From Clostridia bacterium (GTDB lineage Bacteria > Bacillota > Clostridia > Oscillospirales > CAG-272): a stretch of DNA of 64,000 bases. The translations under genes were made by a program, and so were the position numbers. Shown here in pieces: positions 1 to 64,000 of the stretch. Below the pieces are notes generated by a model. That model had not been told where the DNA came from, made no database searches, and saw only the letters and a program-made list of their open reading frames with translations. The DNA is taken from NCBI GenBank assembly GCA_017502875.1, contig JAFVUF010000007.1, positions 59,130-123,129 on the forward strand. Reading direction: 5' to 3'. Each line of letters begins with the position of its first letter. The first letter of the stretch is position 1.

Positions 1-671
1 AGCAAAAGGACTACGTAGACGAGATGGTGGAGGCTCAGATCGAGCTTTACGAGGGAGAGCAGGGATATAAGGACTTTCTGCTTGAGGGACGCGCGACGGG
101 TACGGTTTTCCGCGACCAGATATTGCTGACCTTTGGATATGACCCGGCTTTGCGCGAAATCTTTAAAATGGGCGCAAATAAGGATATCGTAATGACCGAC
201 GAGGCGATACTCGCTTCGGTACAGAGTGGACAGTTCTACCGTTATCAGTACGCCTACTTTGCGCTTACCGAGGGCAAGAATTCAGTTGAGCTTGAAAAAG
301 AGGCAAAGGAATTTCTGGCAGGCGTAAAAAACGGCGCCAACACCTTCAAAAACGAGGATTATGACATTATAGGTCAAAGGACACTCGGGTTTGAGCAGGC
401 TATTCTGGCGCTTGACGAGGGAGAGGTAAGCGAGGTTCTGTGGGGCGCGGATTGGGGCGATAACGCAGGCTATTACGTCTTTAAGCGTTTACCAATTGAC
501 GTCGAGCATGCTAAGACCAATATGGAAAGGTTCGAGATTGAGGACGAATATTTCGCTTCGACCTATCTTAAATATATTTCCGAGCAGAGTAACAGCATTG
601 AAATTGAGTACGCAAAGTATTTTGATTCGATAGATTACGCTACGTTGCTTAAAAAGGAAGAGTTGAAATAA
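1..671 (+). CDS. PpiC-type peptidyl-prolyl isomerase / foldase, 3' part
   Basis: The reading frame is open from base 3 and the gene starts upstream of the window, so only the C-terminal ~222 residues are visible. The stretch with FALTEGK, then a helix-rich linker, then LGFEQAILALDEGEVSEVL and a closing GYYVFKRL strand has the layout of a parvulin (PpiC) rotamase domain, where the 'Lk-Ge-S' loop and final 'g-y-v-kl' strand are typical. Family members such as PrsA are exported, membrane-attached chaperones that help secreted proteins fold. Signal peptide and lipobox, if any, are outside the window. The rotamase consensus is weak here, so it could be a SurA/PrsA-like chaperone with little catalytic activity. 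It ends in a strong terminator at 681-716. Confidence 0.6.
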   Translation, partial: QKDYVDEMVEAQIELYEGEQGYKDFLLEGRATGTVFRDQILLTFGYDPALREIFKMGANKDIVMTDEAILASVQSGQFYRYQYAYFALTEGKNSVELEKEAKEFLAGVKNGANTFKNEDYDIIGQRTLGFEQAILALDEGEVSEVLWGADWGDNAGYYVFKRLPIDVEHAKTNMERFEIEDEYFASTYLKYISEQSNSIEIEYAKYFDSIDYATLLKKEELK

Positions 672-680
672 GCATAAAAT

Positions 681-716
681 AAAAGGGATTAAGCCGATTG
701 GCTTAATCCCTTTTTT
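681..716 (+). terminator. Intrinsic terminator after the PpiC-like gene
   Basis: A 15-bp perfect stem (681-695 with 700-714) around a GATT loop ends in a run of T. The A-rich left side means it could also work for transcripts coming from the right. Confidence 0.9.
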
Positions 717-782
717 GTGTTCGTATTATGCGCTGAGTACAGGCAACACGCTCGGTGTTTGATAGAGTTTGCAAGAAAAATA

Positions 783-860
783 TATAACCGCCATTGCACA
801 TTAGCTGTGGGGTGGCGGTTATAGAAAAGTTTTTGCGGAGCTTTTTTCAAAAAGCGACTG
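783..860 (+). repeat. Dispersed bipartite hairpin element, copy A (3' of the ROK gene)
   Basis: An 11-bp perfect stem (TATAACCGCCA at 783-793 with its complement at 813-823) is followed by the conserved module at 824-860. The module core is AGTTTTTGCGGAGC then a second hairpin GCTTTTT-TC-AAAAAGC and GCGACTG. The module abuts the stop codon of the ROK gene, which lies on the minus strand. Related copies are at 4722, 6098, 10954 and 13627. Confidence 0.8.
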
Positions 861-875
861 TATCTCCCTTGCGTA

Positions 876-1823
876 TCAGCGAAGCGCCGCCGCGCCGATG
901 ATACCGGCGTCGTTACCGAGGGTTGCGCTTTTAAGCTCGGTTCTGTCCTCTTCCTTGCGGCAATATACCTCTTTATCAACCAACTTTCTCAGCGGAGCGA
1001 TAAGGTTTTCCTTCTCGTTTGCTACGCCGCCTCCGAATGCTAAAATTGACGGCTGTAACATATTGATTATATTAGCGGTTCCTGTCGCAAGATAGGAAAT
1101 ATAGGTGTCTACTACCTCCTTTGCCGCCGTGTCTCCCTTTCTCATGCAGTCAAAGGCGGTACGTCCGTTGACGTTTTCAAGCTTGCCGTCCGCATATTCC
1201 CACATAGCGCTATCGCTATGCTCCTGCATTTTCTCCTTAGTCATTCTGATAAGCGCGGTTGCGGAGCTGTACGCCTCCCAGCAGCCTTTTCTGCCGCACG
1301 AGCACTGAACACCGTTGTGAACAATTACCGTATGGCCAAGCTCTCCGCCCGCAAAGGTCGAGCCGCTGTAAAGCTTGCCGTCGATGACCATTCCGCCGCC
1401 AACGCCCGTTCCAAGCGTTATCATTACGAAATCCTTTACGCCCTTTCCTGCGCCCGCAACGACCTCGCCGTATGCCGCGGCGTCCGCGTCGTTTGCTATT
1501 GAGACGTTTTTGACGGGGAAAAAGGATTTAAGCTTGTCGGCAATGGGATAATTAAGGAATGGAAGATTGTTTGCGTAGTTAACGACGCCGCTGTTACGGT
1601 CAGCTGTTCCGGGAGTCGCTATTCCGACGCTTTCTATCTTGCTTGCGCCTATGCCCTGCTCGTCGCAAAGCCTCTGACACAGAGCCGCCATATCCTTTAC
1701 AATCTCATCGGCGTCTCTGCTTGCCTTGGTCTCAACCGACGCCTTTCTTAATAAATTGTAGTCCTCATCGACAAGTCCTGCCGCAATGTTGGTTCCGCCC
1801 AGGTCTATTCCTATTGTGTACAT
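876..1823 (-). CDS. ROK-family sugar kinase (glucokinase-like)
   Basis: 315 residues, a normal length for a ROK kinase. The N-terminus carries the ATPase phosphate-1 motif GIDLGGTNIAAG, the middle has the second nucleotide motif ITLGTGVGGGMVIDG, and residues around 165-185 hold the ROK signature GELGHT...CSCGRKGCWEAY with the zinc-binding CxCGxxGC cluster. ROK kinases of this type phosphorylate glucose or related hexoses with ATP in the cytosol. A purine-rich Shine-Dalgarno precedes the start at 1823. It appears to be a single-gene unit, with repeat copy A directly behind its stop. The exact sugar cannot be read from sequence. Confidence 0.92.
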   Translation of the reverse strand: MYTIGIDLGGTNIAAGLVDEDYNLLRKASVETKASRDADEIVKDMAALCQRLCDEQGIGASKIESVGIATPGTADRNSGVVNYANNLPFLNYPIADKLKSFFPVKNVSIANDADAAAYGEVVAGAGKGVKDFVMITLGTGVGGGMVIDGKLYSGSTFAGGELGHTVIVHNGVQCSCGRKGCWEAYSSATALIRMTKEKMQEHSDSAMWEYADGKLENVNGRTAFDCMRKGDTAAKEVVDTYISYLATGTANIINMLQPSILAFGGGVANEKENLIAPLRKLVDKEVYCRKEEDRTELKSATLGNDAGIIGAAALR

Positions 1824-1902
1824 TATACTTTCTCCTTTAAATAACAGTTGGTATTATATATTGCTTATTATAAGTTTGTATTACTTAAATATTGCGGCAT
1901 CA

Positions 1903-2868
1903 TTACTGCATAAGCTTTTGCATACGTATATCTCTTCCCGTAAATGAGAGCACCGTAAACTCACCGAAAAGCCTTGAAGCTATTCTTTCGGTATAGCGCT
2001 TGGCTATCGCGTCGTGAAGGATATTGGTGTTGATTATGGTAGGCAGAGATTTATTTTGCCTTGTGTTTATGAGGTTGTAGAAGCACGCGACGGAAAACTG
2101 ATTTGTCTCCTCCGTGCCGAAATCGTCGATTATAAGCAGGTCGCAGTCAAAATAACGCTCGGTCTTGTTTTCGGACTGGTCTCCAAAGCCTCTGCCGAAG
2201 CGCTCAAAGCTAAAATCGGAGATTATATTCTGCGAGGTTTCGTAAAGCACGTCGTATCCCTTTTCGATAACGCCCGCGGCAATAGCGGTGGATATATGGG
2301 TCTTACCAAGCCCCGTTCCGCCCATAAGCAGAAGCGAGGGGGAGCCTTGACCGAAATCACGCACGAAATTTTTAGCTATTTCTACGTTCATTTCCATGGT
2401 GAGACGGTCGTCGCCAAAGTAGTAGTCGAGCGAAAAGTTGTCAAAGCTCTGTGTTCCGATGAGCGAGCCAAGTCCTGAGCTTTTGAAGCTCATTTTCACA
2501 AGCTCTTTTCTCATACAGTCGCACATTTTATATTCAAGGTAGCCTGTGTCTTCGCATTTTTCGCAGAAGTAATGGGGAGAGGTGTAGTCGCTTGGCAGAC
2601 CGACGCTTTCAAGACACTCAGCTCTTGCCGCTCTGAGCGCCTCGCTCTCCTTTCGCAGCTCATTAATCGTCTTTTCAGCGCTTTTGGGGTCTGAAAAGGC
2701 GTTTATTATAGCTTGACCGATAAGGGGGAAATGGGCGTCAAGCTCTTTAAGCTCGGGGGCTTTTTCGTAAGCCTTCAACAGTCTGGCTCTTGCGTCTGCC
2801 TCAGCTTTGGTTCTGCGCTCTGTTATAAGGTTTTTAACTGCGGTCAGGTTTTCCTCAGAGAATCCCAT
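1903..2868 (-). CDS. DnaC/DnaI-like replicative helicase loader
   Basis: 321 residues. Walker A GGTGLGKTH (about residues 183-191) and Walker B LLIIDDFGTE identify the AAA+ domain of DnaC/DnaI/IstB-type ATPases. Before it lies a cysteine cluster YFCEKCEDTGY...MCDCMRKEL, the zinc-binding motif of DnaI-type loaders. The absence of any transposase and the DnaD-like gene immediately upstream favour helicase loading over IstB. It should load the replicative helicase at the origin and restarted forks. The gene is 26 bp downstream of the DnaD-like gene, in the order rex - dnaD - dnaC. Confidence 0.88.
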   Translation of the reverse strand: MGFSEENLTAVKNLITERRTKAEADARARLLKAYEKAPELKELDAHFPLIGQAIINAFSDPKSAEKTINELRKESEALRAARAECLESVGLPSDYTSPHYFCEKCEDTGYLEYKMCDCMRKELVKMSFKSSGLGSLIGTQSFDNFSLDYYFGDDRLTMEMNVEIAKNFVRDFGQGSPSLLLMGGTGLGKTHISTAIAAGVIEKGYDVLYETSQNIISDFSFERFGRGFGDQSENKTERYFDCDLLIIDDFGTEETNQFSVACFYNLINTRQNKSLPTIINTNILHDAIAKRYTERIASRLFGEFTVLSFTGRDIRMQKLMQ

Positions 2869-2894
2869 AATTGCAGCGCTCCTTTCTTTTATTG

Positions 2895-3926
2895 CTATTT
2901 TTTAGCCATATTTTTGTAGCTTCTTTTCAGCGCGGTTGAGAAAAATTCACCCGTATCGAAGCTTTTTGCGAGCTCTGCTCCCTTGTTCTTCTGAGAATGG
3001 AAGCGTTCAAGCTCGGATTTTGCGTTTTCGACTGTTCTTACACCGGCTGAATACCAATTTTCAAGCACTCTGTTGGCGTAATCAAAGCTGAAAGAGCCCT
3101 TGCTGTCGCAGCAGACCTCGTAGGCAAGCGAAATAACGTCGATTCCGTAGCCAAGGTCCTTTGCCCAGTGAGTTATCATGCCGTTTTCCTTTTTTGTGAA
3201 GGCTCTGCCGCCGATACCGATAAGCGAGCGAAGCTTGCCGGAAATTCCGTCGTAAAGCTCCATATTCCGTATATGCGCGTCAAGCGCCTCAAGGGTGGTT
3301 ATCTCCTCGTTTACGAGGTCAGTTGCCGCTTTTTCTATGTAACGGACGTTTAAGCCCGGCTTTTTTACAACGTAATAGGCGACGAGTGTTATAACGTAAT
3401 CCGCTTCAAGCCCGAGCCAGTCGCAAAGACCGAGCAGAGTAGTGGTTTCATTCGGGGTAAATATATGCCCCATAAGCTGTTGACATTCGTCAATCATATC
3501 CCGTAGCTTACCGCCGTCCCGTTCAAGCATTGCGGAAATCTCAATTCCCGTGTATTTAGGCAGCTCCTTTGAAAGAAGAACCTTCTTTTTAGGCTCCTCC
3601 TGCGCTGCCGTTTTCTGCGAGGCGTCAGACTTTTTCGTCTGCTTTTCCTCGATGGGCGCTGTCTGCTCCTCGGCTGAGCCGTCCTCGTACGACAGCACGC
3701 CTACTCCTCGCCAATACGCCAGAGCGCTTATGACGTCGGATTCGTCAAGTCCCGTTTGGGTGCAGAGCTTTGATGTGCTTACGGACGAGCCGTTGCCCAT
3801 TAAAAAGGCGGTTAAAACTCTGATTTCTGTAAGAGACGCCTCGCCCCTAGATATTTTTTTTGCCGCCTCTTTCGGAAATGCCGTAACAGCGCTTCCGAAA
3901 TTTACGGTATAACTCCTTTTTTGCAT
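2895..3926 (-). CDS. DnaD-domain primosomal / replication initiation protein
   Basis: 343 residues. The N-terminal ~90 residues look like the winged-helix DNA-binding part of DnaD/DnaB proteins, followed by a charged low-complexity linker rich in K, E and Q (about residues 88-125). Two helical DnaD (DnaB_2-type) segments follow; the second includes YGIDVISLAYEVC and the motif YANRVLENWYSAGVRT, matching the conserved 'Y-x-IL-x-W-x-x-x-G-i-T' of the family. These proteins remodel DNA and recruit the helicase loader in Firmicutes. It sits directly upstream of the loader gene. Confidence 0.85.
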   Translation of the reverse strand: MQKRSYTVNFGSAVTAFPKEAAKKISRGEASLTEIRVLTAFLMGNGSSVSTSKLCTQTGLDESDVISALAYWRGVGVLSYEDGSAEEQTAPIEEKQTKKSDASQKTAAQEEPKKKVLLSKELPKYTGIEISAMLERDGGKLRDMIDECQQLMGHIFTPNETTTLLGLCDWLGLEADYVITLVAYYVVKKPGLNVRYIEKAATDLVNEEITTLEALDAHIRNMELYDGISGKLRSLIGIGGRAFTKKENGMITHWAKDLGYGIDVISLAYEVCCDSKGSFSFDYANRVLENWYSAGVRTVENAKSELERFHSQKNKGAELAKSFDTGEFFSTALKRSYKNMAKK

Positions 3927-3968
3927 AATTATTGCCTTTTTTACTGAATTTATTTATGGTTTATGTTT

Positions 3969-4601
3969 TTACCGTCCTGCGTCAAGACAAAGCATCATAA
4001 GGTAATCGGACATATGAATGTTTTTTACTTTAAGCTTATCCGAGGTCAGCTCCCTGTCTGTGAAATTCCATACCTCGTAGCAGGCGCCGTCTGACGTTAA
4101 CGAAGCGTTTGCTTCAATGAAGCTGAATGCCTTTAACGCCGTATCAGGCTCACCCGCTAAAACAGTTATATTCGGTCTGCTTTCAAGAAAATAGCTGTTG
4201 AAGCTATCAAACGGAAGCAGCTGACATTCGGGTAACAAAGACCAATTGCTTTGGTCGTCGGCAAAAACGGCGCAAAGCTTTACTCCGCGCTTGGCGAAGA
4301 TGGCGTCCTCGGCGATAGCGCGCGCAAGATGGGACGAGCCGACTATGACCGCGCGGAATTTATCGGATAGCTGAAGGATATCAGCGATTTTTTTGTAGAG
4401 CGAGGGTATGCCGTAGCCGTAGCTCCGCTGACCTACGCAGCCTATCGCCTTCATGTCCGTGCGGACCTGCGAGGGCGTAAGGTCAAGCTCCTTTGCAAGC
4501 TCCTCGGAGCTTACTCTTTCCTTGCCCCTGCCGTAAAGGCGTATGAGCGTACGGAAATATATAGGAAGTCTGCGCCGAAGCGCAGGTGAAATGTTTGTCA
4601 T
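3969..4601 (-). CDS. rex: Rex-like redox-sensing transcriptional repressor
   Basis: 210 residues. The N-terminal ~80 residues match the Rex winged helix closely (RLPIYFRTLIRLYGRGKERV, then SSEELAKELDLTPSQVRTD). The C-terminal part should be the NADH/NAD-binding Rossmann domain and ends in a swapped helix region. Rex represses fermentation and electron-transfer genes and is released by NADH. Oddity: the usual glycine-rich loop GxGNLG reads VGSSHLARAI here, so nucleotide binding may be altered. The gene heads a minus-strand run with dnaD and dnaC, 42 bp apart. No clear Rex operator was seen at its own promoter. Confidence 0.83.
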   Translation of the reverse strand: MTNISPALRRRLPIYFRTLIRLYGRGKERVSSEELAKELDLTPSQVRTDMKAIGCVGQRSYGYGIPSLYKKIADILQLSDKFRAVIVGSSHLARAIAEDAIFAKRGVKLCAVFADDQSNWSLLPECQLLPFDSFNSYFLESRPNITVLAGEPDTALKAFSFIEANASLTSDGACYEVWNFTDRELTSDKLKVKNIHMSDYLMMLCLDAGR

Positions 4602-4721
4602 TTACAGTTGTTCCTTTATTGCTTTGAATGGTTGAAGCTTGAAATAGAACGGTTGTTTGCTTCTTTGTAAGTAAGAGGCTTTGGTAGAGAACAGTTACTT
4701 TTTGAAGAGCCTTCAAGGATA

Positions 4722-4800
4722 TTTCACATTCGCTCCCATTATTAAGCTGGGGCGAATGTGAAAGAAGTTTTTGCGGAGCTTTTTTCAAAAAGCGACCGTA
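4722..4800 (+). repeat. Dispersed bipartite hairpin element, copy B (3' of the dehydrogenase gene)
   Basis: A 12-bp perfect stem (TTTCACATTCGC at 4722-4733, complement at 4752-4763) precedes the conserved module at 4764-4800, which has the second hairpin GCTTTTT-TC-AAAAAGC and GCGACCG. The module stops 8 bp before the minus-strand stop codon of the dehydrogenase gene. Confidence 0.82.
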
Positions 4801-4808
4801 CCTTTCCA

Positions 4809-5975
4809 TTACTTCGAAAGAGTTTCCATAACGTAATCGGAGAATTCCTCGCAGGTAGCTCCCGTATCACGGCCTGTGATAGTGAGCTTCTTCTCGGTGA
4901 ACATACAGGTATCAAGCGCCTTTTCAAGAGCGTCAGCCTTGTCCTGATAGCCGATATGGGAGAGAAGCATAACTGCCGCGCGGAGCATAGAGCAGGGGTC
5001 GGCGTACTTGCCTCTGCCCTCGCTTATCATACGGGGCGCGGAGCCGTGGATAGCCTCGAACATGGCGTAACGGTGTCCTATGTTGGCGGAGCCCGCGGTA
5101 CCTACGCCGCCTTGGAACTCAGCCGCCTCGTCGGTGATTATATCGCCGTAGAGGTTGGGAAGCACGAACACCTTGAAAGCGGTACGGCGCTTCTTGTCGA
5201 TAAGCTTAGCGGTGGTGATGTCGATAAACCAGTCGTCAGTCTCGATTTCGGGATAGTCCTTACCTACCTTCTGGCAGATGTCAAGGAACTTACCGTCGGT
5301 AGCCTTAATAATGTTAGCCTTGGTGATGATGGAGACCTTGCCCTTCTTGTTCTTTCTCGCGTACTCGTATGCAGCCCTTGCGATACGCTCGCTTCCCTCG
5401 CTGGTGGTAACGCAGAAGTCCATGGAAAGCTCCGGGGTAACCGCGACTCCCTGAGAGCCAACCGCATAGCTTCCCTCAGTGTTTTCACGGAAGAACGTCC
5501 AATCAATGCCCTCCTCGGGAACTCTTACGGGGCGCACGTTTGCGTAGAGGTCGAGCGCCTTTCTCATAGCGACGTTAGCGCTCTCGATGTTCGGCCACGG
5601 GTCGCCCTTCTTGGGTGTGGTGGTGGGGCCTTTGAGAATGACGTGGCAAGCTTTAAGCTCCTCCATAACGTCATCGGGAATAGCCTTCATACAAGCAACT
5701 CTGTTCTCTATGGTGAGTCCGTCGATTACCTTGAACTCAACCTTGCCGCTTTTTACCTCGTCAGCGAGCATATATTCAAGAACTCTCTGCGCGGAAGCGG
5801 TGATAACGGGTCCTATTCCGTCTCCGCCGCAAACGCCGACGATTATTTTATCGAGCTTTTCAAAATCAAGGTCCTCGCGGTTAGCCGTTATACGCTCGTT
5901 TCTTTCAAGCTGAGAGCGAAGCACCGCCTCGAATTTCTCCTTTGCGGCTGCTATCTCGTTTTCGTAGTTTTTCAT
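4809..5975 (-). CDS. NAD-type isocitrate / 3-isopropylmalate dehydrogenase family enzyme
   Basis: 388 residues. Family landmarks are the N-terminal GVCGGDGIGPVITASA, the substrate loop NIESANVAMRKALDLYANVRPVR, FFRENTEGSYAVGSQG, the metal-binding aspartates in LPNLYGDIITDEAAEFQGG and the cofactor loop EAIHGSAPRMISEGRGKYADP. The substrate loop and overall length favour isocitrate dehydrogenase, giving 2-oxoglutarate for glutamate synthesis in a fermentative cell; leuC/leuD neighbours are absent, which argues against LeuB. The HGSAP loop is usual for NAD rather than NADP enzymes. Rex is the next gene on the same strand, which fits an NADH-linked context but proves nothing. Confidence 0.85.
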   Translation of the reverse strand: MKNYENEIAAAKEKFEAVLRSQLERNERITANREDLDFEKLDKIIVGVCGGDGIGPVITASAQRVLEYMLADEVKSGKVEFKVIDGLTIENRVACMKAIPDDVMEELKACHVILKGPTTTPKKGDPWPNIESANVAMRKALDLYANVRPVRVPEEGIDWTFFRENTEGSYAVGSQGVAVTPELSMDFCVTTSEGSERIARAAYEYARKNKKGKVSIITKANIIKATDGKFLDICQKVGKDYPEIETDDWFIDITTAKLIDKKRRTAFKVFVLPNLYGDIITDEAAEFQGGVGTAGSANIGHRYAMFEAIHGSAPRMISEGRGKYADPCSMLRAAVMLLSHIGYQDKADALEKALDTCMFTEKKLTITGRDTGATCEEFSDYVMETLSK

Positions 5976-6097
5976 TTTGACTTCTCCTTATGTATGTGAT
6001 TTTTATTTTGTTCAATATAAGTTTAATATCAGTTTTGGCCTTACCAAGCACTTAGACTCAAAGTGAAATGAGTTTTGGGTAAACCGCACTGAGAGTT

Positions 6098-6200
6098 TTT
6101 TACAACAATTACATACCCGACGCTTGACTTTAAAATTTATATTAATGGGTATGTGATTGTTGTAAAAGAAGCTTTTGCGCAGCTTTTCTCGAAAAGCGCG
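6098..6200 (+). repeat. Dispersed bipartite hairpin element, copy C (3' of tsaD)
   Basis: The longest plus-strand stem: 18 pairs (6101-6118 with 6147-6164, one G-T) plus three more A-T pairs outside, with a 28-nt loop. The module at 6168-6200 reads GAAGCTTTTGCGCAGC then the second hairpin GCTTTTC-TC-GAAAAGC and GCGCG. Compared with copies A and B the second hairpin has changed on both sides (TTTTT/AAAAA to TTTTC/GAAAA). It ends 7 bp before the tsaD stop. Confidence 0.85.
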
Positions 6201-6207
6201 TTCCTTT

Positions 6208-7209
6208 TTAAGCCTGAGCGTTAAGGTCAATTCCGGATATATTTCCGTCAAGATATTCGAAGTACGCCTGCGCCGCAATCATAGCGCCGTTATCTCCGCA
6301 GAGCGAAAGCGGCGGACAGCAGAAGCGGACGTTATTTTTCTTGCACATATCCTCAAGCGCCCGTCTCAGATGAGAGTTTGCCGAGACGCCGCCTGCAAGA
6401 ACGAGGGTGTTTAGCCCCGTGCGGTGAAGCGCCTCCTCCAGCTTTTTTGCTACCGACGAGGTAAACGACTCGGTAAACGAAGCCGCAACGTCCTCTTTTT
6501 TGTAGTCCAGACCCTTTTGAGAAAGACCGTTGAGGGTGTTAAGCACAGCGGTTTTGAGTCCGCTGAATGAAAAGTCCAGAGTGTCGTCTCCGATAGCGGC
6601 AGAGGGGAATTTATAAGCCTTGGCGTTACCCGCGGACGCTAATTTGTCCATTTCCGCGCCACAGGGATAATACAGTCCCATAACCCTGCCAACCTTATCA
6701 AACGCTTCTCCCGCCGCGTCGTCGCGCGTTCTGCCGATACGCTCAAAGTCGGTGAAGCTGTTCACCTTGATTATCGAGGTATGCCCTCCCGAAACCACTG
6801 CGGCAAGGAAGGGGGGCTTTAAGTCGGGGAAGCAGAAATAGTTGGCGGCTACGTGCCCCTTTATATGATTTACCGCGACCAGTGGCTTACCCGTTGAATA
6901 GGCGAGAGACTTCGCGAAGCTTACGCCCACGAGCAGCGCGCCGATAAGACCGGGAGTTGAGGTAACGCCAATAACGTCGATGTCGTTTACCGTCTTACCC
7001 GCCTTTTCGAGCGCCTCGGTAACTATCGGGCAGATAGCCTCGGAATGCGCTCTGCCGGCGATTTCGGGAACGACTCCGCCGTAGAGCCTATGTATTTCTA
7101 TCTGTGAGGCGACGGCGTTTGAAAGTATCCGCCGTTCTCCGTTTTCGAGAAACTCGCACACTGAGGCGGCGGTCTCGTCGCAGGAGCTTTCTATACCTAA
7201 AATAAGCAT
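6208..7209 (-). CDS. tsaD: tRNA N6-threonylcarbamoyladenosine transferase TsaD
   Basis: 333 residues, the normal TsaD length. The N-terminal LGIESSCDETAAS, the metal-binding HIKGHVAANYF near residue 111 and the ATP-site VSGGHTS and AGGVSANSHLR are diagnostic of the Kae1/TsaD ASKHA fold. It transfers the threonylcarbamoyl group to A37 of ANN-decoding tRNAs. It is the last gene of a minus-strand operon after rimI (16 bp gap). TsaB, often next to it in Firmicutes, is not in the window and must lie elsewhere. Confidence 0.96.
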   Translation of the reverse strand: MLILGIESSCDETAASVCEFLENGERRILSNAVASQIEIHRLYGGVVPEIAGRAHSEAICPIVTEALEKAGKTVNDIDVIGVTSTPGLIGALLVGVSFAKSLAYSTGKPLVAVNHIKGHVAANYFCFPDLKPPFLAAVVSGGHTSIIKVNSFTDFERIGRTRDDAAGEAFDKVGRVMGLYYPCGAEMDKLASAGNAKAYKFPSAAIGDDTLDFSFSGLKTAVLNTLNGLSQKGLDYKKEDVAASFTESFTSSVAKKLEEALHRTGLNTLVLAGGVSANSHLRRALEDMCKKNNVRFCCPPLSLCGDNGAMIAAQAYFEYLDGNISGIDLNAQA

Positions 7210-7225
7210 TTTTCTTGCCTTTCGT

Positions 7226-7666
7226 TCAGTTTAAGTTAAGCGACATAAGTATCGCATCCTCGGTGGGATTTTTGTAGTAACTTTTTCTTACGCCCGTTTC
7301 GGTAAAGCCGAGCTTCTTGTAAAAGCCTATGGCCCTGCCGTTTGAGGCTCTTACCTCAAGGTAGACGGTCGAGGCGCTATCACCGATGTCAGAAACGGCG
7401 CTTTTCCAGAGAGCAAACGCCGCGCCTGAGCCTCTGTATTCGGGAAGTACAGCAATATCGTAAAGCTCCGCTTCGTTTCCAAGCCTTGCGAAAATAGCAA
7501 ACCCCACTACCTTTTCTTTGACAAGGACAACCTTGAAAATATGTGGGGGAGCAAGCTTTGAGGCGAGCGCCGCCTCGCTCCACGGGTCTGAAAAGCAGGC
7601 GTTTGATATCGCTTTTACAGTCGGGATATCGCTTTCGAGCGCGTCCCTGACGCCAAATTCAGTCAT
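7226..7666 (-). CDS. rimI: Ribosomal protein bS18 N-acetyltransferase-like GNAT enzyme
   Basis: 146 residues, a single GNAT domain. The acetyl-CoA loop VLPEYRGSGAAFALW and the C-terminal signature NGRAIGFYKKLGFTETGVRKSYY are typical of RimI. RimI acetylates the N-terminal alanine of ribosomal protein S18. Its start overlaps the end of the phosphatase gene by 4 bp and tsaD follows; rimI-tsaD is a well-known pairing. The true substrate is inferred from context. Confidence 0.88.
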   Translation of the reverse strand: MTEFGVRDALESDIPTVKAISNACFSDPWSEAALASKLAPPHIFKVVLVKEKVVGFAIFARLGNEAELYDIAVLPEYRGSGAAFALWKSAVSDIGDSASTVYLEVRASNGRAIGFYKKLGFTETGVRKSYYKNPTEDAILMSLNLN

Positions 7667-8157
7667 AGAGCGAACATTCTCCTTACGCAGTCGGTTATTT
7701 TTTCAAGACAGAGGTCGTAGGTCTCCTGACCGCGCATAAACGGGTCTGGAATGTCCTCGGGCATAACGGTTATCTTTTCCGCATACTGTGGAAAGGCGCA
7801 GATAAGCGCCATCATATGACTTCCCGAAATGGCTACTATTTTGTCGCACTGATTTACGGTCAGCTCGTCAATCAGACTTGCCGTGTGGTTTTCGTAATCG
7901 TTTTCGCAGGTGCAGGGGATACCCGCGTTTTTGAGAGCGACAACAGCATTTGGCGTAATGACGTCGCCCGTAAACGCGGAAATGCCCGCAGAGCATACTC
8001 TGTAAGCGCCTTTTCCGAGGTGTTTAAGAACTGCCTCAGCCATTGGGCTTCGGCAGGTGTTGCCCGTACAGACGAAGCAGACCGATAATGGTCTGTCCGT
8101 GTCGTTACATACCGCTTTTATAAGCGGTGAGCTTTCATTTTTTGTTGAGCTTTGCAT
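7663..8157 (-). CDS. Low-molecular-weight protein tyrosine/arginine phosphatase
   Basis: 164 residues. The catalytic P-loop CVCTGNTCRS-type motif (FVCTGNTCRSPMAEA, near residues 29-43) and the C-terminal general-acid DPF in DIPDPFMRGQETYD define the family. A threonine follows the first glycine-asparagine (GNTCR), which in YwlE-type enzymes is linked with arginine-phosphate specificity (established for YwlE; inferred here). Cytosolic. Third gene of the dCMP deaminase to tsaD operon. Confidence 0.9.
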   Translation of the reverse strand: MQSSTKNESSPLIKAVCNDTDRPLSVCFVCTGNTCRSPMAEAVLKHLGKGAYRVCSAGISAFTGDVITPNAVVALKNAGIPCTCENDYENHTASLIDELTVNQCDKIVAISGSHMMALICAFPQYAEKITVMPEDIPDPFMRGQETYDLCLEKITDCVRRMFAL

Positions 8158-8162
8158 ATTTT

Positions 8163-8894
8163 TTACCTATCGAATATTCCTTCGAGAACGCCCTCGCTCA
8201 GCTTTACGCATTTATCGGTGGCGCTGTCGTAGAGATATCTGCCGTCGGAATAATCCTCATAGTATTTCAGTACGTAGGTGATATACGGGTGGGTAGAGCT
8301 GCCGAGATAAACCATTCTTATCGAATCCTCAACCGTACGGAGAGGACGGGGTACGCTTTCGCCGTTTACCATCGTTTTCTGTATCTCAGCCGCATCAACG
8401 GGATTGACGGCGCAGGAGAGGTATTCTATCAGTCGAATGTAGTAAACGAGCGCCTTGTCGGTCTCAAACTCGGAAAGAGAAGGGAGCGTTACGTCCTCCG
8501 CTACGTACAGCGAAATAGCGCCGAACTCGTCCTCGGTACCTATTATTTTATGAGGGTCGTACGTTACGGTCCTTCCTTTTTCGTCGGAGTATATAAGCTT
8601 GTAGTATTCCGTATCGCCCAGCTTTGCGTAAGGGTCGCTCTTGTCTAAGTCCGCTGAGTAGCAGTCGGGGGCGAGCTTATAGGTTATTCCGCTTCGGGAG
8701 TCGGTTACGGTAGCGCCGCCGTTTGATGTGGAGAGTCTGGGCTTGCCGAAAAAGTTTACTAAAAACACCGTCAGAAGTATCGCCGCGACAAGCGTAAGGG
8801 CGATTATCGCTACCGTCATCACTGGTATTCTTTTAGGTTCTTTTTTTTCTCCGTAAACGTCTTGGTAGGCGCCTTTTTTATAATTTCTTGCCAT
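8163..8894 (-). CDS. Single-pass membrane protein of unknown function
   Basis: 243 residues that I do not recognise. A short basic cytoplasmic N-terminus (YKKGAYQDVYGEKKEPKR) is followed by one membrane segment (about residues 25-49, VMTVAIIALTLVAAILLTVFLV) and an outside domain of mixed strands and helices with a duplicated-looking 'YYKLIYSDEKGR' strand pattern. No catalytic motif or cysteine pair stands out. It lies 5 bp from the phosphatase gene and 20 bp from the deaminase gene, so it is co-transcribed with them. Confidence 0.7.
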   Translation of the reverse strand: MARNYKKGAYQDVYGEKKEPKRIPVMTVAIIALTLVAAILLTVFLVNFFGKPRLSTSNGGATVTDSRSGITYKLAPDCYSADLDKSDPYAKLGDTEYYKLIYSDEKGRTVTYDPHKIIGTEDEFGAISLYVAEDVTLPSLSEFETDKALVYYIRLIEYLSCAVNPVDAAEIQKTMVNGESVPRPLRTVEDSIRMVYLGSSTHPYITYVLKYYEDYSDGRYLYDSATDKCVKLSEGVLEGIFDR

Positions 8895-8914
8895 TTCCTT
8901 ACCGACCTTATGTA

Positions 8915-9403
8915 TTAATAGCCGCGTCTGCCGCTTAAGCTGTCGTCGTCCTCAAGCCATTCCCTGACCTCAACAACGCTGTAGGAGTCGGGGGTGTTGC
9001 GGATAACTACCTTGTCAATGCCGGCGTTGATGATGAGCTTTTTGCACATAGCGCAGCTGTTTGTGCCGGGAACAAGTTCACCCGTCTTGGAATCAAGACA
9101 AGCCATATAAAGCGTAGCGCCGAGCATTCTCTCTCTTGAAGCCGCTATTATGGCGTTAGCCTCCGAATGAACCGAACGGCAAAGCTCGTAGCGCTCGCCT
9201 CTCGGTATTTTAAGCTCGTCTCTTATGCATTTTCCGATATCGGAGCAGTTTTTTCTGCCGCGGGGCGCTCCGTTATAGCCCGTTGAGATTATGGTGTCGT
9301 TTTTGACTATTATCGCTCCGAAGGACTTGCGGAGGCAGGTGCTTCTGGTGGCGACGGTCTGGGCGATGTCAAGATAGTAGTTTTCCTTTGATACTCTGTC
9401 CAT
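8915..9403 (-). CDS. dCMP / deoxycytidylate deaminase (ComEB-like)
   Basis: 162 residues. The zinc site is visible as HSEANAI (His plus catalytic Glu) and SCAMCKKLI (two cysteines); the usual PC before xxC is SC here. ATRSTCLRKSFGAIIV and GYNGAPRG are strongly conserved in dCMP deaminases, which make dUMP for thymidylate synthesis. This fits ThyX and the YfbR-like nucleotidase elsewhere in the window. It is the first gene of a five-gene minus-strand operon with a good promoter at 9480-9508. Confidence 0.92.
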   Translation of the reverse strand: MDRVSKENYYLDIAQTVATRSTCLRKSFGAIIVKNDTIISTGYNGAPRGRKNCSDIGKCIRDELKIPRGERYELCRSVHSEANAIIAASRERMLGATLYMACLDSKTGELVPGTNSCAMCKKLIINAGIDKVVIRNTPDSYSVVEVREWLEDDDSLSGRRGY

Positions 9404-9479
9404 TTTTTATCCTTTCAAGCGTAAGGTAAGTAACGTAAATTCTTCGCGCGTTCACGCATAAATATAAAAATACGGATAT

Positions 9480-9508
9480 ATTATATACTATATTACCTTA
9501 GGTTGCAA
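9480..9508 (-). promoter_or_regulatory. Sigma-A promoter of the deaminase-to-tsaD operon
   Basis: On the minus strand TTGCAA (9503-9508) and TATAAT (9480-9485) are separated by exactly 17 bp, about 75 bp upstream of the deaminase start. Confidence 0.75.
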
Positions 9509-9558
9509 CACAAAAAACAATTTATTTTAAAAAATGTTACATTCGGGAGTATGTCCGA

Positions 9559-9589
9559 GGGCGAGAGGTACTTAAGAAGTCTCTCGCCC
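9559..9589 (-). terminator. Hairpin behind the 69-residue gene
   Basis: A 9-bp perfect GC-rich stem (GGGCGAGAG / CTCTCGCCC) lies 16 bp beyond the stop of the small minus-strand gene. No good T-run follows, so termination may be weak or factor dependent. Confidence 0.45.
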
Positions 9590-9604
9590 CCGTGAAAATG
9601 CCGT

Positions 9605-9814
9605 TTAGCCGCGCAGCGAGCTTATAAGCTCGGAAAAATCACCGTTTTCGGGGAGTGTGTCCGCCTTTTTCAGTATCTCGTTCTGCTTTTCCGTGGGCAG
9701 AGAGCTGAATGCGGAAAGCGCCCGAAGGTCGCTCGAAAGCGCTACTCCAAGCCCTAAGGGAATACTTTTGCCGTTTATGTCGGCTATGACGGAATATCTG
9801 TTATCATTTTGCAT
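9605..9814 (-). CDS. Small conserved-looking protein, 69 residues
   Basis: A short cytosolic protein starting MQNDNRYSVIADINGKSIPLGLG, with a helical C-terminal half rich in leucine and serine (FSSLPTEKQNEILKKADTL, then ENGDFSELISSLRG). A Shine-Dalgarno (GAAAGGAC) lies upstream. The pattern resembles small uncharacterised proteins of Clostridia, but I cannot name a family. It is transcribed away from the lipoprotein gene at 9899. Confidence 0.6.
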   Translation of the reverse strand: MQNDNRYSVIADINGKSIPLGLGVALSSDLRALSAFSSLPTEKQNEILKKADTLPENGDFSELISSLRG

Positions 9815-9898
9815 TGTTATTTGCGTCCTTTCGCTGTTTTTGTATAGGTTAGTATTAGCGAAAAAAATACCTCGTATACCGAGAAAGGAGAATTACGG

Positions 9899-10423
9899 GT
9901 GAGATTGTTTGTGAAAATAGGCGCTATTTTACTTTGCGCTCTTCAACTGATTTCGTGTGGGGCGAGGCAGGTGGATATATGCGAGCTTATGCAGCGGCTT
10001 TGTGAGGAAAGCGGCGGCGAAAACGGGAAAGGGATATTGTATTTTAATCAAACCCGCAACTCGCAAAACGAAGATTTTGAGGAGCTTTCATATGAGGATT
10101 TCGGGTTTCTTTACAGCGGGAAAAGGGAACCGCCCGTATGCGCAAATCGGATTACGGGTTACGCCGTAAGGCTATCTCTTGATGGCGACGGCTACGAAAT
10201 ACACATTATTGAATGCGCTAACCCGTCTGACACTGAGGAGATATCTGAAATGCTGCTCAAAAGGGTTGAGAGACTTCAAGGCGCCGAGATACTTCAGTAT
10301 GCTCCGCAGACCTATGAGATGTATTTTCGGGGGGCGCAGGTGTACGCAAGGGGAAAGTATGCTTTTTTGTTGGCGACTCCCGATAACAAGGCGGTGATTG
10401 AAGCGATTGACAGGGCGCTGTAA
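9899..10423 (+). CDS. Small lipoprotein, possibly DUF4358-like
   Basis: 174 residues with a GTG start chosen because the Shine-Dalgarno GAGAAAGGAG sits at 9881-9890. The signal peptide VRLFVKIGAILLCALQLISCGAR ends in a lipobox LISC, so the mature protein should begin at Cys20 and be anchored to the outer face of the membrane. The rest is a compact domain of about 150 residues (ELMQRLCEESGG, then YFNQTRN, then a helical LLKRVERLQGAEILQY and a strand YARGKYAFLLATPDN) with the layout of small DUF4358-type lipoproteins. Function unknown. Confidence 0.7.
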   Translation: MRLFVKIGAILLCALQLISCGARQVDICELMQRLCEESGGENGKGILYFNQTRNSQNEDFEELSYEDFGFLYSGKREPPVCANRITGYAVRLSLDGDGYEIHIIECANPSDTEEISEMLLKRVERLQGAEILQYAPQTYEMYFRGAQVYARGKYAFLLATPDNKAVIEAIDRAL

Positions 10424-10456
10424 AAGTTAAAAAATTGAAAATTATATAAAAGCGTA

Positions 10457-10485
10457 TTGCAATTTTTATTATTATCTGTTATAAT
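10457..10485 (+). promoter_or_regulatory. Promoter of the SRP RNA
   Basis: TTGCAA (10457-10462) and a perfect TATAAT (10480-10485) with a 17-bp spacer, placing the transcription start near 10492 at the first base of the SRP RNA closing stem. Confidence 0.85.
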
Positions 10486-10491
10486 ATACGT

Positions 10492-10807
10492 GCAAGGCAA
10501 GATATAGAATAAGGTCATACCGGCCGGGGAGCTAGCGGTGCCCTGTAACCTACAATCCGCTATAGTAGGGGTGGTTTCCGATCCGAGGGCCAATCGTGTG
10601 CGGTCTGCGCCGTTGGGGATCGTGATGACGGATGGGTCTTGTGCAATCAATGGCCTCGAACCATGTCAGGCGGGCGCACCGAGCAGCATTAAGGGGTATG
10701 TTTGATGTGCCACGAGGGTGCCTGTCCCGAGCGAGAGCCGCGGTTAACGCGTATTCGGTTGTGTTCAGAGTGAGGTGTATGACCGTATTGTGTATCTTGC
10801 CTTCTTG
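10492..10807 (+). ncRNA. ffs: Signal recognition particle RNA, large (Alu-containing) type
   Basis: The 5' Alu domain shows GCCGGGGAGCTAGCGGTGCC then CTGTAACC and GCTATAGTAGGGGTG. The S domain holds the SRP54-binding helix 8 landmarks CATGTCAGG and GAGCAGCATTAAGG. The ends pair: CAAGGCAAGATATA near the 5' end with TATCTTGCCTT at 10793-10803, and AAGGTCATAC with GTATGACC. Length is about 315 nt, slightly longer than the Bacillus RNA (~270 nt). It scaffolds Ffh for co-translational targeting to the membrane. The position directly upstream of dnaX is the conserved Firmicutes arrangement. Confidence 0.92.
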
Positions 10808-10874
10808 TCTTCGAAAAATCGCGTAATACTTCGTTTCTTCCTCGAAAGCAGCCCGATTTACGTAAGTAAACCTT

Positions 10875-10990
10875 CGCTTTGCTAAAATAATCACAAAGCG
10901 GCTGTCCTGCACCAGAGTTTTGCGTCTTTGTGTTGCAAAGCGGCAATTATACAGAAGCTTTTGCGGAGCTTTTCTCGAAAAGCGACCGTT
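10875..10990 (+). repeat. Dispersed bipartite element, copy D (5' of dnaX)
   Basis: The conserved module is at 10954-10990 (GAAGCTTTTGCGGAGC, second hairpin GCTTTTC-TC-GAAAAGC, GCGACCG). Unlike the other copies no long stem abuts it; only short alternatives exist, such as CGCTTTG (10875-10881) with CAAAGCG at 10894-10900 or at 10936-10942. It is also the only copy on the 5' side of its neighbouring gene: the module ends 18 bp before the dnaX start and contributes to its leader. Confidence 0.72.
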
Positions 10991-11008
10991 ATTTTCACAG
11001 GAGGTAAT

Positions 11009-12628
11009 ATGTATCAAGCCTTATACCGTAAATGGCGGCCGAAGGGATTTGATTCGGTCTGCGGACAGGAGCACATCACTTCCGTGCTTCGCTATGAAAT
11101 AATCAATAACCGTTACAGCCACGCGTATCTGTTTTGCGGATCTCGCGGAACGGGTAAGACCACCTGCGCCAAGCTTCTCGCCAAGGCGGTAAACTGTCTT
11201 GCTCCCGTAAACGGCAGCCCCTGCGGAGAGTGTGAGGCGTGCCGTGCTATCGATGACGAGCGTACCACCGACGTTATCGAAATGGACGCAGCCTCGAACA
11301 CGGGCGTTGACTACATCAGAGATATTCGCGAGGCGGTAATGTACGCTCCGTCCATGCTCAAAAACCGCGTATACATCATAGACGAGGTTCATATGCTCAC
11401 CCAGAGCGCCTTCAACGCGCTTTTAAAGACCTTGGAGGAGCCTCCGTCAAGGGTGGTATTTATTCTGGCGACCACAGAGCAGCAAAAGATTCCTGCTACC
11501 ATTCTTTCACGCTGTCAGAGGTTTGAGTTCCGCAGGATTGCCACCGACGTTATAGTCGACAGACTGCTTTACATTTCGGAGCAGGAGGGCATAAAAACAG
11601 AGCCCGCCGCCGCCAAGGTCATCGCGAAGATGGCGCAGGGCGGTATGCGAGACGCCATCAGCCTTCTTGAGCTTTGCGCCGGCGAGGGTAGAGAGATAAC
11701 TCTTGAGGCGGTCAAGGCGGTTACGGGCGCTGTTGGCAGAGAGCAGGCTGCGGAGGTAGCGTTCGCTATCAAAAACAAGGACACCGACGCCCTTTTTGAT
11801 ATAATAAGCTCCGCTGTGGCGTCGTCAAAGGAGCTTACGGTTTTCTGGCAGGAAATAACCGATTTTTACCGTGATATGCTTATTTTCAAGACGGCGAAAA
11901 GTCCTGAGCGCTATCTTGACCTGACGGCAGACGAGGAGCAGACTCTGCGGAAGCTTTCCGACGCTTTTTCGTTCGCTACGCTTCTCAGACACTGCTCGAT
12001 ACTTGAGGAAACGCATACCGCTATGCTTCGTCAGGGTGCGTCCAAGAGGCTTTGCGCCGAGATGGCGTTCCTTAAAATGTGCGACGACAGGCTTGACGCG
12101 GTTCCTGAGGGGCTTGTAGCAAGAGTTTCTGCCTTGGAGGAAAGAATAGCGGCTCTTTCGAGTGGAGTTATACCCGTTAAAAACGGTCTTTCGTCGGTCA
12201 ATGTCGAGATGAAAGCGCCGGAGGCAAAGCCTGTGTCTTTTAAAAAGACGGTAAGCGCCGAGACGGTAAAGGCGGAGGTCGAGGCGGCTATGAAAGCAGA
12301 AAATAAAAGCGAGCCTAAGCCTGTAAGACAGGGGTTAAAGCCTGCTTCATGGTGGGTGGAGGCAACGAAGAAGCTTTCTGAGACAAATCCGTCTGTTTCA
12401 CCGTTTATGCGGCTTGCAAGAGCTTATGAAAACGGCGACAGAGTGCTTGTCCGTGTTGACGGCGCTATTACGAGGGATATGCTGGACACTTCGGATATGC
12501 GTTCAACGCTTTCCTCGCTTTCGGCGTTACTCGCGCCGGCGCCTGTCGCTCCCGATAGGTTTGATTTTGTGGAAACGGGCAATACGGGCGCGGAAAAGCT
12601 GCCCATTGACGAGCTTGAGGATAATTAA
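11009..12628 (+). CDS. dnaX: DNA polymerase III subunit gamma/tau
   Basis: 539 residues from ATG 11009, chosen over an in-frame upstream ATG because CAGGAGG lies at 10998-11004 and MYQALYRKWRPKGFDSVCGQ is the canonical DnaX start. Walker A GSRGTGKTTCAK, the zinc module CGECEAC, Walker B VYIIDEVHMLT and sensor-1 FILATTEQQKIPATILSRCQRF are present. The C-terminal ~180 residues form a charged linker and a tau-like domain. It is the clamp-loader motor of the replisome. ybaB and recR follow in the same operon. I saw no slippery heptamer needed for a short gamma form. Confidence 0.95.
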   Translation: MYQALYRKWRPKGFDSVCGQEHITSVLRYEIINNRYSHAYLFCGSRGTGKTTCAKLLAKAVNCLAPVNGSPCGECEACRAIDDERTTDVIEMDAASNTGVDYIRDIREAVMYAPSMLKNRVYIIDEVHMLTQSAFNALLKTLEEPPSRVVFILATTEQQKIPATILSRCQRFEFRRIATDVIVDRLLYISEQEGIKTEPAAAKVIAKMAQGGMRDAISLLELCAGEGREITLEAVKAVTGAVGREQAAEVAFAIKNKDTDALFDIISSAVASSKELTVFWQEITDFYRDMLIFKTAKSPERYLDLTADEEQTLRKLSDAFSFATLLRHCSILEETHTAMLRQGASKRLCAEMAFLKMCDDRLDAVPEGLVARVSALEERIAALSSGVIPVKNGLSSVNVEMKAPEAKPVSFKKTVSAETVKAEVEAAMKAENKSEPKPVRQGLKPASWWVEATKKLSETNPSVSPFMRLARAYENGDRVLVRVDGAITRDMLDTSDMRSTLSSLSALLAPAPVAPDRFDFVETGNTGAEKLPIDELEDN

Positions 12629-12658
12629 AAATCATATAGACTGAGAGGAATTACGAAA

Positions 12659-13012
12659 ATGAAAGCAAGATTACCGAAGGAATACACTGCAGGGCCTTCC
12701 AGCATGCAGGGAATGTTAAAGCAGGCTCAGAGAATGCAGGAGCAGGTCGCTGAGGTTCAGGCTCAGCTTGAGGCAAGGGAATACGAGATAAAGGCGGGCG
12801 GCGGAGTCGTTACAGTAAAGATAAACGGCAAAAAGGAAATTCTTTCCATTGATATCGCTCCCGAAATAGTTGACCCCGACGACATCGAGACTCTTTCCGA
12901 CGTTCTTACCGCAGGTGTTAACGAGGCTATCAAGCGCGTTGAGGACGACGCGGCTGCCGAGATGAGCAAGGTTACCGGAGGAATGGGCGGCATGATGCCC
13001 GGTCTTTTCTAA
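12659..13012 (+). CDS. YbaB/EbfC-family nucleoid-associated protein
   Basis: 117 residues. QGMLKQAQRMQEQVAEVQAQLEA, then GGGVVTVKINGKKEILSIDI and the aspartate-rich IVDPDDIETLSDVLTAGVNEA are the standard YbaB architecture of a coiled-coil helix and a beta-hairpin that dimerises into a DNA-clamping tweezer. The N-terminus carries about 15 extra residues before SMQGMLKQ; a later start at the ATG in SMQG is possible. It is located between dnaX and recR as in most bacteria. Confidence 0.93.
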   Translation: MKARLPKEYTAGPSSMQGMLKQAQRMQEQVAEVQAQLEAREYEIKAGGGVVTVKINGKKEILSIDIAPEIVDPDDIETLSDVLTAGVNEAIKRVEDDAAAEMSKVTGGMGGMMPGLF

Positions 13013-13015
13013 GAT

Positions 13016-13615
13016 ATGAGTGAATTTATACCGCCGCTTGAAATGATGGTGGAGGCGTTCCGCCGTCTGCCCGGAGTTGGCAGAAAAAGCGCCGAGCGCA
13101 TGGCGTTTGGAGTGCTTGATATGACGCCTGAGCAGGTTGAGAGCTTCGTTTCCGCGGTTGCGGGCGCGAGGAGCTCTATTCACGCCTGTAAGGAATGCGG
13201 AAATATTACCGCTTCCGAGCTTTGTCCGATATGCTCTGACGAGGGGCGGGACAGAACGATAATCTGCGTGGTTGAGGACAGCAAGGCGGTCATATCGTTT
13301 GAGAAGATAAAGGAATATAACGGAATTTATCACGTTCTCGGAGGAGTTATCTCACCCAGAAGCGGCAAGGCGCCGCAGGACCTCAATCTCGCCTCGCTGT
13401 CCGAGCGCATAAGAGAAAACGGCGCTACCGAGGTAATGATAGCGACCAACGCCACCGTTGAGGGTGAAACGACGGCTATGTATATAAGCAGACTTATCAA
13501 GCCTACGGGCGTTAAGATAACCCGTCTTGCCTACGGAATACCCGTCGGCGCTGATATTGAGTATGCTGATAAGCTGACCTTGCTCCGAGCAATCGAGGGA
13601 AGACGGGAGTTTTGA
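13016..13615 (+). CDS. recR: Recombination mediator RecR
   Basis: 199 residues, standard length. An N-terminal helix-hairpin-helix (LPGVGRKSAERMAF), a zinc finger (CKECGNIT...CPIC) and a Toprim domain (ICVVEDSKAVISFE...YHVLGGVISPRSG) are all visible. RecR with RecO/RecF loads RecA on gapped DNA. It starts 3 bp after ybaB. The stop codon is followed within 12 bp by repeat copy E. Confidence 0.96.
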   Translation: MSEFIPPLEMMVEAFRRLPGVGRKSAERMAFGVLDMTPEQVESFVSAVAGARSSIHACKECGNITASELCPICSDEGRDRTIICVVEDSKAVISFEKIKEYNGIYHVLGGVISPRSGKAPQDLNLASLSERIRENGATEVMIATNATVEGETTAMYISRLIKPTGVKITRLAYGIPVGADIEYADKLTLLRAIEGRREF

Positions 13616-13626
13616 GCAAGTGGAGT

Positions 13627-13734
13627 ACGCGCTTTCTTGGAAGAAAGCTGCGCAAAGAACTCTCTTACAACGATGCCATATGCTTTGGAGTAATTTTTAA
13701 AACGATTTATTTGATATGGCATCGTTGCAAGAGA
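13627..13734 (-). repeat. Dispersed bipartite hairpin element, copy E (3' of recR)
   Basis: Same design on the opposite strand. The module occupies 13627-13660; its second hairpin is GCTTTCTT-CC-AAGAAAGC, with both strands changed relative to copies A-D. A 21-position stem follows (13661-13681 with 13714-13734, 20 of 21 paired, arms around CAACGATGCCATAT). The module again faces the gene end and the long hairpin points away. Confidence 0.82.
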
Positions 13735-13831
13735 TTACCTCGTATTTTCTTCAGGAACGTGCATGTCGCTTGTTCACATCTCTAATATGACATTAAAAAA
13801 CCGAAAGATTTAACCCACAAAGGCGAAAACA

Positions 13832-16228
13832 ATGTTAAAAGACAGATTTTTAAACGCAAAGCGAAAGCTTTTTGATAAGGTATATGACCACTTAAACGAT
13901 AAGCAACGGGAGGCTGTTTACACTGTAAACGGCCCTTTGCTGATTCTTGCGGGCGCGGGAAGCGGCAAGACCACCGTTCTTGTAAACCGCATAGGCTATA
14001 TGATACGCTACGGCAACGCCTATAATTCCGAAAGAGTTCCTTCCTTCGTTACCGAGCAGGACGTCATCGAGCTTGAAAACGCGCTTACGCTTCCAAAGGC
14101 TGAGGCTGAGGCGCTGCTTGACCGTTACTCTGAGGATAGGGTAAAGGCTTGGAGTATACTTAGCATAACCTTTACCAACAAGGCGGCAAACGAGATGAAG
14201 TCCCGTCTTGAAAAGAAGGTAGGCGAGGAGGCGGGCGCCATCTGGGCGGGTACCTTCCACTCCATATGCGTCAAGATTCTGCGCCGCTACGGAGACAGAG
14301 TAGGCTACGGCGCGGGCTTTACTATTTACGATACCGATGACCAGAAGAAGCTTATGCTTTCGGTCATCAAGGATATGGGCGCTGACGAAAAGATGTTCGC
14401 TCCCAAGACAGTGCTGAATTTTGTCAGCAGGGCAAAGGATAAGCTTATGACGCCCGATGACGTTCAAAGCGAGGCAAAGGACTTCCGCGAGCAGAAGATG
14501 GCTCAGTTCTATAAGGAGTATCAGCGCCGTCTTGTAAGCGGAAACGCTCTGGATTTCGACGATATCATAATGCAGACCGTGCGCTTGCTTAACGAGGACG
14601 CGGAGGCAAGGGAATACTGTCAGAACAAGTTCAGGTACGTTTGCGTTGACGAGTATCAGGACACCAACCGAGCGCAGTTCGTGCTTACGTCCATTATCTC
14701 CGAAAAGCACGGTAACCTTATGGTTGTCGGAGACGACGACCAGAGCATCTACCGCTTCAGAGGCGCGGATATTGACAACATACTTAATTTTGACCGTGAG
14801 ATAGCTGACACAAGGGTGATAAAGCTTGAGCAGAATTACCGAAGCACAAAGGCTATTCTCGACGCGGCTAACGCCATAATCAAGAACAACGCTAACCGCC
14901 ACGGCAAAAGCTTGTGGACTGACAAGGAGGGCGGCAGCGCCGTTTCGCTCCGCCGTCTTGACACTCAAAACGATGAATCCAAGTACATAGTTGACAAGAT
15001 ACTTGAGCTTAAAAGAACCGAGGGACGCTCGCTTTCCGATTTTGCCGTTCTGTACCGACTGAATTCGCTTTCCAACAGTCTTGAAAGCGCTTTTTCAAGA
15101 AGCGGTGTGCCCTACAGAGTGCTGGGTGGACTTCGCTTTACCGACAGAAAGGAGGTAAAGGACGTACTTGCCTACCTCTGTCTTATAAACAATCCCTCGG
15201 ATAACGTCCGTCTCATGCGTATTATCAACGAGCCAAAGCGCAAGATAGGCGATTCGACTGTTAACGCGGTTTACGAGCTTGCGGGTCGTGAAAATGAGTC
15301 GATGTTCAGCATAATGCGGAACGCCCACCTGTATCCGTCGCTTTCCAAGGCGGCAAATAAGCTTAAAGAGTTTACCGAGCTTATTCTCGGACTCCGTGAG
15401 ATAGCAGCCGTTGAAGCACTTGACGTGCTTATCGACAAGGTTCTTGACCTGACGGGATACCGAGCGATGTTGAAGGCGCAGGACGAGCAGGAGGGTAAGA
15501 GCCGACTTGAAAACGCGGAAGAGCTTATCTCCAATGCCGTTGAGTTTATAAATACCCACGAGGACAGCTCGCTTTCCGCGTTTCTTGAGGAGATGGCGCT
15601 CGTCGCCGACATAGATAACTACGACCCTGACGCCGAGGCAGTCGTTTTAATGACCGTTCACAGCGCGAAGGGACTTGAATTTCCTGTTGTGTTCCTGCCT
15701 GCTCTTGAGGAGGGAGTTTTCCCGTCCTCGCAGTCGCTTTACGACGAGGCGGAGCTGGAGGAGGAGCGCAGGCTCGCTTACGTAGCGGTAACGAGAGCTA
15801 AGGATAGGCTATTTATCACTCACACCCGTGAGCGACTTCTGTACGGTAAGACCTCGTATAACAAGCTGTCAAAGTTCGTTTCCGAGATACCGGAGTCTAT
15901 GCTGGATATTGAAAAGGGAGCCGAGAGGGGAGCAAATCCGATGAGAGAAAGAATCGGATTGGGAGCTTTTTCTCAAAGACCTCAGGCGCAGATATCGAGC
16001 GAGTTCACCAAGCGCTCTCCGTTTGGCGCTTCCGCTTACGCCGCAAAAACGAGCGTTCCAAAGGAGACGTTCAGCGTAGGAGATACCGTTAAGCACCCTG
16101 TGTTCGGAACGGGTGTAATTACGGGCGCGACTTCTGTTGGTCCGGACGTTCTGTACGAGATAGCCTTTGACAGCGTTGGAACCAAAAAGATGATGGGAAA
16201 TTACGCAAAGATCAAACGGGTTCAGTAG
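13832..16228 (+). CDS. pcrA: UvrD/PcrA-type superfamily 1 DNA helicase
   Basis: 798 residues. Q-motif and Walker A LNDKQREAV...LAGAGSGKTTVL, motif Ia FTNKAANEM, motif II VDEYQDTN, motif III GDDDQSIYRFRGAD, motif IV LEQNYRST, motif V VMTVHSAKGLEFPVVFLP and motif VI EERRLAYVAVTRAKDRL are all intact. The C-terminus ends in the PcrA RNA-polymerase-binding Tudor-like fold (GDTVKHPVFGTGVIT). It unwinds DNA in repair and removes RecA and stalled polymerase. The Shine-Dalgarno is weak (AAAGGCGA). A decayed partial second copy lies at 17311. Confidence 0.96.
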   Translation: MLKDRFLNAKRKLFDKVYDHLNDKQREAVYTVNGPLLILAGAGSGKTTVLVNRIGYMIRYGNAYNSERVPSFVTEQDVIELENALTLPKAEAEALLDRYSEDRVKAWSILSITFTNKAANEMKSRLEKKVGEEAGAIWAGTFHSICVKILRRYGDRVGYGAGFTIYDTDDQKKLMLSVIKDMGADEKMFAPKTVLNFVSRAKDKLMTPDDVQSEAKDFREQKMAQFYKEYQRRLVSGNALDFDDIIMQTVRLLNEDAEAREYCQNKFRYVCVDEYQDTNRAQFVLTSIISEKHGNLMVVGDDDQSIYRFRGADIDNILNFDREIADTRVIKLEQNYRSTKAILDAANAIIKNNANRHGKSLWTDKEGGSAVSLRRLDTQNDESKYIVDKILELKRTEGRSLSDFAVLYRLNSLSNSLESAFSRSGVPYRVLGGLRFTDRKEVKDVLAYLCLINNPSDNVRLMRIINEPKRKIGDSTVNAVYELAGRENESMFSIMRNAHLYPSLSKAANKLKEFTELILGLREIAAVEALDVLIDKVLDLTGYRAMLKAQDEQEGKSRLENAEELISNAVEFINTHEDSSLSAFLEEMALVADIDNYDPDAEAVVLMTVHSAKGLEFPVVFLPALEEGVFPSSQSLYDEAELEEERRLAYVAVTRAKDRLFITHTRERLLYGKTSYNKLSKFVSEIPESMLDIEKGAERGANPMRERIGLGAFSQRPQAQISSEFTKRSPFGASAYAAKTSVPKETFSVGDTVKHPVFGTGVITGATSVGPDVLYEIAFDSVGTKKMMGNYAKIKRVQ

Positions 16229-16257
16229 GCTGGTTTTAAATCACGGGAGGATGACAT

Positions 16258-17295
16258 ATGTTTGATAATCTTGAAAATAGAAGTTTTAAAGTCCTTGGTA
16301 TAGGCGAGGTCATGCTACGCCTTTCGCCTGTTGGAAAGGAACGTATTTCGCACTGCGAGACCTTTGAAAAGAAAGCCGGCGGAAGTGAGCTTAATGTTGT
16401 CTCGGGGCTTTCTATGCTCGGGCTTCGCACGGGTATAATAACCAAGCTTCCGCACAATGAAATAGGTAAGTTCGTAAAACATAAGATACGTTATGCGGGC
16501 ACGAGCGACGATTACATAATTTACGATGAGTCTGATAACAAGCGTCTCGGAGTTTACTATTATGAGAGCGGCGCATATCCGCGGTTGCCTGTGGTATCCT
16601 ATGACCGCGCGGACTCTTCCTTTACCAGGTTTGTTAAGGAGGAGATTTCGGATGATGTATACTCCAGCGCTAATATATTTCACACAAGCGGAATAACGCT
16701 CGGACTTGGAGAGAGTATACGTGAAAACGTTATCGATATGATGAAGTTGTTTAAGAAAAACGGAACGCTTATCTCTTTTGATGTAAACTATCGCGCGGCA
16801 CTTTGGGATGAGCAGACCGCAAAGGAGACCGTAAACAGTATTCTTCCGTACGTTGACATACTGTTTATTTCGGAGGAGACCTTAAGAAGAATGTTCGGTA
16901 AAACGGGCGCTCTCGAGGATATCCACAGAAGCTTTGCCTCGGATCATCCGAATCTCGAGGTCATACTGAGCACCAAGCGCACGGTTATCTCTCCCCAGAA
17001 GCATAGCTTTACGTCTCTTGTATATGATTGCCGAGAAAACAGACATTTTTCAGAGCCTGAATACGAGAACATCGATGTTGTTGATCGCATAGGTTCGGGA
17101 GATGCTTATGTTGCGGGAGCGCTTTACGGGCTTTGCGTTTATCGGGATATCGAGTATGCGGCAAAGTACGGAGACGCTATGGCTGCTCTCAAAGATACTA
17201 TAATGGGAGATATGACCGTTTGCGACCTTAACGATATCAACAGAATAATAAAAGCGCATCTAAGCTCCGGTGTAAAAAGTGAAATGATTCGTTAA
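16258..17295 (+). CDS. PfkB-family sugar kinase, probably 2-keto-3-deoxygluconate kinase
   Basis: 345 residues. It opens with VLGIGEVMLRLSPVG and the PfkB signature 1 region KKAGGSELNVVSGLSMLG, and ends with signature 2 DRIGSGDAYVAGALYGL, where the aspartate is the catalytic base. The spacing and the conserved YYYESGAYPR, FDVNYRAALW and TKR segments resemble KdgK. The reaction would be KDG + ATP to KDPG, the last step before aldolase cleavage in uronate degradation. It follows pcrA by 29 bp and ends just before a pcrA remnant, an odd place for a catabolic gene. Other 2-keto sugars are possible substrates. Confidence 0.8.
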   Translation: MFDNLENRSFKVLGIGEVMLRLSPVGKERISHCETFEKKAGGSELNVVSGLSMLGLRTGIITKLPHNEIGKFVKHKIRYAGTSDDYIIYDESDNKRLGVYYYESGAYPRLPVVSYDRADSSFTRFVKEEISDDVYSSANIFHTSGITLGLGESIRENVIDMMKLFKKNGTLISFDVNYRAALWDEQTAKETVNSILPYVDILFISEETLRRMFGKTGALEDIHRSFASDHPNLEVILSTKRTVISPQKHSFTSLVYDCRENRHFSEPEYENIDVVDRIGSGDAYVAGALYGLCVYRDIEYAAKYGDAMAALKDTIMGDMTVCDLNDINRIIKAHLSSGVKSEMIR

Positions 17296-17310
17296 AAGTG
17301 AAAAATCAGG

Positions 17311-17618
17311 AGCGGAGTGCCGTACAGAGTGCTGGGCGGACTTCGCTTTACTGACAGAAAGGAGGTTAAGGACGTCCTTGCCTACCTCTGTCTTATCAAT
17401 AACCCGTCCAACAACGTACGTCTTATGCGTATCATCAACGAGCCCGCGCTCTCAAGGAGACGTTCGGTATTGGCGATACGGTTAAGCACCCTGTGTTTGG
17501 TATAGGTGTCATTATGGGAGTTACTCCGGCAGGACCTGATATTCTGTACGAGATAGCCTTTGACAGTGTTGGAACCAAAAAGATGATGGGAAACTACGCC
17601 AAAATGACACGCGCGTAA
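17311..17618 (+). pseudogene. Decayed, internally deleted second copy of pcrA
   Basis: Two blocks of pcrA are joined. Block 1 (about 17311-17445) matches pcrA around 15106-15236 (VPYRVLGGLRFTDRKEVKD). Block 2 (about 17452-17618) matches the pcrA tail around 16058-16228 (KETF, GDTVKHPVFG, ILYEIAFDSVGTKKMMGNYA). The blocks are in different frames, so there is no intact product. About 800 bp of the parent between the blocks is missing. Most base differences to the intact gene are at third codon positions, so the source copy evolved as a working gene before it was cut. Confidence 0.9.
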
Positions 17619-17658
17619 GAAGTAATCTGATATTGAATTTTTATAGAGCCTTTCTTAA

Positions 17659-17693
17659 AAAACGGACTGCCGAATTTCGGCAGTCCGTTTTGT
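17659..17693. terminator. Bidirectional intrinsic terminator
   Basis: A near-perfect 33-nt palindrome with core ACGGACTGCCGAA and TTCGGCAGTCCGT, flanked by A-run and T-run. It lies between the plus-strand pcrA remnant and the minus-strand peptidoglycan-binding operon and can serve both. Confidence 0.85.
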
Positions 17694-17741
17694 GTGAAGA
17701 AGCATTGATTGAATAATATTTTTGAGGAGATTTCTGAGCTC

Positions 17742-18269
17742 TTATAAGAATCCTTCCGTTTGCCTTGCGAGCTTGATAAGGGAGTTCCAAAGTGGAATAT
17801 CAACCTTACCCGTTTCGGTTACACAAAGGTTTTTTTGCAGTAATTTTACCGCGATTTCGGTTTGTGGGTCAAATCTTCCGCTTGCCTCGACGAAAAATCT
17901 GTCGTCTTTAAGTGATAGCTCGCGGAGCAGGAGCTGGAGCGCGTATACGTCGTCGAATTCATCTCCCGGAGACATTACGCCGCCCTCGTACTTCTCGAAT
18001 TTAGGGTGCAGTCCGAGCGCCTCAGCGGAGGTGATAATATCGGTGTATACACTGAATATAAGGTCAAAGGTCGCTTTGTCAAGCTCGCCCGTAGCGCTGA
18101 CTCCGTACGCGTTTTGAATATCGCTTACCGCGCGACGTGTTTCGTCGCCGTATATTCCGTCGATAAAAACGGGGGTTATTCTGTCATCGCGCCGTGAAAT
18201 TTCACGAAGCCAGCCTTGTACCCGACGTATGCTCTCACGGGTATCACCCATATAAAAAATTCCGTCCAT
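17742..18269 (-). CDS. Peptidoglycan-binding-domain protein, two repeats
   Basis: 175 residues made of two PG_binding_1-type repeats. The first spans roughly residues 9-60 (IRRVQGWLREISRRDDRITPV then DGIYGDETRRAVSDIQNAYGV), the second residues 85-160 (DVYALQLLLRELSLKDDRF then FDPQTEIAVKLLQKNLCV). No signal peptide or enzyme domain is present. Its gene is 11 bp behind the larger protein of the same operon, and the repeat type is the same. Probably a spore-coat, cortex or envelope partner of that protein (inference). Confidence 0.78.
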   Translation of the reverse strand: MDGIFYMGDTRESIRRVQGWLREISRRDDRITPVFIDGIYGDETRRAVSDIQNAYGVSATGELDKATFDLIFSVYTDIITSAEALGLHPKFEKYEGGVMSPGDEFDDVYALQLLLRELSLKDDRFFVEASGRFDPQTEIAVKLLQKNLCVTETGKVDIPLWNSLIKLARQTEGFL

Positions 18270-18280
18270 TAGCTGTTAGT

Positions 18281-19690
18281 TCAGGAACCGATAAACTGTC
18301 CGTTCTGAACCGTTCCTCCTTTCACGAGGTCGTTATAAAGGCTTCCTACCGCTTCCCACGTGGAGAGTCCGACAATGCCGTCGGGGGTAAGTCCGAAGCG
18401 GCTTTGAAATGCCGTTACCGAGGCTCTTGTCGCCGGACCGAACACGCCGTCCGCATTAACGGAGGGGATTTCGGGATAGGTTGCGGAGATGACGTTTAGA
18501 TACTCCTGCAAGGCGGACACAAATTCGTTGCTCTGTCCCTCTGTCAAGGGAAATCCCGGATAGGGGCGCGCTATTCCAACGAACTGAGAGTCGGGAAGCG
18601 AGTTTATATACCCCCTGTATACGTCGTAAAGCAGAGAGTAGGTAGCCTCGTCAATCGCACCCGTAACGCCTAGTCCGTAGATTTCCTGAAAGGCTCGGGT
18701 AGCGGAAGCGGTGTTTTCGCCGTAGATACCGTCAACAGCTATTACGGGTATTCTATTGTCAAAATTCGCAACGTATTGAAGCAGATACTGAACAACTCTG
18801 ACGCCGTTTCCGCTTGAGCCTATGCTAAGCTGTTCGGGGAACTGCCTTGATATTTCTTCAAGAGTAAGACCCTCGGAATCCAGCTCGCTGAGTCGCTTGA
18901 CGCCGTTATATATCTGCTGAATTCTGTACCAGGTGGCATTTCCTACTATGCCGTCCTCGCTGAGATTGAATATTCGTTGAAATTCTCTTACCGCGTCCTC
19001 GGTGCTTGCCTCGTAAATTCCGTTTACGTTGCTTATTTTAGGGATAGCGGGATAGTTAGAGCTTATGCGGTTAAGGCGGACCTGTATGCTTTTTACGTCG
19101 TCTCCCGTGCTTCCGAGAAGGAGAGGCCGCGGAGGTACGCTTGCCGTAATCGCCGCCACGGGTGCGTTTGAAACGATATTGATATCGTCTCCGTAGTAGT
19201 TTTGTAGTATTGCGTAGGGCGTCAAGCCCTGCTCGGCAAGCGGAACTGTTCCCCACTGAGAAAGTCCGTCGCAGGTGCTTGTGGTTCCGTTGCAATACTG
19301 AGTAAATAGAGGCTCAACCGAGCCTTGACGCACTACGTAGCTATTGAAGATACCGTCAACTATTTGGCTGATGTTCTCGAAGATGTCTCGCTCCGGCACG
19401 AAATATTGGTCAAAGGCGGTGGAGTTTGTGATGTCGAAATCGTAGCCGCGGGAACGATAAAACTCGGTATATATCCTATTGAGTACAAAGGATATCTGCG
19501 CGTAAATATTTGCTCTGATGGCACTTTCGGGCCAGGTTGGGTATATTTCGCTTGACGCTACGTTTTTTACGTAGTCGATGAACGGCACCGTAACGTTTCT
19601 TGCCGCCTCGGTAGGTCTGCCGAGGTGAACGGTTACGGTTTCGGGTATCACGGGTAACGGGGCGTTTGTCATAATAGCTTCTCCTTTCAA
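18281..19690 (-). CDS. SpoIID-like domain with C-terminal peptidoglycan-binding repeats
   Basis: 469 residues. The N-terminal ~150 residues read like a SpoIID/LytB domain: VTVHLGRP...VTVPFIDYVKNVASSEIYPTWPE, then AIRANIYAQISFVLNRIYTE, and RGYDFDITNSTAFDQ. This matches the conserved 'eYvkgVvaaEmp-sw-peAlkAqaiaaRty' pattern, although the catalytic arrangement of true SpoIID lytic transglycosylases is changed (AQISFVLNR in place of AARTYAL). Three PG_binding_1 repeats follow, with motifs NGIYEASTEDAVREFQ, DGIYGENTASATRAFQ and DGVFGPATRASVTAFQ. No signal peptide. Its start overlaps the upstream gene by 4 bp, so translation is coupled. Confidence 0.75.
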   Translation of the reverse strand: MKGEAIMTNAPLPVIPETVTVHLGRPTEAARNVTVPFIDYVKNVASSEIYPTWPESAIRANIYAQISFVLNRIYTEFYRSRGYDFDITNSTAFDQYFVPERDIFENISQIVDGIFNSYVVRQGSVEPLFTQYCNGTTSTCDGLSQWGTVPLAEQGLTPYAILQNYYGDDINIVSNAPVAAITASVPPRPLLLGSTGDDVKSIQVRLNRISSNYPAIPKISNVNGIYEASTEDAVREFQRIFNLSEDGIVGNATWYRIQQIYNGVKRLSELDSEGLTLEEISRQFPEQLSIGSSGNGVRVVQYLLQYVANFDNRIPVIAVDGIYGENTASATRAFQEIYGLGVTGAIDEATYSLLYDVYRGYINSLPDSQFVGIARPYPGFPLTEGQSNEFVSALQEYLNVISATYPEIPSVNADGVFGPATRASVTAFQSRFGLTPDGIVGLSTWEAVGSLYNDLVKGGTVQNGQFIGS

Positions 19691-20064
19691 AGTGCCGGAG
19701 GCTCGCCCTCAGTGAAGGTGATGCTCTCGTTTCTCGACCCCTCAGGCAGAGGAAGCATTTCTACGGGCTGGATAGAGGTTATTCCGGGGTATATCGGTAC
19801 GTTAAGGTTACGGACGCTTGCGTACCCCTCCTTGTCGGTTTCAATGTTGTAGCTGTAAAACGGCGGCTCGGCAGCTCCGGGAGTTTCGGAGTTAGCGAGG
19901 GGAGGAGCCGCCACGCGAAGCCTTGGCGTACGTCCGCTTCTGTCGGTAAACTCGACGTAAAGAATATTGCCGTTTGCGTCCTTTACGGTTACGACGGCGT
20001 TTTCAACGGGCAACGCTCCGCCCGCTGTTTTTACGGTTACTACTATGTATCCGCTTTCGTTCAT
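19687..20064 (-). CDS. Carboxypeptidase-regulatory-like (Ig-like) domain protein
   Basis: 125 residues with a transthyretin/CarboxypepD_reg-like beta sandwich: GYIVVTVKTAGGALPVENAVVTVKD, then ANGNILYVEFTDRSGRT, a proline-rich insert, and ETDKEGYASVRNLNVPIYPG. No signal peptide or catalytic residues. It is the first gene of the three-gene operon and overlaps the SpoIID-like gene by 4 bp. It could be a structural adaptor for the two peptidoglycan-binding proteins (inference). Confidence 0.72.
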   Translation of the reverse strand: MNESGYIVVTVKTAGGALPVENAVVTVKDANGNILYVEFTDRSGRTPRLRVAAPPLANSETPGAAEPPFYSYNIETDKEGYASVRNLNVPIYPGITSIQPVEMLPLPEGSRNESITFTEGEPPAL

Positions 20065-20253
20065 ATTATGACCGTTCCTTTCATTTTTTGTGGTTACGAC
20101 ATAATATGCAAAAGCGGCAGTATCGGTGAAAAAAACGAAAATTTCTTATTTAAAGTTTCGTCCACCTTTTCAAAGGTGGCGAGGTGGATGGGCGAGCAGC
20201 CCTCCTCGCTCGTCGCAACGAGCGAAATGCTCCTAAATGAGCTTTTCTTTTTG

Positions 20254-20296
20254 TAACTTTTTCTTTGGGCTCTGCTTTCGGCCAAAGAAAAAGTTA
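20254..20296. repeat. Long perfect palindrome in an intergenic hairpin cluster
   Basis: Arms TAACTTTTTCTTTGG (20254-20268) and its exact complement (20282-20296) surround a 13-nt loop. Just to the left are further hairpins, including CCACCTTT-TC-AAAGGTGG near 20161-20178. The 334-bp gap 20065-20398 holds no gene. Confidence 0.7.
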
Positions 20297-20325
20297 TCAC
20301 GCAGGGCGCGCGACTGAAATTAAAA

Positions 20326-20361
20326 AACAACCCGAAAACCGTAAAACACGATTTTCGGGTT
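20326..20361 (-). terminator. Terminator of the sugar isomerase gene
   Basis: Stem AACCCGAAAA (20329-20338) with TTTTCGGGTT (20352-20361). Read on the minus strand it is followed by GTTTTTTAAT, as expected for an intrinsic terminator of the gene ending at 20399. Confidence 0.75.
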
Positions 20362-20398
20362 ATATTATTGTACTTAAACTCGCGAAAGCCATCGCGTG

Positions 20399-21220
20399 TT
20401 AAAAGCCTAAGCTCTTTAAGTAATTACGGGACATCTCGGCGGCCTCAAGAGAGGTCTGCTCGCCGGGATCGTCCTGCTCAACTATAAGGTACTCAGCTCC
20501 GCTTTTTATTGCCGCGGTGATGACGGTGGGAATGTCCTGCCTGCCGTAGCCTACGGGACGGAACGCAAACGAGGACGGCTCCTCTGTGCTCTCTTCAAGA
20601 CCGATTAGGTTATACATATTAGCGCTCTTTACGCCCGTGAAGTCCTTTAAATGCAAAACAGGACAGCGGCCTGCGTACTTTTTGATGTATGCGGCAGGGT
20701 CCTCGCCCGCTACCTTTACCCAGCAGCAGTCAAGCTCGGTCTGGAGCTCCGGAATGGAATCGTACATATCGTCAAGCGCGTACTTGCCGTTTGCGAGCTT
20801 GATGAACTCGAAATCGTGGTTGTGGTAAAGCAGAGTGATTCCGTTTTCCATAAACCTCTTAGCAAAATTCGCGATGTTTTTAAGAGTAATATGATAGTTC
20901 GCGCCGCCCGCCCTGTCGTTCTCGCCAAGATAAGGAACGGCTAAGTACTTTACACCGAGCGTTTTGTAGTCGGAAATAACCTTATCAAGCTCGGCTACCA
21001 TCTGAGCGTAGGGAACGTGAGCGCAGATAGCGGTAAGTCCCGCCTCGTCAAGAGCCGCCTTGAAGTCGGCGGCGGTGTAGGAGTATAGGCCTGCCGGCTC
21101 GACGTAATCGTAGCCCATATCCTTAATCTTTTTAAGAGTTCCTTTTAGGTCGTTTTGGAGAAAATCACGTACGGAGTAGAGCTGAAGTCCCACGGGGAGA
21201 GTTTTTTTGAATTTTAACAT
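20399..21220 (-). CDS. Sugar phosphate isomerase/epimerase (xylose-isomerase-like TIM barrel)
   Basis: 273 residues. LPVGLQLYSVRDFLQNDLKGT, GYDYVEPAGLYSYT, the metal-region LLYHNHDFEF, LDCCWVKVAGEDPAAYI and VLHLKDF are the characteristic strands and metal ligands of AP-endonuclease-2-type sugar isomerases such as IolE/IolI homologues. Cytosolic. The family handles inositols, hexuloses and keto-sugars, and the substrate cannot be told. It is monocistronic, with a terminator 40 bp downstream. Confidence 0.88.
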   Translation of the reverse strand: MLKFKKTLPVGLQLYSVRDFLQNDLKGTLKKIKDMGYDYVEPAGLYSYTAADFKAALDEAGLTAICAHVPYAQMVAELDKVISDYKTLGVKYLAVPYLGENDRAGGANYHITLKNIANFAKRFMENGITLLYHNHDFEFIKLANGKYALDDMYDSIPELQTELDCCWVKVAGEDPAAYIKKYAGRCPVLHLKDFTGVKSANMYNLIGLEESTEEPSSFAFRPVGYGRQDIPTVITAAIKSGAEYLIVEQDDPGEQTSLEAAEMSRNYLKSLGF

Positions 21221-21250
21221 AAATATTATCCTCCGATATCTAAAAACATC

Positions 21251-21279
21251 TTGAAAAATCGCCGCTCAGGGTATATAAT
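21251..21279 (+). promoter_or_regulatory. Promoter of cinA
   Basis: TTGAAA (21251-21256) and TATAAT (21274-21279) with a 17-bp spacer, leaving a leader of roughly 85 nt before the cinA ATG at 21373. Confidence 0.75.
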
Positions 21280-21372
21280 TATTTAGAGGGGCGGCAACTG
21301 ATGTAAGTATATCACATTTTTACCGTTAAATCAACCGCCTTCTGCAATTTTTTTGCTTTATGGGAGAAAAAT

Positions 21373-22614
21373 ATGAAAATAAGAAACGCTGAAATACTGT
21401 GCGTAGGTACGGAAATACTTATCGGAGATATCGTAAACACTAACGCCGCTTTTATATCGGAAAAGCTTGCTCTTATGGGGATAAGCCAATACTATCAGGC
21501 GGCGGTGGGCGACAATCCCGTCCGTCTTGAAAACGCTATCCGCGAGGCGCTTGGGCGCTGCGACCTGCTTATTATGAGTGGCGGTCTTGGCCCTACCTAC
21601 GACGATCTCACGAAGGAGACGGCGGCAAAATGTATGGGCAGGCGTCTTGTTTTAAATGAGGAAGCTCTTGAAAATATCAAGAAAATCTTTGCGTTCAGGG
21701 GTAAGGAAATGACCCGCAACAACGAAAAGCAGGCGTATATCCCCGAAGGCTCGACTGTTTTTCAGAACGGGGCGGGGACCGCGCCCGGCTGCGCTATTGA
21801 GGATTTTGAAAACGGGAAAATAATAATCATGCTTCCGGGTCCTCCTTTTGAGCTTAAAAAGATGTTCTCCGAGCAGGTTATGCCGTATCTTACGCGATTT
21901 ACCGATAAGCATTTTGTTAGTAAAAACGTCAATATATTCGGTATGGGTGAAAGCGAGGTCGAAAGTCGCTTGAAGGGGTTTATGGAGGACTCGGTAAATC
22001 CCAGCATAGCTCCGTACTGCGGAGACGGAGAGGTAAGGCTGCGCGTTACGGCGTCGTCAAAGACGGTGGAGGAGTGCGAATCGCTGGTTACGGGTGCGAT
22101 TGAACGCATAAAAGCAAGCGAGGTCGGTAGCGTAATATACGGCGTTGATACCACACTTGCGAGGGCGCTTGTCGATAAACTTTCAGCTTTTAAAAAGACC
22201 GTTGCGGTAGCCGAATCCTGTACGGGAGGACTGATATCGAAACGAATCACGGACGTTTCGGGAAGCTCGGCTGTGCTTGGCTACGGAGTGGTAACCTACG
22301 CAAACGAAGCAAAGGTCAAGCTGCTTTCTGTGAAGCCCGAAACCCTTGAAAAGTACGGCGCAGTATCCGAACATACGGCAAGGGAAATGGCTTTGGGAGT
22401 AAGAGCGATATCCGGCTCGGATATCGGAATAGCAACCACGGGTATCGCGGGGCCGGGCGGCGGAACGGCGGAAAAGCCCGTTGGATTAGTCTATCTCGGT
22501 GTCGCGAGTGATAAGGGTGTTCGTGTTATCAAGCTTATGCTTAAAGGAGATCGCGACAGAGTTCGTGTTCTCGCCTCGTCAAACGCTCTTGCGGAGGCGC
22601 TTCGGGAAATATAA
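21373..22614 (+). CDS. cinA: CinA family protein, nicotinamide-nucleotide amidase / pyrophosphatase
   Basis: 413 residues, full length. The N-terminal molybdopterin-binding-like domain opens with AEILCVGTEILIGDIVNTNA and includes MSGGLGPTYDDLTKE. The C-terminal amidase domain shows VAVAESCTGGLISKRITDVSGSS and TTGIAGPGGGTAEKPVGLV. It recycles NMN and removes oxidised pyridine nucleotides; in some Firmicutes it is linked to competence. It ends in a large hairpin at about 22627-22664. Confidence 0.95.
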   Translation: MKIRNAEILCVGTEILIGDIVNTNAAFISEKLALMGISQYYQAAVGDNPVRLENAIREALGRCDLLIMSGGLGPTYDDLTKETAAKCMGRRLVLNEEALENIKKIFAFRGKEMTRNNEKQAYIPEGSTVFQNGAGTAPGCAIEDFENGKIIIMLPGPPFELKKMFSEQVMPYLTRFTDKHFVSKNVNIFGMGESEVESRLKGFMEDSVNPSIAPYCGDGEVRLRVTASSKTVEECESLVTGAIERIKASEVGSVIYGVDTTLARALVDKLSAFKKTVAVAESCTGGLISKRITDVSGSSAVLGYGVVTYANEAKVKLLSVKPETLEKYGAVSEHTAREMALGVRAISGSDIGIATTGIAGPGGGTAEKPVGLVYLGVASDKGVRVIKLMLKGDRDRVRVLASSNALAEALREI

Positions 22615-22626
22615 GCGGATATAAAA

Positions 22627-22668
22627 ATGGGGCCGAGCCACGAAGGTGGTTCAGTCCCATTTACTTTT
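22627..22668 (+). terminator. Hairpin behind cinA
   Basis: AAATGGG pairs with CCCATTT, and inside it GAGCCAC pairs with GTGGTTC, giving a long two-part stem followed by a short T-rich stretch. Probably the cinA terminator. Confidence 0.55.
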
Positions 22669-22703
22669 TAAAGTGCCCCGCCGCGCCGTGTACGAAAATA
22701 ATG

Positions 22704-22883
22704 AAAACCCTGCTCACGCAAGGCGGTGTCCTGTCGGGTATTTTGGGCTACCAACGTCTTTTAGCTCCGCGCTAACGGGGGAGTAAAAGGAGGTCTGCAC
22801 TCCTATACGCGAACCCGGACTCCATTAATTTGTTGTAGGTTCCACTTGAAATTCGTAAGCACGCACGCCGCAGGAGGGTTTTT
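22704..22883 (+). ncRNA. Probable 6S RNA (strand uncertain)
   Basis: A 180-nt unit closed by its ends: AAAACCCT (22704-22711) pairs with AGGGTTTT (22875-22882). Further paired segments lie inside (GGCGGTGT with ACGCACGCC, then CTACCAACG with TTGTTGTAG). Between them are two facing unpaired stretches, one containing GGGTATTTTGGG, the other GTTCCACTTGAAATTCG. A long rod with a central bubble and a length near 180 nt is the 6S architecture that traps sigma-A RNA polymerase. GGCGGTGT resembles the conserved 5' part of many 6S RNAs. An AT-rich -10-like stretch at 22692-22702 favours the plus strand, but the near-symmetric structure does not exclude the minus strand. Confidence 0.55.
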
Positions 22884-23057
22884 GCTACGCAAAAACACGA
22901 ATTTTGTTCCGTGCCGTACATTATGGCACGGCTTTGCTGACGCAAAGACACAAAATTCTTTTGTAAGACGGAGGTTTTGCTAAAGCTTTTTACGTCCCGC
23001 CTCGTCCTCCGAAATTTTATTCGGATCAGGGAAGTTGTTTTTGCTGCGGCAAAAACA
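22879..23057. repeat. Three related short palindromes around a GC-rich hairpin
   Basis: TTTTTGCTACGCAAAAACA (22879-22897), CTTTGCTGACGCAAAGACA (22932-22950) and TTTTTGCTGCGGCAAAAACA (23038-23057) share the form TTTGC-N-GCAAA followed by ACA. Between the first two lies CCGTGCC...GGCACGG (22909-22931) and a pair GAATTTTG / CAAAATTC. The stems vary together on both sides. The last unit touches the stop codon of the DUF1292 gene. Confidence 0.6.
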
Positions 23058-23351
23058 TTACGCGTCGTAGTCAGTGTCCATGAACATATCGTCGAATATG
23101 TCCGCTACCTTATCAAACTCATCGTCGTCGTCAACGCTTTCCAGCATATCCTCGCCGTTTTCATCGGTAACGACCTTTAGTATTACGTACTCCTCGCTGC
23201 CGTCCTCTATCGGTATCATAGCGTAGTAGATAGAGCCGTCCATCTCGGTCTCGCCGATAAGCTCGAATTTGCTCTCCTTACCGCTTTCATCGGTGAGAAG
23301 GAATATCTCGGGCTCGTCGTTTTCGTCTAAAAGATTCTTTTCGTCTGCCAT
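23058..23351 (-). CDS. DUF1292 (YrzB-like) protein
   Basis: 97 residues, very acidic. The core EIFLLTDESGKESKFELIG, then YYAMIPIEDGSEEYVILKVVTDENGED, is the DUF1292 pattern of a small beta-rich cytosolic protein widespread in Firmicutes, usually encoded near alaS-ruvX. That neighbourhood is not present here. Function unknown. Confidence 0.88.
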   Translation of the reverse strand: MADEKNLLDENDEPEIFLLTDESGKESKFELIGETEMDGSIYYAMIPIEDGSEEYVILKVVTDENGEDMLESVDDDDEFDKVADIFDDMFMDTDYDA

Positions 23352-23499
23352 TTTTGGTCTCCGTTTCGATTGGTTATTTTTTAGTGTTTTGAGCTTACTT
23401 ATATTTTATACCATTTTTCCGTTTTTGTCAACAGGAAAGTTTATCTTGGCGTTTTAAAAATCATTGTCCTTGTTTTTTGTAAAAAATAAAAAAATCTAC

Positions 23500-23528
23500 T
23501 TGCAAAAAAAAGCCGTATATGATATAAT
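23500..23528 (+). promoter_or_regulatory. Promoter of cysE-cysS
   Basis: TTGCAA (23500-23505), 17-bp spacer and TATAAT (23523-23528). The leader to the cysE start at 23588 is only about 55 nt, too short for a T-box, and no T-box or S-box motif was seen. Confidence 0.75.
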
Positions 23529-23587
23529 AATAAGGAATATTGCTTTTTTACAGGCAAAATATAGGGATTACGGAGGTGCTTTTCTGT

Positions 23588-24403
23588 ATGCTTAGATTCA
23601 AAAAACCGGATATAAACAAAATAAAGGACTCCGTAAGGTGCTGCCTTGAGGAAATAAAGGACGACGTTCAGGTCATTAAAGAGCGAGACCCTGCCGCCAA
23701 AAGCACCGTTGAGGTACTGCTGACCTACTCCGGACTTCACGCGGTGCTGGCTTACCGTCTGTCGCACGCGCTTTACACGAGAAAGCATTTCCTTTCCGCG
23801 AGAATAGTCAGCCAATCCGCGAGATTTTTAACGGGTATTGAAATTCACCCCGGCGCCAAGATAGGCAAGGGCTTATTTATCGACCACGGAAGCGGAGTCG
23901 TTATCGGCGAGACTACTGAAATAGGCGACAACTGTACGCTTTATCAGGGCGTAACGCTCGGCGGTACGGGTAAGGACACTGGAAAGCGCCACCCCACGCT
24001 TGGAAACAACGTAATGTGCGGCGCGGGCTCGAAGGTGCTTGGTCCGTTCAACGTCGGCGACAACAGTAAGGTTGCCGCTAACGCCGTTGTTCTTAAAGAA
24101 ATACCGCCAGACTGCACCGCTGTCGGTATACCCGCAAAGGTGGTAAAAAGGGGTGAGCATAAGGTGGCTCAGGACCTTGACCAGATACACATTCCCGACC
24201 CCGTCGCCCAGGAGCTTAAGCGCCTGAACGAGAAGATAATTGAGCTTGAAAGGCTTTGCGGCTGCTGTCCCGATGACGACGGCGTAACTGACGAAAACGA
24301 GATATTCAGCGGCGGCGAGGAGCTTGACGAGGCTGAAATAGAGGAGCTTTTAAAGCTTGACGGCGCGGAGAACGCCGATATTAACGCAGAGGATACAATC
24401 TGA
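23588..24403 (+). CDS. cysE: Serine O-acetyltransferase
   Basis: 271 residues from ATG 23588, chosen because GGAGGTGC lies at 23572-23579 and MLRFKKPDINKIKDSVRCCLEEI is a normal N-terminus. The left-handed beta-helix of hexapeptide repeats runs from IEIHPGAKIGKGLFIDHGSG through VVIGETTEIGDNCTLYQGVT to TAVGIPAKVVKRG, with the catalytic His of IDHGSG. It makes O-acetylserine from serine and acetyl-CoA for cysteine synthesis. An acidic tail of about 60 residues after the last repeat is longer than usual. It lies 17 bp upstream of cysS. Confidence 0.94.
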   Translation: MLRFKKPDINKIKDSVRCCLEEIKDDVQVIKERDPAAKSTVEVLLTYSGLHAVLAYRLSHALYTRKHFLSARIVSQSARFLTGIEIHPGAKIGKGLFIDHGSGVVIGETTEIGDNCTLYQGVTLGGTGKDTGKRHPTLGNNVMCGAGSKVLGPFNVGDNSKVAANAVVLKEIPPDCTAVGIPAKVVKRGEHKVAQDLDQIHIPDPVAQELKRLNEKIIELERLCGCCPDDDGVTDENEIFSGGEELDEAEIEELLKLDGAENADINAEDTI

Positions 24404-24420
24404 AAGGAATAGATACGATA

Positions 24421-25818
24421 ATGAAGGTTTTTAACACAGAGACAAGGGTAAAGGAAGAGCTTATACCGCTTGAGCAGGGTAAGATAAAAATGTATGCCTG
24501 CGGACCCACGGTTTACAATTTCTTTCACATAGGTAACGCGCGCTGCTTCGTGGTTTTCGATATGCTTCGCCGTTATCTCCGTTACAGAGGGTACGACGTT
24601 ACCTTTGTCCAGAACTTTACCGACATCGACGACAAGATGATAAAGAAGGCAAACGAGGAGGGCACGACGGTTAAGGCTGTCGCTGACAGATACATTGAGG
24701 AGTATTTTAAGGACGCGAAGGGGCTCGGTATAGAGCCGGCTACCTTCCACCCCCACGCAACCGACAATATAGACGGAATAATTGATATAATCTCCACCCT
24801 TATCGAAAAGGGACACGCTTATAGGACCGACGACGGAGTTTATTTCCGTACCAGAAGCTATCGCGATTACGGAAAGCTTTCGCATATGAATAAGGACGAT
24901 CTTGAGTCCGGCGCGCGCATAGAGGTAGACGACGGCAAGGAGGATCCGCTTGACTTCGCTCTCTGGAAGGCGAAAAAGCCGGGTGAGCCGTTCTGGCAGT
25001 CTCCGTTTGGAGAGGGGCGTCCCGGCTGGCATATCGAATGCTCGGCTATGAGCCGCCGTTATCTCGGTGAGAGCATAGATATTCACTGCGGAGGTCAGGA
25101 CCTTACCTTCCCGCACCACGAGAACGAGATAGCGCAGTCCGAGTGCTGCTCGGGTAAGCAGTTCGTTAAATATTGGATGCACAACGGTTACATCAACGTT
25201 GATAACCAGAAGATGAGCAAGTCGCTCGGTAACTTCTTTACAGTAAGAGACGCGGCGGAAAAGTTCGGGTATCTTCCCATTCGCTTCTTCCTGCTGTCAG
25301 CTCATTACCGCACGCCTGTTAACTTCTCCGCGGAGACGCTTGCGGCGGCAAAGAGCTCGCTTGAGAGAATATTCAACGCCCGTGAGAGCCTTGATTTCTA
25401 CTTAAAGAGCGCGCCCGCGGGTGAGATTTCCGCTGAGGTTAAGGCAAGGCTTGACGCTCACAAAGAAAAATTCATTGCCGTTATGGACGATGATTTCAAT
25501 ACGGCTGACGGAACGGCTACAATATTCGAGCTTGTAAGCGACATTTTCGCTTGGATTAAGGACGGCGTAGTTAAGGAAAGCGCCGAGGCGGCTCTGGCTC
25601 TGCTTGACGAGCTTTGCGGACTTATGGGTTACGTCAAGGCGCAGGATGAAAACGACGGAGAGCTTGTTAAATATATTGAGGAGCAGATAGCTCTGCGTGA
25701 GGCGGCTAAAAAGGAAAAGAACTATGCCGAGGCTGACAGGATAAGAAACGAGCTTGCCGAAAAGGGTATTATTCTTAAAGATACCCGTCAGGGAACGACG
25801 TACGTTATCAATAGTTAA
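24421..25818 (+). CDS. cysS: Cysteinyl-tRNA synthetase
   Basis: 465 residues. The class I motif HIGN (in TVYNFFHIGNARCFVVFD) and KMSKSLGN are present, with the zinc-binding Cys in YACGPTVY, the CS of GWHIECSAMS, and HH in PHHENEIAQ. It charges tRNA-Cys. Coupling to cysE in one operon is common in Clostridia and ties cysteine supply to charging. The matching tRNA-Cys is in the same window at 55819. Confidence 0.97.
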   Translation: MKVFNTETRVKEELIPLEQGKIKMYACGPTVYNFFHIGNARCFVVFDMLRRYLRYRGYDVTFVQNFTDIDDKMIKKANEEGTTVKAVADRYIEEYFKDAKGLGIEPATFHPHATDNIDGIIDIISTLIEKGHAYRTDDGVYFRTRSYRDYGKLSHMNKDDLESGARIEVDDGKEDPLDFALWKAKKPGEPFWQSPFGEGRPGWHIECSAMSRRYLGESIDIHCGGQDLTFPHHENEIAQSECCSGKQFVKYWMHNGYINVDNQKMSKSLGNFFTVRDAAEKFGYLPIRFFLLSAHYRTPVNFSAETLAAAKSSLERIFNARESLDFYLKSAPAGEISAEVKARLDAHKEKFIAVMDDDFNTADGTATIFELVSDIFAWIKDGVVKESAEAALALLDELCGLMGYVKAQDENDGELVKYIEEQIALREAAKKEKNYAEADRIRNELAEKGIILKDTRQGTTYVINS

Positions 25819-25894
25819 AATACAAAAAAGTATGACTTTTTGATTACTGAAAAGCGAATTAAATAGGTAATTATAATTTTGGAGGAATATAAAA

Positions 25895-27142
25895 ATGGTT
25901 AAGTCAAATATGGAATTTCTTGCGGGCTTTGATCCCGAGGTAGGCGCCGCTGTTCAGGCGGAGTGTCAGCGTCAGCAGAGAGGCATTGAGCTCATAGCGA
26001 GTGAAAACTTCGTTTCCCCTGCCGTTATGGCGGCGGTAGGCTCTGTTCTTACGAATAAGTACGCCGAGGGTTACCCCGGAAAGCGTTACTACGGCGGCTG
26101 CGAGTGTGTTGACGTAGTTGAGACCTACGCTATCGAGAGAGCCAAGAAGCTCTTCGGCGCTGAGTACGCTAACGTTCAGGCGCATAGCGGAGCGCAGGCT
26201 AATACGGCGGTATATTTTGCGCTTCTTAACCCCGGCGACACAGTTATGGGAATGAATCTCGCTCACGGCGGACATCTCACCCACGGCTCGCCCGTTAATA
26301 TTTCCGGTAAGTACTACAATTTCGTAGCCTACGGCGTTACCGACGACACAAACGTAATAGATTACGATATGGTTGAAAAGAGCGCAAAGGAGTGTAAGCC
26401 CAAGCTCATCGTCGCGGGCGCTTCGGCGTATCCCAGAATCATTGATTTCAAGCGTCTTGCCGAGATAGCTCACGGCGTCGGCGCATACCTTATGGTCGAT
26501 ATGGCTCACATTGCGGGACTTGTAGCGGCAGGACTTCATCCCTCGCCCGTTCCGTATGCCGACGTAGTTACCACCACCACCCATAAGACGCTTCGCGGAC
26601 CTCGCGGCGGACTTATCCTCACCAATAATGAGGAGCTTGCTAAGGCTATAAACAAGGCTATATTCCCCGGTATTCAGGGCGGTCCTCTTATGCACGTCAT
26701 CGCGGGTAAGGCGGTATGCTTCGGCGAAGCCCTTAAACCCGAATTCAAGGAATATCAGGGTCAGATTATAAAGAACGCTCAGGCTCTTGCCTCTACGCTT
26801 CTTAATGAGGGCTTTGATCTCGTTTCGGGCGGAACGGATAACCACCTCATGCTCGTTGATCTCCGCAAGGTCGGTATCACGGGTAAGGCTCTCGAAAAGC
26901 AGCTTGATGAGGTTTATATCACCGTTAACAAGAATGCTATCCCCAATGACCCCGAAAAGCCCTTCGTTACCAGCGGCGTAAGAATAGGTACGCCCGCGGT
27001 TACCTCCAGAGGCTTCAAGGAGGACGATATGAGGGTTATCGGTAAGCTTATCAAGATGACCGCAACCGAGTTCGATACCAAGGCTGATTACATTCGCGAG
27101 CAGGTTACCGAGCTTGTAAAGCAGCATCCCCTGTACTTCTGA
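25895..27142 (+). CDS. glyA: Serine hydroxymethyltransferase
   Basis: 415 residues. [19 protein letters not shown], the substrate region [15 protein letters not shown] and the PLP lysine in [18 protein letters not shown] are diagnostic. It converts serine and tetrahydrofolate to glycine and 5,10-methylene-THF, the donor for ThyX and FolD, both encoded in this window. The Shine-Dalgarno GGAGG lies 9 bp before the ATG. The 76-bp upstream gap contains no recognisable riboswitch. Confidence 0.97.
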
Positions 27143-27287
27143 CAGGCGAGCGCCTGTTGGCAAATGGCGGCGCGTGTTGGTAAAAAACGGTTGTAGCCAT
27201 AATGAAAACAACCGTGATTTCCCCCATATATCTTACGGAATTCAGACCTAATGATTTCACCCATAATTACTGAAAAGGAAGAAAAAG

Positions 27288-28049
27288 ATGAAAGTTGAAC
27301 TTATTGCATACACTCCCGACGCCGATAAAATAGTCGCGGCGGCGGCAAAGCTTTGTTACGCTAAGAGCGATATCAACACTCTTATGGATAAGCTTACTTC
27401 CGATAAGGTCGAAAGCTTTCTTGATATGCTGTCTGAAATAGGACATGAGAGTCCTGTTGAGCACGCTTCGTTTACCTTCGGTATTGAGGGTGTGTCAAGA
27501 GCCTTGCTCGCTCAGATAACCAGACACAGAATAGCCTCGTTCTCGGTACAGAGCCAGAGATACGTTGACAAGAGTAGGTTTGAGTACATAACTCCACCTG
27601 AAATCGCCGATATTCCCGAGGCTCTTGAGGAATTCAACAGAGCTATGGAGGAGGACGCAAAGCATTATGCGTCGCTTAAAGCTATACTTGTAAAGGCTCG
27701 TAAGCAGAGATATATTGATGAGGGAAAGAGCGAAGCGGAGGCTCAGAAGATGGCTGAAAAAGCAGCAAACGAGGACGCTCGCTTCGTGCTTCCCAACGCT
27801 TGCGATACGCGCATGATAGTAACTATGAACGTGCGCTCGCTTCGTAATTTCTTTAAGCTTCGCTGCTGTGCCAGGGCTCAGTGGGAGATACGCGAGGTGG
27901 CTATCGAAATGCTTCGTTTATGCAAGAGCGTCGCTCCGATACTGTTCGCTAACGCAGGCCCGTCGTGTGTTAACGGAAAATGCTCCGAGGGCGCAATGTC
28001 CTGCGGCAAGGCAAAAGAAATGAGAGAATTTTACAAGGGATTATCGTAA
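27288..28049 (+). CDS. thyX: Flavin-dependent thymidylate synthase
   Basis: 253 residues. The ThyX signature RHRIASFSVQSQRYV (RHRx7S) lies near residues 83-97, and the FAD/dUMP-binding NACDTRMIVTMNVRSLRNFF follows. It methylates dUMP using methylene-THF and FAD without producing dihydrofolate. The first-position HASFTFGIEGVSRALLAQ is also conserved. The adjacent HD-nucleotidase gene starts 3 bp after its stop, so the two form a pyrimidine deoxynucleotide unit. Confidence 0.96.
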   Translation: MKVELIAYTPDADKIVAAAAKLCYAKSDINTLMDKLTSDKVESFLDMLSEIGHESPVEHASFTFGIEGVSRALLAQITRHRIASFSVQSQRYVDKSRFEYITPPEIADIPEALEEFNRAMEEDAKHYASLKAILVKARKQRYIDEGKSEAEAQKMAEKAANEDARFVLPNACDTRMIVTMNVRSLRNFFKLRCCARAQWEIREVAIEMLRLCKSVAPILFANAGPSCVNGKCSEGAMSCGKAKEMREFYKGLS

Positions 28050-28052
28050 GTT

Positions 28053-28646
28053 ATGGAAGAAATGAAGAAATTGAGTTCCTTTTACGCGCTTGTTTTCAGA
28101 CAAAAATATATCCAACGCTGGGGGCTTATGCGCAACGCGTTTCCGGAGAGCTTAGCGGCCCACTCGTCAGAGTGCGCCATACTCGCGCATGCGCTCGCCA
28201 CAATAGGAAATAAGGTTTACGGGTGCGATTATGACGTTGGAAAGGTTGTTACGATGGCGCTTTTTCACGACGTTCCGGAGGTCTTTACAGGCGACATGCC
28301 GACGCCTATCAAGTACGCAAATCCCAGTATTCGCAGTCAGTTCAAGTCGATAGAGGAGGAGAGCACGCGGAATTTAGTCGCAAAGCTTCCGAATGAGCTG
28401 AGAGGCGAATACGCCGAGATATTTGATTCCGTGGAAAATGATCAGAAGCACTGCAAGCTGCTTAAAGCTGCCGATAGACTTTGCGCTTTTATCAAGTGCG
28501 AGGAGGAGGAAAGGTTCGGCAATTCTGAGTTTGTAGGAGCTAAGAAAGGAATTATGGAGCGCCTGAAGGAGTCAGAGCTTCCGGAGCTTAACTATTTTAT
28601 TGAGCATTTCCTTCCCGCCTTCCGTCTTACGCTTGACGAGCAATAA
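28053..28646 (+). CDS. YfbR-type HD-domain 5'-deoxynucleotidase
   Basis: 197 residues. The HD metal ligands appear as AAHSSECAILAHAL, MALFHDVPEVFTGD and LLKAADRLCAF. KYIQRWGLMRNAF and the surrounding helices match the YfbR/YGK1 family, which dephosphorylates deoxynucleoside 5'-monophosphates. With thyX directly upstream it may tune the dUMP/dTMP pool. Confidence 0.88.
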   Translation: MEEMKKLSSFYALVFRQKYIQRWGLMRNAFPESLAAHSSECAILAHALATIGNKVYGCDYDVGKVVTMALFHDVPEVFTGDMPTPIKYANPSIRSQFKSIEEESTRNLVAKLPNELRGEYAEIFDSVENDQKHCKLLKAADRLCAFIKCEEEERFGNSEFVGAKKGIMERLKESELPELNYFIEHFLPAFRLTLDEQ

Positions 28647-29163
28647 CCGCGGCGTGTCTGCGTAGGTAACAACCTACGGGCAACCGATGGCGGCTATGTT
28701 GCCGACTTGATATATATCCGTATCTGCGGAGAGATTACTTAAAGCTGAAATTCAATATAAAATTAAAAAGCAAGCGCCGCTTGGGAGTTTTTCCTAAGCG
28801 GCGCTTGTTTGCTTGGTGAATCTCAAAAAGATGTAAAATATCAGCAATGTTTTTGTGAATAAATGATTAAAAACATGCTTTTGTGCAAAATGCTGAATGA
28901 CAGAAAAAATGCGATGTAATTTGTGCAAAATCCACAAACGCTTCTCGAAAAGTAGGACAATTTGTTTTTAACGGCGGATGTGTGGAAAGACGCTGGAATT
29001 GGCTGAATATTGCGTTAAAAACGAAGTTAATTGGCATAAAAGAGTTATTTTATTATTTAAATTACCGAGGTGGAATTTAAACTTGTTGCGATGCCAACAA
29101 AAGGCTGTAAGCGCTGTGGCGGATTTATGGGTACGGGCAGAAGGAAAACATGGGAAATTCTTC
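28647..29163. other. Gene-free stretch upstream of the ABC/DUF5696 operon
   Basis: Holds a 12-bp GC-rich stem CAAGCGCCGCTT (28771-28782) with AAGCGGCGCTTG (28796-28807), probably a terminator for the nucleotidase operon. Also holds two exact copies of TTTGTGCAAAAT at 28880-28891 and 28920-28931, 40 bp apart, which could be operator sites. The 87-codon frame at 28978 has no Shine-Dalgarno and odd composition, so I do not call it a gene. Confidence 0.6.
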
Positions 29164-29192
29164 TTGACTTTTTTATTTTTCTATGTTATAAT
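29164..29192 (+). promoter_or_regulatory. Promoter of the ABC/DUF5696 operon
   Basis: TTGACT (29164-29169) and TATAAT (29187-29192) with a 17-bp spacer. The leader to the first ATG is about 150 nt, ending in a strong CAGGAGGAAA Shine-Dalgarno. Confidence 0.85.
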
Positions 29193-29346
29193 TTTAAACA
29201 ATAAAAAACTTACGTGCGAACGAATATTCCGTTCCCATTGAGAAGCGGCTCAGGCTTGCCGGCTCAGAGGAGCAAAATCAGCCATTTTTCTTTCGGAATC
29301 AACGCCGAAAAGCAAATATCCAAACTTTTTCAGGAGGAAACCCTAC

Positions 29347-32300
29347 ATGAAACGTTGGCAAAAACACAGACTTGTAGCTGTGCTTCTGTTGATTGCGACG
29401 CTCATAGGAATGATGCCCTTTACCTCTGTATACGCAGACAGCGGTGAGGACAGTTCTATGGAAGCGGCTTCAGCGGATACTTACGGGGGCAGAACGCTTG
29501 AGGAAATACTTAACCTCATCAGCGGAATGACCTACGATAACTACAAAAATAAGTGGAGCGACAAGACCGTCGCGAGCGATAGCAGCGAGGTTATCGTAAA
29601 CGCGGCAGATGTTCTTGTTCCCAAGTACGATCCCGAAAATCCCAATACCGAGCATGTTAACGTCAAGACGGGCGAAGCATGGACGACTGCCGATATTGAG
29701 ATTGGAGAGGTTGTTGACGAAAGCACAGGCATTACGTACCGCGGCGTTTATACTCCCGCAACCGGCAAGGTTACCTTCAGGATATACGTTCCTGAGGACG
29801 GTATGTACGCCATGGATCTCGATTACATTTCGCTTGAGAAGTACGATTTCAAGGGGGATACCAATCCTGACGGCTCCAATAAGGGCGCTGTTACGGTTGG
29901 TACCAAGACTACCATTGAGCGTATGTTCTTTATCGACGGCGAGCTTCCCTTTAACGAGTGCCGTTATCTGTATATTCCCAGAACGTGGGAGTATAAGAAG
30001 AACGACCTCAGCGGTTATCTCTACCGAGATGATATGGAGGATGAGGATTGGGTAGACCCCGTCCGTTCCAAATATCCTACGGAGGAGGCTTACAACGCGG
30101 CAATGAAGGACTTTTACCTCAGAGCTGCCGCGGAGGGTAAGAGAGAGCCCAGAAGACAGTATTACAATAGCGATGCCGAATACGTCGCGGCACTCGACCT
30201 TTGGGCGAGTAAGACTAACGGCGGCGCTGGTAACTTCTACTGGGACAAGGATATTCAGGACAACGATATGCGTCCTGAGCGTACCGAGGTTCAGCGTCTC
30301 CGTACATACTTCCTGCGTGACTGGCTCGGTTACACCATTGAGCCATTCCAGTACTATCTCGAAGAGGGCTGGCACAGCTTCACCTTTGAAGCGACAAGAG
30401 AGCCGCTTTTCATCTCAAGCATAAGGCTTTACGGCTACAAGGCTGAGGATTCTTACGACTATCAGTACAAGAGATGGATAAGCAGCGGTATAAACGTTGT
30501 CAAGGGCGAAAAGGCTTATATGGTAGAGGCGGAAAGCCCTGTGTTCGTTTCCGACCAGGTTCTTTTCCCCGGTACAGACCGTACCTCGTCCATAAACTCC
30601 CCATCGCACCCCGCTAACCTTGTTTATAACATATCCAACTCCAGCTTTGTCGGTCAGTACATGACATACAAGGTTTACGTTGAGGAGGAGGGACTGTATA
30701 ACATCGTTGCCCGTTTCCGTCAAAATACGATGGCGGGTATGTTTACGTCAAGACGTATAAAGATTAACGATGAGGTTCAGTTCAAGGAAGCAAACTCCCT
30801 TAGATTCAACTACGATACGTCTTTCCAGAACATCTACCTTGGAGACGAGGAAAACGGCGCATATTTCTTCCATTTGAAGAAGGGCTGGAATACCGTTGAA
30901 ATGGAAATTGTTCTCGGAGATATGTCTTTGTATATCTACGACATAGCAAACGTTATCACCACGATGACCGATTCGTATCAGAAGATACTTCAAATTACGG
31001 GTACTAACCCCGATACCGTGCGTGATTACGACTTCCCGAGCCTTATTCCTGAGGTTATGACAGACCTTGCTAACTGCGCTATCGAGCTTGAGAGAATATA
31101 CGAGTCTCTCGTTGAGATAACGGGCGCGACAGGTCAGCATATCGCTACGCTGGATACGATACGGGACCTTGTATCCAAAATGGCGATGGACGAGTATGAG
31201 ATTGCTCCGAACTTCCTATCATTTAAAAACTACCTTACGGCTCTCAGTAACTGGCTGTATACCTCGCTTTCTCAGCCGCTGAAGCTCGACTACCTCTGCA
31301 TACAGACCGAGGAGACGGAGATGCCGAGAGCTAAGGCTACATTCTTCTATGCGATAGCCCACGAGGCAAAGGCGTTTGCCGCCAGCTTCGTTAAGGATTA
31401 CAACATCATAGGCTTTAAGACCGACGGAAACGAGGAATACAAGGGTGAGATACTCATGTGGAACACCGTCAGCCGTGAGGACGCGCTTATTCTCCGTACA
31501 ATGATAGACGGTCAGTTCACGCCTAAATCCAATATCGCTGTTAACATTAGATACGTTGCGCAGGGCTTGCAGGAATCCGTTCTTGCGGGCGTCGGCCCTG
31601 ACGTTGCCAGCATGGCGTCGGGAACGGCTGTTTCATGGGGAATTCGTAACTCCGTTGAGGACCTCAGCCGTATCTACACCGAGGAAGATATTAAAAATAA
31701 GAAAAATCTCCGTGAGGGCGCGGCGGTTGGCGAGTATATGTTCGCTGGCTTCAGAGAGCTCGCCCCCGTATACACCGAAACCAAGGACGTTCAGTACGTC
31801 AACTCGGTTGGCAAGACTGTTACCGAAAAGCAGGTTGCCGGAGAATTCGTTATCCCTCATTACTTTTATAATGAAGCCACCGATAAAGCGGAATTCAAGG
31901 ACGTAACCGGAAATGTTCCCGTTAAGTTCTCAAACGCTGCGCTTGAGGCTGTTTCTCTGAACAACAAAACCTACCTTATCCCCACTACGATGAACTTCGA
32001 AATGTCGTTCTACAGAGTGGACGTATTCGCGAAGTACGGACTTGAGCCTCCCAGAACCTGGCAGGAGCTTCTCGACGTAATCCCCAAGCTCACTACTCAG
32101 CATATGACAATGGGTATGCAGACGTCTCTTGCGGGATATCAGATGCTTCTGTATCAGATGGGCGATACGATGTACGCCTCCGATTACTGTGAGTTTAATA
32201 AGTCCGGTATAGCGCTTGAGGCGTTTGAAACTCTTTGCGACCTGTTTAACGATTACTCGCTTCCTGTCGTTTACGACCTTACCCGTTTCCGTACGGGAGA

Positions 32301-32886
32301 AATTCCGATAGTCGTAGCTAACTGGTCTACGTACAATACCTTTATGGGCTACTACGAGCTGCGTGGACTCTGGACAATGGAATCGCTCATCGGTTGGGAG
32401 CATTATGACGAGGCTACCGGAGAAACATACGTAGATCGCTCGTCTATCCTTAACGTTGAGGGTATCGTTATTCCGAAAGGAAGCCACAATCCTCAGCACG
32501 TTTGGGAGTACATAAAGTGGTACTCAGACGATGACGCTCAGGAGAGACTTTGCCGTCTCAACCTCGCGGACCAGAACAACACTACCATTAAATACAACAC
32601 TGCGAACCTCAATGCCCTCCTTTCTCAGGCTTGGACTGATGATGAAAGAGACGCTATGCGTGAGCAGATCCCACACCTTAAGGGACTTCCCTTCAACCCA
32701 GGCGACTACAACATCAGCCGTTATATCGAATTTGCGTTCCTCGCGGTTTACAACTCAAACGCGAACGCGGTAGACCAATTCCTTGATTATGTAGTCGACA
32801 TCAATAAAGAGCTCTCGCGTAAGCGTGAAGAATACCACCTTCCCTACCTCAAGGACGGCGAGCTAATAGTTCCTGAGGAAAAATAA
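29347..32886 (+). CDS. Giant extracellular substrate-binding protein with carbohydrate-binding domains
   Basis: 1179 residues, more than twice a normal CUT1 binding protein. It has a signal peptide (KRWQKHRLVAVLLLIATLIGMMPF) with a type I cleavage site after VYA and no lipobox. Residues ~100-360 form a beta-rich domain (YTPATGKVTFRIYVPEDGMY), and residues ~395-530 a CBM6/35-like sandwich (YMVEAESPVF...YMTYKVYVEEEGLYNIVARF...KKGWNTVEMEI). A helical linker follows. The C-terminal ~480 residues are a family 1 binding protein (IPTTMNFEMSFYRVDVFAKY, then RTWQELLDVIPKLT, and FRTGEIPIVVANWSTYN). First gene of the seven-gene operon. It should capture a glycan outside the cell and deliver it to the permeases. 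Confidence 0.85.
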   Translation: MKRWQKHRLVAVLLLIATLIGMMPFTSVYADSGEDSSMEAASADTYGGRTLEEILNLISGMTYDNYKNKWSDKTVASDSSEVIVNAADVLVPKYDPENPNTEHVNVKTGEAWTTADIEIGEVVDESTGITYRGVYTPATGKVTFRIYVPEDGMYAMDLDYISLEKYDFKGDTNPDGSNKGAVTVGTKTTIERMFFIDGELPFNECRYLYIPRTWEYKKNDLSGYLYRDDMEDEDWVDPVRSKYPTEEAYNAAMKDFYLRAAAEGKREPRRQYYNSDAEYVAALDLWASKTNGGAGNFYWDKDIQDNDMRPERTEVQRLRTYFLRDWLGYTIEPFQYYLEEGWHSFTFEATREPLFISSIRLYGYKAEDSYDYQYKRWISSGINVVKGEKAYMVEAESPVFVSDQVLFPGTDRTSSINSPSHPANLVYNISNSSFVGQYMTYKVYVEEEGLYNIVARFRQNTMAGMFTSRRIKINDEVQFKEANSLRFNYDTSFQNIYLGDEENGAYFFHLKKGWNTVEMEIVLGDMSLYIYDIANVITTMTDSYQKILQITGTNPDTVRDYDFPSLIPEVMTDLANCAIELERIYESLVEITGATGQHIATLDTIRDLVSKMAMDEYEIAPNFLSFKNYLTALSNWLYTSLSQPLKLDYLCIQTEETEMPRAKATFFYAIAHEAKAFAASFVKDYNIIGFKTDGNEEYKGEILMWNTVSREDALILRTMIDGQFTPKSNIAVNIRYVAQGLQESVLAGVGPDVASMASGTAVSWGIRNSVEDLSRIYTEEDIKNKKNLREGAAVGEYMFAGFRELAPVYTETKDVQYVNSVGKTVTEKQVAGEFVIPHYFYNEATDKAEFKDVTGNVPVKFSNAALEAVSLNNKTYLIPTTMNFEMSFYRVDVFAKYGLEPPRTWQELLDVIPKLTTQHMTMGMQTSLAGYQMLLYQMGDTMYASDYCEFNKSGIALEAFETLCDLFNDYSLPVVYDLTRFRTGEIPIVVANWSTYNTFMGYYELRGLWTMESLIGWEHYDEATGETYVDRSSILNVEGIVIPKGSHNPQHVWEYIKWYSDDDAQERLCRLNLADQNNTTIKYNTANLNALLSQAWTDDERDAMREQIPHLKGLPFNPGDYNISRYIEFAFLAVYNSNANAVDQFLDYVVDINKELSRKREEYHLPYLKDGELIVPEEK

Positions 32887-32911
32887 GGTAACGTAAAATC
32901 ACAGTGAAACT

Positions 32912-32945
32912 CCTTTATCCTCGCCGTTTCACGCGAGGATAAAGG
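32912..32945 (+). promoter_or_regulatory. Intercistronic hairpin between binding protein and permease genes
   Basis: A perfect 13-bp stem (CCTTTATCCTCGC at 32912-32924, complement at 32933-32945) with an 8-nt loop and no T-run. Hairpins at this position in sugar ABC operons protect the upstream message and lower permease expression relative to the binding protein. Confidence 0.75.
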
Positions 32946-32974
32946 GCAAAGTATTATAGAATAGGAGATAGCAT

Positions 32975-33940
32975 ATGTCTGATAACGCAGTTGCTGTACA
33001 GGAAACTCAAGAAGAAGTTTACGTTTCCAAGACTCAGGTAACGAGATGGCAGTACACAAAGCGTGAGATGAAAAAGAAATGGGCAGGCTACGTGATGGTA
33101 GCGCCGTTCTTTATCATGTTCATGGCGTTTACGGTAGTGCCGGTTGCGGTGTCAATTTTATTAAGCTTCACAAATTTCAATATGCTCGAGCTGCCTGAAA
33201 TTTGCTGGTTTGATAACTATATTCGACTCTTCCTTGAGGACGACCTCTTCCTTACAGCTTTTCAGAATACATTAATATTCGCGATAACCACAGGACCTTT
33301 GTCCTACATACTTTCATTCCTTTTGGCTTGGTTCATTAACGAGCTTTCGCCGAGAATGAGATCTATTGTAACCTTCGTTTTCTACGGACCCTCCATCTCC
33401 GGCTCCGCGTACCTCGTATGGAAGCTCATCTTCCAGGGAGATATTTACGGACTGGCAAACGGTTTCTTAATGAAAATGGGTCTTATTTCAAAACCGATAG
33501 TGTTCCTTCAGAACACGACCTACATAGTGCCTATCTGTATCGTAGTTTCGATATGGACATCGCTCGGAACCGCGTTCCTTTCATTTATCGCGGGTCTTCA
33601 GGGCGTTGACAGAAGCCTTTACGAGGCGGGCGCTGTTGACGGCGTAAAGAACCGTTGGCAGGAGCTTTGGTACATTACTCTTCCTTCAATGAAGTCCATA
33701 CTTATGTTCGGTGCGGTTCTATCTATCACCGGCGCGTTTGGATTCGGAGGAATAGTTAACGCGCTTTGCGGAAACCCCTCTACCGACTACGTTGCGTGGA
33801 CGCTGCAGCACCATATGGCAGACTACCTCGGAGCCCGTTTTGAGGTAGGATACGCATCGTGTATTTCGATAGTTCTGTTCGTGCTTATGTTCGGCGCGAA
33901 CATAATGATCAGGAACGCTCTCAGTAAGGTAGGTAGGTAA
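32975..33940 (+). CDS. CUT1 sugar ABC transporter permease, MalF-type (pair 1)
   Basis: 321 residues with six membrane segments after a long charged cytoplasmic N-terminus (about residues 1-42). The EAA loop that docks the ATPase is intact: YEAGAVDGVKNRWQELWYIT followed by LPSMKS. GYVMVAPFFIMFMAFTVVPV is the usual first segment. Forms the transmembrane channel with the next gene product, whose gene starts 2 bp after this stop. Confidence 0.9.
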   Translation: MSDNAVAVQETQEEVYVSKTQVTRWQYTKREMKKKWAGYVMVAPFFIMFMAFTVVPVAVSILLSFTNFNMLELPEICWFDNYIRLFLEDDLFLTAFQNTLIFAITTGPLSYILSFLLAWFINELSPRMRSIVTFVFYGPSISGSAYLVWKLIFQGDIYGLANGFLMKMGLISKPIVFLQNTTYIVPICIVVSIWTSLGTAFLSFIAGLQGVDRSLYEAGAVDGVKNRWQELWYITLPSMKSILMFGAVLSITGAFGFGGIVNALCGNPSTDYVAWTLQHHMADYLGARFEVGYASCISIVLFVLMFGANIMIRNALSKVGR

Positions 33941-33942
33941 TT

Positions 33943-34815
33943 ATGGCTAAAAAACTTAGAACCAGAAAGCATGCCGTCGTTCTTAACCGAAGCGTTGGCG
34001 GTGATACCGCAATCACGATTGTACTTACTATATTCGGTTTGTTCATGTTCCTACCTATGTACTACCTCGTTATTACGGCGTTTAAGCCCATAGGAGAAAT
34101 GTTCCTTACCCCCCCTAACTTCTACGTTATTAAGCCTACGTTCCAGAACTTCATCGACCTGTTCGCGTCTATGACCGCGACATGGGTTCCGATTTCAAGA
34201 TATGCCTTCAACACTATATATATCTCTCTCGGAGCTACTTTCGGTTGCTTGATTATCGGATCTATGGCTGCGTACGCTGTTTCTAAGGTACGTTTCCCCG
34301 GTTCAAGAATAGTATCTCAGCTGATAACGTATTCGCTTATGATTTCGTCCACTGTTACGGGAATAGCGCACTTTATTATTTTCGTGGCTTTGGGCTGGCT
34401 AAATACTTATACGATATCAATAGTTCCCGTATGGGCATCGACTCTCGGTCTTTACCTTATGAAGAACTTTATCGACTCAACCGTTCCCGACTCAATGATA
34501 GAGGCGGCGAGAATTGAGGGCTGTTCTGAATTCAGAATATACCTCACGCTCGTAATGCCACTCGTTAAGCCGGCGTGGCTGACTCTTATGATAACCGTTT
34601 TCCAGTCGGTCTGGAACGCCGGAGCGTCAGGCTACGTTTACAGTGAAAACCTCAAGACCTTTAGTGAATCGATCAACAATATCATCTCCGCTTCCGGTAC
34701 TCAGGGCGCAGGCTCAGCTGCTACCGTAATCATGATGAGCGTACCGATAATAGTATTTATTATATCGCAGAGTAAGATCGTTGAAACCATGGGATCTTCC
34801 GGTATGAAGGATTAA
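33943..34815 (+). CDS. CUT1 sugar ABC transporter permease, MalG-type (pair 1)
   Basis: 290 residues, six membrane segments, EAA loop IEAARIEGCSEFRIYLTLVM followed by PLVKPAW. LPMYYLVITAFKPIGEMF and YAFNTIYISLGATFGCLIIGSMAAYA are typical MalG-family stretches. Partner of the permease just upstream. A Shine-Dalgarno for the next gene lies 13 bp past its stop. Confidence 0.92.
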   Translation: MAKKLRTRKHAVVLNRSVGGDTAITIVLTIFGLFMFLPMYYLVITAFKPIGEMFLTPPNFYVIKPTFQNFIDLFASMTATWVPISRYAFNTIYISLGATFGCLIIGSMAAYAVSKVRFPGSRIVSQLITYSLMISSTVTGIAHFIIFVALGWLNTYTISIVPVWASTLGLYLMKNFIDSTVPDSMIEAARIEGCSEFRIYLTLVMPLVKPAWLTLMITVFQSVWNAGASGYVYSENLKTFSESINNIISASGTQGAGSAATVIMMSVPIIVFIISQSKIVETMGSSGMKD

Positions 34816-34828
34816 GAAGGGAGAAGCA

Positions 34829-37054
34829 ATGATGAAAAAATCCATTTTGAGAGTATTTGTCGTGCTTATGATGCTTGTGGTAACACTCGCAATCACTCTC
34901 CTGCCTTCCTACGCGGCAGCTTATTCGACTTATACTTATTCAATAGACGGAACACAGCTCGCGTCTCCCGACGCTTACGTCCCCGACGCGCACTATGATT
35001 CCGATAAGACCGGTATTACAGCCGGAAGCTATCACCAGCTTCCTCTGCAGGAGCCGTGTGAGCTTACCATAGACTCTGACGGTAATATATATATAATTGA
35101 TAAAATTACCATTCAGATAGACGAGAAGAACAGCCAAAACGTATACAGAATAGTCGTTCTCGACCCTTACTTTAAGTTCTTATACGATTTTTATGAGTTC
35201 ACCTCCGAGTCCGGCGCGTACAACACCTTCAATAATCCCAGAGGACTTTGCGTTACCGAGGATTATATCTACGTTGCCGATACCGACAACGCAAGAATAG
35301 TAGTGTTCAACCGTGTGAACGGCGGACGCGATAAAATGACATTCAAAAAGATTATAGCCCGTCCTCAAGCGGATATATTCGGTGAAAGCGACATCTATAA
35401 GCCCGTGGCTGTGGCATCTGATGATAGCCATGTATACGTTGTTTCCTCAACCACCAATATGGGTATTATCTCTATGGATATCGACGGAAACTTTCAGGGC
35501 TTTATAGGAGCGCAGAAGGTTAGCGCAAACGCTCTTGATATACTGTGGAGAATGTTCCAGACTGACGAGCAGAGAGCGCAGTCCACTCAGTACGTTGCGA
35601 CAGAGTACAACAACATAGTAATGGATAAAGAGGGCTTCATTTACGTAACCACGTCCTCGATTGACGAGCAAATGCAGCAGAACGCTATAAACAGCAAGTC
35701 AACCAGCGCTGAATATGCTCCCATTAAAAAGCTTAACACTAACGGAGACGATATCCTCAACCGTTCAGGCTTTTATCCGCCATCGGGTGAAGTCAAGGTT
35801 GCTACCGTTTCCCGTTCAGGAGGACCTCCGAGCGGTGCTTCAACTATTATTGACGTAGCGATAGGTCCTGAGGAGACATGGTCTATAATCGACCAGAAGC
35901 GTCAGAGAATATTTACTTACGATAAGAACGGTAACCTTCTGTTCGCTTTCGGTGATAGCGGACTTCAGCTCGGTAACCTTAAAGGAATTAAGGCTATTTG
36001 CTATCAAAACTATAACGGACTTAACAACATTGTAGTTCTCGATGACAAGACCGACTCCATTACCACCTATACAAGAACCGAGTACGGCGACCTTATTATC
36101 GCGGCTCTGCGCAACGATAACCTCCGTAACTATGAGGCGGCTGTCGACGATTATCAGAGAATTCTTGAAAGAAACCTTAACTTCGATACCGCTTACGTCG
36201 GCAAGGCAAAGGCTCTTTACCGCGCGGGCGATTATAACGCGGCAATGGAGGAGTATTCATACGCGTATAATACTGCGGGCTATTCACAGGCGTTCAAGAT
36301 GTTCAGAAAAGACTGGGTATCAAAGTACGTCATAGTAGTACCGATAGTAGTGGTAGCGGTTTTCGCGGGTGTGTACTACTTCTTCAAGTATGCCGGCAAG
36401 GTTAACGCAAAGACCGCGGTAACGTCAGGCAAGAGAACCTTCGGTCAGGAGCTGCTGTTCGCGTTCCACCTTATGTTCCACCCGTTTGACGGCTTCTGGG
36501 ATCTGAAGCACGAAAAGCGAGGCTCTCTGAGAGGCGCTGCGTTCTATATAGGCGTGGCAATATTAACGTTTACATACCAAAGCGTCGGACGCTCGTATAT
36601 GTATAACCCCAGAGGAGCATATTCAAGCATCGGTATCCAGATAGCTTCCGTATGTATACCGGTAGCGCTCTTTGCGGCGGCTAACTGGTGTATCACCACC
36701 CTGTTCGACGGAGAGGGAAGCATTAAGGATATTGTTATCGCAACGGGATATTCGCTCGTACCGCTTCCGCTTCTTATAATCCCCTCAACTCTTCTTACGC
36801 ACATTCTTTCATCGTCCGAGTCCGGAATTATCACCCTTATAAATGCTTTGGCGTTTATTTGGTTAGGACTGCTTCTGTTCTTCGGAATCATGATAACTCA
36901 CGATTACCCGATGGTCAAGAATATGCTTACGGTTGTGGTTACGGTAGTCGGAATGGCGTTTATTATGTTCATCATTATACTGTTCGCGACACTCGTTTCC
37001 GACATGTTCGGACTTGTAAGCAACATTATAACAGAAATATCATACCGAATGTAA
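34829..37054 (+). CDS. NHL-propeller / TPR / Yip1 membrane fusion protein
   Basis: 741 residues. A signal peptide or first membrane helix (about residues 5-30) ends near AAAYS. Residues ~60-430 hold NHL-type propeller blades (PCELTIDSDGNIYIIDK, NPRGLCVTEDYIYVADTDNAR, and LGNLKGIKAICYQ). Residues ~445-490 form a TPR unit (YEAAVDDYQRILERNLNFDT then GDYNAAMEEYSYAY). One membrane helix follows (~505-523), then from ~545 a Yip1-like domain with about five membrane segments (FHLMFHPFDGFWDLKHEKRG, then GSIKDIVIATGYSLVPLPL). The propeller and TPR should face outside. It sits between the two halves of the operon. It could be a sensor or an assembly scaffold for the transport complex (inference). Confidence 0.8.
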   Translation: MMKKSILRVFVVLMMLVVTLAITLLPSYAAAYSTYTYSIDGTQLASPDAYVPDAHYDSDKTGITAGSYHQLPLQEPCELTIDSDGNIYIIDKITIQIDEKNSQNVYRIVVLDPYFKFLYDFYEFTSESGAYNTFNNPRGLCVTEDYIYVADTDNARIVVFNRVNGGRDKMTFKKIIARPQADIFGESDIYKPVAVASDDSHVYVVSSTTNMGIISMDIDGNFQGFIGAQKVSANALDILWRMFQTDEQRAQSTQYVATEYNNIVMDKEGFIYVTTSSIDEQMQQNAINSKSTSAEYAPIKKLNTNGDDILNRSGFYPPSGEVKVATVSRSGGPPSGASTIIDVAIGPEETWSIIDQKRQRIFTYDKNGNLLFAFGDSGLQLGNLKGIKAICYQNYNGLNNIVVLDDKTDSITTYTRTEYGDLIIAALRNDNLRNYEAAVDDYQRILERNLNFDTAYVGKAKALYRAGDYNAAMEEYSYAYNTAGYSQAFKMFRKDWVSKYVIVVPIVVVAVFAGVYYFFKYAGKVNAKTAVTSGKRTFGQELLFAFHLMFHPFDGFWDLKHEKRGSLRGAAFYIGVAILTFTYQSVGRSYMYNPRGAYSSIGIQIASVCIPVALFAAANWCITTLFDGEGSIKDIVIATGYSLVPLPLLIIPSTLLTHILSSSESGIITLINALAFIWLGLLLFFGIMITHDYPMVKNMLTVVVTVVGMAFIMFIIILFATLVSDMFGLVSNIITEISYRM

Positions 37055-37066
37055 AGGAGGACGAAA

Positions 37067-40000
37067 TTGAATATGAAAAACAGCGCAAAATCAATATTTT
37101 CCAGATCTCTTTCGGGCTTCCTTGCGTTTATGACGGTATTTATGCTGCTTGCGTCGCTTTCACTTATACCGACCTTAGCGGCAGAAAAGGATAGACTGTT
37201 TAGTGATATCTGGAGGGATTATTACACCAATCCCGAGTACAATCCCGAAACAGCGGGCGACAAGAATATGTCAGCCGCGGACTTCACGACTGAGCAAAAG
37301 CGTCTTGAAGCTATGGGAGAAGCGAGATACGTAAAGGGGGATTTCGAGCTTTACGTCGATGAGATTACCGGAGAGGTTGCTCTTCTTGATACGTCGACAG
37401 GAGATATACTTTTCTCCAACCCTTACGATATTTCCGAGTACGCAACTACAAGAGATAAGGGTAACCACTCACTTCCTACCGATACTAAGGAACAGCTGCT
37501 TAGCCAGGTAAGAATAGATTACCTCTCGAATAACGTTGGAGATAGCTACTACTCCTTTACCGACGCGGCTCTTCTTGACCAGGTTGAGATAACCAGACTG
37601 CGCGGCGGTGTCCGTGTAGAGTACTCTATCGGTGAAGAGGAAACAAGAATGCTGATACCGAGAGTTATGACCGTCGAAAGATGGGAGACCATGATTCTGG
37701 ATCAGCTGAATGAAAACATTACCCTTGAGGTTGGCGAGAGCCTCACCGAAAACCCGATTGCGGGTAGAATCCTCGCTTGGTATGACACCTATTACAGATC
37801 CAAGTATGCAGACGAATACTATAAAACAGCCCGTGAGGAGCTTATTCAGCTTTATCCATCCTTCAGGGAAGAGGATATAGTGGTTTTCGACGAGGCTGCC
37901 TCATACAGACAGAAGAAGATAGTCGAGAGATACATTAAGACCTACTGTCCTAAGTATACCTTTGAGGAGCTGGATAAGGACCACAGAGATAACCAGTATA
38001 CCGCAAAGGATAAGGCTCCCGCAAACTTCAAGATGGCTCTTGAGTACTACATAACCGATAACGGACTTGAGGTTCGCTTCCCCGCTAACGGACTTACCTT
38101 TGACGAGAGTAACTATCAGCTTTCAGCTGTAAAGATACTTCCTTACATGGGCGCCGGCTCAAACGACTATAACGGATATGTCTTTATACCTGACGGCTCA
38201 GGTACGCTGATAAGATTTGAGGACGTCGAGAGATTTGACAGTATAAGCGGTTCGGTCTACGGCGAGGACTACGCGTACCAGGAAATAGGTAACGCCAACC
38301 GAGAGGTATTCAGAATGCCGGTATTCGGAGTTGTTACCTCAAAGACTCCTCAGAAGGACTCTACTCTTAATGAGCCCTATTATAAGTACAACACATACGA
38401 GGACGAAGCAAAGACACAAATTAAGGAAACCATTGTAGGTCCGTCTAAAACTCCTAAGACCTATTCCACAGGCTTCGTGGCGATAGTAACCGAGGGAGAC
38501 GCGCTTACAAAGATAGTAACCGAGAGCGGTGGAGATGAGGATCACCACTTCAACTCCGCGTACTGCTCATTCAACCCCAGACCTAAGGACTCTTATAACC
38601 TTTCCGACGCTATCTCCGTAGGCGGAGACGGTAAAGTAACGGTTGTTTCCAAGCGTAAATATACAGGCTCGTTCAGAATCAACTATATTATGCTTACCGA
38701 CCCCGAAAACGACGGTACCCAATTCGGCAAGGGCAGAACCGAGGGAAGAACCTATTACGACGCGTCTTACGTCGGAATGGCAAAGGCGTACCGTGATTAC
38801 CTCGATAATGATAATGGGGTAAATGTGCTTGACAGACTGACTGAAAATGACGTAAAGGCTGATATCCCGCTTTATATTGAAGCGTTCGGCGTTACTGAAA
38901 CTGACGAGCATTTCCTTAGCATTCCGGTAACCGTTAAGAAGGCTATGACATCGTTTGAAAACCTTAAAACTATGGTTGACGAGATGGCAAAGGCTAAGGT
39001 TACCAACGTAAGCTTCAGACTTACCGGTTACACCAACGGAGGTATGAAGCCTACCGTTCCTACTAAGGTTAAGTTTGAAAGAGTTGTGGGCGGAAAGGAC
39101 GGATTTACCGACTTCCTAAGCTACGCTGCTGAAAAGGGAATTGACGTATATCCTGAGTTCGATTTCGCGTATATGACGGCAAGCGGAATGCTTGACGGAT
39201 TTAACTACGACAGAGATGCTGTTAAGACCATAGACAACCGTTATATTACAAAGAGAGAGTACGACGCTGTTCTCCAGACGTTTGGAACATCCGGTAAGAT
39301 TTGTATTTCTCCAAGCGTTTACAGAGAGTATTTTGAAAAGTTCAATAAGTCCATGACAAAGATTCTTGGCGGAAAGAACACGGGTATATCGCTCGGAACT
39401 CTCGGAAGCGACCTCAACTCAGACTTTGATGAGGACGAACCGTACAACAGAGAGGACTCGAAGGTATTCTCCGCAGAGATGCTCGGACAGTTCGTAACAA
39501 GCTCAAATTACAACAAGGTAATGATAGATGCGGGTAACTCCTATGCTATCAAGTACGCAAACGTAGTTCTTAACGCTCCTCTTGATTCCAGCCGTTACGA
39601 GAACGCAAGTGAGGCTATTCCATTCTTTGGAATGGTATATCACGGATATATCGTATTTGCGGGAGCTCCTACCAATATGGCGGGAGATATCAAGTACGAG
39701 ATGCTTAAAATACTTGAAAACGGAGCTACGCTCTTTATGATGCTCTCGTATGATAACGTTGAGCTTCTTAAAGAGGACGAATACCTCTCGCGTTACTACG
39801 CTATAAGCTATGAGATCTGGAAGGAAACTCTTCTCTCTAAGTACGACGAGGCAGGAAACGTAACCTCGGAAGGTCTTTACGATAAGCTTAATAAAGCGCT
39901 CAAGGGCGTACAGACTACCCGTATCAATGACCACAGATTCATTAACTGCGAGCGTCAGTATACCGCTACCGAGATTGATAATATCAATGCCGAGGCTAAG

Positions 40001-40597
40001 CGTATGTATGATGAAAGATATGCGGAGATTGACGCGTTCTATCAGAATGCTCTCAGCAGACTCGCTCTGCACGACAGAGTTATAGCGGAGTTTGATAAAA
40101 AGCTCGCTGACGCAGGCGTTGACGCGGAGCTTGAGGCTATCTACGCAGGTGATGCCGACGCAATAGCAGCTCTTAAGGCGCAGGGTACGTTATCTGTGCT
40201 TGACGCAATACTTAACGCCGTTTCGGGTGATGCGGCTAAGACTGAAAAGTATACGGCTTTAAAGGCTGATTACGATTCTGAGGTAGTCAACCGCCTTGTA
40301 AATTACGGCGTTTCCGACAGAATTGTAATAGTCGGTGAAGCGGAATACTATAAGTCCATGATAGATGCCCTTGATATTAATAAATTCAGGGAGCCTATCG
40401 AAAAGAAATACAGCGAAAACAGAAAGATTACCGACGGCTCCGTCGTATACGTTGAGTATAAGGAAGCCGGTCAGGCAGGAACCTACTTCGTTCTTAACTA
40501 CAATAGCTTTATAGTTGAGGTAGATATAAACGGAGACGGAACAATAGATCACACGGTAGCTCCCAAGGCCTTCGTCCAGGGAACTGTCGCGGCTTAA
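37067..40597 (+). CDS. Giant secreted DUF5696-like protein, possibly a glycosidase-like fold
   Basis: 1176 residues from TTG 37067 (6 bp after AAGGAGG); ATG 37073 is the alternative. A type I signal peptide ends near LAAEKD (residue ~41). N-terminal beta-rich region with FELYVDEITGEVALLDTSTG. Residues ~600-860 look like a TIM-barrel-type catalytic region: PLYIEAFGV, NVSFRLTGYTNGGMKP, YAAEKGIDVYPEFDFAY, GISLGTLGSDLNSDF, VMIDAGNSYAIKYANVVLN, with acidic residues at strand ends. A helical segment follows (~960-1050), and the tail carries one EF-hand-like calcium motif DINGDGTID. The family match is from memory of its architecture, and the barrel is inferred. Probably trims or holds the glycan outside the cell. 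Confidence 0.7.
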   Translation: MNMKNSAKSIFSRSLSGFLAFMTVFMLLASLSLIPTLAAEKDRLFSDIWRDYYTNPEYNPETAGDKNMSAADFTTEQKRLEAMGEARYVKGDFELYVDEITGEVALLDTSTGDILFSNPYDISEYATTRDKGNHSLPTDTKEQLLSQVRIDYLSNNVGDSYYSFTDAALLDQVEITRLRGGVRVEYSIGEEETRMLIPRVMTVERWETMILDQLNENITLEVGESLTENPIAGRILAWYDTYYRSKYADEYYKTAREELIQLYPSFREEDIVVFDEAASYRQKKIVERYIKTYCPKYTFEELDKDHRDNQYTAKDKAPANFKMALEYYITDNGLEVRFPANGLTFDESNYQLSAVKILPYMGAGSNDYNGYVFIPDGSGTLIRFEDVERFDSISGSVYGEDYAYQEIGNANREVFRMPVFGVVTSKTPQKDSTLNEPYYKYNTYEDEAKTQIKETIVGPSKTPKTYSTGFVAIVTEGDALTKIVTESGGDEDHHFNSAYCSFNPRPKDSYNLSDAISVGGDGKVTVVSKRKYTGSFRINYIMLTDPENDGTQFGKGRTEGRTYYDASYVGMAKAYRDYLDNDNGVNVLDRLTENDVKADIPLYIEAFGVTETDEHFLSIPVTVKKAMTSFENLKTMVDEMAKAKVTNVSFRLTGYTNGGMKPTVPTKVKFERVVGGKDGFTDFLSYAAEKGIDVYPEFDFAYMTASGMLDGFNYDRDAVKTIDNRYITKREYDAVLQTFGTSGKICISPSVYREYFEKFNKSMTKILGGKNTGISLGTLGSDLNSDFDEDEPYNREDSKVFSAEMLGQFVTSSNYNKVMIDAGNSYAIKYANVVLNAPLDSSRYENASEAIPFFGMVYHGYIVFAGAPTNMAGDIKYEMLKILENGATLFMMLSYDNVELLKEDEYLSRYYAISYEIWKETLLSKYDEAGNVTSEGLYDKLNKALKGVQTTRINDHRFINCERQYTATEIDNINAEAKRMYDERYAEIDAFYQNALSRLALHDRVIAEFDKKLADAGVDAELEAIYAGDADAIAALKAQGTLSVLDAILNAVSGDAAKTEKYTALKADYDSEVVNRLVNYGVSDRIVIVGEAEYYKSMIDALDINKFREPIEKKYSENRKITDGSVVYVEYKEAGQAGTYFVLNYNSFIVEVDINGDGTIDHTVAPKAFVQGTVAA

Positions 40598-40610
40598 GAA
40601 AGGGAGGTAG

Positions 40611-41540
40611 ATGAAAATGAGTAAAGCACCAAAGCGCCGTAGGGCCGCCTCTCTTGATAAGCGTAAGGCAATGGGCGGATGGCTGTTTGTCATACCGTTC
40701 GTTATCGGACTGATATTTATCTATTTTCCTGTTATTTACGATTCGTTCAGATCAACCTTTATCCAGGTTGCTAAGGATAAGCAGGAAATCTTCGTAGGCA
40801 TTGAGAACTACCAGGAAGCTCTGTTTACAGACCCGAATTTCGTTACGAATCTTATTTCGGGCTTGAAGGATATGGTAGTAGACATTCCTTCGATAGTTAT
40901 TTTTTCACTTTTCATAGCGGTTATTCTTAACCAGAAGGTCCTCGGACGCGCGGTTTTCCGAGCAATATTCTTTATTCCCGTTATCTGCGCTACCGGTCTT
41001 ATGGATAGCGTTGAGGAAAGCGCCAGCTCCTTAAACGATTACATGGGAGACCAAAGCCAAGGTATTAATACCGGAGAGATGGACGACGGCTTCTCAATGA
41101 GCATAGACAAGATAACAAGTCTGTTTGAAAGCATGCAGATAGGTTCCGGAATTGCCGAGTTCGTTGTAGGCGCGGTTAACAGAGTTTCGGGAATTATCGA
41201 CCGATGCGGTGTTCAGATGCTTATCCTTCTCGCAGCGCTTCAGTCAATTTCACCCGCTATATACGAATCCTGCTCCATAGACGGAGCTACCACGTGGGAA
41301 ACCTTCTGGAAGATAACGCTTCCGATGATAAGCCCGATGATATTGGTTGCGACGGTCTATACGGTTATAGACGCGTTTACGTCAAAGAACAGCTCTGTTA
41401 TGAAATATATAGACAGTGTTGAGCAGGTAAACGTTCAGACCGCGATGGCGTGGATATACTTCTCGGTAATCATAGTATTGGTTATCGTAGTCGTTATAGC
41501 GATGCGCGCGTACGTATTCTATCAAAGAAGAGATTCTTAA
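40611..41540 (+). CDS. CUT1 sugar ABC transporter permease, MalF-type (pair 2)
   Basis: 309 residues. The core is a MalF/LplB permease (WLFVIPFVIGLIFIYFPVIYDS at segment 1, EAA loop YESCSIDGATTWETFWKITL then PMISPM). Between segments 3 and 4 lies an insertion of about 70 residues (roughly 125-195) rich in D, S, G and Q (EESASSLNDYMGDQSQG), predicted outside the membrane and absent from the first MalF copy. The gene follows the DUF5696-like gene by 13 bp. Confidence 0.87.
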   Translation: MKMSKAPKRRRAASLDKRKAMGGWLFVIPFVIGLIFIYFPVIYDSFRSTFIQVAKDKQEIFVGIENYQEALFTDPNFVTNLISGLKDMVVDIPSIVIFSLFIAVILNQKVLGRAVFRAIFFIPVICATGLMDSVEESASSLNDYMGDQSQGINTGEMDDGFSMSIDKITSLFESMQIGSGIAEFVVGAVNRVSGIIDRCGVQMLILLAALQSISPAIYESCSIDGATTWETFWKITLPMISPMILVATVYTVIDAFTSKNSSVMKYIDSVEQVNVQTAMAWIYFSVIIVLVIVVVIAMRAYVFYQRRDS

Positions 41541-41558
41541 GAGAGGAGGTTCTTATAA

Positions 41559-42704
41559 ATGGATAATCAGGTAAATGCTCCTAAGGTTTTAAAGGAGTCT
41601 AAAAATAAAATAACCGTTGATTTCGAGAGAACCTCTCTCGCTACGAGACTTAAGCTTAAGTATCTTAATATAAGCTACGTGGCAGGACTTATCTGGAGAA
41701 TTTTCAGATTCCTTCTCCTGCTTGGCGTATCTTACGTTATCCTCTATCCCTTCTTCTCTAAGATAACTGGCTCGTTTATGAGTGGCGAGGACTTCGTTGA
41801 CGTTACGGTTAAGCTTATCCCTAAGTATCCTACGCTTGATACTTATAAGTCAATAATGTTTGACCTTAAAAATGACGTTAACTTCTTTGAGGCGCTCATT
41901 CACTCAGCCTTCCTTTCACTAGGTGTAGCTCTTTTGCAAACCTTCACATGTTGCGTAATAGGATACGGCTTTGCTAAGTTCAAGTTCAAGGGCTCGAAGA
42001 TACTTTTCGCTATTGTTCTCTTTACGATGATAGTTCCTCACGGAACTATTCAGGTAGCGCTTCAGACTCACTTTAAGCACTTTGATATCTTCGGTATATG
42101 CAAGCTGCTCAGCGGTCAGGTAATACCGAGCTTCGCTCCGCTCGTAACGCTTCAAGAAATGTATCCGACGACTCTCGGAACGGGACTTCTCCTTTACGGA
42201 GATTCCATTAACCTCACGAACTCGCCAATACCCTTTATACTCCTTTCCCTTACGGGACTTGGCTTTAAGAACGGACTTTATATCTACATGATGCGTCAGT
42301 TCTTTAAGGGTGTTCCGGATGAGCTTGAGGAGTCCGCGTATATCGACGGTTACGGAATCTTTAAGACGTTCATGTTCATCGTTATACCGCTTTCGGTACC
42401 GATGATGATAACCATCTTCCTGTTCTCGTTCTCGTGGCAGTGGACAGATGAGTTCTATACCACAACGTTCTGGTCGAGCAGTAGTGAAACCTTTGAGCTG
42501 CTTCCCGATATCATTAACACCGGTATAGGAACAATGTACGCTAACACCTCTGCCTCCGGACCGGCAGGACCTGCCGCGGCGCTTTATAACGCAGCTGTGC
42601 AGAACACCAAGGGTCTTCTTATAATCATTCCCCTTCTTATCGTATATCTCTTCTGTCAGAGATATCTTGTTGAGGGAATTGAGCGTTCGGGACTTGTTGG
42701 TTAA
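41559..42704 (+). CDS. CUT1 sugar ABC transporter permease, MalG-type (pair 2)
   Basis: 381 residues, about 90 longer than pair 1 MalG. A 35-residue cytoplasmic N-terminus and an outside insertion around residues 185-240 (LSGQVIPSFAPLVTLQEMYP, then GTGLLLYGDSINLTNS) account for the extra length. A second insertion sits near 315-345 (DIINTGIGTMYANTSASGPA). The EAA loop is intact: LEESAYIDGYGIFKTFMFIV then IPLSVPM. Last gene of the operon, followed by a strong terminator. Both insertions could extend the docking surface for the oversized binding protein. Confidence 0.88.
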   Translation: MDNQVNAPKVLKESKNKITVDFERTSLATRLKLKYLNISYVAGLIWRIFRFLLLLGVSYVILYPFFSKITGSFMSGEDFVDVTVKLIPKYPTLDTYKSIMFDLKNDVNFFEALIHSAFLSLGVALLQTFTCCVIGYGFAKFKFKGSKILFAIVLFTMIVPHGTIQVALQTHFKHFDIFGICKLLSGQVIPSFAPLVTLQEMYPTTLGTGLLLYGDSINLTNSPIPFILLSLTGLGFKNGLYIYMMRQFFKGVPDELEESAYIDGYGIFKTFMFIVIPLSVPMMITIFLFSFSWQWTDEFYTTTFWSSSSETFELLPDIINTGIGTMYANTSASGPAGPAAALYNAAVQNTKGLLIIIPLLIVYLFCQRYLVEGIERSGLVG

Positions 42705-42714
42705 AAAAACAGTC

Positions 42715-42752
42715 AAAAATCCGCAGAGACTTGTTCTCTGCGGATTTTTTTT
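42715..42752 (+). terminator. Terminator of the ABC/DUF5696 operon
   Basis: A 15-bp stem (AAATCCGCAGAGA and TCTCTGCGGATTT core) followed by eight T. It closes the 13.4-kb operon. Confidence 0.92.
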
Positions 42753-42801
42753 GTTGTCATGCAAATACTATTTTTAAAAAGTATTTGTCAGGAGAAAAAT
42801 A

Positions 42802-43557
42802 GTGAACAGCAAAACTCTGGTGTGCGCTTACGGAAAGGCGAGGGATATACAAGAGGTTTTTACACGTCTTTATGCTATGTATAAGCTTAATTTCAGCGAA
42901 AGCTACGCCTACTGCGCCCTTATAGACCTTGAGGACGCTTGCTTATATCGCATGGCGGGAGACAGCGAAGCAGAAATGCGAGCCGAAAGGGCGGCGCAGA
43001 GGCTGAATGAGCTTTGCGGAGGAGGCTTTTTTTGCGGGATAAGGCAGAGAAGGTGTGAGATTACGGGTACTATGCGACGGTATACCTGTGAGGGCGGAGC
43101 GCTTGGAGCGCTTAAAGCGCTTTGGAGATACACAAGCGGGAGAAACGATGAGCTGTTTCCGTGCTACGGAACACTTGACAGCGGCTTTGAAAGAGTGTTT
43201 TTTTCAGCCCGCAAGGAGAGTCCGAAAACAGCGAATCGCATTTACGGGTGCGATGGTAGGGACTTTTTAAAGCATAATATAGAGAATTTTTCGGCGAAAA
43301 GCAGCGAAAAATATTTCGAGGTTATCGAGCCGTCGGGGATTTTTAGGCTTGCTGAGGGACTGAAAAATAGCGGCGCGGTTTTTGCGGAAAGCGATTTAAA
43401 TGGATTAAACGACGGTATTTTCAGCGCTTGGGCGCTTGATCTTATGTTATCGGATATGGTAAGACCGCAGGATATAACCTCGCACACTGAGAAAAACGTG
43501 GGTTTTTGCCGTGTTTCGATAGAAACACTCGGCTCTTATAAAAAAAGCGCAAGATAA
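42802..43557 (+). CDS. Protein of unknown function, 251 residues
   Basis: GTG start at 42802, preceded by AGGAG at 42790-42794. No signal peptide or membrane segment. The sequence has an N-terminal helical part (YGKARDIQEVFTRLYAMYKL), a basic centre with several cysteines (RAAQRLNELCGGGFFCGIRQ, then RRCEITGTMRRYTCEGG) and a C-terminal helical part. I recognise no family. A palindrome CAAATACT...AGTATTTG (42763-42788) covers the region just before its Shine-Dalgarno and could hide or stabilise the leader. It has its own place between the ABC operon terminator and the M16 operon. Confidence 0.65.
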   Translation: MNSKTLVCAYGKARDIQEVFTRLYAMYKLNFSESYAYCALIDLEDACLYRMAGDSEAEMRAERAAQRLNELCGGGFFCGIRQRRCEITGTMRRYTCEGGALGALKALWRYTSGRNDELFPCYGTLDSGFERVFFSARKESPKTANRIYGCDGRDFLKHNIENFSAKSSEKYFEVIEPSGIFRLAEGLKNSGAVFAESDLNGLNDGIFSAWALDLMLSDMVRPQDITSHTEKNVGFCRVSIETLGSYKKSAR

Positions 43558-43623
43558 GTCAAGCGGAAATGCTTAATATTATAAAAAAATTTGCATTTAT
43601 TACCTAAATTGCACATTAATATA

Positions 43624-43632
43624 TGCTATACT
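43624..43632 (+). promoter_or_regulatory. Extended -10 promoter of the M16-lgt-folD-whiA-clpE run
   Basis: TG-C-TATACT at 43624-43632 is an extended -10; no good -35 was found at 17 bp. It lies about 35 bp before the first start codon at 43667. Confidence 0.5.
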
Positions 43633-43666
43633 CTAAATATAAAATATTATAGGTGTATTTAAAGAT

Positions 43667-44959
43667 ATGAAAATCATAGAAAAAGTCTATAAAAACGGTA
43701 TAACCTCAGCGGTTATTGATACTAAAAAATTTAAGAAAAACTATTTTTCGCTCACATATACGCTTCCTATGACCGAGAGTAACGCTTCAAACGCCTCGGC
43801 GCTTGCCGCTACGCTTGAAAGAGGGTGCGAAAAATATCCGACTGTTACATTAATGAATAGACACCTCTGCGCGCTCTACGACGCAAGCGTCGGCGTCTAC
43901 GTAAGTAGTTGCGTAAACGCCCTTCTATTCAGGGTGGTTGTGAATATCATTGACGGAAAGTACGCGCTTGAAAAGGATTTCGACTTATTTTACGAGTCGC
44001 TTGAATTTGTAAAGGAGATGCTGTTTTCTCCGCTTACTGACGGCGCCGAGCTTAACCCCGCCTACGTTGAGAGCGAAAAAAAGCGACTTTCGGACATTAT
44101 AAAGGCGGATATAAACAACAAGGACAGATATGCCGTCAAGCGCTGCTCAGAGATTGCCTATGAGGGTACTCCGCTTGCTATCGGCACAAGAGGAAGCCTT
44201 GACTCAGTTTCCTCCGTAACGCCTCGCTCGGCGTATGAAATGCTTAAATACATTACCGAAAAATGCGCCTGCTATGCCGTATTTTCGGGAGATTTCACCG
44301 AGGATAAGGAAAGAGCTCTGGATAAATTCCTTTCCGAGCTTTCCCGTGAGCGCGAGGGAAAAGAGCTTCTCTCCGTAGATATCGGAGCTACGCTTCCGTC
44401 CTTTGATAAGACGAAGGAGGTTATAGAGCCCGTATCAGCGAAGCAGGGAAGAATGGTGCTGAGTTACAGCTACGAAAGCGACGGTAAGTCGGACGTAGCG
44501 CCGATGCTTTTTGACGAGATATTCGGCGCCTCTCCCGTAAGCCGTCTGTTTATGAACGTAAGAGAGAGACTTTCTCTCTGCTATTACTGCGCTTCGGGCG
44601 CAAATATAATGCTAAGCCGTATGCTTGTCCGCAGCGGTCTTGATTTTGAAAAGCGAGACGAGGCGATGGCGGAAATAAAGCGTCAGATAGGTCTGCTTTC
44701 CGAGGCGAAGAATATATCGGACGAGGAGCTTATGATGGCGAAAAAATCCCGTATAAGTACCTACGCCGCGTTAAAGGATAGCTGCTCGCAGTATGCGGAC
44801 TGGTACGTTATGAGGCGTATAGCGGGCTACGAAACGGACGTTGACGCGATAATCTCCGCAATAGAGGCGGTGAGCGCCGAGGACGTAGCGAGGATAGCTC
44901 GCTCACTTAAGCTTGAGGTAAGCTACTTCCTTAACGGAACGGAAGGCGCTCAGGCTTAG
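43667..44959 (+). CDS. M16-family peptidase-like protein lacking the active-site motif (YfmF-like)
   Basis: 430 residues with the two-lobe M16 fold (YFSLTYTLPMTESNASNASALAATLERG near the N-terminus, RMVLSYSYESDGKSDVAPML in the second half). The zinc motif HxxEH expected near residue 40-50 is absent, so it should be the inactive partner of the next gene product. Paired active/inactive M16 proteins (YmfF/YmfH) are usual in Firmicutes. The two genes are 4 bp apart. Confidence 0.85.
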   Translation: MKIIEKVYKNGITSAVIDTKKFKKNYFSLTYTLPMTESNASNASALAATLERGCEKYPTVTLMNRHLCALYDASVGVYVSSCVNALLFRVVVNIIDGKYALEKDFDLFYESLEFVKEMLFSPLTDGAELNPAYVESEKKRLSDIIKADINNKDRYAVKRCSEIAYEGTPLAIGTRGSLDSVSSVTPRSAYEMLKYITEKCACYAVFSGDFTEDKERALDKFLSELSREREGKELLSVDIGATLPSFDKTKEVIEPVSAKQGRMVLSYSYESDGKSDVAPMLFDEIFGASPVSRLFMNVRERLSLCYYCASGANIMLSRMLVRSGLDFEKRDEAMAEIKRQIGLLSEAKNISDEELMMAKKSRISTYAALKDSCSQYADWYVMRRIAGYETDVDAIISAIEAVSAEDVARIARSLKLEVSYFLNGTEGAQA

Positions 44960-44963
44960 GATT

Positions 44964-46277
44964 ATGAAAGGTCAGGTAACCGAGTTGACAGAAAATAAGA
45001 TGCAAATACTAAAAAACGGCTTTGTTTGCGAGGAAATGACGAAGATAACGCACAAAAGCGGACTTGAGATATTCGTTATGCGAAAGGATTTCGCAAGCGC
45101 TTACGCGCTTTTCGGTACTCGCTACGGCTCGTTTGATAACGTTTTCACGCTTGAGGGGGAACGAGTCTCAGTTCCTCACGGCATAGCTCATTTTCTTGAG
45201 CATAAGATGTTTGAGACCGAGGACGGTCAGGATACATTCGAGCTTTTCTCCGAGATAGGCGCTGACGCAAACGCCTACACCTCTACTGACAGAACGGTGT
45301 ACCTTTTCTCCTGCACAGAGGATTTCTATTCGGCGTTTGAGGTGCTGATAAAAATGGTGCTTACGCCCGTTTTCACAAAGGAAAACGTAAATAAGGAGCA
45401 AGGCATAATCGCGCAGGAGATAAAGATGTGCGAGGACAGACCCTCAAACACCCTGCATTATAATCTGATGAGGGCGATGTACGAGAAAAATCCCGTCAGA
45501 ATACCTATCGCGGGTACTGTCGAGTCGATAGCGAGGATAACCCCTGAGCTGCTTTATAAGTGCTATAACGCCTTTTACCGTATGAACAATATGGCGATAT
45601 GCGTTTGCGGAGACGTTGAGGCTGAGAAAATACTCAGCATAGTTGAAAGATATATTCCCGATGAGAAAAGCGAAGCCGTCGTTTTTGAGGAATGTGAGGA
45701 TACGGCGGCGGTGTTTGAGCCCGTTATAAGAGCCGAGGCGGAGATAGCCAAGCCGCTTTTCAGCATAGGTATCAAGCTTTGCGAGGCGGATAACGAAAGC
45801 TCTCCCGCGCTCGCGGTGCTTTGCGAGGCGTTGTTCGGAACGAGCGAGGACTTCTACGGCGAGGTCTTTGAAAATGAGCTGGTCTCCTCGTACAATTACT
45901 ACTATGAATATTCAAGACCCTGCTCGTATTTTGAGGTGGGCGGAGATTCGCTATCGCCTGACGAGGTGCTTAGTAAGGTCAAAGCTCTTGCGGCAAGCGT
46001 TGCCGAGAACGGAGTATCGAGGGAAGCCTTTGAGAGAGCTAAGCGCAAGGTTTACGCGGATACGGTAAGGATTTTCGATAGCTCCGAGAATATAGCCGAG
46101 GAGATGTTTGAGAGCTTCCTTACGGGAGAGAGCTTCATTGACAGCGCGGAGCGTTACCGCTACGTTACGTACGAAGAGGTGTGCGCTCTTGCAAAAAGAG
46201 TGATAGCGCCTGAGCGTATCGCTATGAGCGCGGTATATCCGAGACAAAGAAAGGACGATGAAAATGGGCAGCAGTAA
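44964..46277 (+). CDS. M16-family zinc peptidase, active partner (YfmH-like)
   Basis: 437 residues. The inverted zinc motif HFLEH is present at about residues 76-80 (PHGIAHFLEHKMFET), with the downstream third-ligand glutamate in QGIIAQEIKMCEDRP. The YxYNY-type substrate strand (VSSYNYYYEYSRP) is near the end. Cytosolic processing peptidase of unknown substrate. Its end overlaps the lgt start by 20 bp, which implies coupled translation. Confidence 0.92.
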   Translation: MKGQVTELTENKMQILKNGFVCEEMTKITHKSGLEIFVMRKDFASAYALFGTRYGSFDNVFTLEGERVSVPHGIAHFLEHKMFETEDGQDTFELFSEIGADANAYTSTDRTVYLFSCTEDFYSAFEVLIKMVLTPVFTKENVNKEQGIIAQEIKMCEDRPSNTLHYNLMRAMYEKNPVRIPIAGTVESIARITPELLYKCYNAFYRMNNMAICVCGDVEAEKILSIVERYIPDEKSEAVVFEECEDTAAVFEPVIRAEAEIAKPLFSIGIKLCEADNESSPALAVLCEALFGTSEDFYGEVFENELVSSYNYYYEYSRPCSYFEVGGDSLSPDEVLSKVKALAASVAENGVSREAFERAKRKVYADTVRIFDSSENIAEEMFESFLTGESFIDSAERYRYVTYEEVCALAKRVIAPERIAMSAVYPRQRKDDENGQQ

Positions 46278-47244
46278 AATAGCTTTCCCAGGACTTGGGA
46301 TAGACGAGTTTACCGTAGAACGCGTGGCGTTTGAGATTTTCGGGCGTCCTGTGGCGTGGTACGGAATAATCATTGCCTTCGGAATGATGGTGGCTATCGC
46401 GTACGTAATGTATAGGACGAGGGAATACAAGGGCATAAAGTCGGACGATATAATAGACTTCGCTCTGTTTATAATAATATTCGGTGTTATAGGTGCGCGC
46501 CTTTACTACGTTATCTTTGACCCGACTCCGAATTACGACTCCTTTATCGACGTTATAGCGATATGGGAGGGGGGACTTGCGATATATGGCGGAATAATCG
46601 CGGGAGCCGCTACGGCTATGATTGTCTGCCTTGTGAAGAAGATACGTATTCCCTGCTTTTTCGATATGCTTGCTCCCGCCGTTATGATAGCGCAGGCGAT
46701 AGGAAGATGGGGCAATTTTATCAACGGCGAGGCTCACGGTGGCGAAACGGATATTTTTATCCGCATGCAGCTAAACGGAGTATGCGTTCACCCGACCTTC
46801 CTTTATGAGTCGCTATGGAATATTCTGGGCTTCGTTCTGCTCAATATTCTTTACAGAAGAAGGCGGTTTGACGGTCAGATAGTGCTGGGGTATCTTGCCT
46901 GGTACGGTCTTGGCAGGGGCTTTATCGAGGGGCTGCGTACGGACAGCCTTTATATCGGTCCGCTGCGCGTTTCTCAGCTTGTTGGATTCGTTTCCTTTGC
47001 TCTGGCGCTCGGAGCGATGCTTATCTTCCTTTTCGTAAAAAAAGCTCCGAGATACGCAAGCGCAAGGTACAAGCTTGACTTAACCGAGGAAAACCTTGAA
47101 AACACTCTTGAGGATATAAAAGATACATTAACGGGCGCGCTTGAAAAGCTTGAGCCGACAAAAATCAGTCTTGAAGAAAATACTGAAACTGATATTAAAG
47201 ACATAACTGATAAGGAGAAAAACGACAATGGCAACGGTAATTGA
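46258..47244 (+). CDS. lgt: Prolipoprotein diacylglyceryl transferase
   Basis: 328 residues, starting at ATG 46258 or 46264. Seven membrane segments and the Lgt signature [14 protein letters not shown], with the essential Arg in the region and the catalytic HG pair in WYGIIIAFG / GAR. It attaches diacylglycerol to the lipobox cysteine, which is relevant to the lipoprotein at 9899. The C-terminal ~60 residues are an acidic cytoplasmic tail ([20 protein letters not shown]) beyond the usual end. It overlaps folD by 17 bp. Confidence 0.95.
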
Positions 47245-48070
47245 CGGAAAAGCGATATCCGCAAAGGTAAGGGCGGAGATAAAGGCGGAGGTCGATAAGA
47301 TGACCGTAAAGCCCGGACTTGCGGTAGTAATAGTGGGCGAGGACCCCGCTTCCAAGGTATACGTAAGAAACAAGGCGAAGGGCTGCGAGGAGGTAGGCTT
47401 CTACTCGGAGGTACACGAGCTTCCCGAAAGCACCACAGAGGCAGAGCTTCTTGCGCTTATTGAAAGGCTCAACGCAAACGAGAAAATAGACGGAATACTC
47501 GTTCAGCTTCCGCTTCCTAAGCACCTTGACGAGAAGATAGTCATAAACGCTATCCGCGCCGACAAGGACGTTGACGCCTTCCACCCCATAAACACGGGAA
47601 AAATTATGATAGGCGATTACGATTTTCTTCCCTGTACCCCCGCGGGAGTTATGAGACTGCTTAAAGAGACGGGTGTTGAGGTATCGGGCAAAAAATGCGT
47701 TGTCGTAGGTCGCTCTAACATAGTCGGCAAGCCTCAGGCTATGCTTCTGCTTCAGCAGAACGGCACCGTAACTATTTGCCATTCAAGAACGGCAGACCTC
47801 AAAAAAGAATGTCTTGAAGCGGATATTCTCGTGGTCGCTATCGGTAAGGCGAAGTTTATTACGGGCGATTACGTAAAGCCTGGCGCCGTGGTTATAGACG
47901 TCGGAATGGACAGAGACGAAAACGGTAAGCTTTGCGGAGACGTTGATTTCGCTTCGGCGGAGCCTAAGGCGAGCGCTATAACTCCCGTTCCGGGCGGAGT
48001 AGGTCCTATGACCATAGCTATGCTGCTCACCAATACCTTGAAGGCGGCAAGGCTTTTCGGTAAAAAATAA
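47228..48070 (+). CDS. folD: Methylene-THF dehydrogenase / methenyl-THF cyclohydrolase
   Basis: 280 residues. The catalytic Lys and substrate motif lie in [20 protein letters not shown], followed by [18 protein letters not shown]. The NADP domain has [20 protein letters not shown] and the closing [17 protein letters not shown]. Bifunctional C1 enzyme that works with GlyA and ThyX. Confidence 0.97.
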
Positions 48071-48113
48071 GCTGAAATTAATAATTCGGAGCTAAAAAGG
48101 AGGCGACGGAGAG

Positions 48114-48953
48114 TTGGCAAGAATAAATTTCGGCAGCGAAATAAAAAAGCAGCTTCTTTTGCTTAATATCAAGTCTCCGTGTTGCAAAAAGTCCTTCATA
48201 ACGGGCGCCGAGATATTCGCCAAAAGCAGAAAAAACGAGTTTACCGAGGCGCTTTCCGAGTATAAGGAAAGGCTGCAGTCGAAGAAAAAAAGAGCGTTCT
48301 TTGACGAGCAGGTGGACATAGGCTATCAGAGAGCCGAGGAAAACGCGGAGGTGTTCCCCGTTTCTCACGGCAGGGTGTGTCAGTACTGCCATGCCGCTAT
48401 GCTGCGGGGCGCATTTATGGTCTGCGGCAGGGCGAGCAGAGGCGAAAATGACATTCACCTTGAAATGTCAATGCCGAGCGAGAGGGCGGCAAGCGTAGTC
48501 GCTCAGTCGCTTGCGGAGCTTGGAATAGAGCCAAAGAAAACGGTAAGACGGGGCGAGATACTGCTTTACTATAAAAAAAGAGAGGCGGTGTCGGATTTTA
48601 TCGCGTATATTGGGGCGGTGTCGCTGTCCTTTGACATCATAAACGACAGTATTATAAAGGAGCGCCGAGCCGTAGCGAACAGGCAGAAGAACTGCGATAC
48701 CACTAACATAATGAAGTCGCTTTCGGCGGCGGAGAGACAGACGGCGGCAATAAGCGCCATAATAGCTCACGGCGCGCTTGACGAGCTTCCGATAAACCTC
48801 CGTGAGACCGCAATGATACGGCTGGAAAATCCAATCGAGTCGCTGGACGAGATAACCGAGCTTCACCGAGGGGAAATATCAAGGTCGGGCGTAAATCACC
48901 GTCTGGCGAGGATAATAGAATTCGCAAAGAAAAAGGGTTACAACATAACGTAG
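48114..48953 (+). CDS. whiA: WhiA-type sporulation/cell-division regulator
   Basis: 279 residues from TTG 48114, 9 bp after AAAAGGAGGC. It has the LAGLIDADG-like N-terminal domain in degenerate form (LLNIKSPCCKKSFITGAEIF, then GRASRGENDIHLEMSMPS) and the C-terminal DNA-binding helix-turn-helix (LPINLRETAMIRLENPIESL, DEITELHRGEISRSGVNHRL). WhiA is nearly universal in Firmicutes and Actinobacteria, often beside yvcJ-yvcK; here it follows folD and precedes clpE instead. Confidence 0.92.
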   Translation: MARINFGSEIKKQLLLLNIKSPCCKKSFITGAEIFAKSRKNEFTEALSEYKERLQSKKKRAFFDEQVDIGYQRAEENAEVFPVSHGRVCQYCHAAMLRGAFMVCGRASRGENDIHLEMSMPSERAASVVAQSLAELGIEPKKTVRRGEILLYYKKREAVSDFIAYIGAVSLSFDIINDSIIKERRAVANRQKNCDTTNIMKSLSAAERQTAAISAIIAHGALDELPINLRETAMIRLENPIESLDEITELHRGEISRSGVNHRLARIIEFAKKKGYNIT

Positions 48954-48971
48954 GTAATAAAGGTAAGACGA

Positions 48972-51263
48972 ATGGAATTATGTACGAGATGCCGTAGCAA
49001 TCCCGCTATGGTATATATTATGCGACAGGACGCTTCGGGCGTAAAGAACGAGGGACTTTGTCTTTCGTGCGCAAAGGAGCTTGGTATCAAGCTCCCTCCT
49101 CATATGGAGAACGCAGAGGAGGCGCTCCAAAACCTAAGCGAGCAGATGCAGGGGCTTATCGAGTCGGACGGAGAGGGCGACGGAAGTCAGGGAAAGGCTC
49201 CGATGATAGATTTCGAGAAGCTCGGTGAGATGTTCTTCGGCAAGGGCAGACCAATGGGGCAAAACGGCGCGCCGGGCGCAAAGGGCGGAAAAGGACAGGA
49301 AAAGCAAAAGGCGGCTCCGCAAAACAACCGAAAATCAATAGAGCAGTTCTGTATAAACCTTACCGAGAGGGCAAAGGCGGGTAAGCTGGACGCCGTTATC
49401 GGCAGGGAGCGTGAGCTTGGAAGGCTTATGCAGATACTTCTGCGCCGCCAAAAGAACAATCCTTGTCTTATAGGCGAGCCGGGAGTAGGTAAGACGGCTA
49501 TTGCCGAGGCGCTGGCGCAGAGGATAGTCAAGGGCGAGGTTCCGTATAAGCTTAAAAACAAGGAGATACTGCTGGTCGATATGACGGCGCTTGTCGCGGG
49601 AACGCAGTTCAGGGGTCAGTTCGAGGGAAGAATGAAGGCGCTTATAAACGAGGTAAAGGCGCTTGGAAATATAATTCTCGTTATCGACGAGGTGCATAGC
49701 ATAGTGGGCGCGGGAGATGCCGAGGGCTCAATGAACGCAGCCAATATTTTAAAGCCGGCGCTTTCAAGAGGTGAGATACAGCTTATCGGCGCTACAACGC
49801 TTTCTGAGTACCGCAAATATATAGAGAAGGATACCGCGCTTGAACGCCGCTTCCAGCCGATAATAATAGAGGAGTCCTCTATTTCGGATACCGTTGAGAT
49901 TCTCAAGGGTATAAAGCACTATTACGAGTCCTTCCACCGTCTGACTGTGCCGACGGAGATACTTGAACGCACCGTAGTGCTTGCCGAGCGCTACATCACC
50001 GACAGGTTTTTGCCCGATAAGGCGATAGACCTGCTGGACGAGGCATGCTCTCGCCTTGCCTTGAACTCCAAGGAGATAGACGAGCTTTCCGAGGCGGAGA
50101 ACAGGCTTATAGAGCTTGCCGCGGAGGAAAAGGATATATCCGAGAAGGTCTCCGAGGCTGAGGGCGAGAAGCAGAACGAGATGTATAAGCGTCTTGCCGA
50201 GCTTAAAACCGAGATAATGAGCTGCGAAAAGGATATTGACAGGCTTTTGGCTGCTGTCAAGTCGCTCGTTTTAACGGAGGACGAGCTTGCCAAGGTCATT
50301 GAGATATGGACGGGAGTACCCGCGAGCAGCATAACCGAGCAGGAATTTGAAAAGCTGGAAAGGCTTGACCAAACACTTAGAGAACACGTTGTCGGTCAGG
50401 ATAAGGCGATAAGCGCCATAACCAAGGCGATTAAGCGCTCCCGTGTGGGCGTAAGCGCTAAGCGTAAGCCTATTTCGTTTATCTTTGCCGGACCTACGGG
50501 AGTGGGTAAGACTGAGCTTGTTAAGCGCCTCTCCGACGAGCTTTTTAACGCGCCCGAGTCGCTTATAAGGCTTGATATGTCGGAGTTTATGGAGAAGCAC
50601 GCGGTGTCGAGAATAATCGGAGCGCCTCCCGGATACGTCGGCTACGACGACGCCGGTCAGCTTACCGAGAAGATACGCCGCAAGCCCTACTCGGTCGTTC
50701 TCTTTGACGAGATAGAAAAGGCTCACCCAGACGTAATGAATATCCTGCTCCAGATACTTGACGACGGCAGGGTAACGGACGCTCAGGGCAGAACTGTTAA
50801 TTTTGAAAACACGGTCATAGTTATGACCACGAATGCCGGCTCGCGCGGCGGAAGCGGAGTTCTGGGCTTCGGCGAAAGCGCTCAGGCGCAGAGCGAGGAA
50901 AAAACTCAGGCGGCGCTGTCGGAGTTCCTTCGCCCCGAATTTATCAACCGCGTGGACGAGATAATAACCTTCCGCTCGCTTGATAAGAAGGATTTCGAAA
51001 AGATTGCGGTCATTATGCTTAACGAGCTTAGCTCGGCGCTCAGCTCTAAGGGCTATAAGGTCGCCTACGACGAAAAGGCGGTCAAGGCGATAGCGGAGAA
51101 TTCCTTCTCCGAGCGCTTCGGAGCGAGAAATATGCGCAGATATATTCAGACTAACGTCGAGGACGTTATAGCTGAAAGGATAATAGAGCTTAAAAGCAAG
51201 GCGGCGCTCATTTCCATCTCCGCAAAGGACGGTATGAGCGAGATGGAGATAACGGTAGTATAA
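48972..51263 (+). CDS. clpE: ClpE-type AAA+ chaperone/unfoldase
   Basis: 763 residues. It starts with a zinc finger [10 protein letters not shown]...[10 protein letters not shown] (residues 4-40), the hallmark of ClpE, then a glycine/lysine-rich linker. First AAA+ domain: [13 protein letters not shown] and [13 protein letters not shown] short coiled-coil middle region (about residues 370-430) follows, then the second AAA+: [14 protein letters not shown] and [12 protein letters not shown]. It should unfold damaged proteins for ClpP. No CtsR operator (direct GGTCAAA repeats) was seen upstream, and it is transcribed through from whiA, 18 bp apart, which is unusual for a heat-shock gene. Confidence 0.93.
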
Positions 51264-51287
51264 GGAAATTGCGAAAGGGGCGGAAAA

Positions 51288-51524
51288 ATGCTTACCGCGG
51301 TAAATATGCCAAGTCAGGTGCCGGGCGCGGACAGTCCGCTTCTTTTACGGCTCTGTAAGCAGGTCGGAGACAGAGTAGGCGTTGGTGAAACGCTGTTTGT
51401 TTACGAGCACGACGGAGCCGCTTTTGAGGAGAATTCCGCGGTTGCGGGTGAGATAGTCGCCTGCTTTTACACCGTTGGAGACAGGGTGTCGGGCGGAGTT
51501 CCGATAATGATGATAGAGCTTTGA
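51288..51524 (+). CDS. Lipoyl/biotinyl-like domain protein without the attachment lysine
   Basis: 78 residues, a single beta-barrel domain: MPSQVPGADSPLLLRLCKQV, then GDRVGVGETLFVYEHDGAAF, EENSAVAGEIVACFYTVGDRV. The repeat around a central hairpin is that of lipoyl and biotin carrier domains, but where a carrier lysine sits in the turn (E-S-D-K-M/A) this protein has HDGAAFEEN with no lysine in it. So it cannot be lipoylated or biotinylated there. Such free barrels may act as RnfC/HlyD-like adaptors. It lies between clpE and a methyltransferase gene, 25 and 20 bp apart. Confidence 0.78.
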   Translation: MLTAVNMPSQVPGADSPLLLRLCKQVGDRVGVGETLFVYEHDGAAFEENSAVAGEIVACFYTVGDRVSGGVPIMMIEL

Positions 51525-51543
51525 GCGAGGCGGAGGACAAGCT

Positions 51544-52305
51544 ATGGATAACGGACAGTTCACGGCGCTGGCGGAGGTTTACGACCGCTTGAACGGCGCT
51601 GATTATAAAGCATACGCGCGCTACGTACAAAGGGTGCTTGAAAAATACGGCTCGGGAAGCGAGTCGTTAATGCTTGACCTTGGGTGCGGAACGGGCTCGC
51701 TCACGCTCGCTCTGGCGGAGCTTGGATACGATATGATAGGCGCGGACATCTCACCCGAAATGCTCAGTATAGCCTCGGAAAGAGCATACGGCGCCGAAAA
51801 AAGCATACTTTTTCTTATGCAGGATATGCGTGATTTTGAGCTTTACGGAACGGTAAGCGGCGCGGTCAGCGCTCTTGACGGAATAAATTACCTTACCGAG
51901 CGCAAGGACGTAATTAAGTGCTTTAAGCTGGTAAGAAACTATCTTGACCCGGGCGCGCTCTTCCTTTTTGACGTCAATTCCGAGTATCGCTTCAGGGAGG
52001 TACTTTCAAAGCGCGACTATTTTCTTGAAGATGAGGGAGTTTGTCTTGGTTGGAGAAGCGATTTTGATGAAAAAACCGGACTTTGCGACTTCTATCTTAC
52101 TGTTTTTGAGCAGGGCGAGGACGGGAGATATGTAAGGAGAGACGAAACTCAGACGGAAAAGCTCTGGACGGACTGTGAAATAGAGGATATGCTTACCGAA
52201 AGCGGACTTGAAAAGGTCGCGGTGTTTTCCGGCTTTGATATGAAAAAGGCGGAGGAAAAGGACGAAAAAAGGTTCTACGTCGTACGGTGCCCCTTTAATA
52301 AATAA
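51544..52305 (+). CDS. Class I SAM-dependent methyltransferase
   Basis: 253 residues. Motif I LMLDLGCGTGSLTLALAE, motif II DMIGADISPEMLSIA, then QDMRDFELYG, match the Methyltransf_25/11 group. YDRLNGADYKAYARYVQRVL and the C-terminal FSGFDMKKAEEKDEKRFYVV are shared with the YqeM-like small-molecule methyltransferases of Firmicutes. Substrate unknown. Last gene of the eight-gene run before the tRNA cluster. Confidence 0.85.
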   Translation: MDNGQFTALAEVYDRLNGADYKAYARYVQRVLEKYGSGSESLMLDLGCGTGSLTLALAELGYDMIGADISPEMLSIASERAYGAEKSILFLMQDMRDFELYGTVSGAVSALDGINYLTERKDVIKCFKLVRNYLDPGALFLFDVNSEYRFREVLSKRDYFLEDEGVCLGWRSDFDEKTGLCDFYLTVFEQGEDGRYVRRDETQTEKLWTDCEIEDMLTESGLEKVAVFSGFDMKKAEEKDEKRFYVVRCPFNK

Positions 52306-52365
52306 AGGATAGAAAGTTGTTTTTTGGCTACGTAAAATTTTTTTCGAGAAATTTCAAAAAAGGTA

Positions 52366-52394
52366 TTGACAAGCGAAATGGTTTATGATATAAT
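52366..52394 (+). promoter_or_regulatory. Promoter of the four-tRNA cluster
   Basis: Perfect TTGACA (52366-52371) and TATAAT (52389-52394) with a 17-bp spacer, about 30 bp before tRNA-Val. Confidence 0.9.
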
Positions 52395-52424
52395 AGTCAA
52401 CGTCGCAAGAGCGATGGCCTGTTT

Positions 52425-52500
52425 GGAAGCATAGCTCAGCTGGGAGAGCACTTGCCTTACAAGCAAGGGGTCACAGGTTCGAGCCCTGTTGTTTCCACCA
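52425..52500 (+). tRNA. tRNA-Val (anticodon TAC)
   Basis: 76 nt with encoded CCA. The acceptor GGAAGCA pairs with TGTTTCC; the D arm has TAGCTCAGCTGGGAGAGC; the anticodon stem CTTGC/GCAAG holds loop CTTACAA, so TAC; the T arm has GGTTCGAGCC. Confidence 0.96.
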
Positions 52501-52504
52501 AAAT

Positions 52505-52581
52505 GGCCCGGTAGTTCAGTTGGTTAGAACGCTAGCCTGTCACGCTAGAGGTCGAGGGTTCGAGTCCCTTCCGGGTCGCCA
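52505..52581 (+). tRNA. tRNA-Asp (anticodon GTC)
   Basis: 77 nt with encoded CCA. Acceptor GGCCCGG/CCGGGTC, discriminator G as expected for Asp, anticodon loop CTGTCAC giving GTC, T arm GGTTCGAGTCC. Confidence 0.96.
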
Positions 52582-52690
52582 ATACCAGACCCCTGGTACT
52601 GAAAGTAAATTGTTTGAGCAGCGTCGAGCAGGATTGCGTCGATAGTAAATTGCGAAGCGATTTACGCAACAATCCCGTAAGGATTGTTAC
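52582..52690. other. Hairpin-rich spacer inside the tRNA cluster
   Basis: The 109-bp gap holds three small hairpins: TACCAG-ACC-CCTGGTA near 52585, GTAAATTGC-GAA-GCGATTTAC near 52650, and CAATCC-CGTAA-GGATTG near 52670. The neighbouring tRNA spacers are only 3-4 bp, so this is an insertion in the cluster and possibly RNase processing signals. Confidence 0.5.
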
Positions 52691-52766
52691 GCCTCTGTAG
52701 CTCAGTTGGTAGAGCAGGGGACTGAAAATCCCCGTGTCGTTGGTTCAATTCCGACCGGAGGCACCA
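52691..52766 (+). tRNA. tRNA-Phe (anticodon GAA)
   Basis: 76 nt with encoded CCA. Acceptor GCCTCTG/CGGAGGC, anticodon stem GGGGA/TCCCC with loop CTGAAAA giving GAA, T arm GGTTCAATTCC. Confidence 0.96.
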
Positions 52767-52769
52767 TAT

Positions 52770-52845
52770 GCGGATTTAGCTCATTTGGTAGAGCGCGACC
52801 TTGCCAAGGTCGAGGTGGCGGGTTCGAGCCCCGTAATCCGCTCCA
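52770..52845 (+). tRNA. tRNA-Gly (anticodon GCC)
   Basis: 76 nt with encoded CCA. Acceptor GCGGATT/AATCCGC, anticodon stem CGACC/GGTCG with loop TTGCCAA giving GCC, T arm GGTTCGAGCC. Confidence 0.96.
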
Positions 52846-52883
52846 AAAAATTCCGTACACGCAAGTGTGCGGAATTTTTTTTT
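52845..52883 (+). terminator. Terminator of the tRNA cluster
   Basis: Stem ATTCCGTACAC-GCAA-GTGTGCGGAAT (one G-T pair) followed by nine T. Confidence 0.93.
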
Positions 52884-52956
52884 AGGGTTGCGTTTTTATA
52901 TTGATTTCAGACATACCTTTTAATAAAAATCAAATGCTCGTTTTTGCGTTTTATGC

Positions 52957-52985
52957 TTTACAAAAGCGGAACGTTATGCTATAAT
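52957..52985 (+). promoter_or_regulatory. Promoter of the esterase-like gene
   Basis: TTTACA (52957-52962), 17 bp, TATAAT (52980-52985). It overlaps an in-frame upstream ATG at 52944, which rules that ATG out as the start. Confidence 0.85.
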
Positions 52986-53024
52986 AAGCTTAAAAGAAAA
53001 ACACTTATACAAAGGAGAAATGAA

Positions 53025-55649
53025 ATGTCTTTTGTTAATAACGGGTTTGAAAAATACAGTCTGTTTACAGCGGAGCTTGAAAACGACGGGTATATTGGTA
53101 TTCCCGTTACCTTAACCGTTTTATTTGATAAGGAGAATTTTACCGTAAGCAGTGGGTTTACCGGAACACCTATTATGGTATACGTCATAAACACTATGGC
53201 AAGCAGAGTGGGAACCCTGTCTGACGCTCAGATAGTTTCCGGTATGCTTGAAAGAGGATACGTAGTTACGGTGCTTGACTACAAGGAAAATGAAGCGGCT
53301 GTTTGTCCTTTCCTCGATTATTCGGTGCAGGGAATACGAAGAAGGATAATGAACGGTGAGTTTTTTGAGGGAATAGCCTGCATGGGAAAAGGATATTACC
53401 CGGAGACCCTTGTTATTCCGTCTGGTCATGACGTCTTGTTCGGCGAGGTTTATTGGGAGTATGACAGGCACTGTACTGACGGAACTCTTGAAAAAATCGT
53501 TGAGATATGGAACAACGACTTCAGAGGCACTAAAGGGGAATTCCTTGTCAAATGGATAGATAAAAGAGGACAGCGAAAGTTTACTCAAAACGGACACGAC
53601 GGCAGTGAGCCTATATGGTACGATAAAGACGGAAACGAGAGCGAACACGGAGAGTACGTAAAGGTAAAGCATACTCTCGTAAAAGACGTTACCGACTGCG
53701 CAAAGCCTGACGGTACTATGATAGACTTTAAGCTTTATATGCACGTCGTCTATCCTACCGAGCCCAAGGAAAAGGTTCCGGTAATGTGCCTTGCGAGCTC
53801 AAGCGAGGATATTTGTGTTTGTTCGGCAACGGCTGACCGTCCTCATATGAACGGATTTGTTTTCAACGGTTACGCGGGCGTTATGTACGATTATGGCTAT
53901 GTTCCTATGGCAAGAAACGACCACTACGGTTATTTTGACGGATATCCAAAGGCAGGATATATAACCGGAGATAACGTTACTTATTCTCTTAAAGCGTATA
54001 ACTTTGGCATTGATAGGGCGGCGATGAGATATATACGTTACCTTGCGTTAAGCCAGGGGGATAAATTCCGTTTCGATATAAACGCGATTGGCGTTTACGG
54101 AAACTCCAAGGCGGGCGCTGTTACTTATCTCGGTGAAGCCGAGCCGGAGAATGTGCCGTCTCAGAGATTTTTCAAGGGACATCACGATGAAACCAGATTT
54201 GAAAATGGCGACACCGAGGACAGAGAGGGTGTGAAGGGCGGAGAGCAGCAGCCTTGGTTAACCTATAACGGAGAGCCTATTTCAAGTCGCGCCAATCTCG
54301 TGTATTCAAGCTGCGGAGGAGCGCCGCACACTATTACCAAGGGATACAGCCCCCTGTTTATCGTCTCTAACAGACGTGATGGTGGCTGCTTTTCCGTCGC
54401 AAATACAATAGCAAACATAGCGAGGTCCTACGGTATGCCCGCTATGTGGTTTGAGATACCTCTTGGACACACAATTACGTACGGCAAGGATCTGCACTTC
54501 GGTATAGATACCTATAAGGCGTTTTTTGACTGCGCGGGTTATTATCTTAAGGGCGATGCGGTTAAGGCGCTCGGCGTAAGAGAAAATAAGTATATGTTCC
54601 CCGCATCTGTTACGGTAATGTTTACAGGCCCCATCAGCGAAAGCGAGGCGGCGAAGATAAAGGTAACTGATAAAAACGGAGACTTGGTCGGAGGAACGCT
54701 TACGTGTGAATTCGGGGGCTGTGAATGGACATTTACTCCGAGCGAGCCGTGTTACGGAAGCGGTTACGTTATTGAAGTTCCCGAAACCGTTGTCGGTCAG
54801 AATGGAAAGCCGATACAAAAGGGCTTTGAAAAGACCTTTGAGCTTTGTAAAGGCGAGCTCGCCGAGCTTTCCTCAGCTGTTACGGAATACGCAAAGCGTT
54901 CAATAGCCTTTGAGGTCGTAAATGACGGTGTAAATACCGTTTCAGCATTTACGGGTGATGGCAAATACATTGGAAGTGTAAATACAAGCGGCAAGGGTTG
55001 GTATAAAATAAACGTTGTCGAAAGCGATGTAAAGCTTTCCGACGTAACCTTGAGGGTGGATAAAAAGTCGGCAAGCGCGTCGGTTTGCGCTCCGTTTACT
55101 TTATGCGAAGTTGCGGAAGGCTGCGAGAATGTAGCGTTTGACGGTAAAAAGGCAATCAGAGTTGACAGCCTTAAGCTTATTACCCGCTTTCCCACCCAGG
55201 AGTATTACAGAGACCCAAGACCCGTTGTTAAGTGCGACAGTATAATTAAGGAAGACGCGCTTGACGACAGTGATATCGGAAGACGCTTTAAGATAAGCTT
55301 TAAGGTGTACGATACTGTGTCGAGATATATCCAATTTTCTCTCAATAATTGCACAAATAAAGCTGAAAATCTTGTGGATTACCGATATTATATAGGCAAT
55401 GAACGCACCCGCAAAGGCGAGTGGACGGAGTATAGCTTTGATTATACCGTTTACGAGCCTATCTACGGAGATTACGGAAAGCAGAAGAAGGTCTTTACCG
55501 TTTCCGCTATTGGAAACGGCGATAGGGTCTGTCCGATTTATTTTGCAGACCCTAAGTGCGAGGAGATAGTTACCGAGGTTGAGCTTGGAAGAATTCGCGC
55601 CGTTTATGAAGCTGATGAAAAACACCTGCCGCTTGGAAAAGGTATGTAG
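53025..55649 (+). CDS. Large esterase-like alpha/beta hydrolase with Ig-like and beta-sandwich domains
   Basis: 874 residues from ATG 53025 (AAAGGAG just before; the upstream in-frame ATG lies in front of the promoter). No signal peptide. Residues ~230-500 form an alpha/beta hydrolase: YNFGIDRAAMRYIRYLALSQ, nucleophile elbow IGVYGNSKAG (Ser361), acid in VSNRRDGG, histidine in IPLGHTITYG. The elbow and the helix before it recall glucuronoyl esterases (CE15, GCSRxG), but a lysine replaces the arginine. Residues ~520-610 are a bacterial Ig-like domain (TVMFTGPISESEAAKIKV), and the C-terminal 250 residues are beta-rich, sandwich-like. Likely cleaves ester links on plant or host glycan fragments inside the cell (inference). 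Confidence 0.65.
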   Translation: MSFVNNGFEKYSLFTAELENDGYIGIPVTLTVLFDKENFTVSSGFTGTPIMVYVINTMASRVGTLSDAQIVSGMLERGYVVTVLDYKENEAAVCPFLDYSVQGIRRRIMNGEFFEGIACMGKGYYPETLVIPSGHDVLFGEVYWEYDRHCTDGTLEKIVEIWNNDFRGTKGEFLVKWIDKRGQRKFTQNGHDGSEPIWYDKDGNESEHGEYVKVKHTLVKDVTDCAKPDGTMIDFKLYMHVVYPTEPKEKVPVMCLASSSEDICVCSATADRPHMNGFVFNGYAGVMYDYGYVPMARNDHYGYFDGYPKAGYITGDNVTYSLKAYNFGIDRAAMRYIRYLALSQGDKFRFDINAIGVYGNSKAGAVTYLGEAEPENVPSQRFFKGHHDETRFENGDTEDREGVKGGEQQPWLTYNGEPISSRANLVYSSCGGAPHTITKGYSPLFIVSNRRDGGCFSVANTIANIARSYGMPAMWFEIPLGHTITYGKDLHFGIDTYKAFFDCAGYYLKGDAVKALGVRENKYMFPASVTVMFTGPISESEAAKIKVTDKNGDLVGGTLTCEFGGCEWTFTPSEPCYGSGYVIEVPETVVGQNGKPIQKGFEKTFELCKGELAELSSAVTEYAKRSIAFEVVNDGVNTVSAFTGDGKYIGSVNTSGKGWYKINVVESDVKLSDVTLRVDKKSASASVCAPFTLCEVAEGCENVAFDGKKAIRVDSLKLITRFPTQEYYRDPRPVVKCDSIIKEDALDDSDIGRRFKISFKVYDTVSRYIQFSLNNCTNKAENLVDYRYYIGNERTRKGEWTEYSFDYTVYEPIYGDYGKQKKVFTVSAIGNGDRVCPIYFADPKCEEIVTEVELGRIRAVYEADEKHLPLGKGM

Positions 55650-55769
55650 ATTTTCATAGGCCGTCTCGGTTAAAGTTTAAAAAATTACAGTTGTTTATAT
55701 GCGCGGCGGTATAAAAAAAGCCCGCTGCGCATATAAAGTAAAATAAAAACGGAAAATTTCTAAAACCTA

Positions 55770-55798
55770 TTGACAAAACCGCGGCTATTTGCTATAAT
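55770..55798 (+). promoter_or_regulatory. Promoter of tRNA-Cys
   Basis: Perfect TTGACA (55770-55775) and TATAAT (55793-55798), 17-bp spacer. Confidence 0.88.
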
Positions 55799-55818
55799 AT
55801 TAGAGCATGATAGGAAAT

Positions 55819-55893
55819 GGCGCCTTAGCCAAGCAGTAAGGCCCCGGTCTGCAACACCGTTATTCGCGGGTGCAAATCCCGCAGGCGCCTCCA
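55819..55893 (+). tRNA. tRNA-Cys (anticodon GCA)
   Basis: 75 nt with encoded CCA. Acceptor GGCGCCT/AGGCGCC, anticodon loop CTGCAAC giving GCA, T arm CGGGTGCAAATCCCG. It is a single-gene transcription unit. Confidence 0.96.
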
Positions 55894-55926
55894 AAAAATC
55901 CGAAAGCACAGCTTTCGGATTTTTTT
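55893..55926 (+). terminator. Terminator of tRNA-Cys
   Basis: Stem AATCCGAAAGC-ACA-GCTTTCGGATT followed by a T-run. Confidence 0.93.
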
Positions 55927-55950
55927 ATCCAATCCGACAAATGAGGCTTG

Positions 55951-56006
55951 GTATGTAACCAATGCGCTTGTCGCATTGTATGTAATTGCGACGAAGTCGC
56001 GTATGG
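55951..56006. repeat. Tandem GTATG-hairpin units
   Basis: GTATGTAA (55951-55958) is followed by hairpin AATGCG-CTTGT-CGCATT. A second GTATGTAA (55978-55985) is followed by a different hairpin GCGAC-GAA-GTCGC and then GTATGG. The period is 27 bp. The spacer is conserved and the hairpin sequences differ. Confidence 0.55.
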
Positions 56007-56014
56007 CATCACTC

Positions 56015-56043
56015 TTTACAAACGCTAAAAATTATGGTATAAT
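56015..56043 (+). promoter_or_regulatory. Promoter of the AAA/ABC ATPase gene
   Basis: TTTACA (56015-56020), 17 bp, TATAAT (56038-56043) with an extended -10 TGG. The in-frame ATGs at and before 56043 are part of the promoter, so the start must be downstream. Confidence 0.8.
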
Positions 56044-56098
56044 GAAGCCGAGGATTACGGCAAAACAACAACTGTTGCATAAGAGAGGCGGTGTCAAA

Positions 56099-56977
56099 TT
56101 GATTTACCTACAAAGCTTCAGCTTTCCTACGCAGGATCAGGAAGCGGACTTCTTTGTTTATAACCCTAAAGCTAAAATGACGTGCTACGATTCCAAATAT
56201 CCTTTTGGGCTTTTCAGATACCGCGAGCTTCCGGAATTTTATTTTGACGATATAACGCTGTTTTACGGCAATAACGGAAGCGGAAAAAGCACTATTTTGA
56301 ACGTTATAGCGGAAAAGCTGGAGCTGAAAAGAAGCGCGCCGTATAACAGAACCGATTATTTTAACGATTACGTCGAGCTTTGCGGCTATACGCTTGAAAG
56401 CGACGTGCCGAAGAACAGCGAAATAATTACCAGCGACGGCGTTTTTGAGAGAGTGCTCGATATACGCAGATTAAATGACGGCATAGACGACAGGCGAGAT
56501 AAGATAGTTAAGGAATATATAGCCGAGGTAACAAACGAGGAGCCGAATCTCTTGCGCGGCATTGATGATTATAATAGGTGGAAAAGGGCGAGCGATATGC
56601 GAAATCGCAACAAATCGCAGTCGTCGTTTATAAGACAGAATCTTATGAGGAACGTGCAGGAGCGCTCAAACGGAGAAAGCGCGCTTGCTTATTTTGTGGA
56701 CTGCATAAAGGACGATGCGCTTTATCTGCTTGATGAGCCTGAAAACAGTCTGTCCGCGACAAATCAGTTACAGCTTAAATACTTTATCGAGGACTGCGTA
56801 AGAAATCACGGCTGTCAGTTTATTATATCCACTCACTCGCCGTTTTTGCTGTCAATAGAGCGCGCGTCTGTCTACGATATTGACGTTGTTCCACCAAAAA
56901 CAAGGAAATGGACTGAGCTTGAATCGGTCAGAACGTATTTTGAGTTTTTTAGGGATAACGAGTGGAAATTTGATTAA
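56099..56977 (+). CDS. Stand-alone ABC-type/AAA_23-like ATPase
   Basis: About 292 residues from TTG 56099, chosen because the ATG candidates lie in the promoter and GAGAGGCGG precedes the TTG. Walker A FYGNNGSGKSTILNVIAEKL (about residues 54-73), a degenerate ABC signature SNGESALAYF, Walker B and D-loop LYLLDEPENSLSATNQ, and H-loop IISTHSPFLLSI are in the expected order. There are no membrane segments. It resembles the small 'AAA family ATPase' group related to RecF/OLD-type enzymes. No nuclease or toxin partner gene is adjacent. Role unknown. Confidence 0.8.
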   Translation: MIYLQSFSFPTQDQEADFFVYNPKAKMTCYDSKYPFGLFRYRELPEFYFDDITLFYGNNGSGKSTILNVIAEKLELKRSAPYNRTDYFNDYVELCGYTLESDVPKNSEIITSDGVFERVLDIRRLNDGIDDRRDKIVKEYIAEVTNEEPNLLRGIDDYNRWKRASDMRNRNKSQSSFIRQNLMRNVQERSNGESALAYFVDCIKDDALYLLDEPENSLSATNQLQLKYFIEDCVRNHGCQFIISTHSPFLLSIERASVYDIDVVPPKTRKWTELESVRTYFEFFRDNEWKFD

Positions 56978-57012
56978 TTAACTGTCATAAAGAGTAAAAA
57001 ACACTTAAAATT

Positions 57013-57022
57013 GTGGTATAAT
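57013..57022 (+). promoter_or_regulatory. Extended -10 promoter of the SDR gene
   Basis: GTGG-TATAAT at 57013-57022 with a TG extension; no good -35 at 17 bp. The Shine-Dalgarno AAAGGAG is at 57030-57036 and the ATG at 57046. Confidence 0.6.
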
Positions 57023-57045
57023 AAAAAACAAAGGAGATGTAAAAA

Positions 57046-57846
57046 ATGGGACATTTAACGGGTAAAACAGCGATTATTACGGGCGCGGGCTACGCCGTTC
57101 TTTCCGACGGCAGATGCGGCTCTATCGGATACGGCATTGCTACCGCGTACGCCAAGGAGGGAGCTAATCTCGTTATTACGGGAAGAAACGTCGCAAAGCT
57201 TGAAAAGGCTAAGGAGGCGCTTGAGGGGCAGTACGGCATAAAGGTGCTTGCACTTTCCGCTGATATCTCGGCGGGCGCTGACAACGAGGCTATCGCCAAG
57301 GGTGTCGCTGAGGCGGCTGTCAAGGAGTTTGGACGCATAGACGTGCTTATCAACAACGCGCAGGCTTCGGCGTCGGGCGTAACGATTCAGGATCACACCA
57401 CGGAGCAGTTCGATCTCGCGATGTATTCCGGACTTTACGCAACCTTTTACTATATGAAGGCGTGCTATCCGTATCTTAAAGAAACTCAGGGCAGCATTAT
57501 AAATTTTGCCTCAGGCGCGGGACTGTTCGGCAATTACGGACAGTGCTCCTATGCCGCGGCAAAGGAGGGAATCCGTGGGCTTTCACGTGTAGCGGCTACC
57601 GAATGGGCAAAGGACGGAATTAACACAAACGTCGTGTGTCCTCTTGCGTGGACTGCTCAGCTTGAGAATTTTGAGAAGGCATATCCGGAGGCTTTTAAGG
57701 CTAACGTAAAGATGCCGCCTGCGGGGCATTTCGGAGACCCCGAAACTGAGATAGGACGTGTCTGCGTTCAGCTCGCAAATCCCGATTTCAAGTATATGAA
57801 CGGCGAAACAGTAACTCTTGAAGGCGGAATGGGACTCCGTCCGTAA
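57046..57846 (+). CDS. Short-chain dehydrogenase/reductase
   Basis: 266 residues. The Rossmann glycine motif is stretched: TGAGYAVLSDGRCGSIGYGIA has about eight extra residues between the first Gly pair and GYGIA. NNAQ replaces NNAG, the catalytic serine is in NFASGAG, and Tyr/Lys in SYAAAKEG. It uses NAD(P)H to interconvert an alcohol and a ketone. The nearby lyase and hydrolase suggest a sugar-derived substrate such as a 5-keto or 4-deoxy uronate, but this is only inference. Confidence 0.88.
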   Translation: MGHLTGKTAIITGAGYAVLSDGRCGSIGYGIATAYAKEGANLVITGRNVAKLEKAKEALEGQYGIKVLALSADISAGADNEAIAKGVAEAAVKEFGRIDVLINNAQASASGVTIQDHTTEQFDLAMYSGLYATFYYMKACYPYLKETQGSIINFASGAGLFGNYGQCSYAAAKEGIRGLSRVAATEWAKDGINTNVVCPLAWTAQLENFEKAYPEAFKANVKMPPAGHFGDPETEIGRVCVQLANPDFKYMNGETVTLEGGMGLRP

Positions 57847-57881
57847 CAGAGCTTTCAAAAATAGGCACCTAAATAACACTT

Positions 57882-57912
57882 AACGGGCTGTCGCAAATGC
57901 GACAGCCCGTTA
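57882..57912. terminator. Bidirectional terminator between SDR and RHH genes
   Basis: A 13-bp perfect stem AACGGGCTGTCGC with GCGACAGCCCGTT around a short AAAT loop, between convergent genes. Confidence 0.85.
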
Positions 57913-57916
57913 AAAA

Positions 57917-58108
57917 TTATTTACTGTACAGTTCGTCTTCACTGACGTCAATTTTCCCATTCTCGTTTTCATAGTCTTTTACACAAGTTAAAGCTAAAAA
58001 TTCGAGCTGAGCGTTAAGTGATCTTTTGTTTTGTTTAGCAATGTAAGCAATTTTGTAAAGCAGCTCCGGTTCAAATCTGATTCCTGTTTGTATTTTGTTT
58101 TTACTCAT
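57917..58108 (-). CDS. Small Arc/CopG-like (ribbon-helix-helix) DNA-binding protein
   Basis: 63 residues. KIQTGIRFEPELLYKIAYIA provides the beta-strand (KIQTGIRF) and first helix, and NKRSLNAQLEFLALTCVKDY the second helix, matching the Arc/MetJ/CopG fold. The acidic tail (DYENENGKIDVSEDELYSK) may be a protein-protein segment, as in antitoxins. It is transcribed away from an XRE-type gene, with a symmetric operator array between them, so autoregulation is likely. Confidence 0.8.
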   Translation of the reverse strand: MSKNKIQTGIRFEPELLYKIAYIAKQNKRSLNAQLEFLALTCVKDYENENGKIDVSEDELYSK

Positions 58109-58119
58109 AATAACACCTC

Positions 58120-58192
58120 GATAACATTATGATAACATTTTATCATGAAATTAGTTGACATTCTACAAACAGTATGTTATCATTATGTTATC
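58120..58192. promoter_or_regulatory. Symmetric operator array between divergent regulators
   Basis: GATAACAT occurs at 58120-58127 and 58131-58138, and its complement ATGTTATC at 58174-58181 and 58185-58192. Both pairs are offset by exactly 11 bp, one helical turn. A promoter for the XRE gene (TTGACA 58155-58160, 17 bp, TATCAT 58178-58183) has its -10 inside the right pair. Paired half sites one turn apart are what ribbon-helix-helix dimers of dimers bind. Confidence 0.82.
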
Positions 58193-58216
58193 ACTACATA
58201 GAAGGGGATAACAATT

Positions 58217-58459
58217 ATGGAAACAAAATCAGAAATAGAAATATTTGGAGAGAACATAAAAAACCTTCGTATTAATAAAGGGCTATCTAAAAAAGATATG
58301 TCTAAACTTCTCGGGATAGGTGTAAAAAAGCTTGAAACTCTTGAAAAGGGTGAGCTTACAAAAATACTGACAATAGAAATCGTTTACCATATCAAGAGAA
58401 ATTTCGATTATATGCCGTCGGAAATGCTTACACCGGGCTTTATAAAACCGTATAAATAA
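58217..58459 (+). CDS. Small XRE-type helix-turn-helix protein
   Basis: 80 residues. FGENIKNLRINKGLSKKDMS then KLLGIGVKKLETLEKGELT is a Cro/CI-type helix-turn-helix. The remaining 30 residues (IVYHIKRNFDYMPSEMLTPG) contain a further helix. Shine-Dalgarno GAAGGGG at 58201-58207. It is AT-richer than its neighbours, like the RHH gene, which suggests arrival by transfer. It could be a phage-derived or toxin-antitoxin-type regulator; no toxin gene follows. Confidence 0.75.
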   Translation: METKSEIEIFGENIKNLRINKGLSKKDMSKLLGIGVKKLETLEKGELTKILTIEIVYHIKRNFDYMPSEMLTPGFIKPYK

Positions 58460-58568
58460 TGGAAAGCGCAAGTGGCTCGGCGCGTTTTGTATTTACATAA
58501 AAAACAGTACGTAAAAAAGCAAGGGATTTTTTTGGTAAATTTAACGTGATTAAAATGACTTTAACTGC

Positions 58569-58597
58569 TTGAAAATAAAGGGGCTTTATGGTAAAAT
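58569..58597 (+). promoter_or_regulatory. Promoter of the heparinase-like gene
   Basis: TTGAAA (58569-58574), 17-bp spacer, TAAAAT (58592-58597), about 35 bp before the ATG. Confidence 0.75.
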
Positions 58598-58632
58598 TAT
58601 CATAAACCTATATAAAAAAGGAGAATATCGCT

Positions 58633-60300
58633 ATGAATTTGCTCGGAAAAATGCAGGATAAGGAATTTTGGGCATACGTAAGAGATGCCGAATGCTATAA
58701 GCCACTCGTTGAAAAGCTCAAAAATGAATATACTAAGAATATGGAAAAGGGAGACCTCAAATGTCTTAAATACAGCGAATTCAAGCTGTACTGGACCACC
58801 GGAGAGCGTTACAAATATGAGGGCAGTCTTAACCACATAGGCGGCAGAATGATGGCGTCCGCGATACTTTCGCTTATCTACCCGGAGGAGCAGGAGTATC
58901 TCGATACCCTTATGGATAGCCTCTTTGCAATATGCGACGAATATTCTTGGTGTCTGCCGGCTCATCATGGCGCGCTTTCGAAGCCTGATAGCGCAAGAGT
59001 AGATCTTAATGCCGCTACGACTGCGGCGTCGCTTGCGGAGGTATATACATTGCTTGGAGATAGACTTGAGCCGCTGATAAAGAACCGCATAGTTGCTGAA
59101 CTCGACAGAAGGGTAATAAATACCTTCTACCCTGCAACAAATTATTGGTGGGAGCTGAGATCGTATAACTGGACCGCGGTTTGTACGGGCGGTGTGGCAA
59201 GAGCTATAATGCTTGTGCGTCCTGAGCTTATGACTGAGGAATTCATACAGCGTACGGTTACCTCTATGGAGTGCTATTTAAAGGGCTTCGATTCGATGGG
59301 AATATGCTATGAGGGAAACGGATATTGGAGCTACGGGTTTGGTTATTTTGTCTTATATGCAGATATGATTCGTAGATTTACAGAGGGCAGAGTAGACTTC
59401 TTTAAGCGTGAAAAAGTCAAAAAAATCGCCTGTTACTATCAAAAGATGTTTCTTTCGGGAGACAAGGGCGTCTCGTTTGCTGACAGTCAGGCAGAGCTTC
59501 GTTATCCGATACACCTTATGCATTTTTTGAAGAATGAATATCCAGATGACGTTCTCGTTTATGATTTTAAGTATTCAACGTGGCCGGCGTGCAACATTCG
59601 CTCATTCGGCTGGTTTGACGAAAATATAATGAAAAATCCCGCAAATGACGAGGTGTCATTCGAGATGTATTCGCCTGAGGCTCAGTGGCTGGTAAAAAGA
59701 ACCTCATCTTACGGATTTGCGGCTAAGGGAGGCGATAACGAAGAATTCCATAACCATAACGACGTAGGCTCATTTATTTTCGCAAAGGACGGCGAGCACG
59801 TGTTTACCGATCCGGGCGCCGCGCTGTACGTAAAGGGATATTTCGTGAATTCTGAAAGATATAAATTCCTTGAAAGCTCGTCGAGAAGCCATAGCGTACC
59901 TATAATAAACGGCGTTTTACAGAGCTTCGGAAAGGAATTTAAGGCAAAAGGAGCAAGGTATGAAAACGGAACCTTCTCGCTTGACATTGCGGGCGCTTAT
60001 GAGTGCGAGGGGCTTAACAGCATAATAAGAGAATTCGTGTTAAAAGAGAGCGAGGTCATCGTTACGGATACCTTTGACTATTCGGGAGAGGGTAAGATTG
60101 TTGACAGAATAGTAACGAGATTTGAGCCGAAGGCATTAAGCGAGGGTGAGCTTGAGGTTGGCAAGGGCAGTATAAGCTTTGACCCGTCGCTTTGCGAGCT
60201 TGCGGTAAGCTCGGTGCAGGACAGTAAAAATAAAACGGTATGGTTTATAGATTTTACACTAAAGCAAGGCGTAAATAAGATAACCTACTTAATGAAATAA
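58633..60300 (+). CDS. Heparinase II/III-family polysaccharide lyase-like protein
   Basis: 555 residues, cytosolic (no signal peptide). The N-terminal ~330 residues are an alpha/alpha toroid: GRMMASAILSLIYPEEQEYL, TNYWWELRSYNWTAVCTGGV, and YEGNGYWSYGFGYFVLYADM with the conserved Asn-Trp and Tyr-Trp pairs. From residue ~345 the heparinase II/III-like beta domain shows EFHNHNDVGSFIFAKDGEHV then FTDPGAALY, where the HxHxDxG-type site is typical of PL12/15/17/21-like enzymes. These cleave uronate-containing chains by beta-elimination. Monocistronic with its own promoter and terminator. Substrate not deducible. Confidence 0.83.
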   Translation: MNLLGKMQDKEFWAYVRDAECYKPLVEKLKNEYTKNMEKGDLKCLKYSEFKLYWTTGERYKYEGSLNHIGGRMMASAILSLIYPEEQEYLDTLMDSLFAICDEYSWCLPAHHGALSKPDSARVDLNAATTAASLAEVYTLLGDRLEPLIKNRIVAELDRRVINTFYPATNYWWELRSYNWTAVCTGGVARAIMLVRPELMTEEFIQRTVTSMECYLKGFDSMGICYEGNGYWSYGFGYFVLYADMIRRFTEGRVDFFKREKVKKIACYYQKMFLSGDKGVSFADSQAELRYPIHLMHFLKNEYPDDVLVYDFKYSTWPACNIRSFGWFDENIMKNPANDEVSFEMYSPEAQWLVKRTSSYGFAAKGGDNEEFHNHNDVGSFIFAKDGEHVFTDPGAALYVKGYFVNSERYKFLESSSRSHSVPIINGVLQSFGKEFKAKGARYENGTFSLDIAGAYECEGLNSIIREFVLKESEVIVTDTFDYSGEGKIVDRIVTRFEPKALSEGELEVGKGSISFDPSLCELAVSSVQDSKNKTVWFIDFTLKQGVNKITYLMK

Positions 60301-60304
60301 AGAA

Positions 60305-60341
60305 AAAATTCCCGTCTGCCTTTTCGGTGGGCGGGATTTTT
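60305..60341 (+). terminator. Terminator of the heparinase-like gene
   Basis: Ten-pair stem CCCGTCTGCC-TTTTC-GGTGGGCGGG (with G-T pairs), flanked by A-run and T-run. Confidence 0.85.
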
Positions 60342-60366
60342 GCTTGAATAAAAAACGGAACACCTA

Positions 60367-60395
60367 TTGCCTTTCGTCAAAATATCTGCTATAAT
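60367..60395 (+). promoter_or_regulatory. Promoter of the rRNA methyltransferase pair
   Basis: TTGCCT (60367-60372), 17 bp, TATAAT (60390-60395), 25 bp before the ATG. Confidence 0.8.
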
Positions 60396-60419
60396 ATAAA
60401 TGAAAAGGACGGTGATTGA

Positions 60420-61172
60420 ATGTATAATTTTTTTGTTGAGCCGAACGCAAAGCAGGGCGAGCTTTACTTTATAACGGGCGCCGACTTTAATCATATAAAA
60501 AACGTTCTTCGTATGCGAAAGGGTGATAATCTTCTCGTTAGCTGTGAGGGGAAAAGCGACCTTTGCGTTATTGAGGACCTGAATTCAGATGCCGTAAGTG
60601 TCAGAGTAGTAGAGGAAAGCTACCGCTTAAACGAGCTGCCAATCAAAATTTTTCTTTTTCAGGGACTTCCCAAAAGCGATAAAATGGAGCTTATAATTCA
60701 GAAGTGCGTTGAGCTTGGCGTTTACGCCATAGCGCCTATCGAAATGGCAAGATGCATAGTGAAGCTTGAGGGCAACAAAAAGGAGAGCAGACGCGAGCGC
60801 TGGCAGTCGATAGCCGAAAGCGCGGCAAAGCAGAGTAAAAGAAATGCCGTCCCCGAGGTGCTTCCCATAATGACCTTCAAGGAGTCGTTAGAGCTTGCTA
60901 ACAAGCTTGACGTCTTTATGATACCTTACGAGAGTAAGGAAGGAATGGCGGCGACCAAGGCGGCGCTTGAAAGGATAAAAAGCGGCTCGACTGTCGGTAT
61001 TATGATAGGGCCCGAGGGGGGCTTTGAGGAAAAAGAGGTTGAGGAGGCGGTGAGCGCAGGCGGAGTTTCGGTTTCTCTTGGCAAACGTATACTTCGAACA
61101 GAAACTGCGGCGATGACGGCGGTTTCGATGTGTATGCTCCACACTGAAATGAACGTTGAGGAGACCGTATGA
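60420..61172 (+). CDS. rsmE: 16S rRNA m3U1498 methyltransferase RsmE
   Basis: 250 residues with the SPOUT fold. N-terminal PUA-like strand region HIKNVLRMRKGDNLLVSCEG, then FLFQGLPKSDKMELIIQKCVELGV, QSKRNAVPE, and the SAM knot IGPEGGFEEKEVEEA...VSLGKRILRTETA. It methylates U1498 of 16S rRNA in the 30S subunit. The end overlaps the next gene by 4 bp. Confidence 0.96.
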   Translation: MYNFFVEPNAKQGELYFITGADFNHIKNVLRMRKGDNLLVSCEGKSDLCVIEDLNSDAVSVRVVEESYRLNELPIKIFLFQGLPKSDKMELIIQKCVELGVYAIAPIEMARCIVKLEGNKKESRRERWQSIAESAAKQSKRNAVPEVLPIMTFKESLELANKLDVFMIPYESKEGMAATKAALERIKSGSTVGIMIGPEGGFEEKEVEEAVSAGGVSVSLGKRILRTETAAMTAVSMCMLHTEMNVEETV

Positions 61173-62575
61173 AGCAGCTACCGACAGAATTTATAAGCAG
61201 AATGAGGGCGCTGCTCGGAGACGAGGGGTACGGGCGCTACGAAAAGGCGCTCAGCGAGCCGCCAAGCAGGGCGCTCAGGGTTAATACCGAGAAAATATCC
61301 CTTGAAGAATTCGAGGTGATAGCGCCATTTCCGATTGAAAAGATACCGTACGTTGAAAACGGCTATTTCTTCGATTGCGACAGGATAGGCAATCACCCGT
61401 TTCACCACGCTGGAATGATATACGTTCAGGAGAGCGCGGCAATGATGCCCGCGGAGTGCCTTGATATTCAGCCGGACTGGAAAATTCTTGACCTGTGCGC
61501 TGCTCCCGGTGGAAAAAGCACCCAGCTTAAAAACAAGCTCGGTAATAAGGGCGTGCTTGTTTCAAACGAGATAATTTCATCAAGATGCAAAATACTTGCG
61601 TCGAATATAGAGAGACTTGGGCTTATTAATACCGTTACCACCTGCCTCAGTCCGGAGAAAATTGCGGCGCTTTTCAAAAAGACCTTTGATATGATAATGG
61701 TTGACGCGCCCTGCTCCGGCGAGGGAATGTTCCGTAAAGAAGAAATAGCGATAGACGAGTGGAGCGAGGGTAACGTGAAAATGTGCGCCGAGAGGCAGGC
61801 GGAGATACTTGAAAACGCCGTAAAGGCGTTGAAGGACGGCGGCTATATCGTTTATTCCACCTGCACGTTTTCTCTTGAGGAAAACGAAATGACGGTTGAT
61901 AAGTTCCTTTCGCGCCACCCGGATTTTGAGCTTCTGCCGGTAAAGGCGGAGGTGAGAGAGACAAGCGAGGACGGAATTGCTTTTGACGGTTGCGGGTGCG
62001 ATCATTTAAGCTATACCAGAAGATTTTATCCGCACACGGGCAAGGGCGAGGGGCAGTTTATGGCGCTGCTTCACAGCAAATCCGAGCCTTGTGAAGATAG
62101 TCCTCACAGAGCAAACGCATACAGTAAGCCAAGAAAATCCGAAAGGGGCACAAGAGCTGCTAATACATCAACAGATACATGTGCTGTTACCGATTTTCTT
62201 GACGCTGTGCTGGTTTCGTACGACAAAAGCGCCGTTAAATTCAAGGGAGAGGCGCCGATATATTTCCCGTCGGAGATAAGTCTTGACGGTGTTCCGACCT
62301 TTACGTGCGGAGTTCTCATAGGAGAAATCAAGAAAAACTACCTTTTGCCGCACCATAGCTTTTTTATGGCTATGGGAAGCCTTTTCAGGAACAAAATCGA
62401 CCTTTTACCCGACAGCGAGGAGCTTAAAAAGTACCTTCACGGAGAGGAAATAGAGGTCGGCGCACCTGACGGTTGGGCGGTAATTACGGTTTGCGGGTGC
62501 GCCGTAGGAGGCGTGAAGGTGGTTTCGGGCGTCGCCAAAAACCATTACCCGAAGGGCCTCAGAACAAAGGCGTAG
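61169..62575 (+). CDS. RsmB/NOP-type rRNA m5C methyltransferase (RsmF-like)
   Basis: 468 residues. Motif I DLCAAPGGKSTQL, motif IV DAPCSGEGMFRK with the release cysteine, motif VI STCTFSLEENE with the catalytic cysteine. The C-terminal ~170 residues, after a low-complexity linker rich in S, R and T (about residues 310-335), form the RsmF-type RNA-binding and PUA-like part (GAPDGWAVITVCGCAVGGVK). Methylates a cytosine of 16S rRNA. Coupled to rsmE. Confidence 0.92.
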   Translation: MKQLPTEFISRMRALLGDEGYGRYEKALSEPPSRALRVNTEKISLEEFEVIAPFPIEKIPYVENGYFFDCDRIGNHPFHHAGMIYVQESAAMMPAECLDIQPDWKILDLCAAPGGKSTQLKNKLGNKGVLVSNEIISSRCKILASNIERLGLINTVTTCLSPEKIAALFKKTFDMIMVDAPCSGEGMFRKEEIAIDEWSEGNVKMCAERQAEILENAVKALKDGGYIVYSTCTFSLEENEMTVDKFLSRHPDFELLPVKAEVRETSEDGIAFDGCGCDHLSYTRRFYPHTGKGEGQFMALLHSKSEPCEDSPHRANAYSKPRKSERGTRAANTSTDTCAVTDFLDAVLVSYDKSAVKFKGEAPIYFPSEISLDGVPTFTCGVLIGEIKKNYLLPHHSFFMAMGSLFRNKIDLLPDSEELKKYLHGEEIEVGAPDGWAVITVCGCAVGGVKVVSGVAKNHYPKGLRTKA

Positions 62576-62592
62576 TAAAAGCATAAAAATAT

Positions 62593-62628
62593 AGAGGACG
62601 AAACGGATTTCCGTAACGTCCTCTTTTC
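62593..62628. terminator. Terminator between convergent genes
   Basis: AGAGGACG (62593-62600) pairs with CGTCCTCT (62617-62624), with an inner ACGGA/CCGT-type stem, followed by TTTTCT. Confidence 0.8.
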
Positions 62629-62641
62629 TATTGGTACGATT

Positions 62642-63562
62642 TTATTTACTGTTCTTTTCAAACACCTTGCTCTTAGCTATCAGCTTATCAGTTCTTCTCT
62701 TTTTGATTATCAGAGGAACGGCTATGACCGCCGCAACAGCTATTATTACTAAGGAAAAGGTTATATAGTCCACAAACGCGGGGAGCTTTCCGCCAAAGAG
62801 CATACCCTTTTTCACAACTCTTGCGGTGGAAACGAGCTTTACCGCGTTTTCGCCGTTGTAGGCGTCTACGCTCGTAAGCGAGTCAAGCGACGAACCGCTA
62901 CTGATATTCACCTTGTCGGTTTTTATACCCTTGTCCGCGACGATAGCGGAGGACTGAGCGCTTATTGTGAGGTTTGCCGCGTTTATCTCCACAGAGCCCT
63001 TTGCCTTCACAGGCGCTACAAAGGACAGATTTCCGCCCGCAAACTGTATACTGTTGCCGTAAATGGAGTTTACCTTTGCGTTAATATCGACGTTTGCGCC
63101 CGAAAAAACTGTTTTTGCGCTATCAACCAGTATTCCGGTGGAAGCGCCGTTTATTACTATCTTGCCGCTTCTGAAAATGACGTTTTCTTTTTCGACCGAA
63201 CCCGCGGAGCGTATTCCGATGTCGCTAACGGTTATGGTTAGAGTTCCGTTTCCGGTGAAGGTGAGAGAGCCGAAGCTGTGAATTCCGTAACGGGTTGCGG
63301 TAATTTTGTTATCACCTTTAAGCACCACTGTTGAGCCTCCGGGAAGTCTTAGACCGAAATCATCTGCGGTGGCAAGATGGAAATTGTCCATTTCAAATAT
63401 TAGCTCATTATTATCCCAGCTGTATCCTGAACCGTTGGCGTGTTCGTTAAGCTCCGCCATATCCAGCGTCTTTGTTACCGTGCTGTTTGCCGCAAAAATA
63501 CTTATGGGAAACAAGCTTATCACCGTAGTTAGGACAAGTATTATCAAAACAGTTTTCTTCAT
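62642..63562 (-). CDS. Secreted, membrane-anchored beta-helix-like carbohydrate-binding protein
   Basis: 306 residues. A signal peptide (KTVLIILVLTTVISLFPISIFA) is followed by short repeated strands of a right-handed beta helix: GGSTVVLKGDNKITATRYGI, GSLTFTGNGTLTITVSDIGI, GKIVINGASTGILVDSAK, GGNLSFVAPVKAKGSVEI. This matches DUF4353/carbohydrate-binding-type repeats that often bear Ca or glycan sites. One membrane helix near residues 265-287 (TFSLVIIAVAAVIAVPLII) and a basic cytoplasmic tail (KKRRTDKLIAKSK) close the protein, so the body lies outside the cell. Role unknown. Confidence 0.75.
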   Translation of the reverse strand: MKKTVLIILVLTTVISLFPISIFAANSTVTKTLDMAELNEHANGSGYSWDNNELIFEMDNFHLATADDFGLRLPGGSTVVLKGDNKITATRYGIHSFGSLTFTGNGTLTITVSDIGIRSAGSVEKENVIFRSGKIVINGASTGILVDSAKTVFSGANVDINAKVNSIYGNSIQFAGGNLSFVAPVKAKGSVEINAANLTISAQSSAIVADKGIKTDKVNISSGSSLDSLTSVDAYNGENAVKLVSTARVVKKGMLFGGKLPAFVDYITFSLVIIAVAAVIAVPLIIKKRRTDKLIAKSKVFEKNSK

Positions 63563-63787
63563 TATATATATAACCCCTCTAAGACGGTATTCTCATCTTA
63601 TTATACCATAAACAAATCAGAAATTCAAGATATAATTATCAATAGATTGTGAGAAAAGTAAAGTAATAGCTATGCGGGATATGAGTGTTTTTCTTTAAGA
63701 TATTGGGTTATATGACAAAAACAACTGTGGATTTGTGTAACTTTGTTGGTGAAATGTAACAAAAATGAGAAAAATGAAAAAATTCTC

Positions 63788-63816
63788 TTGACTTTATTGT
63801 TGTAAAGTGCTATAAT
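63788..63816 (+). promoter_or_regulatory. Strong promoter of a presumptive rRNA operon
   Basis: TTGACT (63788-63793), 17 bp, TATAAT (63811-63816), preceded by A-rich tracts (GAAAAATGAAAAAATT) resembling UP elements. Confidence 0.8.
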
Positions 63817-63822
63817 AACAAA

Positions 63823-64000
63823 GCGCTCGCAAAAAAGGAAATGAGCTTATAGTGAGTGCGAAATGATCCTTGAAAATTGAACAACGATTGAGAGAGAGTA
63901 CAAAGTACGTTAAGTACGAAAAGAGTACAAAAGAGGAAGCTAAGGAAACTTGGCAACCAAGAAAATCTCGACAATTCCTAAATGAGAACAGTAATAGTAA
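63823..64000 (+). other. Leader of a presumptive 16S rRNA operon, runs off the window
   Basis: The stretch with ATCCTTGAAAATTGAACAAC near 63866-63885 is the familiar boxA-like leader phrase found just upstream of clostridial 16S genes. After it come repeats of AGTAC (AGTACAAAGTACGTTAAGTA, then AAAGAGTAC) that can fold for RNase III processing. No mature 16S sequence is inside the window. The gap 63563-63787 shows no gene. Confidence 0.65.

What the first reader, a model, noticed from the sequence alone, without database searches (positions are those of the whole stretch)
6098..6200. Dispersed bipartite element: conserved module plus a long hairpin of unrelated sequence in each copy
Five intergenic sites (783-860, 4722-4800, 6098-6200, 10954-10990, 13627-13734) share a ~35-bp module, consensus GAAG-Y-TTTTGCG-S-AGC followed by a second hairpin. 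In four copies the module is preceded by a long stem of 11, 12, 21 and 21 positions whose arm sequences differ completely (TATAACCGCCA, TTTCACATTCGC, TACAACAATTACATACCC, CAACGATGCCATAT core), yet are perfect or nearly perfect complements. A normal MITE or REP element keeps its stem sequence; here the flank is conserved and the stem is free. This implies selection or a copying process that renews complementarity, for example template switching or capture of local sequence. I know of no named element with this design.
Basis: seen in the sequence. Interest (0 to 1): 0.82.

Follow-up and report, generated by a model that had tools for sequence, protein, structure and literature searches.

The report
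Triple-helix RNA-like repeat at gene ends
These five spots are copies of a roughly 130-letter repeat whose one strand appears to fold into a long hairpin plus a small three-stranded helix; the letters drift while the fold is kept, and the copies sit right against gene ends, which points to a structured element, probably acting as RNA, that I did not find described.

Summary
A covariance model built from 21 copies in a congener (SIG673/G005) finds all five window sites (E 2e-6 to 3e-15), 61 rows in this genome and 142 in G005 (strands counted apart). The "module" reads as a pyrimidine-motif intrastrand triplex: its first pyrimidine run matches the purine arm of the following hairpin, parallel, in letters and length, exactly in 62 of 65 parsed copies (3 parse offsets; 21 of 86 unparsed); of 45 informative copies 42 are parallel, none antiparallel. 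Stems change by compensation; G.T outnumbers A.C 94 to 11, so one strand, as RNA or single-stranded DNA, is the selected fold. This argues against template switching or capture. In two species the element's 3' end abuts a gene edge (median 8 nt; 65 of 83 at a stop codon, antisense to that gene). Transcription, a physical triplex and function are untested; an RNA boundary element is my best guess. Closest known kind: bacterial intrastrand-triplex repeats (BoxC/PIT), whose E. coli family is the opposite motif.

The parts
724..878 (+). element copy 1 (whole R1 match); 3' end abuts the stop of the minus-strand gene 876-1823
   Evidence: R1 E 1.5e-10; gene ORF; stop 20 nt from P4
735..866 (+). copy 1 putative outer helix P1: GAGTACAG 735-742 with CTGTA-T-CTC 858-866; P2 hairpin AACAC 745-749 / GTGTT 755-759
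   Evidence: read from sequence; P1 is the weakest helix and is not in the single-sequence MFE
783..823 (+). copy 1 free stem P3, arms 783-793 and 813-823
830..855 (+). copy 1 triplex module: third strand TTTTT 830-834, Y arm 842-846, loop TC, R arm AAAAA 849-853, closing GC 854-855
4676..4812 (+). element copy 2; abuts the stop of the minus-strand gene 4809-5975
   Evidence: R1 E 3.4e-15
4722..4763 (+). copy 2 free stem P3, arms 4722-4733 and 4752-4763
4768..4793 (+). copy 2 triplex module: third TTTTT 4768-4772, Y arm 4780-4784, R arm AAAAA 4787-4791
6068..6199 (+). element copy 3; abuts the stop of the minus-strand gene 6208-7209
   Evidence: R1 E 1.9e-9, model 20-116
6098..6167 (+). copy 3 free stem P3, arms 6098-6118 and 6147-6167 (one T.G)
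6172..6197 (+). copy 3 triplex module: third CTTTT 6172-6176, Y arm TTTTC 6184-6188, R arm GAAAA 6191-6195
10907..11002 (+). element copy 4, in the 5' leader of dnaX (ATG 11009); no strong P3
   Evidence: R1 E 2.2e-6; dnaX by NCBIfam; fold z -0.34
10958..10983 (+). copy 4 triplex module: third CTTTT 10958-10962, Y arm 10970-10974, R arm GAAAA 10977-10981
13612..13779 (-). element copy 5, minus strand; abuts the stop of the plus-strand gene 13016-13615
   Evidence: R1 E 4.8e-11
13661..13734 (-). copy 5 free stem P3, arms 13714-13734 and 13661-13681
13631..13659 (-). copy 5 triplex module read on minus: third TTCTTT 13659-13654, Y arm 13646-13641, loop CC, R arm AAGAAA 13638-13633

Best explanation
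What it is: a dispersed ~130-nt structured element of an Oscillospiraceae genus (family name from the SIG673 record titles). One strand folds into an outer helix (P1, weakest), a small hairpin (P2), a long hairpin of free sequence (P3, 11-23 bp) and, directly after it, a short pyrimidine-motif triple helix: a 4-7 nt pyrimidine strand lies in the major groove of the next hairpin (P4), parallel to its purine arm. Selection acts on the fold, so stems and triads drift by compensatory change. How it works (inferred): the strand is transcribed, by readthrough, by divergent or antisense transcription towards the neighbouring gene, or as 5' leader where it precedes a start codon, and the long hairpin plus triplex makes a compact boundary in that RNA, resisting nucleases or RNA polymerase at the gene edge. 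Shown by sequence: copies, compensation, strand bias, three-arm covariation, polar placement in two species. Inferred: transcription, a physical triplex, boundary function (function alone about 0.35).
For: Copies: R1. Compensation: 93.7% of cells paired vs shuffles 86.3 and slid 49-54%; 16 pairs with both-side change (shuffled 9.9); covariation 0.285 vs 0.139. Strand: G.T 38 vs A.C 11 in G000 and 56 vs 0 in G005 (63 copies with a clear P3), binomial P 1.4e-4 for G000 alone; earlier set 75 vs 6; sense RNA more stable in 27 of 30 and 44 of 56. Triplex: 62 of 65 exact parallel matches, shuffles mean 15.5, max 28; 42 of 45 informative parallel, 0 antiparallel. In 394 genomes of the order, 31 of 31 distinct perfect-hairpin rows keep the match, 1 of 28 rows without a hairpin does (25 of the 31 are T5). 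Placement: 3'-side gap median 8 nt, <=40 in 75 of 83; 5'-side median 313, <=40 in 2 of 83; 65 of 83 at a stop. G000 copies look old (median best whole-element identity 0.41, from local alignments) yet still pair.
Against: No transcript or probing data. Most copies are antisense to the gene they abut, so an unproven antisense transcript is needed. Left gaps show little promoter excess (8 of 71 on the element's strand, 13 of 71 on the other, 5 of 71 shuffled). P1 is only ~80% paired with weak strand bias (G.T 129, A.C 92). One measure, further pair types, hardly exceeds shuffles (36 vs 32.3; 32 of 500 reach it). 10 stems from other genera show no bias (6 vs 8) and 50 modules elsewhere no tight placement (3'-side median 91.5, <=50 in 10 of 50). 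21 of 86 copies do not parse as triplex. Orthologous ends share the element no more than chance (stops 5 both, 5, 9, 12, P 0.50; starts 1, 5, 2, 27, P 0.44).
Confidence: 0.6

Rival explanations
1. The fold works as single-stranded DNA: a strand-specific recombination or transposition site, in the manner of integron attC sites (folded bottom strand, free stem sequence, at gene 3' ends) or REP/IS200-type hairpins.
For: Dispersed, turning over between species; fold on one strand, antisense to the gene at most stops, as attC bottom strands are (recalled); the strand is also more stable with DNA parameters in 77 of 86; younger-looking copies in G005 (best-pair identity up to 0.91).
Against: No Y1 transposase in 7 genus genomes; no integron integrase over cut-off in 7; no reverse transcriptase in G000 or G005, one congener (G003) has it. 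G005 is only 79% complete, so absence there is not certain. Diverged G000 copies keep pairing, which a site idle after insertion would not.
Confidence: 0.2
2. The working strand is the mRNA strand: a 3' UTR stabiliser or bidirectional terminator placed after the stop codon, as REP elements can be.
For: 65 of 83 copies sit directly after a stop codon; P1 reads as A-tract, stem, U-tract in both directions (my reading); the antisense folds are also stable (-44.4 and -49.7 kcal/mol on average).
Against: G.T on the other strand means A.C mismatches in the mRNA; the mRNA strand would hold a purine-motif triplex, which RNA does not form (Holder 2015). The terminator scan lists none of the five sites, but it only allows loops of 3-8 and so cannot see most of these P3 hairpins.
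Confidence: 0.15
3. Complementarity is renewed by copying (template switching in hairpins) or by capture of local sequence, without selection for the fold.
For: Perfect or near-perfect stems of unlike sequence; both-side changes.
Against: G.T/A.C asymmetry; parallel third-strand match, which antiparallel template switching cannot make; 21 of 26 stem cores occur nowhere else in the G000 stretches examined.
Confidence: 0.04
4. A decaying MITE family whose stems merely diverged.
For: Multi-copy, intergenic, about half of 26 G000 stems recognisably related.
Against: Pairing and triads are kept at a median best whole-element identity of 0.41.
Confidence: 0.04

Closest known systems
Intrastrand triplex motifs of bacteria (BoxC / PIT / TMECO; ITxF database, PMC4666352, half of the text read)
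   Same: Intergenic, multi-copy, three-arm single-strand fold; the module's layout is the paper's class IV (5' Hoogsteen, Y, R 3').
   Different: E. [quoted passage not shown] ours is a short A/T-rich pyrimidine motif whose triads change in concert, inside a larger fold, flush with gene ends. 38 of 65 parsed copies are below ITxF's minimum stem of 6.
MALAT1 / ENE RNA triple helices (listing and abstract start only; details recalled)
   Same: Order U-rich strand, U-rich strand, A-rich strand; U.A-U with C+.G-C.
   Different: Eukaryotic, RNA 3' ends or poly(A); no sequence relation claimed.
REP/REPIN and BIME repeats (PMC3116915 listing only; details recalled)
   Same: Dispersed hairpins near gene 3' ends.
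   Different: Conserved stem sequence and RAYT transposase; here changing stems and no Y1 transposase found in 7 genus genomes.
Integron attC sites (PMC2727003 and others, abstract starts only; details partly recalled)
   Same: Structure kept with free stem sequence, one strand only, at gene 3' ends antisense to the gene.
   Different: No integron integrase over cut-off in 7 genomes; conserved unpaired module and triplex; also 5' of some genes.

Membership tests
Class IV intrastrand triplex motif (ITxF definition) | 5' third strand, Y arm, R arm order with T.A-T / C.G-C triads | tested here: met
   62 of 65 parsed copies exact, other 3 off by one closing pair in my parse, 21 of 86 unparsed; 31 of 31 perfect-hairpin rows in the order
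Class IV intrastrand triplex motif (ITxF definition) | stem 6-15 nt, loops 1-6 nt | tested here: not met
   38 of 65 copies have arms of 4-5 nt; for TTCTTT arms the first loop GCGCAGC is 7 nt unless one mismatch is allowed. ITxF itself was not run
Class IV intrastrand triplex motif (ITxF definition) | physical triplex formation | not testable with these tools
   needs CD, NMR or probing
BoxC/PIT/TMECO | consensus CCCTCNCCCN3-6GGGNGAGGGN3GGGNGAGGG, class II | tested here: not met
   copies are A/T-rich pyrimidine motif by direct reading; consensus from PMC4666352
REP/RAYT | Y1 transposase in the genome | tested here: not met
   0 of 7 genus genomes; control rings in 5 of 14
REP/RAYT | conserved stem with GTAG/GGAG 5' foot (recalled) | tested here: not met
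   by reading only: stem letters change; GAAG lies at the 3' foot
Integron attC | IntI integrase | tested here: not met
   0 of 7 genomes over the TIGR02249 cut-off; weak hits in 7 of 7 and also in 14 of 14 controls
Integron attC | R'/R'' core boxes (recalled) | not tested
   -
Rfam families | match at gathering score | tested here: not met
   no Rfam hit at the five window sites; in 4 SIG673 loci only three hits below gathering score, E 0.086-0.62, which I take as chance
Intrinsic terminator | G+C stem followed by a T run | tested here: inconclusive
   none of the five sites listed, but the scan allows loops of 3-8 only
MITE | terminal inverted repeats, target duplication, parent transposase | not tested
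   no clean empty site was resolved; orthologous ends without the module seen

The most novel reading that the evidence does not exclude
A new class of multi-copy bacterial RNA element with a genuine, covarying intramolecular triple helix next to a sequence-free hairpin, carried at dozens to perhaps a hundred gene edges per genome and acting as a general boundary against transcripts running into genes from their ends; the same module in distant bacteria would make it widespread.
Probability: 0.3. Interest if true: 0.88.

Novelty: new variant of a known kind. Interest (0 to 1): 0.74.

Why it matters
Base-triple covariation across natural copies would be unusual evidence for a nucleic acid triple helix (my judgement; not surveyed). 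Here several triad types, 4-7 long, give a natural mutational experiment in two species and in a few rows of other genera, so triplex formation, and RNA against DNA, become directly testable. The polar placement at stop codons hints at a general device at gene ends in this genus.

Tried and rejected
Capture or renewal by copying: rejected on wobble asymmetry and the parallel third strand. Y1 transposase, integron integrase, reverse transcriptase as movers: not found in G000 or G005. Own promoter in the left gap: little excess over shuffles. Vertical sharing of copies: no excess at orthologous ends; the G005 stretches were chosen for hits, so their base rate is high. First triplex parse used a faulty pattern; one search replaces it; of its 21 unparsed copies 15 have no third strand by my rule and 6 no hairpin. 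RNAfold puts the third strand into ordinary pairs in some window copies; I did not test that pairing systematically. P1 searched copy by copy against shuffles is rarely significant alone. Literature: searches showed no description of this element; subscription journals are mostly not held. PMC4666352 was read in parts 1-5 of 10 plus found passages; all other papers were seen only in listings with abstract starts. Gene calls on the loci are my own codon-usage script, not a standard annotator; one search was a cruder version, not used for counts. On re-checking I changed the observation verdict to partly confirmed (two window stems are related), the terminator test to inconclusive, and left the odds as they were.

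Full report
What is there. The five sites share the module GAAG-Y-TTTTGCG-S-AGC plus a hairpin. The fifth lies on the minus strand. In the window's own genome (G000, a 1.65 Mb MAG) the module pattern gives 27 matches at up to 3 mismatches: 14 exact, 2 with one mismatch, and 11 with three, of which 7 belong to another repeat (TTTTGCCAAGC...) and 4 are a TCTTT-type copy of this one. An exact scan of genome contigs found 84 stretches, nearly all in MAGs titled Oscillospiraceae or Clostridia, and three in distant records (Desulfoluna limicola, an Aminicenantes MAG, a Rhodovastum MAG). Two of the four window stems (6098, 13627) are related to each other (13 of 19 positions).

The element is larger. 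RNAalifold finds 39 pairs, 17 with both-side changes. I fixed a structure P1 (outer), P2, P3 (free stem), P4 (module hairpin) on 21 copies, leaving out the four with the GCGCAG linker, and counted it: 93.7% of cells paired against 86.3% in shuffles and 49-54% when slid; covariation score 0.285 against 0.139. P3 carries most of it (10 of 18 pairs with both-side change, 98.9% paired); P1 is weaker (81%); P4 does not vary within that set, so there it says nothing.

Copy number. Model R1 lists 142 rows in G005, 61 in G000, 18, 14, 4, 3 and 0 in the other five congeners (both strands of one place may count, and at most 150 candidates per genome were scored). In 461 kb of stretches chosen for hits, 159 rows, of which the best 150 were aligned, reduce to 86 places, 30 of them G000; the 9 lowest rows were not counted. 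With stricter filters, 26 of 146 family genomes have a hit at E <= 1e-5, mostly one to three; part of that score is the shared module itself.

The module is a triplex word. Within P4 the arms are pyrimidine and purine. The run before it equals the purine arm's parallel (Hoogsteen) complement: TTTT, TTTTT, CTTTT, TCTTT and TTCTTT, exact in 62 of 65 parsed copies; TTCTTTT and TTTCTTT account for the other 3, where my parse took one closing pair too many. Shuffling purine arms among copies gives 15.5 on average and 28 at most. Of 45 copies whose arm reads differently backwards, 42 are parallel and none antiparallel. Both genomes show it: G000 28 parsed of 30, G005 37 of 56. Among the listed rows from 394 genomes of the order (only the first places of each genome are listed), 31 of 31 distinct perfect-hairpin rows keep the match (25 are T5, 2 are TTCTT; these 27 cannot tell direction) and 1 of 28 rows without a hairpin does. 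Class IV words of 6 or more: 69 in 461 kb, 0 in Markov controls; 42 of the 69 lie outside R1 places, mostly in other repeats. A mirror match cannot arise from antiparallel copying.

Which strand. Stem pairs that are not Watson-Crick are G.T 38 against A.C 11 in G000 and 56 against 0 in G005 (63 of 86 copies with a clear P3); over model-fitted P3 of all 86, 138 against 12. The strand carrying the pyrimidine third strand is therefore the one whose folding is selected, as RNA or single-stranded DNA. That strand also gives the RNA-compatible triplex (pyrimidine motif; the purine motif does not form in RNA, PMC4666352). Against: 10 stems from other genera show 6 against 8, and P1 only 129 against 92.

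Where it sits. None of 86 copies overlaps a called gene by more than 60 nt. Of 83 with both neighbours called, the 3'-side gap has median 8 nt (75 within 40) and the 5'-side gap 313 (2 within 40); 65 abut a stop codon, antisense to that gene, and 18 a start. From P4 to the stop codon 28 of 61 parsed distances are 9-15 nt (four negative values put the called stop inside P4). In 50 modules of other genera no such tight placement is seen. At ends of orthologous genes G000 and G005 share the element no more than chance, and where both have one, as at a 90%-identical protein, stem and triad types differ. G000 copies are diverged (median best whole-element identity 0.41), G005 copies closer to each other (0.84). 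Copy 4 precedes dnaX.

Reading. Selection for a single-strand fold explains changing stems, wobble bias, exact triads and diverged but intact copies. I favour RNA because of the wobble bias and the RNA-compatible motif, and a boundary role because of the polar placement at gene edges; no call shows transcription. An attC-like single-stranded DNA role is the main rival; its enzymes were not found.

Known kinds. Holder et al. (PMC4666352, parts 1-5 of 10 and passages read) describe bacterial intrastrand triplex repeats in four classes; the E. coli family they study is class II. Our module has class IV layout, but 38 of 65 parsed copies are below their minimum stem. 'Covari' and 'compensatory' do not occur in that paper's main text. 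I found no description of this element in nine searches of the open library. I file it as a new variant of the intrastrand-triplex kind, embedded in a larger fold.

Noticed in passing
L211-L222 (G005), e.g. L212:13148: A second, longer triplex-type repeat in the same intergenic regions: a pyrimidine/purine hairpin followed by a mirror purine strand of about 17 nt (by reading), beside several other structured repeats.
   Followed up: partly
L212:6899, L215:1930, L211:3248 and others: A subfamily with an extra GCC-GAA-GGC hairpin in the linker and a degraded second hairpin.
   Followed up: no
L098 (Desulfoluna limicola), L123 (Aminicenantes MAG), L112 (Rhodovastum MAG): The T5 module with varied linkers is dispersed in distant bacteria: 41, 86 and 22 exact pattern hits in their genomes, 0 in the reversed control.
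   Followed up: partly
L224-L228 (G000), e.g. L228:9539-9880: Elements sometimes stand in divergent pairs about 200 nt apart, one at each end of an intergenic region.
   Followed up: no
window 10515-10782, 22671-22879, 52425-52842: SRP RNA directly upstream of dnaX, a 6S RNA hit just over its gathering score, and a tRNA cluster.
   Followed up: no
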